IMG/VR virus record: IMGVR_UViG_3300048912_000049
Coordinates: 1 to 32,547 of that record
DNA length: 32,547 bases
Reading direction: 5' to 3' (one strand)
From: a virus
In this document: in pieces, positions 1-32,547 of the stretch
How positions within the stretch are numbered: the first letter of the stretch is position 1
Layout of the letters: every line of letters starts with the position of its first letter
Notes under the pieces: generated by a model
Told to the model about the DNA's origin: nothing
What the model saw: the letters and a program-made list of their open reading frames with translations, nothing else
Database searches by the model: none
Translations under genes and position numbers: made by a program

Positions 1-90
1 GTTTTAGTGATTATTGTTATTTGTAATCGATATATAGAGGATGAAGAATAATTAAAGGAGGGAAAGGTAGGTAAAATATAGCCTTTCCCA
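1..90. other. Left edge, non-coding, with one hairpin
   Basis: No gene is visible here. GGGAAAGG at 60-67 can pair with CCTTTCCC at 82-89 across a 14-base loop, directly after the stop codon of the minus-strand gene that ends at 91. On the minus strand it could act as a weak terminator, but the T-run after it is poor, so this is only a possibility. Confidence 0.35.
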
Positions 91-1137
91 TTACCTGTAA
101 AAACGCAGCCTTTCCTTGTATGCATTGAGAATGAGTTGTTCAACCAACAAAGGATCAACCTTATCAGGGAATTCTGAATTTTCAGCCAGTCCTTCAACCT
201 CCTTGATAATTTCATCGAGTAATTCACTCACCTCAGAAAATGGCCTTTCCCCACGTTTAACACTCAGTAAAAAGTCAGCATTGCCTAATGGGTATTTCAA
301 ATCACCAATCACGTAGATTTGTTTGAGTTGATAGGCTGCTCTTAGGGCATGACTCATTGCTTTCCAGTCAACCCCTTCGTTCTGCATCGCCAAACGAGCG
401 CGCTCGCCGTACTCGTTCCATTTGGCTGTGAGGAGGCGTTTGAATTCTTCAATTCGCATAGTGGGTTGATAGAGCGATCCAAGAACAGAGTAATACTCCA
501 TCTCAGGACGCCTCACCATAAAGCAATGTTCATTGATGGGGAGATTATTCCATTCGATCGATAGATATCTATCAACAGGCTTTCCATCAATTAAGGCCCC
601 GCCAAAACCGTGGGAAGGAACAGAATGGATAAATTCATAAGTTGTACGGAGAGCGGCTAGACGACTTCCCTTGACTCCGTATTTATTGGCTTGCTTTTTA
701 CAATACCCTAGAAATGCTTTCATGTTCTTTGTATAGAATTCATTCCGTTTAGATCGAATCAAAAGCCACGGAAGATCACCATACAAATAAGCATGAGTTA
801 CATCATTTGAATGGATCATATCCATTGCAATGGTTTCACCTTCAGATAGCATATGCATAAATTTCTGGATGCTATAAATAGTGATTTCAAGATCATTTGC
901 CTTGTTCTTCTCATCTTTACTCTTGACAGGGGCAAATGAGTATTGATCCTTGGCTTTCCCCAGTAACATATTGTTAATGCTCGGTATATAGATACCTTTA
1001 ACGTCAATGTCTGAATCAATTGTATTGGTTCCATACAGATAAGAGCCGTGGAGGGTGACAAACATTAGCTTGTCTTGTGGGGCGGCCTCTCTTTGGAAAA
1101 AGTCAATAGTTTCTTGCAGTATTCTCAGCTTGTCCAC
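91..1137 (-). CDS. Pol-beta superfamily nucleotidyltransferase (COG3541-like)
   Basis: The protein has about 348 residues. The motif GSYLYGTNTIDSDIDVKGI near residue 30 is the nucleotidyltransferase signature: a glycine-serine followed by D-x-D metal ligands (DSDID). Related proteins are annotated as predicted nucleotidyltransferases, and some are placed in RNA-repair pathways next to RNA ligases or Ro-type proteins. It probably transfers nucleotides to an RNA or other acceptor in the cytoplasm, but the substrate is unknown. I chose the GTG at 1137 because AAGGAAGAGAA stands just upstream. An upstream ATG at 1200 would add 21 hydrophobic residues and overlap the promoter. It is transcribed alone and divergently from the accessory chain. 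The possible link to the Ro-like system at 10-17 kb is inference. Confidence 0.75.
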   Translation of the reverse strand: MDKLRILQETIDFFQREAAPQDKLMFVTLHGSYLYGTNTIDSDIDVKGIYIPSINNMLLGKAKDQYSFAPVKSKDEKNKANDLEITIYSIQKFMHMLSEGETIAMDMIHSNDVTHAYLYGDLPWLLIRSKRNEFYTKNMKAFLGYCKKQANKYGVKGSRLAALRTTYEFIHSVPSHGFGGALIDGKPVDRYLSIEWNNLPINEHCFMVRRPEMEYYSVLGSLYQPTMRIEEFKRLLTAKWNEYGERARLAMQNEGVDWKAMSHALRAAYQLKQIYVIGDLKYPLGNADFLLSVKRGERPFSEVSELLDEIIKEVEGLAENSEFPDKVDPLLVEQLILNAYKERLRFYR

Positions 1138-1173
1138 TTCTCTTCCTTTATATAGATAAATAATGCTCACTAA

Positions 1174-1200
1174 AGTATAATAAATAAATGTGAAAGTCAA
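1174..1200 (-). promoter_or_regulatory. Sigma-70-like promoter for the nucleotidyltransferase gene
   Basis: On the minus strand, TTGACT (1200-1195) and TATACT (1179-1174) form -35 and -10 boxes with a 15-base spacer. They lie about 40 bases before the chosen GTG start. The spacer is short, so strength is uncertain. The -10 box is the reverse of an AGTATAATAAAT block like those in the rightward promoters. Confidence 0.45.
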
Positions 1201-1224
1201 CTACTAAAATTAATAAATTAAGTG

Positions 1225-1251
1225 TTGCACAGTATAATAAATAAGTATAAT
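1225..1251 (+). promoter_or_regulatory. Rightward phage promoter 1 (AGTATAATAAAT class)
   Basis: TTGCAC (1225-1230) and TATAAT (1246-1251) flank a spacer that reads AGTATAATAAAT. The same three-part arrangement recurs at 9019, 9662 and 12874. It stands just before the chain of overlapping genes that begins at 1293 and is its likely promoter. Confidence 0.6.
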
Positions 1252-1292
1252 CTGTTTCTAAGATTAAAGTTAACAGAGGATGAGAAAACAAA

Positions 1293-1490
1293 TTGACCAC
1301 TAAGCGCACCAAACACCAGCGTGAACTGTACGAGTTGGCGGGCGAGTTCTTTGAGTTGCGCTCGGCCGCGATAGATTTTCATGAGTTGGCCACCACCACT
1401 CAAAATGAGGGGCTTCGACTTATTGGCGTGAGATTAAAGGCTTACGATGGCGGACATGAAGCAATCAAGCTGGCGGAGAGTGGAGAGTGA
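1293..1490 (+). CDS. Small protein of unknown function, first in the accessory chain
   Basis: The product is a 65-residue hydrophilic protein rich in helix-forming residues (ELAGEFFELRSAAIDFHELA), with no family I recognise. The start is a TTG at 1293. An AGAGGA lies about 13 bases upstream, which is a rather long spacing, so the start is uncertain. Its end overlaps the next start by 4 bases (GTGA), as do most junctions in this chain. That overlap is the main reason to accept it as real. Its codon use is richer in G+C than the replication genes further right. Confidence 0.5.
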   Translation: MTTKRTKHQRELYELAGEFFELRSAAIDFHELATTTQNEGLRLIGVRLKAYDGGHEAIKLAESGE

Positions 1491-1741
1491 AACTTAATAG
1501 AGATCGTATTGAATGGTGGCTTGGGCTGCTTACTATCAATGTTTATTGGCCGAACATTTTATTAAGAAAAAGGCAGTTTCATGCCATTTTTAAAACTCAA
1601 ATCATTTACAGAAATAGGGCTGATTGGGCTTGGGACAGGAGCTGCGTGTTGCAGATTCTGGGGTTTGGTGTTGGTTTCGCATGGAATCATTGTGACAACC
1701 CGAATTACATTTTCAAATCTAATAGTGAGAGCAAGCAATGA
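1487..1741 (+). CDS. Small tryptophan-rich protein, unknown
   Basis: This 84-residue protein starts with GTG inside the stop of the gene before it and ends inside the ATG of the gene after it. Both are 4-base overlaps, typical of translational coupling. It has many aromatic residues (IEWWLGLL, NVYWPNIL) and a short hydrophobic stretch near residues 55-66 (VLQILGFGVGFAW), so it might touch the membrane. A competing reading frame at 1581-1769 has an ATG start but does not fit the chain of overlaps. I recognise no family. Confidence 0.45.
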   Translation: MKLNRDRIEWWLGLLTINVYWPNILLRKRQFHAIFKTQIIYRNRADWAWDRSCVLQILGFGVGFAWNHCDNPNYIFKSNSESKQ

Positions 1742-2430
1742 AAACCAAAACGATCTACGCAGCGATTGATGAATTAAGCCATCTTGCGGATAATTTAGAG
1801 TTGTGTGCATTTGATCTAAACACAGGGATGCTCGATACCTTTATCAAAAGATTGCGGGAGCTCTCCTGCATCCTGCCCGAACCGCAGCCGGTTTATAAAG
1901 AAGGAACGCCCCTGATAGAAATTGCTGCCGATGGTTGGTCGCGTGGTTTTCTTATCGAACAAACAATCAGCGAACTTATTGCACAGGGGTTGCCGTTTGA
2001 GGTTGTTATTCGCAGCCTCGTCGAAGGTTTGTGGACTGAATGGAATGAGAATTTGGACAGCATGAACAAAGCTGAACAAAAGCCGGTGGCGACAGAAATT
2101 TTGCACGAAGCTCTTACCTGTATGGATCGAGCGAGAAATATTCTGACAGATGGAAAACCAACACCAACTAATAATTGGGGAATGTTGGACACACGATATT
2201 TGCGCGAGAGATTGGCCAAAAACTCCCCCACCGAGAGCCGGCCACAGGGTGATGTAAGCATAGATGAAAATTTATTAGATGCTGCGAGGGATTTTTATAA
2301 TCGAACTATCGCAGACCCGGTTGTAATTATTAGGGCTTTTACGCAAGAGAGGCAACAATCTATAGCTGAAGCCGGGGAGCGATTGAGGCTCGCCTTAGTA
2401 GCGCGATTAGGAGAGAGTAAAAATGGGTAA
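1738..2430 (+). CDS. Hypothetical phage accessory protein
   Basis: This 230-residue soluble protein is mostly predicted helical, with no catalytic motif I recognise. A proline-rich segment (LPEPQPVYKEG) near residue 46 looks like a linker between a helical N-terminal part and a middle part that begins IEIAADGWSRG. The C-terminal third (FYNRTIADPVVIIRAF) is another helical block. Start ATG 1738 overlaps the stop before it by 4 bases, and its end overlaps the next start at 2423 by 8. Linkers of this kind and relatively high G+C are common in the variable early regions of temperate siphophages. Confidence 0.6.
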   Translation: MKTKTIYAAIDELSHLADNLELCAFDLNTGMLDTFIKRLRELSCILPEPQPVYKEGTPLIEIAADGWSRGFLIEQTISELIAQGLPFEVVIRSLVEGLWTEWNENLDSMNKAEQKPVATEILHEALTCMDRARNILTDGKPTPTNNWGMLDTRYLRERLAKNSPTESRPQGDVSIDENLLDAARDFYNRTIADPVVIIRAFTQERQQSIAEAGERLRLALVARLGESKNG

Positions 2431-2755
2431 TGCAACGCTTGAGGGCGCTATCGCATATCTGGAGATCAATATTTCTGCATTGATTTCAAACGGAGAATAT
2501 GAGGAAGCAGAAGAGTTAGAGCCGGTATTGAAGTGGTTGAAGTTAAATCAATCGAGCATTCCAGCCACCACCGCAGCGCATGGCGTGCCGGATGACATTT
2601 TAAATTGGATTCAACAAGACCCAAGCGACCGCTGGATAGATAGTTCAACAACCTGGAATGTTGGATACAGAACGGCTTGGGCAACTATAGGCATCATGTT
2701 TGAAAAACATGGATTGCTCAACGCCGCCCCCTCTGCGCGTCAGGAGCCGGAGTGA
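2423..2755 (+). CDS. Hypothetical protein
   Basis: The product has 110 residues. The first 40 form an acidic amphipathic helix pair (LEINISALISNGEYEEAEELEPVLKWL is one region, quoted here only by its ends: LEINIS to LKWL). A second part contains ILNWIQQDPSDRW and WNVGYRTAWATIG, with several tryptophans. It may be a small protein-binding domain, but I recognise no family. The start lies 8 bases inside the gene before it, after AGGAGAGAG, a good ribosome binding site. Confidence 0.55.
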   Translation: MGNATLEGAIAYLEINISALISNGEYEEAEELEPVLKWLKLNQSSIPATTAAHGVPDDILNWIQQDPSDRWIDSSTTWNVGYRTAWATIGIMFEKHGLLNAAPSARQEPE

Positions 2756-3051
2756 TGAGCGGAAAGCCAAGTAACGAAAAGACAGCCGAGCTGTACCTAG
2801 CGCTAAAAAACGCCAGAGAATTGGAAGTTAAACTCAACAAGGAAATGGCAGAAATTGAGCGGCTGCAAGCATCAATTGAATTATGCCGTCGGGAGTCCGC
2901 GACACAGAAAAGGATTGTATTGGATTTGATGAGCAAAATGGATGTTGCAGCTAACGGTAATTATGGATGGGAAAATCGGGTTCTGTGGTTTTTAGCCGAA
3001 TTAACTCGACAAGCAGAGCAAGCACCCCAGCCAGCGAGGAATGAAACGTGA
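2755..3051 (+). CDS. Small coiled-coil protein
   Basis: The 98-residue product is dominated by a charged heptad-like region (residues about 8-60, with NARELEVKLNKEMAEIERLQ as its core) that should form a coiled coil. A C-terminal segment with NYGWENRVLWFLAELTRQ follows, then a proline-rich tail. Start is either GTG 2752 or ATG 2755. I prefer the ATG, which shares bases with the stop of the gene before it. Function is unknown. Similar short coiled-coil proteins are common fillers in early operons of temperate phages. Confidence 0.5.
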   Translation: MSGKPSNEKTAELYLALKNARELEVKLNKEMAEIERLQASIELCRRESATQKRIVLDLMSKMDVAANGNYGWENRVLWFLAELTRQAEQAPQPARNET

Positions 3052-3251
3052 GAATACTTAATAAACCCGAATTGGATTTGTGGCTTGACCAAGCTCGAAT
3101 ACTTGGGCATGACTGTTTAGCAATCAAAGGTCCGGCACTTGACGGCATGACTTACGAAGATGGCGAGCCAGTTTTAAGGCCGGTGAATGTTGCGTGGCGC
3201 AATGTGCATACGGGAGACACCATCGACATTATTTATGGCAACGGATAAGTA
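3048..3251 (+). CDS. Small hypothetical protein
   Basis: The gene encodes 66 residues (stop at 3246-3248). It starts with GTG inside the stop of the gene before it, again a 4-base overlap. The sequence LDLWLDQARILGHDCLAIKG followed by RNVHTGDTIDIIYGNG suggests a compact alpha-beta fold. I recognise no family. The short distance to the next ATG (3252) keeps it in the operon. Confidence 0.45.
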
Positions 3252-3407
3252 ATGAGCTTCGATGACATTCCAGAGGATTATCAAGAAAGTTTTTCGTGCC
3301 CGCAATGCCATCAAGGATCGGTGACGCAAAATATTATTTCCGGCGATTGGGAATGTGATTCGTGTGAATTTAAATCCGCGCCGCAATCAGGAGAGAGTGA
3401 TGAGTGA
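3252..3407 (+). CDS. Very small zinc-ribbon protein
   Basis: A 51-residue protein with two C-x2-C knuckles, CPQC at residues 16-19 and CDSC at about 36-39, about 16 residues apart. This is the pattern of a single zinc ribbon that could bind DNA, RNA or a protein partner. ATG at 3252 follows the stop before it by 3 bases, and the gene overlaps the next by 8 bases (next start at 3400). The short acidic tail ends GESDE. It is small enough to be missed by gene callers, but position and motif support it. Confidence 0.55.
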   Translation: MSFDDIPEDYQESFSCPQCHQGSVTQNIISGDWECDSCEFKSAPQSGESDE

Positions 3408-4395
3408 ACATGAATTAGATGCAGCCTGTAAGGCGCTGTGGGAATGCGAGACACACAAGATGTTGGCAATGGGCGGATACCCTGTCGATTACGAAAGTCA
3501 GCCGGAGACAATAAAGCTGCATTTACGTCGCCAAGTTAGAGCTGTCTTGCAAAATTCCCCCGCGCCCGCTGTCGTTGGTGGTGAGGCTGATCAATGGACT
3601 GAATTTATGCTCAGCGAAGCGCTCGCAACTATTGAAAATGATTATATTGAGGGTGATCTGTCAGCGCTGAGCAAGCCGTCTATAGACCGCCGATATTTAT
3701 GCGTCGAAATGCTTCGCGATCATTTTCGCGGAAGCGCCCCACCCATCATGGAGGCTGAGACTAAACAATTACCAAAAGGACTGATTGAGTTTTTAGATTA
3801 CTCGATAAAGTCTAAACAAGATTTGATGCGAGTGCAGGAAGTCCGCGAGCATATTCGCGATCTGGAAAGATGGAAAGCTGAGCTTTTGGCTTTAGTCGTC
3901 CCACCCATCGTGGATGGGCGGCACACGCCGGAGCCGATTCATCACGACGTGAATGGATGGCCTACGCCTTGGCGTCTGGATTTAAAAAACGGAGGTCTGC
4001 GAGGCGTGTTCAGGGCCGCCAATAGCAAGACTGTTGCTATTGACATGGCGGGTGAGACATACGCCGAAACCGTCGCATTTTTCCGCCGCATAGTGGCGTG
4101 CGTGAATGCTTGTGCGGGAATCGATACCGACTGGCTGGAATCGATGGCGAGCGGTGCGAAAACGCCGCCAAGCTGCGGGAAAGAGCACCAGCTAATCTTG
4201 TGGGATCGCGTCAACACAGCCGAACAACAGCGCGACCGGCTGCTCTCGGCATTACGCAACGCACGTTATCAGCTTGTAGGATGGCAAGGTGAGCCGACCG
4301 AGCATTCTTGTTCGATACATAGAAGCTGCATGGCTGAAATCGACGCAGCCATCGCCGCCGCATCGGGTGAATGCAGAGAACAAGAAAATGCTTAA
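3400..4395 (+). CDS. Mosaic temperate-phage accessory protein
   Basis: The product has about 331 residues. ATG 3400 follows GGAGAGAG; an upstream in-frame GTG at 3355 would overlap the small zinc-ribbon gene heavily and is less likely. The N-terminal third is helical (ELDAACKALWECETHKMLAMG). A middle coiled segment (QDLMRVQEVREHIRDLERWK) follows. Around residues 235-255 stands FFRRIVACVNACAGIDTDWLE, close to a motif (RIVACVNACAGI) seen again and again in accessory proteins of temperate siphophages. The C-terminal part again has a paired-helix region ending in EIDAAIAAASGE. Function is not known for such proteins. Base composition is richer in G+C than in the replication genes. Confidence 0.65.
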   Translation: MSEHELDAACKALWECETHKMLAMGGYPVDYESQPETIKLHLRRQVRAVLQNSPAPAVVGGEADQWTEFMLSEALATIENDYIEGDLSALSKPSIDRRYLCVEMLRDHFRGSAPPIMEAETKQLPKGLIEFLDYSIKSKQDLMRVQEVREHIRDLERWKAELLALVVPPIVDGRHTPEPIHHDVNGWPTPWRLDLKNGGLRGVFRAANSKTVAIDMAGETYAETVAFFRRIVACVNACAGIDTDWLESMASGAKTPPSCGKEHQLILWDRVNTAEQQRDRLLSALRNARYQLVGWQGEPTEHSCSIHRSCMAEIDAAIAAASGECREQENA

Positions 4396-4687
4396 TCAAT
4401 GCGATGGATGTCAACGTGGCTTACCATTGAAGAATGGTAGCCACTATAACCCTGATGGCTCTTATGATTACATCGGTTGTACGAAGAAGCTGTATGTGCA
4501 AGAAGAGTCGAATGAATTAATAAGACGAACTAGAGAAATGCAGAATGAAACCGGATTAGGGGTTGTGTATTGCCGTAACATTATCAAGATGAAGATGTTG
4601 GAAGAAAAAATTAAGTTAAGTAATGAGCTAAACCCTTCCATTAAAGAAATAATCTTGGAGATGTTAGATATCGTTTGGGGAAGATGA
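4388..4687 (+). CDS. Small protein with zinc-knuckle and EF-Ts/UBA-like motif
   Basis: This 99-residue protein overlaps the stop of the gene before it by 8 bases, and ATG 4388 is the first sensible start. The N-terminal part has CDGC at residues 5-8 and a later GC near residue 31, so it may bind zinc. Residues about 47-66 read REMQNETGLGVVYCRNIIK, which resembles the UBA-like N-terminal domain of elongation factor Ts (L-R-x-x-T-G-x-G-x-x-x-C). The likeness suggests an EF-Tu or ribosome-related contact but rests on a short motif only. Composition becomes AT-rich from here onward. Confidence 0.5.
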   Translation: MLNQCDGCQRGLPLKNGSHYNPDGSYDYIGCTKKLYVQEESNELIRRTREMQNETGLGVVYCRNIIKMKMLEEKIKLSNELNPSIKEIILEMLDIVWGR

Positions 4688-4878
4688 TAGTAATGTACAT
4701 CTGCTGGAAATGTCTGCATGTAAATAAAATTGAATCAATGCCGATAGTGAAACACAAGACAGAGCAAGAGTATTTTTATTCTTGCTCAAGTTGTAAATGC
4801 AAAACATTTATGTATGGAACGTTTATCACTTCCATGCCAGTTAGTTTAAGTAAGAGAGAAAGACTAAATGAGTTATAA
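4684..4878 (+). CDS. Small zinc-ribbon protein
   Basis: The product has 64 residues and two cysteine pairs, CWKC near residue 7 and CSSCKC near residue 34, the spacing of a zinc ribbon. The ATG at 4684 overlaps the stop before it by 4 bases. The tail is basic (SLSKRERLNEL). It is the second zinc-ribbon micro-protein in this chain; the partner is unknown. Confidence 0.5.
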   Translation: MIVMYICWKCLHVNKIESMPIVKHKTEQEYFYSCSSCKCKTFMYGTFITSMPVSLSKRERLNEL

Positions 4879-5563
4879 AGAAGAAAATCCTGTTGTAACG
4901 ATAGACAGCAGAAATGAGGAAGTATATTCCCACCCTGCTTATGGTGTTGTTGTGTTAACACATGTTAGCGGAGGTAATGGGGTTTTATTCGGTAGTGATA
5001 TCGGTCATATGGGACGTATGCGTATCTCAGTGTCTCGTTCAAAACTCCACAGACATCTCAGCAATGATTGGATACATGGTGAAGGTGGTTTGCCATTAAT
5101 TGAATTCGAGATGAGTCATGCACAATTTGCAGAATTCATTACAGGTGTTGGGAGAGGGGAGGGAACACCTTGTACTCTTCGTTATGCAGCATCTGGCCCT
5201 ATTGAAGAAATGCCTGCAATCAAATCATTAGAGACTAAGCAGGATTTGTTTAAGCGTGAGATACGGGGTTCTGTAGCTGAGAATTTGCAAGCAGTTAGTA
5301 AACAGATTACCAAGCTTCAGGAGATGATTGACAGTGGAAAATTATCTAAACCTGAATTACGAGAGATTGCAAAAGACCTTCGTAATTATATTGATCGAAC
5401 TCCCGCTGATCTTGAGTTTGTTATTGAACAAAGTGAAGAGGCTTTAGATAAAGCAACGACTCACGCTAAGATCGAAGTTGAAGCGTTTATTGGAGCAAAA
5501 GCACGAAGTTTAGGATTAGAGAGTATTCAACAATTAGCGCAAATTGCTTTGGAAAAAGGATGA
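4868..5563 (+). CDS. Conserved-looking phage protein, unknown
   Basis: This 231-residue soluble protein has a beta-rich first half, with YGVVVLTHVSGGNGVLFGSD near residue 25, then MRISVSRSKLHRHLS. The second half is helical and charged (KQITKLQEMIDSGKLSKPEL, LEFVIEQSEEALDKATTHAK) and probably a coiled coil. ATG 4868 follows AAGAGAGAAAG and lies 11 bases inside the gene before it. No catalytic motif is apparent. The helical tail would suit oligomerisation or partner binding. Confidence 0.6.
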   Translation: MSYKEENPVVTIDSRNEEVYSHPAYGVVVLTHVSGGNGVLFGSDIGHMGRMRISVSRSKLHRHLSNDWIHGEGGLPLIEFEMSHAQFAEFITGVGRGEGTPCTLRYAASGPIEEMPAIKSLETKQDLFKREIRGSVAENLQAVSKQITKLQEMIDSGKLSKPELREIAKDLRNYIDRTPADLEFVIEQSEEALDKATTHAKIEVEAFIGAKARSLGLESIQQLAQIALEKG

Positions 5564-5778
5564 GTGAAGGCTGGACAGTAAACGAGAATGATTTAGCAAT
5601 AGCCAAGAGTGGTATTGAATTACAAGCGCAGGCGTATGGCGTTGACCTGGATGTAAAAGAATTTCGCCTTTTCGTAGATCATATGATCAATGTGGTAGCA
5701 AACCTCTACGCTCAGATTAGGTGGGTACAAAATATTATTCATAAAGAAATTATTGACGGTATAAAAGTAAATGAGTGA
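5560..5778 (+). CDS. Small hypothetical protein
   Basis: The 72-residue product starts in a 4-base overlap (ATGA) with the gene before it. It reads as an amphipathic helical protein (LAIAKSGIELQAQAYGV, FRLFVDHMINVVANLYAQI) without cysteines or membrane segments. I recognise no family. Tight overlap on both sides supports it as a real member of the operon. Confidence 0.5.
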   Translation: MSEGWTVNENDLAIAKSGIELQAQAYGVDLDVKEFRLFVDHMINVVANLYAQIRWVQNIIHKEIIDGIKVNE

Positions 5779-6046
5779 GCAAGTATTAGATTATCAAACG
5801 TTCTGCCCACAAGGCACATCAAAAGAAGATCGTAAACGACTCAATGTTGGAGATATATTCGCTAACCAATCGAAGTGTCTGAAATGTAATGATGTAGTGA
5901 GAAGTCGTAATAGGCATGACTTCAGATCATGCAAATGTGGGAATCTCAGTGTTGATGGTGGTAGTTGCTACTCAAAGAGGCTCTGCCGTGATGTGTGGGA
6001 CACTGTAAAAGATATGTCCATTCTTTATGATGATACTGAGGAATAA
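5771..6046 (+). CDS. Small zinc-binding protein of a common phage/bacterial family
   Basis: The product has 91 residues with the motif CLKCNDVVRSRNRHDF, then SCKCGNLSVDGGSCY. This pattern (C-x2-C, an invariant R-H-D-F, C-x-C-G, then VDGG) belongs to a widespread family of tiny zinc-binding proteins of unknown role in phages and bacteria; I believe it is a DUF family but cannot give the number with certainty. The start is in an 8-base overlap with the gene before it. The cysteines probably hold one zinc ion. Confidence 0.6.
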   Translation: MSEQVLDYQTFCPQGTSKEDRKRLNVGDIFANQSKCLKCNDVVRSRNRHDFRSCKCGNLSVDGGSCYSKRLCRDVWDTVKDMSILYDDTEE

Positions 6047-6047
6047 G

Positions 6048-6587
6048 ATGATTAATAATGAACTACTCAAAAGCATGCTGCACAGCCCTATCTATAACTA
6101 CGCCATCCCAGGTTTAATTTCTTGGATGGTTGGTGAACCGGGTAAGAATGGTTGTGTACGATTGTTTGAAAGCACAAGAAATCATGTTGAACCTGTAACT
6201 CCTCATAGTCATCGCTTTGATCTTCAGAGCTTCGTGATAAGTGGCATGGTCACTAATCGAATATGGAAACCTGCTATCGGTTCATTTGAACACGAAAGAA
6301 CAGATTCTTATTTAATGTCTTTCTTGGAGTACGAAGGATCGGTAGGTGCTTACATCAAGAAAAATCATACTGTAGGGAGTTGGTTGGGGGAGGATGCTCT
6401 TTACAGATCAGGCGATAACTATTTCATGGCAGCAGACGTTATCCATAGTATTTATTTCACCAAAGGCTCGAAAGTATTGATCTTCGAAGGACCGAATAAA
6501 ACAGATAGTTCAATAATCTTGGAGCCATTTGTTGACGGTGAAGTGATAGAAACTTTTAAAGTTGAGCCTTGGATGTTTAAGCGGTAA
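6048..6587 (+). CDS. Cupin-fold (RmlC-like) protein
   Basis: The 179-residue protein has PHSHRFDLQSFVISGMV near residue 50, the H-x-H pair of a cupin metal site, and a later H in ADVIHSIYFTKGSK, which fits the second cupin motif. Length fits a single-domain cupin. Cupins bind a metal and act as dioxygenases, isomerases or mere binding modules, so the substrate cannot be told. ATG 6048 follows GAGGAATAAG; an upstream ATG at 6027 would overlap the gene before it by 20 bases. Confidence 0.55.
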   Translation: MINNELLKSMLHSPIYNYAIPGLISWMVGEPGKNGCVRLFESTRNHVEPVTPHSHRFDLQSFVISGMVTNRIWKPAIGSFEHERTDSYLMSFLEYEGSVGAYIKKNHTVGSWLGEDALYRSGDNYFMAADVIHSIYFTKGSKVLIFEGPNKTDSSIILEPFVDGEVIETFKVEPWMFKR

Positions 6588-6591
6588 GTGT

Positions 6592-6891
6592 ATGCAAGAG
6601 TTGATAGAAGTTATAAGGGAATTACAAGAGAATATCATAAATATCAATAAGGCTATCCCTATTGATGTGGCACTGTGGGATTCTGACACGATAGCAACCT
6701 ACCTACGTCGTTCACCACGCTCGATGAAGAACATAACACCTCTACCAGACTTCCCAAAACCAATTGTACTTCCAAGCGCAGGTAATGGAAGAAACGTAAT
6801 GAAGTTGTGGAAGGCAGTAGAGGTGATTAGTTGGACTGAAGGTTATCAACAGAAGGAAGAGGGGAGAAGGGGAAGAAGAAGGGTTAATTAA
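6592..6891 (+). CDS. Putative excisionase / AlpA-like DNA-binding protein
   Basis: The product has 99 residues. After a helical leader, the segment WDSDTIATYLRRSPRSM, then PDFPKPIVLPS and later LWKAVEVISWTEGY, matches the layout of MerR-like winged helix proteins such as AlpA and Xis: a helix-turn-helix, a wing with F-P-x-P, then a W-x-x-x-E-V-x-x-W end. The tail is strongly basic (GRRGRRR). It lies directly beside and convergent with the integrase, sharing a terminator with it, which supports a role as recombination directionality factor. ATG 6592 is chosen because an upstream start at 6562 lies in the cupin gene. Confidence 0.6.
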   Translation: MQELIEVIRELQENIININKAIPIDVALWDSDTIATYLRRSPRSMKNITPLPDFPKPIVLPSAGNGRNVMKLWKAVEVISWTEGYQQKEEGRRGRRRVN

Positions 6892-6893
6892 AA

Positions 6894-6910
6894 GGGAGGC
6901 TTTGCCTCCC
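6894..6910. terminator. Bidirectional terminator between convergent genes
   Basis: GGGAGGC pairs with GCCTCCC across a 3-base loop. Reading rightward it is followed by TGTTT; reading leftward it is followed by TTTTAATTAA. It lies between the convergent excisionase-like gene and the integrase, so it can stop transcripts from both sides. Confidence 0.75.
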
Positions 6911-6913
6911 TGT

Positions 6914-8041
6914 TTACATTGTAATCTCAATATCCTTTAACCTTTCAGCTGTCTTCTTTGCATTCTGTACGTGGTACACCTTAAACATAATCTTAGGGTC
7001 TTTCCATCCTCCACTGGTCATTAGTTCCTGCATATCCATATGCTCAGAGAGCATTGATTGAGATGTACGTCTACTATCGTGGAACGTTTTTCCTTTCAAC
7101 CCAATCCGATCTCTATACACTCGAAATAATGTATCTTTTGATGAAGGGGTTAGATTAAAAATAGTTTCCTTATTTCGAGGAATATCTAATGCCAGTTTAT
7201 AAAGTTCAATAGCATTCTTAACAAGAACAACATGTCGTGCTTCCCCTGTCTTAGATATCTCTTTAGGTATCCATAGGAGTCCTGCCTCCAAATCAACATT
7301 GTTTGGTGTATTAAGTAATATCTCCTGAGATCGTTGCATAGTACAAAGACCAATCTTAAAAGCTAAAGCAACTTCTTGAATTCGTTTTTGAGGAACAGTT
7401 CCATCAACATAACTGAGTTCTTTACAGAGCAAATCGACCTCTTCCTTTGTCCACACACTATCACGAGGAGGACTATCATCGGGCTTAGGTACAACACCTT
7501 TAAGTGGATGACGTTTTATCCAACGCCAACCCATCGGCATAGCTCTGGTAAATATGCTAGAAAGGAGTGTATGGTACTTTCGGATACTGGCATCTTTGAT
7601 CTGTCTCTTACCAAAGCGGCGATCATCAATCCAGTCAAAGAATGGGCTGTACTCGTCTGAGTCAAGTGGGAGGTCGGCGTAGTATTCCAATTCACTCAAC
7701 AACCAATCACCCATTTTCTTGCCACGCATCATCTCATTACGGAGGTATTCAATCTCTCCGACACGTTTACGATAGTTGCGTTTGGTGCGGTCAAGTTCCT
7801 TCTCAATGTACGCATCCATTAAGTCACCCAGCGTTCGAGTGCTTCTAATGGGTACTGTTGGATTCTTTGGAGAACCGTGTTTACCATCAAGAATTTCTTG
7901 TTCAAGAATTGCAGCAGCACGCTCAGCGGCTTTCGATGTATCTCGGGTGACAGATTTGCGGATACCGTTGACGTAGACCTCGCAGCGATAGCTGACGATC
8001 TTGCCAAGTCGGTTAGTAATTTCTCGTGGTTTAGATGCCAT
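6914..8041 (-). CDS. int: Tyrosine site-specific recombinase (integrase)
   Basis: This 375-residue protein has the usual phage integrase length and layout: an N-terminal arm-type DNA-binding segment (YRCEVYVNGIRKSV), a SAM-like core-binding domain (about 75-185) and a catalytic domain. Catalytic residues are visible: R237 (in TMQRSQEIL), the beta-hairpin K in ISKTGEARHV, H321-x-x-R324 (FHDSRRT), W346 (GGWKDP, in place of the more usual H) and Y356. All are present, so it should be active in integrating the phage at an attB site. It faces away from a repeat-rich region (8063-8302), as integrases often face attP. The phage is therefore probably temperate. Confidence 0.9.
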   Translation of the reverse strand: MASKPREITNRLGKIVSYRCEVYVNGIRKSVTRDTSKAAERAAAILEQEILDGKHGSPKNPTVPIRSTRTLGDLMDAYIEKELDRTKRNYRKRVGEIEYLRNEMMRGKKMGDWLLSELEYYADLPLDSDEYSPFFDWIDDRRFGKRQIKDASIRKYHTLLSSIFTRAMPMGWRWIKRHPLKGVVPKPDDSPPRDSVWTKEEVDLLCKELSYVDGTVPQKRIQEVALAFKIGLCTMQRSQEILLNTPNNVDLEAGLLWIPKEISKTGEARHVVLVKNAIELYKLALDIPRNKETIFNLTPSSKDTLFRVYRDRIGLKGKTFHDSRRTSQSMLSEHMDMQELMTSGGWKDPKIMFKVYHVQNAKKTAERLKDIEITM

Positions 8042-8062
8042 AACAAGTCCTCTCAGAGACTG

Positions 8063-8302
8063 AAGCGTAATTTGAGGCGTAATTACGTAGTTAAAGATGG
8101 GTTTATTATACGTTAAATTGTATTTAAAGCAATAAGAGTCTATAAACAGCCTTTACAACTTATTGCCTTAAAATCAACAACTTACGTACAATTTACCCTC
8201 TCTGAGAGAGTTTGTTACAAGCTAAAATGGCTCCGCCTGCTGGGGCCATACGTCTCAGAGAATCAACAACATACGTTATTAAAGCGTAATTTAGGCGTAA
8301 TT
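8063..8302. repeat. attP-like region with paired direct repeats
   Basis: Three direct repeats occur twice each in this non-coding stretch next to the integrase start. They are AAGCGTAATTTGAGGCGTAATT at 8063-8084 with a one-base-shorter copy at 8282-8302 (each itself contains GCGTAATT twice), AATCAACAACTTACGT at 8172 with AATCAACAACATACGT at 8261, and TCTCAGAGA at 8051 and 8253. There is also a palindrome, CTCTCTGAGAGAG (8198-8210), and a hairpin at 8230-8248 (GGCTCC/GGGGCC). This resembles arm-type integrase sites flanking a core, but I cannot point to the crossover. The stretch 8303-8394 shows no gene. Confidence 0.5.
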
Positions 8303-8394
8303 TTATGTCAAGGGTCTTGAGAGGAGGTCTTGTAAAAGATTTATTTTAAATTAAGTACAACGAAGACTTTATTTATCGTAGGCTGTCGTCCAGA

Positions 8395-8412
8395 ATGTGA
8401 ACTGGGTCACAT
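8395..8412. promoter_or_regulatory. CRP-type palindrome before the kinase-like gene
   Basis: ATGTGA, six bases, TCACAT. This matches the TGTGA-N6-TCACA consensus of the enterobacterial cAMP receptor protein. It lies between the integrase and 8426 and is only 14 bases before the start codon, immediately before the ribosome binding site GGGAG (8415-8419). It could be a repressor or CRP operator, or a hairpin in the leader RNA. Confidence 0.4.
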
Positions 8413-8425
8413 ATGGGAGCTGTCG

Positions 8426-8986
8426 ATGTTTCGAGGGAAGTTTGTCAACAAAACCTACAGCTACACAGAGGTAGCTGATGTTCTTTCACGGAAGGACGAT
8501 AAGTTGATTATGGGGGCTGGCGTTACGAGTATCGTTTATAGGCTAACAGGTAATCGAGTAATGAAGCTCGGCCATTGTGGTCCCTACGACATTATTACAA
8601 GTATCCAGACTCCGACAGATTTTGCTGATGACCCATATTTAAATTTCATCAAAATGATTGACGGGTCAGCCAACAGGTATTTCCCCAAGGTTTATGAGGT
8701 TAATCTGTTTGAGGACAAAAGAGATGGTCAGTGTTTTTATACGGTGATGACTGAACTTCTACATCCTCTCCGGTATGACTGCGTTGAGATGCTGAAACAG
8801 TACCGTGATATCGCTTGTGAGGCATTATGCTTTCGCAAATACCCTCTAGGTGATGCCCAGCTCATCATGGCGCTGAACACACTCTGGAAGCTTCAGGAAC
8901 GGTTTACGGATGATATCCATCCCGACAATGTTATGTTCCGTGGGGTTGAACACCCCTCTTTAGTGTTCATTGATCCTGTTTGCTGA
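8426..8986 (+). CDS. Protein-kinase-like fold protein
   Basis: The product has 186 residues. LIMGAGVTSIVYRLTGNRVM near residue 27 looks like a glycine-rich loop followed by the beta-3 lysine (MKLG). Near the end, DDIHPDNVMF and VFIDP correspond to the catalytic-loop (H/D-x-x-x-x-N) and metal-binding (D-F-G-like) motifs of kinases. It is short for a kinase and may be a minimal or inactive one. Phages use similar proteins to phosphorylate host targets, but no target can be inferred. The start follows GGGAG. It lies rightward of a CRP-type palindrome and divergent from the integrase. Confidence 0.6.
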   Translation: MFRGKFVNKTYSYTEVADVLSRKDDKLIMGAGVTSIVYRLTGNRVMKLGHCGPYDIITSIQTPTDFADDPYLNFIKMIDGSANRYFPKVYEVNLFEDKRDGQCFYTVMTELLHPLRYDCVEMLKQYRDIACEALCFRKYPLGDAQLIMALNTLWKLQERFTDDIHPDNVMFRGVEHPSLVFIDPVC

Positions 8987-9018
8987 CAGTGTATGTGATA
9001 AAAATAATAAAATAATTG

Positions 9019-9045
9019 TTGCAAAGTATAATAAATACATATAGA
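9019..9045 (+). promoter_or_regulatory. Rightward phage promoter 2
   Basis: TTGCAA (9019-9024) and TATAGA (9040-9045) are separated by a 15-base spacer reading AGTATAATAAAT at its start, as in the promoters at 1225, 9662 and 12874. It lies just before the tRNA pair, which it probably drives. Confidence 0.55.
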
Positions 9046-9063
9046 CTTCTTTCCATTGAGTTT

Positions 9064-9140
9064 GGGCCAGTAGCTTAGCCGGTCAAAGCAATCCGCTCAT
9101 AACGGATAGATAGTGAGTTCGAGTCTCACATGGCCCACCA
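9064..9140 (+). tRNA. tRNA with CAU anticodon (Met or Ile2)
   Basis: This 77-base cloverleaf has acceptor GGGCCAG with ATGGCCC, a discriminator A and an encoded CCA. The D-arm is GCTTAGCCGGTCAAAGC, the anticodon arm is ATCCG-CTCATAA-CGGAT (anticodon CAT), and the T-arm is GTGAG-TTCGAGT-CTCAC. The 7th acceptor pair is G-A, a mismatch. CAU can be elongator Met or, with lysidine, Ile for AUA. The sequence alone does not decide it. Confidence 0.85.
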
Positions 9141-9148
9141 ATCAAACT

Positions 9149-9225
9149 CTCCCTGTAGCTCAGTAGGACAGAGCAGCGAGCTTCTACCTCGTAGGTCGGC
9201 GGTTCGATTCCGTCCGGGGAGGCCA
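9149..9225 (+). tRNA. tRNA-Arg (UCU anticodon)
   Basis: The 77-base cloverleaf has acceptor CTCCCTG with CGGGGAG, a discriminator G and CCA encoded. The D-arm is GCTC/GAGC, the anticodon arm GCGAG-CTTCTAC-CTCGT (anticodon TCT, reading AGA/AGG) and the T-arm GGCGG-TTCGATT-CCGTC. Rare AGA decoding is commonly supplied by phages. It lies eight bases after the CAU tRNA in the same transcript. Confidence 0.9.
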
Positions 9226-9249
9226 CTTTAATTGGAAGGAGAAGAAGCA

Positions 9250-9648
9250 ATGCCGAAGTTTAATGTTGGTGATCGTGTGGAGATCGTGCGGGTAGATTAT
9301 AGCGATACTGCAAAGGGTATTGAAGTAGGAATGCGGGGGACTGTACTGGAACACGATGATGTCCCCTACGTCTCAATTGATGAACTGCATATTATTACTC
9401 CTGCTCTGACTCAGGATCAGCTTGAACTGATTGAAGGGAAAGAACGTACCTTCATTATTGGGTCGGTCAACAATCATCAACCGGGCTTCTCAGTTTCAAA
9501 GAATCCCGTCAAACATTCAGACCTGATTAAAGCGAAACAGGAAGCAGAGAGATTAGCAACGACCAGTAATAAAGAGGGTGTTGAGTTTATTGTATTAGAG
9601 GTCATTGGATCGGTTAAGAAAGTATCCAGCCCATTAGTTTGGAAATAA
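9250..9648 (+). CDS. Small protein with SH3-like N-terminal segment
   Basis: The 132-residue protein begins FNVGDRVEIVRVDYS and continues VGMRGTVLEHDDVPYVSID, the look of a KOW/SH3-like beta barrel that starts many small phage proteins. The second half (TFIIGSVNNHQPGFSV, later IKAKQEAERLATTSNKEGVE) resembles a domain found with such barrels. Function unknown. ATG 9250 stands after GGAAGGAGAAG and is preferred to a TTG at 9232. It follows the two tRNA genes in one transcript. Confidence 0.6.
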   Translation: MPKFNVGDRVEIVRVDYSDTAKGIEVGMRGTVLEHDDVPYVSIDELHIITPALTQDQLELIEGKERTFIIGSVNNHQPGFSVSKNPVKHSDLIKAKQEAERLATTSNKEGVEFIVLEVIGSVKKVSSPLVWK

Positions 9649-9661
9649 AATAAAATAATAC

Positions 9662-9689
9662 TTGCAGTTTATAATAAATGTGGTATTAT
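9662..9689 (+). promoter_or_regulatory. Rightward phage promoter 3
   Basis: TTGCAG (9662-9667), a 16-base spacer and TATTAT (9684-9689), followed by GGTTAC. The end of the block, AAATGTGGTATNATGGTTAC, is almost the same as in the promoter at 12874, so the two probably respond alike. It drives the gene at 9717 and the RNA elements after it. Confidence 0.65.
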
Positions 9690-9716
9690 GGTTACAACAC
9701 TTAGGAGTGACAAAGA

Positions 9717-10175
9717 ATGAACGTTAAGCACATGAAGATGATGGCTGACTTGCTGCGAGAGATTGCTGCTGACAAGAAGCTGAAGAAGCATTTTAACTTG
9801 AGAAGTTGGGTAGGTCGCCCTGGAGTTTTAATGGGGAGGACAGAACTTGTAAAGAAACCAAAAGATATGAAAGTACTGGTTTCTGAATGTGGGACTACTG
9901 CATGTGCTTGTGGGTATGCAGGACTGACTCTAGCTTTCATTAAGAAAGGTTTTCAATACAATTCCATAAACCATGACATCACTTACACAACCGAAGATAA
10001 TATATTCTTCGCTTGGGAAGCAGTAAAGAAGTTCTTTGACCTAAGCTCGGATATGGCGGAATGGTTATTCTTATATGATACCTATTTCGATGCATTCAAA
10101 AATGAACACGATCCTAAACCATCCGATGTCCTTCGTCGTGTAGAGTTTTTAATAGAAGAATACACAGCCCGGTAA
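9717..10175 (+). CDS. Conserved-looking hypothetical protein with CGTTACACGY-type motif
   Basis: This 152-residue protein has a short motif ECGTTACACGYAGL near residue 60 with three closely spaced cysteines and small residues (C-G-T-T-A-C-A-C-G). Similar C-G-T-x-x-C-x-x-G motifs occur in unnamed phage proteins. The rest is helical (AWEAVKKFFDLSSDMAEWLF). The cysteines could bind metal. ATG 9717 follows AGGAGTGACAAAGA. It has its own promoter (9662) and is followed closely by the first ACAGCAAAC RNA element. Confidence 0.55.
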   Translation: MNVKHMKMMADLLREIAADKKLKKHFNLRSWVGRPGVLMGRTELVKKPKDMKVLVSECGTTACACGYAGLTLAFIKKGFQYNSINHDITYTTEDNIFFAWEAVKKFFDLSSDMAEWLFLYDTYFDAFKNEHDPKPSDVLRRVEFLIEEYTAR

Positions 10176-10180
10176 AGATT

Positions 10181-10243
10181 TTGGAAGCCTTCAGCAAACA
10201 CTAACATTTGACTTCTAATCAAACCACGTTAAGTGCTTCCAGT
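10181..10243 (+). ncRNA. Y-RNA-like element 1 (ACAGCAAAC family)
   Basis: TTGGAAGC (10181-10188) pairs with GCTTCCAG (10235-10242). The inner strand continues with TCAGCAAAC at 10191-10199, one base off the family motif ACAGCAAAC. The interior is short and has no tRNA-like part. It lies between the stop at 10175 and the next start at 10263, so it could be an RNA of its own or a leader structure. Confidence 0.65.
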
Positions 10244-10262
10244 TAATTAAGAGGAAAGATCA

Positions 10263-10880
10263 ATGACATTGCTCGAACAAATCAAAGCAAACTTGGCAGC
10301 AGATCGTAAGAGCGCCAACAGAAGTTCAATCAGCATTCATACAGTGATTATTGGCGAATGCGAACGTGTCCATAAAGACCTGAACGATGAAGGTGTAATC
10401 AGAGTCTTGAAGAAGCTTCTTAAAGATACAAAAGATGCTTTAAGTTACTTCAAGAGTCCTATTGCAGTAGAGGCAGCAGAGTTTGAGATTAAAGTGATTG
10501 AGTCTTATCTTCCTAAACAACTCACTGAGTATGAGATAAAGAATCAAGTTTCAGTTGCTCGTTCTCTCGGTTGTAATGATGTTGGAGCAATCATGGGTTT
10601 CTTTAAGAAGCAACATAGTGGCCGGTACGATGGAGCACTTGTGAGTAAGTATGCAAAAGGCTTCACCCTTATTGAGCTGTTGATAGGTACTGCCATAATT
10701 GGAATTGTTGGCGTTATCTTTGTTGGTGCAGTCAAAGGAACTCAGGATAACAACCTGACATACGGCATTAATGGTTTTGTGGAAACACGTTGTATCAGTG
10801 GATATCAGTTTACGGTTGGTGAGCGAGGCCATGTTCATCAAATCTATGATGAGAATGGCCGAGGATTGCCTTGTAAGTAA
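10263..10880 (+). CDS. YqeY-like protein fused to a prepilin-type segment
   Basis: The 205-residue product has two recognisable parts. Residues 1-132 resemble the YqeY/GatB-associated family (EFEIKVIESYLPKQLTEYEI, then GAIMGFFKKQHSGRYDGALVS); this family has a putative role in tRNA-dependent amidation. Immediately after, GFTLIELLIGTAIIGIVGVI is a textbook type IV prepilin N-terminus: G at -1, F at +1, E at +5, then a hydrophobic helix. The tail (GFVETRCISGYQFTV ... GRGLPCK) has two cysteines as in minor pilins. The frame is continuous. An internal GTG at 10641 with GGAG five bases upstream could make the pilin part alone. It follows Y-like element 1. Confidence 0.7.
   Translation: MTLLEQIKANLAADRKSANRSSISIHTVIIGECERVHKDLNDEGVIRVLKKLLKDTKDALSYFKSPIAVEAAEFEIKVIESYLPKQLTEYEIKNQVSVARSLGCNDVGAIMGFFKKQHSGRYDGALVSKYAKGFTLIELLIGTAIIGIVGVIFVGAVKGTQDNNLTYGINGFVETRCISGYQFTVGERGHVHQIYDENGRGLPCK
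10641..10880 (+). other. Possible internal start giving a separate prepilin-like protein
   Basis: In frame with the fusion gene, GTG 10641 is preceded by GGAG at 10632-10635. Starting here would give about 79 residues beginning M-S-K-Y-A-K-G then FTLIELL, a short basic leader cut by prepilin peptidase after G. This is exactly the form of a free type IV prepilin. Whether it is used is not shown by sequence. Confidence 0.4.
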
Positions 10881-10906
10881 TTATTCAATTAACGAGAGAA
10901 AAGAAT

Positions 10907-11146
10907 ATGTTTAAACATGAACTCGGAAGAAAGGCTGAATCAATAGCTACTGGTTTGAAAGGTGTTCTGACATCCCGCTCAGAAAATCTCTATGGCTGTA
11001 ATCGTTATTTCATTCAACCGCGTGTAGGGCAAGAGCAGAAAATCCCTGAAGGCTGGTGGATAGATGAAGATGACATCATCACGCATGAAGAAATAGTTAA
11101 ACGAGAAGTTAAAACAACTGGTGGACCAATGAGCCAGAAGTGTTGA
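10907..11146 (+). CDS. Small conserved-looking phage protein
   Basis: The 79-residue protein has the motif GLKGVLTSRSENLYGCNRYF near residue 17 and PEGWWIDEDDI later. Short proteins with a T-G-x-x-G-x-x-T-S-R-x-x-x-x-x-G-C-x-R-Y pattern are frequent in phages, with no assigned function. It may form a small SH3-like barrel. ATG 10907 follows AACGAGAGAAAAG. It ends about 10 bases before the large Y-like element 2. Confidence 0.6.
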   Translation: MFKHELGRKAESIATGLKGVLTSRSENLYGCNRYFIQPRVGQEQKIPEGWWIDEDDIITHEEIVKREVKTTGGPMSQKC

Positions 11147-11152
11147 TCTAAG

Positions 11153-11292
11153 TTTTGCATCCTTACAGCAAACAATCTTCTATCCATGTGGAGGACGTAG
11201 GGTTGGTTCGAATCCAACCTCCCCGGTCTAGCGGGGAGTAGTGTAGTGGTAGCACGCGTAAAGAGATGGTGGTAATCCACTAAGGATGCAGT
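11153..11292 (+). ncRNA. Y-RNA-like element 2 with permuted tRNA mimic
   Basis: TTGCATCC (11155-11162) pairs with GGATGCAG (11284-11291), and ACAGCAAAC stands at 11165-11173. The interior reads in permuted tRNA order. T-arm GTTGG-TTCGAAT-CCAAC (11202-11218) is followed directly by CTCCCCG (11219-11225), a 6-base loop and CGGGGAG (11232-11238), a 7-bp acceptor stem. Then come TA at 11239-11240 (positions 8-9 of a tRNA) and D-arm GTGT-AGTGGTA-GCAC (11241-11255) with the GG of a D-loop. There is no anticodon. A GTGG/CCAC hairpin follows. It is the layout described for bacterial YrlA-type Y RNAs. Confidence 0.75.
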
Positions 11293-11296
11293 AGTT

Positions 11297-11385
11297 TGGC
11301 CCGAATAGCGCGTAAGTCTTTGTTGTTAGCTTACCGGCAACAATAAAGCGCCGAAAACGTATTCGATGAAAGGTCGAAAGGGCAG
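11297..11385 (+). ncRNA. Structured RNA with pseudoknot
   Basis: Nested pairings by eye: GCCC (11299-11302) with GGGC (11380-11383), CGAATA (11302-11307) with TATTCG (11360-11365) and GCGC (11308-11311) with GCGC (11348-11351). Inside this are two crossing helices, GTAAG (11312) with CTTAC (11330) and TTGTTG (11320) with CAACAA (11338), which would form an H-type pseudoknot. It sits between Y-like elements 2 and 3 without any gene, and I recognise no RNA family. Confidence 0.5.
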
Positions 11386-11390
11386 ATTAT

Positions 11391-11516
11391 TTTTGGATGA
11401 CTACAGCAAACAAACAGCCTATTAAGCCGTGGGTCGTAGGTTCGAGTCCTGCCTCCGTAACTGTAATCGGTACGGTGTAGCTCAGTTGGTAGAGCAACGT
11501 AAATGTTCATCCAGTT
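11391..11516 (+). ncRNA. Y-RNA-like element 3 with permuted tRNA mimic
   Basis: TTGGATGA (11393-11400) pairs with TCATCCAG (11507-11514). ACAGCAAAC is at 11403-11411. The interior again has T-arm GTAGG-TTCGAGT-CCTGC (11436-11452), acceptor CTCCGTA (11453-11459) with TACGGTG (11471-11477; one U-U mismatch), TA, and D-arm GCTC-AGTTGGTA-GAGC (11480-11495). The acceptor loop is 11 bases. Without an anticodon arm it is not a real tRNA. It stands 43 bases before the vWA gene start. Confidence 0.72.
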
Positions 11517-11558
11517 AACCTAAACATAAATTTAAATAGAGAGAAGCAAAGAAGGGAA

Positions 11559-12854
11559 ATGAAGAATTATATTGGTTTAGTAAATGATCATTCTGGTTCA
11601 ATGAGTCATTTGGCAAAAGCAGCAGCAAGTGATTACAACACAAACATCACTGCAATCAAAGATGCAGCAAGTCGTGAGATGTTGGATACCGTAGTTTCTG
11701 TGGTTGGTATTGGCCTCAGTAACAATGGTCATGGTGTGGTACGTCAAGTTCAAATCTCCAATCCGCATGTATTGAAACCTATTCAATCATGGCCGACTCC
11801 CGGTGGTACTCCTTTATGGGATGGTGTTGGTGAAATGATTGAATTGTTTGAATCCTTACCGGATGCAAATTCTCCTGATGTGTCGTTTCTTGTGATCACG
11901 ACGACTGATGGTGAGGAGATGCATTCAACTCGATACACACGCTATTCATTGGCTGCGAAGATTCAATCATTGCAACAATCTGGTCGTTGGACATTTGTGT
12001 TCCGCGTACCGAAGGGTAATCGTAATTCCCTGAATGGTCTTGGTGTTCCTATCGATAACATCCAAGAGTGGGAAACAACTGCAACGGGTATTGCAAAATC
12101 AACCGTAGCAACAACTCAGGCAATGGATAACTACTTCACTACACGTTCTGCTGGTGCTCGTTCATCGAATGCCTTTTATGCAAATGCGAGTTCAGTGAAT
12201 ACATCTGCATTGAAAGATATCAGCAGTGATGTTTCGTTATACATCGTAGCGGATAGTCAAATGGGTATGGAGATTCGTGAATTTATTCTGACGAAACGTA
12301 TGGAATATTTAAAAGGATCAGCGTTCTACCAATTGACTAAGACTGAAGCACGAGTACAACACGATAAATTGATTATTGTTCGTGACCGTACCACTGGTGC
12401 TTTCTATGCCGGTAAAGCCGCTCGTGGAATGATTGGTTTACCAACAGACCGTAATGCACGTCTACATCCCGATGATCATGGCAACTTTGATATTTTCATT
12501 CAAAGTAAAAGCGTCAATCGTAAATTGGTTGCTGGAACAGGCGTCGTATATTGGGCTGCAATTGGTACGCCATTTACTGAAGCTGATCTTGAATATCTGA
12601 AGCCGAAGGTTGCGAATGGTGTTGTGCAGTTGCCTACTGTGGCTCCGACGAATCGACCAACCCCGAGTCCGATTCCGAAGAAAGTTGCCGTGAAGATGTC
12701 CTCGGCGGCTAGTATTAATGGTCGTCCAGTGAAGTGTTTCCGTACTCGTGACGAAGCTCGCGACTACGCTCGTCCACTAGGGAAGGTTGTTAAAGACATT
12801 AACGAATTCAGTTCAGTTTTTAACGCCACAGGCCGTTGGTTCGTATTTATTTAA
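11559..12854 (+). CDS. vWA-domain protein (phage family)
   Basis: The 431-residue protein begins with a von Willebrand factor A domain. The MIDAS motif D-H-S-G-S at residues 10-14 is followed by a T in GGTPLWDG (about residue 85) and a D in TTTDGEE (about 116), so the metal site is complete. A second domain follows from about residue 230 (FILTKRMEYLKGSAFYQLTK, later IIVRDRTTGAFYAGKAARG and FIQSKSVNRKLVAG). It looks like a domain for binding a ligand, perhaps RNA, but I recognise no name. ATG 11559 is preceded by AGAGAGAAGCAAAGAAGGG. It stands among Y-like RNAs and is a candidate partner of the Ro60-like protein, which also has a vWA domain. Confidence 0.7.
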   Translation: MKNYIGLVNDHSGSMSHLAKAAASDYNTNITAIKDAASREMLDTVVSVVGIGLSNNGHGVVRQVQISNPHVLKPIQSWPTPGGTPLWDGVGEMIELFESLPDANSPDVSFLVITTTDGEEMHSTRYTRYSLAAKIQSLQQSGRWTFVFRVPKGNRNSLNGLGVPIDNIQEWETTATGIAKSTVATTQAMDNYFTTRSAGARSSNAFYANASSVNTSALKDISSDVSLYIVADSQMGMEIREFILTKRMEYLKGSAFYQLTKTEARVQHDKLIIVRDRTTGAFYAGKAARGMIGLPTDRNARLHPDDHGNFDIFIQSKSVNRKLVAGTGVVYWAAIGTPFTEADLEYLKPKVANGVVQLPTVAPTNRPTPSPIPKKVAVKMSSAASINGRPVKCFRTRDEARDYARPLGKVVKDINEFSSVFNATGRWFVFI

Positions 12855-12873
12855 TGAATGTAATAAATAATAC

Positions 12874-12901
12874 TTGCAAAGTATAATAAATGTGGTATGA
12901 T
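12874..12901 (+). promoter_or_regulatory. Rightward phage promoter 4
   Basis: TTGCAA (12874-12879), a 16-base spacer and TATGAT (12896-12901). It is nearly identical to the promoter at 9662 over 30 bases. It stands just before Y-like element 4 and, with the terminator at 17050, delimits the Ro60-like transcription unit. Confidence 0.65.
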
Positions 12902-12913
12902 GGTTACATGAAG

Positions 12914-12984
12914 TTTTGGAAGCGTACAGCAAACCCTTTAAACATTTGGTCAAAAACTGAAAACGTTGAAAAGGCTTCCAGTTA
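12914..12984 (+). ncRNA. Y-RNA-like element 4
   Basis: TTGGAAGC (12916-12923) pairs with GCTTCCAG (12974-12981), with ACAGCAAAC at 12926-12934. The interior is about 50 bases, AT-rich, with no tRNA-like arms. It begins some 13 bases after the -10 box of promoter 4, so a transcript starting there would begin almost with this element. Confidence 0.68.
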
Positions 12985-12986
12985 GT

Positions 12987-13108
12987 TTTGTAGTAGGCAC
13001 AAAGGCTGATCTATTAAAGCCAACTGTGTGGGTAGGAATATTTGGGACTTACGCTCGTAAGTAATAGGTTATGAAAGGAAGATAACCCAGCCAACCCATT
13101 ACTACAAA
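12987..13108 (+). ncRNA. Large structured RNA A, next to Y-like element 4
   Basis: TTTGTAGTA (12987-12995) pairs with TACTACAAA (13100-13108). Inside are GGCT/AGCC, ACTTACG-CT-CGTAAGT and GGTTAT/ATAACC hairpins, so it looks like a multi-branch RNA of about 120 bases. It has no start codon or reading frame. I know no family for it. A similar-sized structure follows element 5 (13743-13866). Confidence 0.5.
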
Positions 13109-13231
13109 TAAAGAAGCCATACTAGGTTGGTAAAGTCTTCGGCGCGTTGAGACTGGTTATTCTTTAGTGAATATCCTCTTAATCACGGAGCATCAAATTC
13201 AAAGTGTGCATAACAGGAAAAGGCTAAGAAA
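13109..13231 (+). other. Leader region of the HD gene
   Basis: No gene is seen. AGTCT...AGACT near 13135 forms a short hairpin, and GGTTATTC/GAATATCC can pair further on with one mismatch. It may be part of the structured RNA before it or the 5' leader of the HD-domain gene, whose ribosome binding site is weak (GGAAAAGG, 15 bases before ATG). Confidence 0.3.
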
Positions 13232-13672
13232 ATGTCAAATGGTGAAATGTTAAATCGAATGCTAGTGCTTGCAACAAACGCTCACGCTGGCCAGTTTGAT
13301 AAAGGTGGTAAACCCTACATTCTCCACCCTTTAAAGGTTATGCACATGCTTAGATCAGATGATGAGGAGCTGAATTGCATTGCTCTTGGTCACGATCTTA
13401 TTGAAGATACAAAGATAGCTATTAGCGAACTCCATACAAATTTTAGTGATCGCATCGTAAAAGGGATTGCTAATTTAACAAAGTTCAAAGGAGAGTCATA
13501 CGAGAAGTACATCGACAATATTCTACGGAATAGAGATGCTATTCAAGTAAAGATGTGTGATTTACGACATAACTCAGATTTGCGTCGTCTGAGAGGAGTT
13601 ACACAGAAAGACCTTGAAAGGGTGGGGCGTTACTGCGCTTTCTACAAAGTGTTGGAAGAAGCCCTTAAATAG
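13232..13672 (+). CDS. HD-domain (MESH1/RelA-SpoT-like) hydrolase
   Basis: The 146-residue single-domain protein has motifs of the MESH1/SpoT hydrolase family. These are AGQFDKGGKPYILHPLKV (first His, H32), HDLIEDT (H54-D55, then E58-D59) and VKMCDLRHNSDLRRL (Asp). These ligate the manganese ion that hydrolyses (p)ppGpp or related nucleotides. Length agrees with small alarmone hydrolases. A phage enzyme of this type could remove the stringent signal during infection, which is an inference. It is in one unit with the Ro60-like gene, after promoter 4, and is followed at once by Y-like element 5. Confidence 0.75.
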   Translation: MSNGEMLNRMLVLATNAHAGQFDKGGKPYILHPLKVMHMLRSDDEELNCIALGHDLIEDTKIAISELHTNFSDRIVKGIANLTKFKGESYEKYIDNILRNRDAIQVKMCDLRHNSDLRRLRGVTQKDLERVGRYCAFYKVLEEALK

Positions 13673-13737
13673 TTTTGGATCATTACAGCAAACAAAAACG
13701 CTAACCATTGTCTCTAGCGAGAAAGTTGATCCAGTTG
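13673..13737 (+). ncRNA. Y-RNA-like element 5
   Basis: TTGGATC (13675-13681) pairs with GATCCAG (13728-13734). ACAGCAAAC is at 13685-13693. Inside is a small hairpin CGCTA (13699-13703) with TAGCG (13715-13719). It begins directly after the stop of the HD gene at 13672. No tRNA-like part is present. Confidence 0.68.
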
Positions 13738-13742
13738 ATTTA

Positions 13743-13866
13743 GTAGTGACACGGGCCGCATAAAAGTTGTACACGGCTTGCACGGTGACGACAGTGACCT
13801 GGAAAGTAAAGCGAAGGGTGCTCTGTGAGCAAGGCATCACCATTAGCGTTTGGATACTGTCACTAC
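13743..13866 (+). ncRNA. Large structured RNA B, next to Y-like element 5
   Basis: GTAGTGACA (13743-13751) pairs exactly with TGTCACTAC (13858-13866). Inside are GCCG/CGGC, GGTGA/TCACC and TGCTC-TGT-GAGCA hairpins. It is 124 bases, about the size of structured RNA A, and like it begins within 10 bases of the end of a Y-like element, with a shared AGTAG start. I recognise no RNA family and no reading frame. Confidence 0.5.
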
Positions 13867-13871
13867 ATCTA

Positions 13872-13958
13872 ATTTGAATGAGTACAGCAACTAAACCGGG
13901 TTAAAGACGAGGGCATTAACGCCCAAGTCGAGTGGGTTCAAGCCCCACACCATTCAGT
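13872..13958 (+). ncRNA. Y-RNA-like element 6, in the leader of the Ro60-like gene
   Basis: TTGAATG (13874-13880) pairs with CATTCAG (13951-13957). The motif is ACAGCAACTAAAC here, a variant of ACAGCAAAC starting at 13884. It holds GGGC/GCCC (13911/13921) and a T-arm, GTGGG-TTCAAGC-CCCAC (13932-13948), but no D-arm or acceptor loop. Its 3' strand ends 17 bases before ATG 13975, so it overlaps the leader and could serve feedback control by the protein. It may be a degenerate copy. Confidence 0.6.
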
Positions 13959-13974
13959 GAGAGAGAAAACAAAA

Positions 13975-15375
13975 ATGAGTAAATTAGTGAAAGCAATACA
14001 ATCGAATAACAATGTCACCGCTACCACAAATGGTATGAAGGCATATAAAACAGCAGGCTCCGCAATCGTTGACTTATTTGGATCAATTGGTTCAAGCCGA
14101 GGTAACGATCTTGCACCGATGTTCTATGCAGCAGTGAGTGAGGATCAAGACCTTGCCTATCGAGTGTTGCAATACGCTCGTGACATCCGTGGTGGCATGG
14201 GTGAGCGTGAAATGTTCCGGGCAATTCTTAAAAAGATTGCCATCGTTGATTACGAATTAGCAGTACGCCTCTTGCCAAAAATTCCGGTGATTGGTCGTTG
14301 GGATGATGTATTGGTACTGCTCTGGACGCCGGCCGAAAGAGAGGCCATAGAACTGATTAGGGAAGCTTTGGAGCAACGTAACGGTCTATGCGCTAAATGG
14401 ATGCCACGCAAGGGTAATGAGGCTGCAAAGCTTATACAGACGCTTGGATGGTCATTGAAGTTCTACCGGAAGACCGTAGTAGGCGCAAGCAACACAGTTG
14501 AACAATTGATGTGTGCTAACAAGTGGAATGATATTGAGTTTAGTAAAGTTCCATCAGTAGCTTCAGCTCGATACCAGAAAGCATTTGGGCGTCGTGCTCC
14601 AGAGCGTTATTCCGCATACCTTGCTGCACTTGAAAAAGGTGAAACCAAGATCAATGCGGGTGCAGTGTATCCATATGATGTTCTGAAGTCGGTACTTCTC
14701 GGTAATGCACGAGTTGCTGATCAACAGTGGAAAGCACTTCCTGACTACATGCCTGAAGGTGTGAATATCCTTCCTGTGATTGATGTATCAAGTTCGATGC
14801 ACTGTCCTATCGGTGGTTCTAAGGGCGTGGGAATGGATTGTATGCATATGGCTATCAGCTTAGGTATGTATTTGTCCGAACGTAACAAAGGTATTTTCAA
14901 AGATGCCTTCATCACGTTCCATAATCATCCTGAGTTGAGAGTGATGCATTCTCCAAACCTCTCTGGTCGATACAGTGAGGTTAAGAGTAGTCCGTGGGGC
15001 GGAAGTACGAATTTACTGTCTTCATTTAAATTGATTCTGGATGCAGCCGTAACAAATAAATTAGATCAGGAAGATTTACCAACACACTTGGTGATCTTGT
15101 CAGACATGCAATTCAATTCAGCTTGTCATTCAGGCGACAGTGCTGTCGAAGCAGCCCGAAGAATGTTTACGGAAGCTGGATACACATGCCCGCAACTGAT
15201 CTTCTGGAATCTGAATGCAATGTATGACAACACGCCCGTCAAAGTTAATGATGAAGGTGTTGCATTGGTCAGTGGATTCAGTCCAGCAATTATGAAAAGT
15301 GTAATGGCGAGTAAGGTGATCAGTCCTTTGGATATGATTAAAGAATTAGTTTGTATTGAACGGTACGATTGGTAA
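13975..15375 (+). CDS. DUF2828/TROVE-like protein with vWA domain (Ro60-like)
   Basis: This 466-residue protein has a helical repeat N-terminal half with YARDIRGGMGEREMF near residue 66, then PVIGRWDDVLVLL, the pattern of the DUF2828 and TROVE families. From about residue 264 a vWA domain begins. D270-V-S-S-S is the MIDAS motif, with T in WGGSTNLL and D in LSDMQF as further ligands. The end (QLIFWNLNA, SGFSPAIM) is typical for DUF2828. Ro60/TROVE proteins bind Y RNAs and misfolded RNAs in a ring of HEAT-like repeats. I take this as the RNA-binding partner of the six Y-like elements. ATG 13975 follows GAGAGAGAAAAC. A GTG at 13957 would lie in element 6. Confidence 0.85.
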   Translation: MSKLVKAIQSNNNVTATTNGMKAYKTAGSAIVDLFGSIGSSRGNDLAPMFYAAVSEDQDLAYRVLQYARDIRGGMGEREMFRAILKKIAIVDYELAVRLLPKIPVIGRWDDVLVLLWTPAEREAIELIREALEQRNGLCAKWMPRKGNEAAKLIQTLGWSLKFYRKTVVGASNTVEQLMCANKWNDIEFSKVPSVASARYQKAFGRRAPERYSAYLAALEKGETKINAGAVYPYDVLKSVLLGNARVADQQWKALPDYMPEGVNILPVIDVSSSMHCPIGGSKGVGMDCMHMAISLGMYLSERNKGIFKDAFITFHNHPELRVMHSPNLSGRYSEVKSSPWGGSTNLLSSFKLILDAAVTNKLDQEDLPTHLVILSDMQFNSACHSGDSAVEAARRMFTEAGYTCPQLIFWNLNAMYDNTPVKVNDEGVALVSGFSPAIMKSVMASKVISPLDMIKELVCIERYDW

Positions 15376-15602
15376 TGAAAGTAGCAACGCTGATTTTTCT
15401 AGTACTACTTTGGTTGTTTCTTGTTAGTCAGATTTTCTGGCCTACAGTGAAAGGAACAAAATTGTTCCCTGCATTTAGTGGTCGCAGGAAACTTCTTGAT
15501 AACACTTTGACTGAATTAAATGAAGTTGAAGAACAGATTTTGATAGAAAAACAAATTAAACAAAAGACAGAAGCTCTAAATAAACTAAAAGGAGAAGCAT
15601 GA
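15375..15602 (+). CDS. Small membrane-anchored coiled-coil protein
   Basis: The 75-residue protein has an N-terminal hydrophobic segment (LIFLVLLWLFLVSQIFW, residues 6-22), which should anchor it in the inner membrane, then a short basic stretch and a charged helix (LTELNEVEEQILIEKQIKQK) that fits a coiled coil. ATG 15375 overlaps the stop of the Ro60-like gene by one base. It sits between that gene and the SPFH gene, and could link the RNA-binding protein to the membrane; this is inference. Confidence 0.55.
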   Translation: MKVATLIFLVLLWLFLVSQIFWPTVKGTKLFPAFSGRRKLLDNTLTELNEVEEQILIEKQIKQKTEALNKLKGEA

Positions 15603-15808
15603 GACATAAACACAAAGGTAAACCATCGATGCCTATTACAGCGCCGGGTATTCATTTTATCACTGAAACCGGAAGAGTGATTCGTTATCCAAGTCTTGCT
15701 ACAGATAGTCACACTTATCATGCAACGAAGGGTTGGCGTAAGAATAGACGGGATACACGAGCGGGTTCTGAAGTAATCGGTGCTCTTATGGCACGAGCAT
15801 TTAATTAA
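15599..15808 (+). CDS. Small basic protein
   Basis: The 69-residue protein is strongly basic (MRHKHKGKPS, GWRKNRRDTRAGSE), without a recognisable domain. Such a charge would suit RNA or membrane binding, but this is only suggested. It starts in a 4-base overlap with the gene before it, after AAGGAGAAG, a strong ribosome binding site. It is part of the Ro60-like unit. Confidence 0.5.
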   Translation: MRHKHKGKPSMPITAPGIHFITETGRVIRYPSLATDSHTYHATKGWRKNRRDTRAGSEVIGALMARAFN

Positions 15809-15831
15809 TCAAACAACATTGAGAGGAAGGT

Positions 15832-17028
15832 ATGTTTAAACAGAAAGGTGCAGTATCAATTGGGGCAATTATCGGAGTAGTTATTGGTCTGGTAATTACA
15901 TACAGCGCATTCTCATGTTTCGAGAATGTAGACGCTAATGAAATTCTGGTTACTCAGAATGTATTTAGTGGTGAACGTGAAGTTTACACGCAACCCGGTA
16001 TGCGTTTTGTTGGATTTAACAAAGTCACGTCATATCAGAAACGAGCTGAATATGTATTCGATGTTATTGACGGTACTGATTACGGCAAGAAGCTACAGTT
16101 TAATGACGGTGGTCATGGGATTCTCTATGGCAAAGTCCAATGGGAAATGCCTCTTGATAAAGAGTCAATCCTAAAGCTGGATACTGCATATCATTCACAG
16201 AATGCAATTGCACAGAAAGTGGTTGGCCAAACTCTCGATAGCTCGATCTATCTCTCTGGTCCTCTAATGAGTTCTACAGAGTCTGCTGCTGAGCGTCGTG
16301 GTGAGCTTGTACAGATCATTGATGATCAAGCTGCAAAAGGTATCTATGCAACTCGTGTTGTGGAGAAGACCGTTGTTGATGCCCTGACAAATGCATCGAA
16401 GACTGCCACTGTAACGGAAATCATCCGTGATGCTGCTGGTCTTCCGAAGCGTCAACAAGGTTCGATGATTGAGCAGTATGGTGTCCACCTTCTTCCAATG
16501 AATGTTCGTGCTCTTGATTACGAGGAACGAGTTCAGAAGCAGATTCAGACACGACAAGATGCAATCACCAGTGTACAGACAGCAATTGCTCAAGCTAAAC
16601 GTGCTGAACAAGATGCAATTACATCTGCCAAGCAAGGTGAAGCAGATGCTGCTAAAGCAAAATGGGTACAAGAAACCATTAACGCTAAAGAGATTGCATT
16701 GCAAGAGAAGGATTTGAAAGTCTCTGAGCTGAAAGCTAAACAGGCTGAACAGTATAAGCGTGAGCAGACTTTGATCGGTGAAGGTAATGCTGCAAAGATG
16801 GCTGCTGAGATGCAAGCTAACGGCGCTCTTGATCAGAAGTTGCAAGCTTATGTAGAAGTGAATCGTTTGTGGTCATCTGCATTCGCTAACTTCAAAGGTT
16901 CATTGGTTCCGGCCTACGTCGCTGGTGGTAGTGGCGGTAATGGTGTTAATCAAGTACAAGATTTTATGCAACTTCAGACAATGAAAGCTGCAAAAGATTT
17001 GGGTGTTGATGTTGGTGTTCGAAAGTAA
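15832..17028 (+). CDS. SPFH/band-7 (prohibitin-like) membrane protein
   Basis: The 398-residue protein begins with one transmembrane segment (GAIIGVVIGLVITYSAFSCF, about 11-30), then an SPFH domain (YTQPGMRFVGFNKVTSYQKR, later GGHGILYGKVQWEMP). A long alanine/glutamine-rich coiled coil (about residues 232-325) and a flexible glycine-rich tail follow. It resembles stomatin/prohibitin-like proteins, which oligomerise on the inner membrane as scaffolds. Phage-borne ones are known, but their role is unclear. The ribosome binding site is GAGAGGAAGG. It is the last gene in the Ro60-like unit, before a terminator. Confidence 0.8.
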   Translation: MFKQKGAVSIGAIIGVVIGLVITYSAFSCFENVDANEILVTQNVFSGEREVYTQPGMRFVGFNKVTSYQKRAEYVFDVIDGTDYGKKLQFNDGGHGILYGKVQWEMPLDKESILKLDTAYHSQNAIAQKVVGQTLDSSIYLSGPLMSSTESAAERRGELVQIIDDQAAKGIYATRVVEKTVVDALTNASKTATVTEIIRDAAGLPKRQQGSMIEQYGVHLLPMNVRALDYEERVQKQIQTRQDAITSVQTAIAQAKRAEQDAITSAKQGEADAAKAKWVQETINAKEIALQEKDLKVSELKAKQAEQYKREQTLIGEGNAAKMAAEMQANGALDQKLQAYVEVNRLWSSAFANFKGSLVPAYVAGGSGGNGVNQVQDFMQLQTMKAAKDLGVDVGVRK

Positions 17029-17049
17029 GTAGTTGGTTGTGGTGCTTTA

Positions 17050-17075
17050 CGCCTCCTAAATGGGGGCGTTTTTAT
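17050..17075 (+). terminator. Rho-independent terminator after the SPFH gene
   Basis: CGCCTCC (17050-17056) pairs with GGGGGCG (17062-17068) with one wobble, a 5-base loop, and TTTTTATT follows. It is a classic intrinsic terminator. It ends the unit that begins at promoter 12874. Confidence 0.8.
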
Positions 17076-17088
17076 TGAAGGATAATAA

Positions 17089-17430
17089 ATGAAATTTGTT
17101 AAGGTTAAATCAGAAAAAGAATTAAAACTGAATGGGATCACTATCGATTGCAACATCGTAGATAATGAATTCACACATATAACTTTCACTGATAACGAAG
17201 GAGATTGCGTAAGTATCTCTATTGCTAGTTACAGCATGAAAGTTTGCAAGAAAGCTCCTCCAGAGATGGTCAAGAAATGGCGCATTAATTCGGATATTTC
17301 TTATCTTAAAGTGGATGAGTTGTTCGATGAAAAAGATGAAGCATTAGATAAGATTCAGGAAATCACTTCTGCGCTTGGTTATGCATCTGAAGCTGTCCTC
17401 ACTGTAGAGCAGGTTGAAGTAGAAGTGTGA
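17089..17430 (+). CDS. Hypothetical protein
   Basis: The 113-residue protein has a beta-rich first half (LKLNGITIDCNIVDNEFTHI) and a helical second half (DEALDKIQEITSALGYASEA). There are no cysteine pairs or catalytic motifs I recognise. ATG 17089 follows GAAGGATAATAA. It is the first gene of the replication group, directly after the terminator, and its end overlaps the next gene's start by 4 bases. Confidence 0.55.
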   Translation: MKFVKVKSEKELKLNGITIDCNIVDNEFTHITFTDNEGDCVSISIASYSMKVCKKAPPEMVKKWRINSDISYLKVDELFDEKDEALDKIQEITSALGYASEAVLTVEQVEVEV

Positions 17431-17831
17431 ATCCAAAAATAGAAATACGTAGTGGTAAGTTTTATCTTACCGAAGAATATAAATACATATTCGATGATGG
17501 CAAATATGTAGTGGTTCCAGAAGGGTACGAGACGAACTTTGCAAGCATCCCTTGGTATTTCCGTTGGCTGATTAATCCAATTGATCCAGAGATCGTTGTA
17601 GCGGCTTTGGTACATGATTGGTTGGTTCAAGAATGGGGTGATACGGACAAGAATATACCCTCCTCAATTTTTACCGATAATGAATACGGTGGAGTATATG
17701 ACATCGTTGACTGGAATCAGGCTGCGGCTGTGCTTCGTGAAATCATGTCGGAATGTAGCGCCCCATTGTGGAAGCGACAATGTGTTTATTTGGCTGTAAG
17801 AATACATGGAATTCTTAAAGGGAAGAAATGA
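17427..17831 (+). CDS. DUF1353-like phage protein
   Basis: The 134-residue protein shows the DUF1353 pattern: YVVVPEGYETNFASIPWYFR, then ALVHDWLVQEWG, and at the C-terminus a hydrophobic part with a conserved H. Members are found widely in phages and prophages, with unknown function. The invariant T-N-F-A-S-I-P and H-D are present. It starts with GTG in a 4-base overlap (GTGA) with the gene before it and overlaps the next by 4 as well. Confidence 0.75.
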   Translation: MNPKIEIRSGKFYLTEEYKYIFDDGKYVVVPEGYETNFASIPWYFRWLINPIDPEIVVAALVHDWLVQEWGDTDKNIPSSIFTDNEYGGVYDIVDWNQAAAVLREIMSECSAPLWKRQCVYLAVRIHGILKGKK

Positions 17832-18070
17832 AACACTGGACTGAGTACGAATACAACGACAAGGAGTGGGGTGACACGATTACTTTCACTCTTGAGTCTT
17901 ACAATGAATTGATGAATTTTATTATTCAAGAAGCAAACTTACAATTCACCGTATCCCCTGAACAAATCGTTTTGGAAGGTGAAGGAAAGAATGCAAAACG
18001 TAAACTCACTGGTAGATATTTCTACAGTACTCCGAAAGGGGATAAATACTTTCAGCAAATGGTGGCATAA
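17828..18070 (+). CDS. Small hypothetical protein
   Basis: The 80-residue hydrophilic protein has no motif I recognise (EYEYNDKEWGDTITFTLESY). It starts in a 4-base ATGA overlap and its stop shares one base with the next start. It is predicted to be alpha-beta. The tight packing on both sides is the main support. Confidence 0.5.
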   Translation: MKHWTEYEYNDKEWGDTITFTLESYNELMNFIIQEANLQFTVSPEQIVLEGEGKNAKRKLTGRYFYSTPKGDKYFQQMVA

Positions 18071-18291
18071 TGAAAATTGATATTCGTGGAGATAGTACTG
18101 CTATCGTCAGAATCGTATTTGCTGAAAAAGACGATCCTCAAGGGATGTGTCTTGGTTATGTATTGTCTAAGAATGAACCAGGATTCTCCATAAAGGATAG
18201 ATATGAGGACATATATATCTATGATCTCGAACATGCTGAGAATTTAAAGACAGCTATCGATAAAGCAATCGAACTGGGTTGGGTTAAATGA
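18070..18291 (+). CDS. Small hypothetical protein
   Basis: The 73-residue protein, MKIDIRGDSTAIVRIVFAEK at its start and ENLKTAIDKAIELGWVK at its end, looks like a small alpha-beta domain without known motifs. Its ATG shares a base with the stop before it, and it ends just before the primase-helicase gene. I recognise no family. Confidence 0.5.
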   Translation: MKIDIRGDSTAIVRIVFAEKDDPQGMCLGYVLSKNEPGFSIKDRYEDIYIYDLEHAENLKTAIDKAIELGWVK

Positions 18292-18300
18292 GGGGGCTGG

Positions 18301-20049
18301 TTGGCAGAGGTAGATCATAAAGAAGGCTGTCCCCGCTGCATTAAAAATGGAAGAGATAACAGTAGAGATAATCTAATTGTCTACAAAGATGATGGAGGAG
18401 CTTTCTGTTTTTCTTGTGGGTATACAGTAAAAAGCAAATCAATTGAAGATGAAAAAGAGGAGGACTTATTCCTAGAGTCTATGGCAGTTTTTACAGATGA
18501 AGATTTACAGAAGTTAAAAGATAATACAACAACGGACGGCTCTGATTACCGATGTATACGTGATGACATTTACGCATACTTCAGAGTTAGACACGAATAC
18601 GACACAGAATCTCTTGACCTTGTTAAGCAGTTTTATCCGAACACGAAAGGCGGCGAGCTGTGTGGGTACAAAGTAAGAGCACTCCCTAAAGAGTTTTATT
18701 CGTTAGGTACAAATAGTTCTACCACTGACTTGTTCGGTCAGTTTCGGTTTCTCAAAACAACATCTAATTGGTGCTTAATCGTCGGTGGTGAGATTGATCA
18801 ACTCAGCGCATATCAAATGCTGGTTGACTATCAAGCATCGAGAGGCAGTGACTTTGCTCCAATTGCCGTGGTGAGTCCGACTGTTGGTGAAACCAGTGCA
18901 GCTAAGCAGTTGCAACACCATTATGAATGGTTCAGCCGATTTGAGAAGATTATTCTCTGTTTTGATAACGATGCCCCAGGTAGGGATGCAACGGAAAAAG
19001 CAGTGAAGGTTTTACCTAAAGGTAAAGTATTCATTCTTGAGATGGAAAGAAAAGACCCGAATGAATATCTAGAGTCCGGTAGAGAAAAAGAATTTATCAA
19101 TGCATTTTTCAAAGCTCGGCAATATGCTCCAGCGGGGATATTAGGCTCAGATCGGCTACGAGATCGAATCATTGAACACGTAAGAACACCGAAGATTCCA
19201 CTTCCGCCATTCCTGAAAAAGCTTATGGAGATGACAGCAGGAGGAATACCTCTTGGTGTAATCGTGAATATAGGCGCAGCGTCTGGTGTAGGTAAAACAT
19301 CCATTGTTAATGAGATGACTTATTACTGGATTTTTAATAGTCCACACCGTATCGGGGTTGTTTCGTTAGAGTTGGATGCAGGCCAGTATGGTGAAGCGAT
19401 GTTATCTCGTCATGTTGGTGTCAAAATTCCTTTAATTTCTGATCCAGAAAAGAAACTCGCGTTCCTGGAGCGAGAGGATATTTTTCAGAAGTCGATTGAA
19501 TTCTTTGAGCATGAAGATGGTAGCCCGCGTTGGCACGTAGTCGATGACAGAGATGGTAGTCTCACAACGATAAAAGCAGTCATCGAGAATTTAGTAGTTG
19601 CTTGTGATTGTCGTGTAATTATTATCGACCCGCTCCAAGATTTGTTGGATGGCTTGAGCAATGAAGAACAGTCGTTATTTATGAAGTGGCAAAAGTCCGT
19701 AGTTAAGAGTCACGGAATAACTTTCATCAATATCAACCACGTTCGTAAATCAGGCGTTGGTGGGCAGCAGAACTCTCAAGGTGCTTTTATCACTGAAGAA
19801 GATTTCGCGGGGAGTTCTACGATCTTTAAATCAGCAGCAGGTAATTTTCTCTTTATGAGGAATAAGTATGCTGAAGATGAATTCGAAAGAAATACAGTAA
19901 AGTGTGTAGCAAGTAAAATTCGATGGACAGGTAATACAGGTCCAGCGGGTGAGGCTTATTACGACAATCAGACCCATACCCTGTGGGAGAAAGAAGAGTA
20001 CATGCGAGAGCACGGTATCGTGCTAGATGATAATGAGAGTAGTAATTGA
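18301..20049 (+). CDS. Bifunctional DNA primase-helicase (T7 gp4-like)
   Basis: The 582-residue protein has the full layout of T7 gene 4. A zinc ribbon comes first (CPRC at residues 10-13, CFSC near 39), then a TOPRIM primase domain with E164 (VGGEID) and D222-x-D224 (CFDNDAPG). A RecA-type helicase follows with Walker A GASGVGKT-like motif ending K332-T333, Walker B (VIIIDPLQDL) and the sensor H in NINHVRKS. It unwinds DNA at the fork and makes primers for the polymerase encoded next. The start is a TTG at 18301 after AGGGGG; no ATG would keep the zinc ribbon. It overlaps the polymerase by 17 bases. Confidence 0.9.
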   Translation: MAEVDHKEGCPRCIKNGRDNSRDNLIVYKDDGGAFCFSCGYTVKSKSIEDEKEEDLFLESMAVFTDEDLQKLKDNTTTDGSDYRCIRDDIYAYFRVRHEYDTESLDLVKQFYPNTKGGELCGYKVRALPKEFYSLGTNSSTTDLFGQFRFLKTTSNWCLIVGGEIDQLSAYQMLVDYQASRGSDFAPIAVVSPTVGETSAAKQLQHHYEWFSRFEKIILCFDNDAPGRDATEKAVKVLPKGKVFILEMERKDPNEYLESGREKEFINAFFKARQYAPAGILGSDRLRDRIIEHVRTPKIPLPPFLKKLMEMTAGGIPLGVIVNIGAASGVGKTSIVNEMTYYWIFNSPHRIGVVSLELDAGQYGEAMLSRHVGVKIPLISDPEKKLAFLEREDIFQKSIEFFEHEDGSPRWHVVDDRDGSLTTIKAVIENLVVACDCRVIIIDPLQDLLDGLSNEEQSLFMKWQKSVVKSHGITFININHVRKSGVGGQQNSQGAFITEEDFAGSSTIFKSAAGNFLFMRNKYAEDEFERNTVKCVASKIRWTGNTGPAGEAYYDNQTHTLWEKEEYMREHGIVLDDNESSN

Positions 20050-21719
20050 TATCGAGGCAACGGGCCTCCTGAATAGTTCTTCAATTGATTATTCAACAAT
20101 ACCGTACAAACTGAAGTCCACTTTTAAAGTTCATTGTATCGTTGTAAAAGATATTGATACGGGAGAGTTTTATAAATTCTACGAAGAGACTCTAAAGGAT
20201 TTTCCAGAGTTCTCTGAAAGATTCACTTTAATGATTCTCCACAATGGTATCAGTTATGACTTGAGAGTTCTCCAACTCTATTATGGGTTGGACTACAAAA
20301 TCACAAGTACGGAAGATTGGTTCAACGCTAGAAAAATTACTATCGTTGATACGTTGGTGCTCAGTAAGTTGCTCAACCCTGATCGCGGTGGTCACAGCCT
20401 AAAGTGGTGGGGAAGTGAGTTAAAGTTCTCAAAAGGAAATATAACAACTGACGAGGACGGCGAAGATATTCCTGATGTTTGGGAAGAGTTTTCACTCCCT
20501 ATGCTTGAATATTGCGAACGAGATGTCGAGCTTACTCATAAAGTCTATGATGCGTTAACGGTTGAGGCATTTGGTGCTGATTGGCGAGAAGCACACAGAT
20601 TGGAGAAGTTTGTTGCTTACTATATTAATTTGTATTCACATTATGGGTTCAAATTTGATCGTGATTTAGCACTAGATAACCTTGATGAACTTGATGAGTG
20701 GATATCAAAAATTGAGGTGGACGTGGAAAAACGTTTACCAAAATGCAAAATGAATAAAGGAGAATCTGACGTATTTATTCCTCCCAAGATTCAGTTCAAG
20801 AAGAACAAGGAAATGTCAGCAAATATGCTGAAGTTCTTGGAGAAACATGACGGTAAAGTAATAGACAATAAGACTGTAGCTGTTTTCGGTAAGACATGGG
20901 AACTACCTATCCCACAAGAACCGATGGTCACAGAAAAACAAATGACCTTAAAAGACCAAATACAACTGAAGCAGTGGTTGTGTAGCCTAGGTTGGGTGGC
21001 ATCGGTTTGGAAGGATAGAGATTTAACATGCAAGAGTGGTACTAAGCAAAAAGTTGATAGGGATAAATTTCTTGAGGCTTATCAGAAATGGAGAGACAAG
21101 ATTGTTGATACTCCATATGAATCACTGATTCTTGATGAGCTTGAAGTTGGAAGTATTGCGGAGCTTGACCATAAGATTTCCACGCATGAGATTAGAAGAC
21201 CGTTCAAGGTTCCAACAAATCCCAGTTATGTAAAAAATCAGGAAAAGGATATTTGTGACAACCTACTAGCTCTAGGTGAAAAAGTTGATTTTGTTTCTGA
21301 TATCGTCAAGTACCTTACCTATAAACATAGGCGAAGTAGCATCAGTGGAAGTGATGAGGAAAAAGGTTGGCTAAATAATACTAGGCTAGATGTTGATGGA
21401 AGAATACCGACTCCAGCGGATACTGTTGGAACGAATACATACCGCTTTCGACATATTGATGTTTGTAATATCCCAAGGGTTTCATCTCTTTACGGAGAGA
21501 ATATTCGTGGGATGTTTTGTGTAGATAGTCATCAATACCAAATTGGTTACGATGGTAGTGGTTTGGAAGCTCGTGTGCAGGGGCACTTTATTTTTAATAA
21601 ACAAGGTGGACCAGAGTTCGCGAAATTACTTCTGCAAAATAAGCCTAATGATATTCACACTGTTACGGCAAGAAATCTAAATATTCCTAGAGATATTGCA
21701 AAAAATATTCGCTATGCGT
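20033..21719 (+). CDS. Family A DNA polymerase, exon 1 (3'-5' exonuclease and start of palm)
   Basis: The exonuclease motifs are clear: DIEATGL (D-x-E), HNGISYDL and YCERDVELTH (Y-x-x-x-D). The palm begins with motif A, YDGSGLEARVQGHF. Reading on, motif B breaks off after RDIAKNIRYAL; the frame runs into a stop at 21775. A group I intron explains this. Spliced to 22424, the sequence reads RYAL-MYGAT, which completes motif B. The start is either 20027 or ATG 20033 (MRVVIDIEATG); I prefer the latter. A hairpin, AGCACG-GTAT-CGTGCT (20009-20024), stands right before the start and could limit translation. Its frame overlaps the end of the primase-helicase gene. Confidence 0.9.
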
Positions 21720-22423
21720 TGACATTAACAGCGCATATAAAATTGTGTGAACTCAGTGGAACTCTAATCACGTAATGGTGAAGACAATACTGAGCCAAGC
21801 TAAGTAGTCAATTGCACAGAAATAGGTGTGCAAGATGTATCAAAGTGGTAACAAACAACAAGAGGAAATGACAGCAATACCTTCTAAGTATCCACAAGGA
21901 TTCTTTAAAGATAAACCCTGTCGATTATGTGGGACTGTATTTAGTCCATTAGCTCCGTCACATTTATACTGTAAGCAGGAATGTGCTGATGAAGCTTTTA
22001 CAAGGAATCACCTCAGGAAGACTTATAATTTATCTCTTGAGCAGTTCCATTACATTTATGAAAAGCAAAATGGGCTTTGTGCAATATGTAAGAAGGAGGG
22101 CTTCCAATTAAGTACACACCAGAAGTTTAAGATCGTGGTTGACCATTGTCATACAACTGGCGTTGTTCGTGGAATGCTTTGCCATAACTGCAATAGAGCA
22201 CTTGGTCTGTTTCAAGATAATGTTGAAAGTTTAAAAACCGCAATTGATTATTTAGAAGGTGCAACGACTATCCCCATCGGGGAGTACATTCCAAGCAATC
22301 GGGAATGGAAGCGCACAACACGTAATCGAAAGAAGCGTGATGATATAGTCTGCTCTGCATAGAAATATGCAGCAGCTTGAATAAAGCGGAGAGGGGCGTA
22401 GCGACACCTCTTGAACACAAAGG
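21720..22423 (+). mobile_element. Group I intron in the DNA polymerase gene, with HNH gene
   Basis: The exon end TATGCGT (21713-21719) pairs with GCGCATA (21731-21737) with a U-G wobble at the splice site: the P1 helix. CATTA (21723-21727) pairs with TAATG, the start of exon 2 (22424): P10. The last base is G (22423), as required. P7 is GACTAT (22266-22271) with ATAGTC (22345-22350), P7.1 is CCCC/GGGG next to it, and P9 is CTGCATA (22355) with TATGCAG (22366). The 3' core resembles the T4 td intron. It is inserted in motif B of the polymerase. Confidence 0.88.
21835..22362 (+). CDS. HNH homing endonuclease in the intron (Endo VII-like)
   Basis: The product has about 175 residues. It has an N-terminal zinc finger (CRLCGTVFSPLAPS ... 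YCKQEC) and a C-terminal HNH domain of the recombination endonuclease VII type: KTYNLSLEQFHYIYEKQ, CAICKKEG, then DHCHTTGVVRGMLCHNCN and LGLFQDN. These hold a zinc ion and the catalytic metal. Such enzymes cut intron-less alleles and spread the intron. The start is uncertain: GTG 21826, ATG 21835 or ATG 21868 (after AGAGGAA). The first two lie in a hairpin (TTGCACA/TGTGCAA) that could block translation. Its last 30 codons also form the ribozyme core. Confidence 0.85.
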   Translation: MYQSGNKQQEEMTAIPSKYPQGFFKDKPCRLCGTVFSPLAPSHLYCKQECADEAFTRNHLRKTYNLSLEQFHYIYEKQNGLCAICKKEGFQLSTHQKFKIVVDHCHTTGVVRGMLCHNCNRALGLFQDNVESLKTAIDYLEGATTIPIGEYIPSNREWKRTTRNRKKRDDIVCSA

Positions 22424-23049
22424 TAATGTATGGAGCAACGTGGGGAAAAATCAAGAAGATGCTTGGTATCAGTGAAACTGCTGCGCAAAAACTTTTTGAT
22501 GATTTTTGGAATGATTCCTTACCACTAAAGCAGTTGAAGGAGGAGTACGAGAGATTCTGGCAGGACAAGAATAGAGGTAAAAAGAAATTCATTTATGGAA
22601 TTGATGGAAGGCGACTTACAACGCGATCAAAACATAGCTTAATCAACACTCTGTTCCAAAGCACAGGGGTCATCGTGATGAAGAGAGCCATGATGTTTCA
22701 TATTGAATGGTTGGAAGTAGAGGGCCTTATTGGTAATCCTTTCAATGAGGACATCAATAACAAACCTTGTGCTTTACAAATGATCCATTACCACGATGAA
22801 GCTCAATGGGCAGTTCATAGGAGCCTTGTTGAATTTAAGAAGTTTTCTTCTGAAAAAGAAGCAGAAGAGTTTGATGATGGAAGAATATGGTCTTCGCCAA
22901 GTGAATTCAAAGGTTCATGGTGGAGAATGTATTCAAGAGTAGGTGAACTAGCCACGCTTGCAGTTAGGAAGGCGGGAGAGTTTTATAAATTAAATGTAGC
23001 ACTGGATAGCGAATATGTTATTGGCTTGAATTGGGCTATGTGTCACTAA
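22424..23049 (+). CDS. Family A DNA polymerase, exon 2 (fingers, motif C)
   Basis: The spliced frame begins within the codon for L (last base T of exon 1 plus TA), then MYGATWGKIKKML, the second half of motif B. Motif C is HYHDEAQWAVH with the catalytic D-E. With exon 1 it makes about 770 residues, in the range of T7-type and related phage polymerases. Unspliced, the piece would begin with a TTG in the intron and lack the exonuclease. That is the alternative I reject, since P1 and P10 agree with splicing. It is the replicative polymerase of the phage. Confidence 0.88.
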
Positions 23050-23058
23050 GGAAAAACA

Positions 23059-23235
23059 ATGAGAGAAACAAAACTAGAGCAGGAAACATTCTATCTCGTC
23101 CATGAAGGGAGAACACCTGTTGCAATTGAAGCTACACGCAGTGCTGCGCGTTCTGCAAAGAAAACATTGCAAGAACAGTCCTCAAGTCCGTTGAAGATCA
23201 TGCAATGCACTGTTTATTCGAAAGAGGTTAGATAA
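23059..23235 (+). CDS. Small hypothetical protein
   Basis: The 58-residue protein reads ETFYLVHEGRTPVAIEATRS near residue 8 and ends in TVYSKEVR. It looks like a small beta-strand/helix protein, without motifs I recognise. It begins ten bases after the polymerase stop, after AAGGAAAAAC, and its stop abuts the next ATG (23236) directly. It is short enough to be overlooked. Confidence 0.5.
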   Translation: MRETKLEQETFYLVHEGRTPVAIEATRSAARSAKKTLQEQSSSPLKIMQCTVYSKEVR

Positions 23236-23505
23236 ATGGCAAAAGCTAAAAAGAAAGTTGATTTTTGTGATCAATATAAAGTAGGTGATAAGGTCGCAAT
23301 AGAGGTAGTGATTGCAAGAGTTGATGAGGATGATGCTAATACTACCTACGCAATTGGTAGTGGTGATGATGATTATGATTATGCATGGATTCGGAATGAA
23401 CTTTTCGAACAGATAATCGAAAACGCAAACCCATCCCTAAAGGCAGAGCGAATTAAAAATCAAATTAAAGAACTCCAGCAAGTGCTGGAAGCAATAGGAG
23501 TATAA
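23236..23505 (+). CDS. Hypothetical protein with barrel-like start and coiled-coil end
   Basis: The 89-residue protein starts with a basic segment (MAKAKKKVDF), then YKVGDKVAIEVVIARVDEDD, like a small beta barrel, and ends in a helix with IKNQIKELQQVLEAIGV. An acidic stretch, GSGDDDYDYAW, stands in the middle. I recognise no family. Its position between polymerase and ssDNA-binding protein suggests a part in replication, though nothing in the sequence shows it. Confidence 0.55.
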   Translation: MAKAKKKVDFCDQYKVGDKVAIEVVIARVDEDDANTTYAIGSGDDDYDYAWIRNELFEQIIENANPSLKAERIKNQIKELQQVLEAIGV

Positions 23506-23514
23506 GTAAGTAGT

Positions 23515-24459
23515 ATGGCATTTAAACCAAAATCAAATGGAAATGGTGGTAATTATTCAGGTGTTGCACGTAATTTCCCAGTACCAAAAGCAGGCAACCG
23601 CCCTGCAAGAGTAAGTCTGATTGTTGATCTCGGTATTCAAACTCGTGAGGATTTTGAAGACCCTGTTACTAAACAAACTAAACCACAGAAACCAGCACAT
23701 CAAATTGCGATCTTTGCGGATTTGACAAGTGATGTTGTGGACTATGGTGGAGATATTGGTAAACAACCTTACCGCCTAATGTTGAATCGATCTTTCAAAG
23801 GCGTATTGGAAGGTACTAATTTTAATGCAGTACAACCTCGTGATGCAGAGGGTAACGCTATCACAGGTAAGAAGTGGACCTATCATCCACAGAGTCTTCT
23901 GACGAAATTAGCAAAAGCAACTGGTATCGATGCAATCCTAAATCCGAAAACGGATGATGATCTGGATATTGAGCAATTACTTGGTAAAGCTTTAATGATC
24001 GGCGTTGATGTTAATGAAAAAGATTCCGGTAAGAAAGATGATGCCGGTAAGCCGATCGTTTATCGCAATGTAAATGCAACCGGTTATTCGTCTGTACCGT
24101 TCTTTGAAGATGTTGATGGTAATGAAGTTCAAGCGACAGTGAAGCCTTTAGCTATTGAGCCGTTGGTGATTACTTTCGATAACGTCACTGCGGAGACTGT
24201 TAAGTTTATTCGAGCTGATGTACGCCGTAAGATTCAATTAGCTACGAATTATGAAGGTAGTCAGATGCAGAAAGTATTGGCTCAAGTTGCTGGTAATCAA
24301 GCAAGCAATGAGAAGCAAGAAGGTGCTGATGCTGGTGGTCAACAAGACCCTGCAAAAGAACCAGAAGCTCCAGCGAAGCCGGCACCGAAGCGTCAACGTA
24401 GTAAACCTGCTGAGCAAGAGTCAGTAGGTAACTCTGAAGACAATGAACTTCCTTTCTAA
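23515..24459 (+). CDS. Single-stranded DNA-binding protein (T7 gp2.5-like role)
   Basis: The 314-residue protein has a long beta-rich N-terminal part (residues about 27-245) that would form an OB-type fold, then a low-complexity linker rich in A, P, K and Q. It ends in an acidic tail, NSEDNELPF. The tail of acidic residues plus a final F is the mark of SSB proteins and of T7 gp2.5, where it contacts polymerase and helicase. The gene sits between polymerase and exonuclease, as in related phages. The N-terminal part does not look like bacterial Ssb, so it is a divergent form. ATG 23515 follows GGAGTATAAGTAAGT. Confidence 0.75.
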   Translation: MAFKPKSNGNGGNYSGVARNFPVPKAGNRPARVSLIVDLGIQTREDFEDPVTKQTKPQKPAHQIAIFADLTSDVVDYGGDIGKQPYRLMLNRSFKGVLEGTNFNAVQPRDAEGNAITGKKWTYHPQSLLTKLAKATGIDAILNPKTDDDLDIEQLLGKALMIGVDVNEKDSGKKDDAGKPIVYRNVNATGYSSVPFFEDVDGNEVQATVKPLAIEPLVITFDNVTAETVKFIRADVRRKIQLATNYEGSQMQKVLAQVAGNQASNEKQEGADAGGQQDPAKEPEAPAKPAPKRQRSKPAEQESVGNSEDNELPF

Positions 24460-24672
24460 ATGTTTATGAGGGTGAAAGCCCTCTTTATGAGTGAAGAGTT
24501 TGTGAAAGTATTTGGTAGTTTGTTGGTAATAATTGGAATATTACTGTTCAGTGTTTCATTCTCAGGCATTTACATTTCATTGATGGCATCACTTGGTGTT
24601 ATTACGTGGGTAAAACTGCTTTGTGGAGCGATCATAGCACTTGTTGTAGGTGGTTTGATTTCTGAATGGTAA
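24460..24672 (+). CDS. Small membrane protein with two segments
   Basis: The 70-residue protein has two hydrophobic stretches, VFGSLLVIIGILLFSVSF and LLCGAIIALVVGGLI, separated by a short polar turn, so it should be an inner-membrane hairpin protein. It starts directly at the stop before it and overlaps the exonuclease start by 7 bases. A role in membrane attachment of the replisome is possible but not shown. Confidence 0.55.
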   Translation: MFMRVKALFMSEEFVKVFGSLLVIIGILLFSVSFSGIYISLMASLGVITWVKLLCGAIIALVVGGLISEW

Positions 24673-25667
24673 CGGCAGTAATTGATGCCGATCTTATCTT
24701 ATACAAAGCGGCAAGCGCCGGAGAACAACGGGTAATTGAAGTTACACATAAAGCTTCAGGAAGAAAACAAGAATTCGCAAACAGGACTGCATTTAAACAG
24801 TTCCTCACTGAGAAGCCTAAGTTTACGCTTGAAGATTTCGAGATCGTAGATATTCAACGTCCACCATCGGTAGACGTGTGCTATTCAAATGCAAAATCAA
24901 TGATCGAAAGTATGTGCGAAGTTGTTGGCGCTACAAAGTATGAGCTTTACGTTGGCAAAGGAGATTCATTTAGAAAGAGTTTTGATCTGCCAACACAATA
25001 TAAAAACGGGCGCAATAAAATGCTGAAGCCTGTCCACTTGAATGACGTGAAACAATATCTCATACACAGTTACGGAGCTAAACAAGTCGAAGTCATTGAG
25101 GCTGACGATATGCTTAGTATTCGTGCCTACGAGGGATATTTGGAATTCAGAGAATCGGGTAAGGATGAGGATAAAGTTGTACAGATAACATCAGACAAAG
25201 ATGCTAAGCAATGTCAGGGGTGGTTATACAACCATGATACGTCAACGCAAGCTATTTGGATTGAAGGTTACGGCAGTTTATGGCGCGAAGAAAAAGGAAA
25301 AGTAAATGGGAATGGCCGAGCTTGGCTCTATTTTCAGTCTTTGGCTGGTGATCCAGTGGATACCTACAAGCCTTCTGAATTGTCAGGTACAAAGTTTGGA
25401 GATGTATCTGCGTTCGAAGCTCTCAAAGATTGCAAAGATGATCGCGATGCGCTGAAGGTTCTAGCAACACAATATAAAACTTGGTATCCAGAACCTGTCA
25501 CCTACATGACATGGGATGGGAGAGAGGTCACTAAAGATTACATTGAGTTAGTTGATATGTATTTCAATACAGCCCGCATGTGGCGATGGATGGATGATAA
25601 GGTGAATCTCAAAGATGTGTTTAAAACACATGGGATTATTTCTATGAGAGATGCAGGGAAGAAATGA
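24666..25667 (+). CDS. 5'-3' exonuclease (FEN/PIN fold, T7 gp6-like)
   Basis: The 333-residue protein carries the acidic motifs of the FEN-like exonucleases: VIDADLILYKA (first D residues), EADDMLSI, ITSDKDAKQ and SLAGDPVDTY. These bind two metal ions. T7 gp6 has the same role: removing RNA primers and degrading DNA from the 5' end during replication and recombination. It starts with ATG in a 7-base overlap with the small membrane protein. Length is near that of T7 gp6 (about 300 residues). Confidence 0.85.
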   Translation: MVTAVIDADLILYKAASAGEQRVIEVTHKASGRKQEFANRTAFKQFLTEKPKFTLEDFEIVDIQRPPSVDVCYSNAKSMIESMCEVVGATKYELYVGKGDSFRKSFDLPTQYKNGRNKMLKPVHLNDVKQYLIHSYGAKQVEVIEADDMLSIRAYEGYLEFRESGKDEDKVVQITSDKDAKQCQGWLYNHDTSTQAIWIEGYGSLWREEKGKVNGNGRAWLYFQSLAGDPVDTYKPSELSGTKFGDVSAFEALKDCKDDRDALKVLATQYKTWYPEPVTYMTWDGREVTKDYIELVDMYFNTARMWRWMDDKVNLKDVFKTHGIISMRDAGKK

Positions 25668-25966
25668 TGAGGATTACTGTTTTATATGTGATACCACAAC
25701 AGACCTTCTTTGATGATGCTGTCCAGCTACTTCGTAAAAGAGAGGGCACAGTTAAAGTCAGTAAAATGTATAACGAAGTTATCTCTGATATGTATAGATA
25801 TAAAGTCGTTGCTATTCGCACAATGGCTGATGCACATAACATCGCGGGATTAGAATTACAGGGCGTTATGTTCCATGAGATGTGCCTGCTAGGTGGAAAT
25901 ATACTTAATTACATCATGAGTAGGATTCGGTATCCAAACAAACTGAAATTGAATGGTGATGCATGA
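25664..25966 (+). CDS. Hypothetical protein
   Basis: The 100-residue protein has a beta strand start (MRITVLYVIPQQTFFDDAV) and a helical middle (VSKMYNEVISDMYRYKVVA). No catalytic or metal-binding residues stand out. It overlaps by 4 bases with both neighbours (ATGA). Its position between the exonuclease and HNH gene indicates an early/replication unit, but its function is unknown. Confidence 0.5.
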   Translation: MMRITVLYVIPQQTFFDDAVQLLRKREGTVKVSKMYNEVISDMYRYKVVAIRTMADAHNIAGLELQGVMFHEMCLLGGNILNYIMSRIRYPNKLKLNGDA

Positions 25967-26529
25967 CCACATTACCTTGGGAAATTCCCGGTGTACCGTG
26001 GAAAACTGAATCAGCATTTTGGGGATGGGTGAGAGGAGTTTTGCGAAAAGGGTGGTCAGTTCATCCTGTAAAGATTGAGTTTATTAAACAAAACAGAAAG
26101 CGAATTGTAAATCCAAAGAAAGGTCATCGTAACAAAGAAGAAATATGGGGAATGACCTGCGCGATATGCAATGTTGATCATCCCCAAGCAGATATTGAAA
26201 TAGATCATAAAAACGCGGCTTCTTCTTTGCGTTGCTTAGAGGATTTACAAGGTTTCTGTCAGCGATTGTTCTTCGTATGCTTCAGCGACCTACAACCCGT
26301 CTGTAAGCCCTGCCACAAGATTATCTCGTATTCGCAGAAGCAAGGTATGTCTTTTGAAGAGGCTGCTTTAGAGAAGCGTGTAATTGAGTTATGTAAGCTT
26401 CCAGCTCAAGGTCAATATGATTGGCTGTGTGAACATGCTCCGGGCCATCTTGGTTTTCCATCAAAAATGAATGCTAAGCAGAGAAGAGAAGCAATTAAGA
26501 AAACATTGAAAGAGAGTAAAATTGAGTAA
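25963..26529 (+). CDS. HNH endonuclease
   Basis: The 188-residue protein has a C-x2-C pair (CAIC) followed by HPQADIEIDHKNAAS and, further on, LQPVCKPCHKIIS. This is the H-N-H layout: D-H metal site, the central N/C region and a C-x2-C/H pair. It lies between exonuclease and phosphoesterase, as a freestanding HNH enzyme does in several T7-like and marine podophages. It may process replication intermediates or act as a homing enzyme. The C-terminal part (MNAKQRREAIKKTLKESK) is basic and may bind DNA. Confidence 0.75.
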   Translation: MTTLPWEIPGVPWKTESAFWGWVRGVLRKGWSVHPVKIEFIKQNRKRIVNPKKGHRNKEEIWGMTCAICNVDHPQADIEIDHKNAASSLRCLEDLQGFCQRLFFVCFSDLQPVCKPCHKIISYSQKQGMSFEEAALEKRVIELCKLPAQGQYDWLCEHAPGHLGFPSKMNAKQRREAIKKTLKESKIE

Positions 26530-27295
26530 GAGAATATTGATTATACCGGATACACAATGTAAACCGGGAGTTGACCTAAGTCATCTTGAGTATGCAGGCA
26601 AGTACATAGTCGATAAACGGCCTGATGTGATTGTTCACCTTGGTGATCATTGGGATTTTGAAAGCTTGAGTTCTTACGATAAAGGTAAGCTCAGTGCTGA
26701 AGGTAGAAGATATGCTGCTGACCTCGATGCTGGTGAGCGTGGTATGTCAATGCTGTTATCACCACTATGGGAATTGCAGACGAAGCAAATTCTTGATCGA
26801 AAGAAAGTTTATCGACCACGATTAGTTTTCTGCAAAGGCAACCATGAAGATCGTGCAGATCGTGTTGCAAAAATGAATCCAGAATTTGCAGGGTTTATTA
26901 GCAGCGATAATCTAGGGCTTGAGAAGTTAGGTTGGGAAGTTTATGACTTTCTAAAGCCTGTGGAAATTGAAGGTATCTTCTTTGTCCACTTCTTAGCAAA
27001 TCCAATGTCAAATAAACCTTATGCTGGTTCTGCATTAAATGTATTGAAGACAGTTGGTAGAAGCTTTGTTGTCGGCCATCGTCAAGTGCTTGACCTCGCA
27101 ATCAGACCAACAATTGATGGTAAACATCAAATCGGTATCGTTGCAGGTGCTTTCTATCAACACGATGAATCGTACAAAGGACCAACAGGTAATAACCACT
27201 GGCGCGGGGTAGTAATGCTGAATGAAGTTCAAGATGGTTATGGTGATCCAATGCCCGTATCTATCAGCTATCTCAAGAGGAAGTATGGCGGATGA
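26522..27295 (+). CDS. Calcineurin-like metallophosphoesterase
   Basis: The 257-residue protein has the phosphoesterase motifs in order: PDTQ near residue 9 (in place of D-x-H), GDHWDF near residue 41, GNHEDR near 106 and VGHRQ near 187. Together they hold the two metal ions. The DxH motif is D-x-Q here, as in some phage relatives. It could be a nuclease or phosphatase, and phages of the SIO1/VpV262 kind have a similar gene near their replication genes. The start is a TTG, overlapping the HNH gene by 8 bases. Confidence 0.8.
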   Translation: MSKRILIIPDTQCKPGVDLSHLEYAGKYIVDKRPDVIVHLGDHWDFESLSSYDKGKLSAEGRRYAADLDAGERGMSMLLSPLWELQTKQILDRKKVYRPRLVFCKGNHEDRADRVAKMNPEFAGFISSDNLGLEKLGWEVYDFLKPVEIEGIFFVHFLANPMSNKPYAGSALNVLKTVGRSFVVGHRQVLDLAIRPTIDGKHQIGIVAGAFYQHDESYKGPTGNNHWRGVVMLNEVQDGYGDPMPVSISYLKRKYGG

Positions 27296-27459
27296 TCATT
27301 AAATCTGGAGTAGTGAAGATTGATGGTGAGGGGATTATGATTAGAGATTTTCATTTTGATAATGAAGAGACATTCTATACCGGTCAGATCGAAGCATTAC
27401 GATGGGCAAAAATTAGAATCGAAGAAGCATTAGCTAGGGCTATTTTGGAATATGACTGA
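27292..27459 (+). CDS. Small hypothetical protein
   Basis: The 55-residue protein (IIKSGVVKIDGEGIMIRDFH) begins in a 4-base overlap with the phosphoesterase and overlaps the next gene by 8 bases. It ends in a helix with ALRWAKIRIEEALARAILEY. It is short, but both overlaps and its position make it probable. No family recognised. Confidence 0.45.
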   Translation: MIIKSGVVKIDGEGIMIRDFHFDNEETFYTGQIEALRWAKIRIEEALARAILEYD

Positions 27460-28024
27460 GCGTGGAATAATTGCCGTCGATGTAGATGTAACACTTGTTG
27501 ATACCTCGGTTGAGTATTGGAAATATTTGGAGCTGGATACTAAGAAAGGACTCAGGTATGACGAGGTGAAAGGTCGGTATGACTTTCGCCCGTTCTATTA
27601 CCGAGAGCTTATGGATCGAGGTTTAGATGGTTTTGAATTTTGGAGACAACGAGACATCTACGATCATCTATCTCCAAGACCACACTCAATTCAAGTACTC
27701 GATGAATTATCGGACGACTGGGATATTGTATTTGCTTCACAGTTGAAAGGGGATCACCACAAAAGTAAGGTGAAGTTTCTGAAGAGCTATTTCCCATTCA
27801 TGTCTGGATTTATCGGCACAAAAGAAAAGAAATACGTTCGGTGTAACATTCTGATTGAAGACCGTTTAAATCATCTAAACAGTATGCCGAGTGATGTTAC
27901 TGGGATTTTATTCAACTCACCACATAAACAAGATGAAGGTACTTATATGGAAGAGAGGATATTTGTTGCTAATGATTGGTTAGAGGTAAAAGAATTAATT
28001 AATGTTATTGGGAATCGCAGGTAA
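27452..28024 (+). CDS. HAD-superfamily 5'(3')-deoxyribonucleotidase-like phosphatase
   Basis: The 190-residue protein starts with IAVDVDVTLVDTS, the D-x-D-x-T nucleophile motif of HAD phosphatases, and has VFASQLKGDHHKSKVKFL further on (motif II T/S and motif III K). ILIEDRLNHL fits motif IV (E-D). It probably removes a phosphate from nucleotides or deoxynucleotides and so adjusts pools for synthesis of phage DNA. The gene is next to the dNMP kinase, which suggests a nucleotide pool role. It overlaps the next gene by 23 bases. Confidence 0.75.
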   Translation: MTERGIIAVDVDVTLVDTSVEYWKYLELDTKKGLRYDEVKGRYDFRPFYYRELMDRGLDGFEFWRQRDIYDHLSPRPHSIQVLDELSDDWDIVFASQLKGDHHKSKVKFLKSYFPFMSGFIGTKEKKYVRCNILIEDRLNHLNSMPSDVTGILFNSPHKQDEGTYMEERIFVANDWLEVKELINVIGNRR

Positions 28025-28658
28025 GAAAAGGGTAGGTAAAGATACAGCCGCTTCATTTCTAGTTAATGATCTTGAATATAAGCGAGTTGCATTTGCCGAT
28101 AAATTGAAGGATGCAGCTAATGCCATATTTTGTTTTGAGGATTTACGAGAAGAAGTAAAAGAAAAAACTGTGCAATGTAGGGTGTATGATTCAAAACTGT
28201 TTTATGCACTGAAGAAGCTAGGATTTGAGGATATCGATAAAACCATTCCCGCAATGTTACTCATCTACGAAATTTACGCAGAATGGATTGATTTCTTAAC
28301 TGATACAGGGTTCGTTGCAAGAATTTCTCCGCGTGTTGCCTATCAATTACTAGGGACTGAGTTTGGCCGAGCATACGATGAAAACTTTTGGGTTAATAAG
28401 GTAGATATTACAAATCCAAATCCAAATACAGTTATCACTGATGTACGGTTTGACAATGAAGCCAAGTTTATCAAAGAGAATAACGGATTCATCATTAAAA
28501 TAGAGAATCCAAAGGTAGAAGAAACGAGTACATCAACTCATGCCTCAGAGAGAGGTGTAAGTGATGAGTATATTGATGCAGTAATTATAAATGATGGCTC
28601 CATTCAGAAATTAGAGGAGTTAATAAAAGAGGTTGTTGAAGCTTTAAAATGCAAATGA
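28002..28658 (+). CDS. Deoxynucleoside monophosphate kinase
   Basis: The 218-residue protein begins LLGIAGKKRVGKDTAASFLV, a P-loop with G-K-D-T, then VAFADKLKDAANAIF (phosphate acceptor side) and TDVRFDNEAKFIKEN (arginine and adenosine contacts). This matches T4 gene 1/T5-type dNMP kinases. It turns dNMPs into dNDPs for phage DNA synthesis. It overlaps both the HAD phosphatase and the MazG-like gene. Confidence 0.8.
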   Translation: MLLGIAGKKRVGKDTAASFLVNDLEYKRVAFADKLKDAANAIFCFEDLREEVKEKTVQCRVYDSKLFYALKKLGFEDIDKTIPAMLLIYEIYAEWIDFLTDTGFVARISPRVAYQLLGTEFGRAYDENFWVNKVDITNPNPNTVITDVRFDNEAKFIKENNGFIIKIENPKVEETSTSTHASERGVSDEYIDAVIINDGSIQKLEELIKEVVEALKCK

Positions 28659-29197
28659 ATGAATATCTCGGGTTGTCCGAGAAAACAGAAAAGAAATTTT
28701 CTGAAGGGATTGTACTAACCGGTGAACAACGTAAAGCATTAGTTCTTGGATTCCTCGCTGCTAAGGAGCTTGGTGATTTCATCGATAGGATTAAGCGTGA
28801 AATTATCTACGGAAAGAAAATGACATTCTCTGAAGATGAGTCGGATGTTCTTGATCGAGTTGATAAGGATGATTTCCCTGAAGTATTAACTCCGTGGCAA
28901 GCAGAGCTTCTACATATGATCCTTGGTTCGATTACAGAGCCAGTGGAGCTTGGTATTGGTTTCTTTGATTACTTGATTGGCGATTGTGAGTTGGATATTA
29001 CCAACTTGAAAGAAGAAGCTGGAGATCAACTTTGGTATTTGGCGGGCGTGATGCGCTTACTCGATACAACGTTTGAAGAAGAAGCTGATCGTAATATTGC
29101 GAAACTGAAAGCTCGCTTCGGAGATAAGTTTTCAGAGGAAGCTGCATTGAATCGTGATTTAGATATCGAACGGAATGTTTTGGAAGATGCGGCTTGA
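28649..29197 (+). CDS. MazG-like NTP pyrophosphohydrolase
   Basis: The 182-residue protein has the MazG family pattern at its C-terminal half: LGSITEPVELGIGFFDYL, then LKEEAGDQLWYLAGVM (E-x-x-x-D metal site), then IAKLKARFGDKFSEEAAL. Phage MazG proteins hydrolyse dNTPs or alarmone-related nucleotides. The MESH1-like hydrolase in the Ro60-like unit may act on a related signal, but this is an inference. The N-terminal 60 residues are helical and unassigned. Start ATG 28649 is 10 bases inside the gene before it. Confidence 0.75.
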   Translation: MQMNEYLGLSEKTEKKFSEGIVLTGEQRKALVLGFLAAKELGDFIDRIKREIIYGKKMTFSEDESDVLDRVDKDDFPEVLTPWQAELLHMILGSITEPVELGIGFFDYLIGDCELDITNLKEEAGDQLWYLAGVMRLLDTTFEEEADRNIAKLKARFGDKFSEEAALNRDLDIERNVLEDAA

Positions 29198-29408
29198 TGT
29201 AGACGGTGCTATACATCGAATGTACCAAGAAGGTTATCCGTTTTCCGAAGACTATCAAGCCGCTTTGGAATCACTCGGTGTTTATGATTTGAAGGGCACT
29301 GACCGGCCAGTACCGGATACCCTTGTTTTAGTTTATTTACTTATTGAAAGAGTAGTGGAGCTACAGAAGAAAATTGACGATATCAGTAAAAATAATTGCA
29401 CACAGTAA
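29187..29408 (+). CDS. Small hypothetical protein
   Basis: The 73-residue protein (MRLDVDGAIHRMYQEGYPFS) is acidic and helical at its end (LIERVVELQKKIDDISK). It overlaps the MazG-like gene by 11 bases and the ThyX gene by 35. A start at ATG 29175 is also possible. I recognise no family. Confidence 0.45.
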   Translation: MRLDVDGAIHRMYQEGYPFSEDYQAALESLGVYDLKGTDRPVPDTLVLVYLLIERVVELQKKIDDISKNNCTQ

Positions 29409-30339
29409 GAGTGCAGTTACAGAAAAAGAAATAGTTACATTTGAATTAGAATATCCTCGCTTCATTCATGCAGAACTAATGACCCATCGGCTATTCAGCC
29501 GTAATGCAGCAAGCTCTAGGGCTATCCCTATTGAACGTATGATAGAACTTATAGAAAGCTCTCCAGCAATGCCAGAAATATGGGGGAGTAATCAATCAGG
29601 GATGCAAGCAGGAGCTGAAATAGACATTCCTAGTAGAGCTGTATATGTATGGGATCAAGCAGCTAAACGTGCTGTGAAGAGTGCGAGAGAGCTTCAAGCA
29701 TTAGGGTTGCATAAGCAGATTGTTAATAGAGTGCTGGAACCATTCTCGCATATGAAGGTAGTGCTCACGGCTACCGAGTTTGATAATTGGTGGTGGCTGC
29801 GTAAGCACGAAGCAGCTCAACCTGAAATTAGAGTTCTAGCTGAAAGAATGTGGGAGGAACTTGGAAAGAGTGAGGCAGAAGTGTTGAATCCAGGCGAGTG
29901 GCATACACCTTATGTGCATCACTACAGAGATTCAAATGGACAACTCTTGTACCACATTGTTGATCTCTCCATACCAAGAGACATATGTGGTGGTGAGTTT
30001 TTTGTGAACCTCCTCAGTTTTGAGGATGCCTTAAAGGTTTCAGCATCACTTTGTGCTCAAGTGAGTTATAGAAAATCTGATGACAGTCTAGAGAAAGCGT
30101 TACTTATCTATGATCGACTTGTAGAGAGTAAGCCGGTACATGCCAGCCCATTTGAACACCAAGCAACACCAATGGGGCATCCATACGATGTATTTTATTA
30201 CGTTGATACTGTAATTGATGAAGGATCAACTCATTGTGATATTGATAATGATAGATGGAGTGGTAATTTCAAACATTGGATTCAACAAAGACAACTAATT
30301 CCTAACAATGCATGTTGGGATTATAAGGAACAAAATTAA
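29374..30339 (+). CDS. thyX: Flavin-dependent thymidylate synthase (ThyX)
   Basis: The 321-residue protein has the ThyX motif at residues 37-49, THRLFSRNAASSR (family: R-H-R-x-x-S-x-N-x-x-S-x-R), and further conserved residues (SFEDALKVSASLCAQVSYRK, and VHASPFEHQATP). ThyX methylates dUMP with FADH2 and methylene-THF. It is longer than the usual 220-270 residues; the extra part lies after about residue 50. The start is a TTG at 29374, which overlaps the gene before it; I see no better start. It makes the phage independent of host ThyA. Confidence 0.88.
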   Translation: MTISVKIIAHSKSAVTEKEIVTFELEYPRFIHAELMTHRLFSRNAASSRAIPIERMIELIESSPAMPEIWGSNQSGMQAGAEIDIPSRAVYVWDQAAKRAVKSARELQALGLHKQIVNRVLEPFSHMKVVLTATEFDNWWWLRKHEAAQPEIRVLAERMWEELGKSEAEVLNPGEWHTPYVHHYRDSNGQLLYHIVDLSIPRDICGGEFFVNLLSFEDALKVSASLCAQVSYRKSDDSLEKALLIYDRLVESKPVHASPFEHQATPMGHPYDVFYYVDTVIDEGSTHCDIDNDRWSGNFKHWIQQRQLIPNNACWDYKEQN

Positions 30340-30723
30340 TTGAGATATATTTCAGAGTCTGATCTGCTTTTGTTGGACAGCTATTACGTCGGCATAGATC
30401 AGAAAGAACCAGAAAAGTTTAAACGGATTTTATTCAATCACGGATTTGATATTGATGCAAAAATTGAAGAAGAAATTGGTACGCATAGAAATCTACAAAA
30501 CAAAGCTTACAAAGGTAAGCGTTTCGTAGGACTTGAACGTACAGACAGAGCATGGCTGCGCAGTGGCTATGCATCTGTGGAGGCACACATTAACAGCTCA
30601 AAAGATAAATCATTGAAAGAGGAACTTCACAATATGAGTCGTGAAGGTTTTAGTGGTGATATTTATGAAGATATGGTTGAGCGTGCTGCTAAAGCTGGGA
30701 AGTATCAGGAAATTATTGAGTAA
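30340..30723 (+). CDS. Hypothetical protein between ThyX and reductase
   Basis: The 127-residue protein, from a TTG start directly after the ThyX stop, contains ESDLLLLDSYYVGIDQKEP and a basic middle with YKGKRFVGLERTDRAW. It has no motif I recognise. It is charged and soluble. Its place between two enzymes of deoxynucleotide synthesis suggests a related role. Confidence 0.5.
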   Translation: MRYISESDLLLLDSYYVGIDQKEPEKFKRILFNHGFDIDAKIEEEIGTHRNLQNKAYKGKRFVGLERTDRAWLRSGYASVEAHINSSKDKSLKEELHNMSREGFSGDIYEDMVERAAKAGKYQEIIE

Positions 30724-30738
30724 GGTAATTAATAAAGA

Positions 30739-32547
30739 ATGCAAATCAGTAGTAAAATATTATCCGATATCACGGTATTTGCTAAATACGCGAAACATAT
30801 TCCAGTCTTTGAGCGTAGAGAGACTTGGGAAGAGATTTGTGAACGAAACATGCAAATGCATATCAAGAAGTATCCAGCATTTGAAAGTGATATCCGCTTC
30901 ACTTATGAGAACTTCGTAGTAACAAAGAAAATTCTACCAAGCATGAGAAGTTTGCAATTTGCTGGTAAACCTATCGACGTAGCTCCAAACAGAATTTACA
31001 ACTGCGCATATTTACCGGTGGATAGTTTAGAGTCCTTCAGTGAATCGATGTTTCTGTTGCTTGGTGGTACTGGTGTTGGTTACAGCGTACAGAAACATCA
31101 TGTTGAAAAATTACCTGATATTAAAGGACCATCTTCGAGAAGAAAGCGATTTTTAGTAGCAGATAATATCGAAGGTTGGGCTGACGCAATTAAAGTGTTG
31201 ATGGCATCTTATTTCCACGGAAAGATGTTACCTGATTTTGATTTCTCAGATATTCGGCAAAAAGGCGCTCCACTGATTACATCAGGTGGTAAAGCTCCAG
31301 GTCCACAACCTCTAAAGGATTGTGTACATAACATCACTAAAGTATTAGATGCTGCTATCACTGATCGAGGTGCAGGCACTAAGCTCACCACATTAGAAAC
31401 GCATGACATCATGTGCTTTATTGCTGATGCTGTTTTAGCTGGAGGCATTCGTCGTGCGGCATTGATCGCATTGTTCAGTTTAGATGATGAATTGATGCTC
31501 ACTTGTAAACATGGTGCATGGTATGAGCTAAACCCACAAAGAGGCAGAGCTAACAATTCAGCAGTGATCCTTCGTCATAAAGTACAGGAGAATGATTTCT
31601 GGACATTGTGGGGGAAAATTATTGCATCAGGTAGTGGTGAGCCTGGAGTCTATTTCTCGAATGATAAAGATTGGGGAACAAACCCATGTTGTGAAATCGC
31701 ATTACGTCCATATCAATTCTGTAATCTGGTGACGATCAATGCAGGAAGTATCGTAGATCAAGCTGACTTAAATGAACGTGCTGCTCAAGCTTCATTCTTG
31801 GCAACATTGCAAGCAGGGTATACCAACTTTCATTACTTGAGAGACATTTGGAAAAAGACTACTGAGAAGGATGCGCTGATCGGTGTCAGCATGACTGGTA
31901 TTGCATCAGGTGTTGTTGAATCCCTCGATCTCAAACAAGCGGCGGATTGGGTTGTTGATTCAAATCGTGTGTGGGCTAAGAAGATTGGCATTAACGTAGC
32001 AGCTCGAACGACGACAGTTAAGCCGGAAGGCACAAGTTCATTAGTTTTGGGATGCTCAAGTGGAATTCATGCTTGGCATAATGATTATTACCTGCGACGA
32101 ATTCGGATTGGTAAGAATGAAGCAATTTATACTTACCTCCTGATTAACCATCCTGAATTAGTAGTGGATGACATCATGGGACCGGGAGCAATCATTGAAG
32201 TACCGCAGAAGGCTCCAGACGGTGCTACGCTGCGTTATGAGAGTGTGTTTGACCTACTGGAGCGTGTGAAGCGATTCAACCGTGAATGGGTCCGTACAGG
32301 CCACATCAAAGGCCAAAACACTCACAATGTGAGCTGTACTATCTCGGTGAAGGATGAAGAGTGGTCTGAAGTTGGTAAGTGGATGTGGGAGAACCGTGAC
32401 TGGTTTAATGGTATCTCTGTACTTCCTTATGATGGTGGAACTTATATCCAAGCTCCTTTTGAAGATATCTCTAAAGAGGAGTATGAAGAACGTTCCAAGT
32501 CACTCCATGAAGTTGATCTAAGTAAGGTTATCGAGATGGATGACCAC
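30739..32547 (+). CDS. nrdJ: Adenosylcobalamin-dependent (class II) ribonucleotide reductase, partial
   Basis: The first 603 codons are in the window and the gene runs off the right edge in frame. It shows NCAYLPVDS (first active-site Cys at residue 89), GGTGVGYSVQ (loop for substrate/effector) and NPCCEIAL (catalytic Cys at about 317-318), followed by FCNL. It also has TVKPEGTSS near residue 430. These mark a monomeric class II reductase of the Lactobacillus leichmannii kind, which makes dNTPs from NTPs and depends on vitamin B12. ATG 30739 follows AAGGTAATTAATAAAGA. It completes the nucleotide-synthesis group with ThyX, dNMP kinase and MazG. Confidence 0.88.
   Translation, partial: MQISSKILSDITVFAKYAKHIPVFERRETWEEICERNMQMHIKKYPAFESDIRFTYENFVVTKKILPSMRSLQFAGKPIDVAPNRIYNCAYLPVDSLESFSESMFLLLGGTGVGYSVQKHHVEKLPDIKGPSSRRKRFLVADNIEGWADAIKVLMASYFHGKMLPDFDFSDIRQKGAPLITSGGKAPGPQPLKDCVHNITKVLDAAITDRGAGTKLTTLETHDIMCFIADAVLAGGIRRAALIALFSLDDELMLTCKHGAWYELNPQRGRANNSAVILRHKVQENDFWTLWGKIIASGSGEPGVYFSNDKDWGTNPCCEIALRPYQFCNLVTINAGSIVDQADLNERAAQASFLATLQAGYTNFHYLRDIWKKTTEKDALIGVSMTGIASGVVESLDLKQAADWVVDSNRVWAKKIGINVAARTTTVKPEGTSSLVLGCSSGIHAWHNDYYLRRIRIGKNEAIYTYLLINHPELVVDDIMGPGAIIEVPQKAPDGATLRYESVFDLLERVKRFNREWVRTGHIKGQNTHNVSCTISVKDEEWSEVGKWMWENRDWFNGISVLPYDGGTYIQAPFEDISKEEYEERSKSLHEVDLSKVIEMDDH

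What the first reader, a model, noticed from the sequence alone, without database searches (positions are those of the whole stretch)
10181..13958. Phage-borne array of six Y-RNA-like elements beside a Ro60-like protein
Six elements in under 4 kb share TT-stem-N2-4-ACAGCAAAC and a 3' stem followed by AG (at 10181, 11153, 11391, 12914, 13673, 13872). Their stems differ (GGAAGC, GCATCC, GGATGA, GGATC, GAATG) but are each matched by a perfect complement on the 3' side, while the U-U and A-G ends and the ACAGCAAAC motif are kept. This is compensatory change of a conserved RNA helix. They occur only here and lie beside a DUF2828/TROVE-vWA gene. Ro60 proteins are known to bind Y RNAs at such an end helix. 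A multi-copy Y-RNA array with its own Ro-like protein in a phage would be a new kind of system.
Basis: partly seen in the sequence, partly recalled or inferred. Interest (0 to 1): 0.93.

Follow-up and report, generated by a model that had tools for sequence, protein, structure and literature searches.

The report
Phage Y-RNA-like array with Ro60-like protein
This phage carries six small non-coding RNA genes, each closed by a short helix that probably docks onto the phage's own Ro60-type RNA-handling ring protein. Two of them contain a rearranged tRNA. Related arrays turn out to be widespread in phages, so this is a rich, little-described variant of a known kind rather than a one-off.

Summary
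Six intergenic elements share a 6-8 bp closing helix, 2-4 nt, C(A)GCAA and a G after the 3' strand; dinucleotide shuffles never gave more than 2 in any 3.86 kb. The neighbouring gene encodes a DUF2828/DUF7788 protein whose predicted structure matches Ro60 over ~405 residues (Z 23). Element 3 carries a circularly permuted tRNA domain matching Rfam YrlA (E 1e-5, below the gathering score); element 2 shows the same architecture with a weak match (E 0.36). 'Only here' is wrong: 87 of 98 phage Ro loci have such an element on the Ro strand, against 6 of 98 on the other, with strong compensatory change and arrays of up to 8. So these are phage Y RNAs, a known kind (YrlA; mycobacteriophage Y RNAs; a solved phage Ro60), not a new kind of system. 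The phage Ro-binding end differs from the bacterial one, and one phage can carry several cargo types. Outside the window, other Ro-encoding phages carry native-orientation tRNAs with a capped Ro hairpin in the anticodon arm; I found no description of these in the papers I could search. Transcription and binding are untested.

The parts
10182..10242 (+). Y-RNA-like element 1 (short cargo): TGGAAGC-CTT-CAGCAAAC ... GCTTCCA-G
   Evidence: covariance model R1, E 1.7e-8; the element is in the seed
11156..11291 (+). Y-RNA-like element 2: Ro helix TGCATCCT/AGGATGCA; cargo = permuted tRNA-like domain (T arm, acceptor closed by GTCTAG, D arm)
   Evidence: YrlA 22.6 bits, E 0.36; rotated alignment to native tRNA-Ro chimeras z 10; fold z -3.8
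11394..11514 (+). Y-RNA-like element 3: Ro helix TGGATGA/TCATCCA; cargo = permuted tRNA(Asn)-like domain
   Evidence: YrlA 38.2 bits, E 1.1e-5, below gathering 69; rotated alignment z up to 15.6
12917..12981 (+). Y-RNA-like element 4 (short cargo), just downstream of a promoter-like box
   Evidence: E 1.1e-7; in the seed
13676..13734 (+). Y-RNA-like element 5 (short cargo): TGGATCA ... TGATCCA-G
   Evidence: E 1.9e-8; in the seed
13875..13957 (+). Y-RNA-like element 6: 6-bp Ro helix TGAATG/CATTCA; cargo looks like the 3' half of a tRNA (hairpin + T arm GTGGGTTCAAGCCCCAC)
   Evidence: E 0.074; fold z -3.0
13975..15375 (+). Ro60-like protein (DUF2828 + DUF7788; phrog_850); start at ATG 13975 is more likely than the GTG at 13957
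12874..12901 (+). promoter-like box TTGCAA-16-TATGAT ending 15 bases before element 4; related TTGCA..TATAATAAAT stretches at about 9019 and 9662
   Evidence: sigma-70-like sites are not enriched in the region as a whole

Best explanation
The six elements are genes for small Y-RNA-like non-coding RNAs (shown: sequence, conserved helix, position; inferred: that they are transcribed as separate RNAs). Each RNA is closed by a 6-8 bp helix with 2-4 nt and CAGCAA on the 5' side and a G after the 3' strand. That end docks on the phage's own Ro60-like ring protein (inferred from co-occurrence and the Ro60 fold). The part inside the helix is exchangeable cargo: short hairpin-type inserts in 1, 4 and 5, a circularly permuted tRNA domain in 2 and 3, and a T-arm-bearing half tRNA in 6. 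By analogy with bacterial Ro60/Y RNA particles, the bound Y RNA gates access of substrate RNAs to the ring and tethers RNA- or tRNA-handling enzymes to it. The phage would use this for quality control, decay or repair of tRNAs and other structured RNAs during infection (inferred).
For: Far beyond chance in the window. Same descriptor around phage Ro genes: 188 hits on the Ro strand against 9 on the other, 88 distinct stem sequences, spacing of exactly 3 nt in 177 of 188; 87 of 98 loci against 6 of 98. In a set chosen by sequence anchors only, all 20 loci carrying the conserved element next to the Ro gene show full pairing, including T-A/A-T/G-C, G-C/A-T and C-G/T-A swaps; sliding the partner strand drops pairing from 0.85 to about 0.5 (figures include chance anchor matches). 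Whole-record covariance search: 9 of 11 Ro phages hit, all hits on the Ro strand, including non-seed phages KVP40 and DLP_6. Contigs picked by an element motif alone: 15 of 26 carry the Ro-like gene, including all 7 of 100 kb or more. Protein: Ro60 fold, Z 23 over 405 residues; DxSxS, T and D positions typical of a vWA metal site invariant. tRNA-like cargo: YrlA match and rotated alignments.
Against: No transcript or binding data for this phage. The published abundant CKA15 transcript that has coordinates (26,236-26,727) does not overlap the three elements found there at 25,290-25,552. Elements 2, 3 and 6 score poorly in the short-form model because of long or atypical inserts. The phage Ro-binding end is not the bacterial YrlA one, so the recognition mode is inferred. 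11 of 98 loci lack a strict element, and 11 of 26 element-bearing contigs, all 65.9 kb or shorter, show no Ro gene. The 100% pairing is by construction. No enzyme partner is identified.
Confidence: 0.74

Rival explanations
1. Same RNAs and same docking on the Ro-like protein, but the main job is decoy or protection: the tRNA-like cargoes mimic tRNAs to occupy host anticodon nucleases or tRNA enzymes, and the Ro protein mainly stabilises them.
For: tRNA-like cargo; native tRNA-shaped versions in other phages. PMC7790460 raises competitive inhibition of an anticodon nuclease as a possible YrlA role and found that YrlA itself was not cut.
Against: Most phage elements have short cargoes or inserts with no demonstrated tRNA features, so decoying is unlikely to be the general role.
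Confidence: 0.2
2. The elements are cis-acting mRNA structures (untranslated-region hairpins, processing or stability sites) that the Ro-like protein or an RNase recognises, not free non-coding RNAs.
For: All lie in short gaps between co-directional genes; only element 4 has an obvious promoter-like box just before it, and no terminator-like sites on the + strand follow the elements.
Against: Tandem copies inside one gap, inserts up to ~190 nt with complete tRNA-like domains, and native-orientation relatives that are recognisable tRNA genes fit free RNAs better.
Confidence: 0.13
3. A family of mobile repeats or decayed tRNA genes that happens to sit near the Ro gene.
For: Multiple copies; tRNA remnants; nearby true tRNAs.
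Against: Stems diverge but remain paired through compensatory change; cargo sequences differ between copies while the closing helix is kept; strand and gene linkage.
Confidence: 0.03

Closest known systems
YrlA (Rfam RF02553), bacterial Y RNA with tRNA-like domain
   Same: Ro-binding end helix plus a circularly permuted tRNA-like domain (T arm, closed acceptor, D arm) in elements 2 and 3; encoded beside a Ro60-type protein
   Different: Below the YrlA gathering score; the bacterial Ro end (cggCga-AUGC ... UuGucGccg) is not the phage end (variable 7-bp stem-N3-CAGCAA ... stem'-G); the phage model finds nothing in the two bacterial loci; partner is DUF2828-type
Mycobacteriophage Y RNAs (Chen et al. 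2014, as cited in PMC12282133; original paper not held)
   Same: Likely the same family: phage Whirlwind has three such elements directly after its Ro-like gene
   Different: Here six elements with several cargo types; the original paper could not be read, so overlap with its list is unchecked
Putative Y RNAs of Listeria phage CKA15 (PMC12282133)
   Same: Ro-like gene CKA15_055 with abundant unannotated transcripts within 2 kb upstream; three elements of this family lie directly upstream of that gene
   Different: The one abundant region with published coordinates is a different, larger RNA; the paper only suspects Y RNAs
Deinococcus radiodurans Rsr / DrY RNA / PNPase (RYPER)
   Same: Works-like model: Y RNA as tether and gate on a Ro60 ring (described in PMC4726728); fold match to 2nvo
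   Different: No PNPase link shown here; protein identity about 14-16%
Thermus phage phiLo Ro60 (PDB 9l5y, 9kop)
   Same: Phage-encoded Ro60 fold (Z 16.5-17.8)
   Different: TROVE-domain protein; not significantly similar to the DUF2828 profile by sequence (E 0.42)

Membership tests
Ro60-like proteins (structural superfamily) | Ring of helical repeats plus vWA domain, matching Ro60 over its length | tested here: met
   AlphaFold2 pLDDT 85; Foldseek top 11 all Ro60/TROVE; VIA Z 23.3, 405 residues against 1yvr
Ro60-like proteins (structural superfamily) | vWA metal-site motif | tested here: met
   D276, S278, S280, T351, D383 invariant in alignments A1, A3 and A4
TROVE family (Pfam TROVE) by sequence | Match to the TROVE profile | tested here: not met
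   Pfam reports only DUF2828 and DUF7788; profile against the PDB TROVE proteins E 0.42
YrlA RNA (RF02553) | Score at or above the Rfam gathering threshold | tested here: not met
   Best 38.2 bits against 69
YrlA RNA (RF02553) | Permuted tRNA-like domain inside a closing stem | tested here: met
   Element 3 (E 1.1e-5) with rotated alignments; element 2 has the same arms but a weak YrlA match (E 0.36)
YrlA RNA (RF02553) | Conserved bacterial Ro-binding stem sequence | tested here: not met
   Consensus differs; phage model R1 finds none in bacterial loci L103 and L104
Y RNAs in the functional sense | Conserved, covarying end helix formed by both RNA ends, encoded beside a Ro60-type gene | tested here: met
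Y RNAs in the functional sense | Direct binding to the Ro protein through that helix | not testable with these tools
   needs CLIP or gel shift
Y RNAs in the functional sense | Accumulates as a discrete small RNA | not testable with these tools
   no RNA-seq for this phage; CKA15 RNA-seq exists but per-base data are not held

The most novel reading that the evidence does not exclude
In tailed phages the Ro-binding arm is a portable module grafted onto many cargoes. Besides short hairpins and permuted tRNA domains (as in this window), it sits, capped by a short G-starting loop, inside the anticodon arm of native-orientation tRNA genes with an open acceptor end. I found 25 candidates of 111-126 nt in 12 phage records; 21 of 25 meet a strict Ro-hairpin test that shuffled inserts pass at 0.1%, and all 8 records checked encode the Ro-like protein. 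Window element 3 looks like a circular permutant of this form. One Ro ring would thus be served by an array of Y RNAs with different cargoes, including true tRNA bodies, and YrlA-type permuted Y RNAs may have arisen from tandem native-orientation chimeras.
Probability: 0.5. Interest if true: 0.75.

Novelty: new variant of a known kind. Interest (0 to 1): 0.6.

Why it matters
It gives a simple sequence signature for phage Y RNAs that Rfam misses, ties them to a large family of phage Ro60-fold proteins (682 of 50,697 phage records), and shows many cargo types on one docking helix. It makes the open question of what bacterial and phage Ro60/Y RNA particles do testable in phages that can be grown. 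The native-orientation tRNA-Ro chimeras, deposited as odd or pseudo tRNAs, suggest where permuted YrlA RNAs could come from.

Tried and rejected
Rfam at gathering thresholds finds only two true tRNAs in the window. Full-locus phage DNA similarity is confined mostly to the protein gene. I hoped the top CKA15 transcript region (26,236-26,727) would be one of these elements; it is not. A role for the interleaved vWA gene (11559-12854) as a Ro partner: a homologue sits next to tRNA-Ro chimeras in Synechococcus phage BUCT-ZZ01, but only 15 phage records carry it, so not pursued. Structured stretches between elements (11292-11388, 12986-13112, 13738-13868) have no similarity in the Ro-linked loci apart from copies of the window itself and the near-identical contig L002. 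A reversed-pattern control scan returned no contigs, so the background rate of Ro genes in random viral contigs was not measured. The original Chen et al. 2014 paper is not held, and Wang et al. 2018 was not looked up, so priority claims rest on citations in other papers.

Full report
OBSERVATION. The window is a 32.5-kb uncultivated phage record. Six elements lie in the gaps between + strand genes from 10.18 to 13.96 kb. Each has a 6-8 bp perfect closing helix, 2-4 nt, C(A)GCAA, an insert, the complementary strand and a G. In the window the descriptor finds all six on +, none on -, and two further isolated hits elsewhere; 300 dinucleotide shuffles average 0.76 hits and never place more than 2 in a stretch of this length. 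Two details of the finding are loose: element 1 has TTCAGCAAAC and element 6 ACAGCAACT, and elements 1 and 4 share a stem.

THE PARTNER PROTEIN. The ORF after element 6 matches Pfam DUF2828 and DUF7788 and PHROG 850 'RNA-binding protein'. It is not detectably TROVE by sequence. Its AlphaFold2 model (pLDDT 85) matches Ro60 structures above everything else: the top 11 Foldseek hits are Ro60 or TROVE entries, with Z 23.3 over 405 residues to the Ro autoantigen structure 1yvr. The vWA metal-site residues are invariant in alignments of up to 46 relatives. So it is a Ro60-fold protein of the DUF2828 branch.

THE CARGOES. Elements 1, 4 and 5 are short. Element 3 carries T arm, closed acceptor and D arm in that order, matching YrlA at 38 bits (E 1.1e-5; gathering 69); element 2 shows the same order with a weak match of 22.6 bits, E 0.36. 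Element 6 has a T-arm hairpin next to the helix and folds better than shuffles (z -3.0); reading it as a half tRNA is my inference.

CONSERVATION. Around 98 phage Ro-like genes, 87 loci have at least one strict element on the Ro strand and 6 on the other strand; 43 have two or more and one has eight. Across loci the strict descriptor gives 188 hits against 9 by strand, with 88 different stem sequences and a 3-nt spacing in 177 of 188. Because those were chosen by complementarity, I also took elements anchored only by CAGCAA upstream and GGNGGA downstream. The loci with the conserved element next to the Ro gene (20 of 26 anchor matches, including near-duplicates) are fully paired with compensatory swaps; the other anchor matches look like chance. 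A covariance model searched over whole records finds elements in 9 of 11 Ro-encoding phages, always on the Ro strand, including phages not in the seed. In the reverse direction, contigs found by one element motif alone carry the Ro gene in 15 of 26 cases and in all seven of 100 kb or more; those without are fragments of 66 kb or less. For scale, 682 of 50,697 phage records carry the protein. I did not measure the rate in random large contigs.

EXPRESSION. Nothing is known for this phage. In Listeria phage CKA15 (PMC12282133) three abundant unannotated transcripts lie within 2 kb upstream of the Ro-like gene CKA15_055, and the protein was detected in purified virions. I find three elements of this family at 25,290-25,552 of that genome, just before CKA15_055 and just after a TTGACA...TATCAT box. 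The one abundant region with printed coordinates (26,236-26,727) does not overlap them, so this is suggestive only.

NATIVE-ORIENTATION CHIMERAS. Several related phages have tRNA genes of 111-126 nt, some annotated as tRNA-Val or pseudo-tRNA. They have normal acceptor, D and T arms, and in the anticodon arm a hairpin with the same features as the Ro end: about 7 bp, a short loop starting with G (as the G that follows the 3' strand in the open form), 3-4 nt, then CNGCA. Of 25 candidates in 12 records, 21 pass a strict test that shuffled inserts pass at 0.1%. Some were found with the hairpin as a criterion; those in L106-L110 came from BLAST hits and tRNA criteria alone. All 8 records checked encode the Ro-like protein. 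Rotating window element 3 into tRNA order raises its alignment score to these RNAs from 56 to 120 (z 15.6), and element 2 from 44 to 100 (z 10.3); part of this similarity is what any tRNA would give. The tRNA/Y RNA circular permutation itself is known (Wang et al. 2018, as described in PMC11472068); I found no description of the native-orientation form in the papers held.

WHAT IT IS. Known kind: Y RNAs with a Ro60 partner. Membership in YrlA proper fails on score and on the sequence of the Ro-binding end, so I call these phage Y-RNA-like RNAs. Multi-copy arrays are not unique either: a Planctomycetota contig has four YrlA matches in about 600 nt, two of them weak. How it works is inferred from Deinococcus (Rsr, Y RNA and PNPase; Y RNA as tether and gate, PMC4726728): the shared end docks on the ring, the variable cargo decides what is gated or recruited.

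Noticed in passing
L007 6894, 7015; L008 6895, 7025; L009 9349; L012 671, 966, 3715; L013 9019, 9151; L032 1037; L102 5590, 5720; L106 1501; L107 1001, 1367, 1501; L108 1494; L109 181, 332, 922, 1496; L110 962, 1357, 1497: Native-orientation tRNA genes of 111-126 nt with a Ro-type hairpin in the anticodon arm, in phages that encode the Ro-like protein; some are annotated as pseudo-tRNA or tRNA-Val.
   Followed up: partly
L008 7140-7300: A permuted Y RNA in Cronobacter phage S13 keeps ACCA right after its acceptor 3' strand, as if a tRNA 3' end were preserved inside the closing loop.
   Followed up: no
window 12986-13112, 13738-13868, 11292-11388: Stretches after or between the elements that can fold into long stems (the first one z -2.9); no relatives found in the Ro-linked loci.
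   Followed up: partly
window 11559-12854: A second vWA-type protein (DHSGSM motif; phrog_26613) sits inside the array; a homologue lies next to the tRNA-Ro chimeras in Synechococcus phage BUCT-ZZ01, but it is rare elsewhere.
   Followed up: partly
window 10263-10880: An ORF with a YqeY-like domain (tRNA amidotransferase type) running directly into a prepilin N-methylation motif, an odd fusion.
   Followed up: no
window 20027-21775, 21826-22362, 22411-23049: DNA polymerase split into two ORFs that match consecutive parts of one profile, with an endonuclease VII-type gene between them.
   Followed up: no
L105 3391-3882 (CKA15 26,236-26,727): The most abundant transcript region of Listeria phage CKA15 is not a Y-like element; a ~490-nt RNA of unknown kind.
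   Followed up: partly
L103 4742-5330: Four YrlA matches in tandem in a Planctomycetota contig: one above the gathering score, one at 61 bits, two weak.
   Followed up: no

What the first reader, a model, noticed from the sequence alone, without database searches (positions are those of the whole stretch)
11391..11516. Second, sequence-different permuted tRNA mimic in element 3
It has the same T-arm / acceptor / UA / D-arm order, but with different stem sequences (GTAGG/CCTGC, CTCCGTA/TACGGTG, GCTC/GAGC) and an 11-base closing loop. The two are independent examples, so the permuted order is not chance. Having two different tRNA mimics may let the Ro-like protein bring two tRNA-acting enzymes or compete for two.
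Basis: partly seen in the sequence, partly recalled or inferred. Interest (0 to 1): 0.75.

Follow-up and report, generated by a model that had tools for sequence, protein, structure and literature searches.

The report
Phage Y RNA with permuted tRNA
This stretch of phage DNA very probably encodes a small RNA that holds a rearranged copy of a transfer RNA on a handle for a phage-made Ro protein, one of a large and little-described family of such RNAs in phages and bacteria.

Summary
Window 11395-11517 carries a closing stem, ACAGCAA, T-arm, 7-base acceptor stem, UA and D-arm, as described (acceptor 6 of 7 pairs; a degenerate anticodon arm was missed). A covariance model built from 32 relatives, window excluded, finds it at 87.6 bits, E 3e-19; the sister element at 11157-11294 scores 58.2, no better than one tandem-tRNA junction elsewhere. 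Pairing is conserved by compensatory change in all six closing-stem and all seven acceptor pairs. The neighbouring DUF2828 protein is predicted to have a Ro60 fold (Z 21.5). Motif scans that used no protein information found a DUF2828 gene in 48 of 120 viral loci (control 1 of 28) and 63 of 95 genome loci. So this is a YrlA-like Y RNA partner of a phage Ro protein; the permuted order is the known YrlA order, although the element falls below Rfam's cutoff (38 of 69 bits). New here: a closing module that differs from Rfam YrlA; the same RNA in a second topology, ordinary tRNA order with the module inserted near the anticodon arm; and sister RNAs that display only an anticodon arm. 'Two mimics recruit two enzymes' remains untested.

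The parts
11395..11517 (+). Element 3: Y-RNA-like transcript region carrying a circularly permuted tRNA body
   Evidence: held-out covariance model R1, 87.6 bits, E 3.1e-19
11395..11409 (+). 5' half of the closing module: GGATGA strand plus ACAGCAA
   Evidence: sequence; module enriched and covarying near DUF2828 genes
11414..11435 (+). anticodon-arm remnant (ACAGC-CTATTAA-GCCGT) and variable loop GGGTC in tRNA register
   Evidence: sequence; same register shows C32, U33, A37, A38, G46, U47 biases in 74 relatives
11436..11452 (+). T-arm
11453..11477 (+). acceptor-like stem closed by an 11-base loop (no CCA)
   Evidence: 7 of 7 pairs covary in relatives
11478..11495 (+). UA and D-arm
11507..11517 (+). 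3' half of the closing module: TCATCC-A-GTTA
11157..11294 (+). Element 2: first permuted mimic (T-arm 11202-11218, acceptor 11219-11238, D-arm 11241-11255)
   Evidence: R1 58.2 bits, E 5.3e-12; fold z -3.80; same score as one tandem-tRNA junction
10183..10246 (+). Element 1: same closing module around an isolated anticodon stem-loop TTTGA-CTTCTAA-TCAAA (anticodon UCU, 10207-10223)
12918..12984 (+). short element with the same closing module
   Evidence: R1 26.5 bits
13677..13737 (+). short element with the same closing module
   Evidence: R1 24.1 bits
13875..13957 (+). possible sixth element: T-arm GTGGGTTCAAGCCCCAC next to an imperfect closing stem; not called by the strict detector
   Evidence: fold z -2.57
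13975..15375 (+). Ro-like protein (DUF2828/DUF7788; TROVE plus vWA fold), presumed partner
   Evidence: AlphaFold model pLDDT 82; Ro60 matches Z 21.5 over 410 residues

Best explanation
Element 3 is the gene of a Y-RNA-like small RNA of a phage Ro ribonucleoprotein. The closing stem with ACAGCAA on its 5' side and GUU after its 3' side is the handle for the DUF2828 Ro protein. The rest is a tRNA body (anticodon-arm remnant, T-arm, acceptor stem, D-arm) joined to the handle near its anticodon end. Because the RNA's own ends lie at the handle, the tRNA is read in circularly permuted order and its acceptor end is sealed by a loop, so it cannot be charged. The mimic would sit on the Ro ring as a docking surface or gate, bringing tRNA-handling enzymes or exoribonuclease to Ro-bound RNA, or occupying such enzymes during infection. 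Shown: anatomy, conserved pairing, gene association, predicted Ro fold, and two topologies of the same two-domain RNA. Inferred: transcription, Ro binding, and every step after it.
For: Rfam YrlA (RF02553) aligns T-arm, acceptor, UA and D-arm in the same order, 38.2 bits, E 5.8e-7 on the 461-base region. Held-out model: 87.6 bits. Covariation: 92.4% of cells paired against 64.3% shuffled; closing stem 6 of 6 and acceptor 7 of 7 pairs with changes on both sides. Closing-module elements near DUF2828 genes: 125 on the coding strand against 16 on the other and 2-7 for six scrambled heptamers; 66 of 87 loci have one. Motif-only scans recover DUF2828 genes: 48 of 120 against 1 of 28, and 63 of 95 in species genomes, 34 of 41 where the permuted element is strict. 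Ro60 fold: Z 21.5, rmsd 3.9, 410 residues, far above unrelated vWA rows at Z 9.4 and below. Mycobacteriophage genes annotated 'Ro-like RNA binding protein' are homologues, and one of them carries a permuted mimic 0.1 kb downstream (L209:9545-9675).
Against: No transcript, binding or modification data for this phage. YrlA's gathering score is not met (38.2 of 69), and 0 of 16 loci scanned had a YrlA match above it (best 45.9). Only a minority of DUF2828 loci carry a permuted mimic: R1 gives 50 bits or more in 8 of 86 loci, and in two of those (L077, L206) a hit is a junction of neighbouring tRNAs. 72 of the 120 viral motif loci had no DUF2828 gene in the fetched stretch. In Listeria phage cka15 the one abundant non-coding region whose coordinates I saw (26,236-26,727) maps to another intergenic stretch, not to the three module elements before the Ro-like gene.
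Confidence: 0.8

Rival explanations
1. It is a true permuted tRNA gene: the transcript is processed at the acceptor loop and joined at the anticodon into a working tRNA.
For: Nearly a whole tRNA is present in permuted order, with an anticodon-like loop; some relatives keep a CCA in the acceptor loop (7 of 74).
Against: No CCA in either window element; CCA is rarer than in the tandem-tRNA controls (6 of 16); the anticodon stem pairs in only 63% of cells against 97-100% for the other helices; many loops are very short (3-8 bases in 47 of 74); sister RNAs carry no acceptor or D-arm at all.
Confidence: 0.05
2. It is debris of a tandem tRNA array: 3' half of one tRNA next to the 5' half of the next, with no function.
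For: Tandem junctions produce the same order and weak-to-moderate model hits (34.3 bits in this window; 58.3 in L077); element 2 scores no higher.
Against: In control loci the two acceptor strands do not pair (48% of cells against 46% swapped), while in ACAGCAA loci they do (80% against 45%); the closing stem and acceptor covary.
Confidence: 0.04
3. A decoy or bait: Ro displays tRNA parts so that host tRNA-cutting defence enzymes attack them or are held by them.
For: Sister elements display anticodon stem-loops with intact C32-U33...A37-A38 grammar, 42 of 276 against a shuffled mean of 1.5, with anticodons UCU, UUU, GUA and GUU commonest; phage tRNAs that counter tRNA-targeting defences are in print (PMC10264068, PMC11555353; listing and start of abstract only).
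Against: Element 3 itself has only a degenerate anticodon stem; the same RNAs occur in bacterial genome assemblies, where a phage decoy is not expected unless these are prophages.
Confidence: 0.2
4. The pairing is a DNA- or mRNA-level signal (processing site or attenuator of the downstream vWA-like gene) rather than a Ro-bound RNA.
For: The element ends 41 bases before the start codon of the 431-aa gene at 11559.
Against: In relatives the elements lie upstream or downstream of various genes but track DUF2828.
Confidence: 0.05

Closest known systems
YrlA Y RNAs (Rfam RF02553)
   Same: T-arm, acceptor stem, UA, D-arm in that order, enclosed by a stem thought to bind Ro (order and consensus seen)
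   Different: Score far below the family cutoff (38.2 of 69); the ACAGCAA ... CC-N-GUU closing module is absent from the YrlA consensus printed
Phage Y RNA candidates (mycobacteriophages in Chen et al. 2014; Listeria phage CKA15, PMC12282133)
   Same: Non-coding RNAs beside a phage Ro-like gene, proposed as Y RNAs (passages). Krypton555, a mycobacteriophage, has the same module and a permuted mimic
   Different: Chen et al. is not held and was not read, so whether it describes this module is unknown; the CKA15 coordinates I saw do not fall on the module elements
Ro60/Rsr proteins (PDB 1yvp, 2i91, 2nvo; 9l5y Thermus phage phiLo)
   Same: Predicted fold of the DUF2828 neighbour: Z 21.5 to 1yvp, 15.4 to 9l5y, 14.2 to 2nvo
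   Different: Only 12-16% identity; Pfam calls DUF2828/DUF7788, not TROVE
Permuted tRNA genes of algae and archaea (recalled)
   Same: 3' half of the tRNA encoded before the 5' half
   Different: Here the acceptor end is sealed by a loop without CCA and the ends lie at a handle stem; no sign of a mature tRNA

Membership tests
YrlA, RF02553 | score at or above Rfam's gathering cutoff (69 bits) | tested here: not met
   38.2 bits for element 3, 22.6 for element 2
YrlA, RF02553 | permuted tRNA-like domain: T-arm, acceptor, UA, D-arm | tested here: met
   alignment; R1
YrlA, RF02553 | carries tRNA-type base modifications | not testable with these tools
   T-loop and D-loop target bases are present by sequence only
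Y RNA (functional class) | encoded close to a Ro protein gene | tested here: met
   DUF2828 gene 2.5 kb downstream; association across 120 and 95 loci
Y RNA (functional class) | bound and stabilised by Ro | not testable with these tools
   needs RNA co-purification
Ro60/TROVE protein | TROVE ring plus vWA domain with MIDAS | tested here: met
   predicted model: Z 21.5 over 410 of 466 residues; D270, S272, S274 invariant in 15 of 15
Permuted tRNA gene yielding a tRNA | encoded or processable CCA end | tested here: inconclusive
   no CCA in the window loops; 7 of 74 relatives have it; CCA can be added after processing
Ordinary tRNA | found by ARAGORN or the Rfam tRNA model | tested here: not met
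   only 9064-9140 and 9149-9225 are called in the window

The most novel reading that the evidence does not exclude
Phage Ro proteins carry a kit of handle RNAs, each showing a chosen tRNA part: the whole body sealed at its acceptor (permuted, as here), the whole body with free ends (ordinary order, module inserted near the anticodon arm), the 3' half, or the anticodon arm alone with a particular anticodon. One two-domain RNA thus exists in two circular permutations, and the kit is aimed at the host's tRNA-cutting or tRNA-modifying enzymes, as baits or as recruiting handles.
Probability: 0.3. Interest if true: 0.87.

Novelty: new variant of a known kind. Interest (0 to 1): 0.66.

Why it matters
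Phage tRNAs and phage Ro proteins are both old puzzles. A common handle that holds defined tRNA parts beside a Ro gene in many phages and bacteria links the two. It gives a compact sequence signature (GGNNNN..ACAGCAA / NNNNCC-N-GUU) with which such RNAs can be found and annotated; several are now filed as odd or pseudo tRNAs. It also makes a direct test possible: which enzymes come down with each mimic.

Tried and rejected
Tandem-tRNA junctions were considered as the source of the order and rejected for element 3 by acceptor pairing and covariation, not by score for element 2. Permuted tRNA gene: unlikely (no CCA, weak anticodon stem). Minimum-energy folding alone was not persuasive for element 3. 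Promoter and terminator scans near the element were near the level of shuffles. A loose first finder mixed T-arm-only elements with permuted ones and was replaced by a strict one. In the strict set 21 of 74 rows have four or fewer acceptor pairs; some are ordinary-order forms or tandem tRNAs, and they were kept in the counts. Window and L001 rows did not appear among the 74 when asked for, apparently dropped by the 80% redundancy filter. For alignment A3 I took 32 of the 45 elements printed, leaving out 13 that were long, partial or irregular. The first anticodon-arm count (18 of 63) counted T-arms as well and is superseded. The ordinary-order count (50) includes at least three rows that look like chance or ordinary tRNAs (L077, L148, L175), and its pattern was looser than the four scrambled ones (1, 0, 0, 0).

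Expression: the published abundant region of Listeria phage CKA15 was mapped through the alignment of record OR088597.1; it corresponds to about 6487-6978 of L204, whereas the module elements lie at 7671-7926, so it does not show that the module elements are transcribed. Coordinates of the other two abundant regions were not seen.

Papers: PMC12282133, PMC7765460, PMC7824862 and PMC13148394 were seen as passages; others as listings or starts of abstracts. Chen 2014, Sim and Wolin 2018 and Sim 2020 are not held and are cited through other papers or recalled. A search for DUF2828 with phage gave 0 papers; searches for permuted tRNA, Y RNA and phage, and for anticodon stem-loop, Y RNA and phage, gave none that described such RNAs in their listings. 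Absence from this library is not absence from print.

Full report
What is there. The window is an IMG/VR virus record of 32,547 bases. Between 10.2 and 14.0 kb, five intergenic elements share a closing module: a stem of about six pairs, ACAGCAA (or TCAGCAA) just inside its 5' strand, and N-GUU or N-GUA just after its 3' strand. A sixth, at 13875, is imperfect. Two of the five, at 11157-11294 and 11395-11517, enclose a T-arm, a seven-base acceptor stem, UA and a D-arm, in that order. The second is the finding. Counting tRNA positions back from the T-stem, the preceding bases read GGGTC (44-48) and ACAGC-CTATTAA-GCCGT (27-43), an anticodon arm with one A-C mismatch, so nearly the whole tRNA is present, cut near the anticodon arm.

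Is it more than chance? ARAGORN and Rfam's tRNA model do not call it. Rfam's YrlA model does, weakly: 38.2 bits, E 5.8e-7 for the 461 bases searched, against a cutoff of 69. Among 74 non-redundant matches the two acceptor strands, taken in a fixed register, pair in 80% of cells against 45% when strands are swapped between elements; in 16 controls the figures are 48% and 46%. From 32 relatives without the window, RNAalifold returned the closing stem, T-arm, acceptor and D-arm by itself, and counts on that alignment give 92.4% paired cells against 64.3% shuffled and a covariation score of 0.739 against 0.191, with 0.09-0.19 for slid versions. These 32 were chosen for a paired acceptor and closing stem, and the T-arm core, TAGCTC and ACAGCAA columns were fixed by the search, so their percentage paired is inflated by selection; the variety of pair types is the stronger evidence. 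The model built from them finds element 3 at 87.6 bits, E 3.1e-19, and element 2 at 58.2 bits. A caution: junctions of ordinary tandem tRNAs score 34.3 bits in this window and 58.3 in L077.

The partner. The gene 2.5 kb downstream is DUF2828/DUF7788. Its AlphaFold model (mean pLDDT 82) matches Ro60 along its length: Z 21.5, rmsd 3.9, 410 residues for Xenopus Ro with RNA, 15.4 for Ro60 of Thermus phage phiLo, 14.2 for Deinococcus Rsr, with unrelated vWA proteins at Z 9.4 and below. The profile also finds TROVE proteins in the PDB by sequence, E 0.0037. In 87 DUF2828 loci (80 viral contigs, six phage records and the window; L001 is the same virus as the window) the closing module occurs 125 times on the coding strand and 16 on the other, against 2-7 for six scrambled heptamers, and 66 loci have at least one. 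Its stem covaries in fixed register (37 elements: 75% paired against 50% swapped; 131 elements: 68% against 49%). Going the other way, from the RNA motif alone, a DUF2828-family gene lies in 48 of 120 viral loci against 1 of 28 controls, and in 63 of 95 loci from bacterial and archaeal species genomes, 34 of 41 when the permuted element is strict. The genome loci include assemblies labelled Treponema, Akkermansia, Lachnospiraceae and Mycolicibacterium; whether they are prophages was not tested.

Two topologies. In Cronobacter phage S13 two genes annotated as tRNA-Ser and tRNA-OTHER beside the DUF2828 gene are tRNAs in ordinary order with the same module inserted near the anticodon arm, closed there by a short loop. 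A search for this form in all loci held gave 50 non-redundant candidates against 0-1 for scrambled heptamers, at least three of the 50 doubtful and the real pattern somewhat looser; 10 of 12 genome loci with it also hold a DUF2828 gene. The same two-domain RNA therefore occurs with its ends at the acceptor or with its ends at the module. This gives the permutation a simple meaning: what is conserved is that the tRNA body hangs on the handle near its anticodon end, and element 3 is the form in which the acceptor is sealed.

Other cargo. Among 276 non-redundant module elements (365 in all), 42 contain a perfect anticodon stem-loop, five pairs and a YUNNNAA loop, with T-arms masked; dinucleotide shuffles give 1.5 on average and at most 6, and the reverse complements give none. 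About half of these have no T-arm. The commonest anticodons are UCU, UUU, GUA and GUU. In the window, element 1 shows UCU, which is also the anticodon of the phage's own tRNA-Arg. Other loci show 3' halves of tRNAs or an ordinary-order tRNA whose acceptor stem is replaced by the closing stem (L021, L041).

How it probably works. Bacterial Y RNAs tether an exoribonuclease to Ro or gate it, and YrlA imitates tRNA (recalled, and in part as told in PMC12282133, passages). By analogy the module binds Ro and the tRNA body is the docking surface. A decoy role against tRNA-cutting enzymes is a live rival because of the anticodon arms. In Listeria phage CKA15 the Ro-like protein was found in purified virions (20 peptides, 57.1% coverage), and in mycobacteriophage LeBron the Ro-like gene was toxic when over-expressed; both are compatible with either reading.

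Known or new. The architecture is YrlA-like and phage Y RNAs have been proposed before, so the kind is known. By Rfam's own cutoff it is not a YrlA member. I could not read Chen et al. 2014, which may already contain this module. I therefore call it a new variant of a known kind; the second topology and the isolated anticodon arms are the parts most likely to be new.

Noticed in passing
window 10183-10246: Element 1 displays an isolated anticodon stem-loop with anticodon UCU, the same anticodon as the phage's own tRNA-Arg at 9149-9225; similar short elements in L041, L006, L021 and L076 show UUU, CUU and UGU loops (read by eye; of these only L041 passes the strict test).
   Followed up: partly
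L206:9895-10138; L205:9891-10125: Genes annotated as tRNA-Ser, tRNA-OTHER or pseudo tRNA beside phage Ro genes look like ordinary-order tRNAs with an inserted Ro module, so they are probably misannotated.
   Followed up: yes
window 12990-13107, 13736-13872 and 11290-11392: Three further intergenic stretches between the module elements, each closed by its own stem; fold z -2.32, -0.93 and -2.25. They lack the ACAGCAA module and may be other RNAs.
   Followed up: no
window 20027-23049: The DNA polymerase frame stops at 21775 and another ORF follows at 22411, with an ORF at 21826-22362 between them that looks by eye like an HNH endonuclease (recalled motif): perhaps an intron with a homing gene.
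   Followed up: no
window 11559-12854, 13232-13672, 15832-17028: Around the Ro gene lie a 431-aa protein with a vWA-like DxSxS motif (read by eye, recalled), an HD-domain protein and a protein that resembles Band-7 by eye; mycobacteriophage Krypton555 also has a Band-7-like gene near its Ro gene.
   Followed up: no
L204:6410-7070: The most transcribed non-coding region of Listeria phage cka15 whose coordinates are given in print (26,236-26,727) maps here; it has no CAGCAA motif, so a different abundant RNA lies upstream of the Ro-like gene.
   Followed up: partly
window 10263-10880: A YqeY-like protein fused in frame to a sequence matching the prokaryotic N-terminal methylation motif.
   Followed up: no
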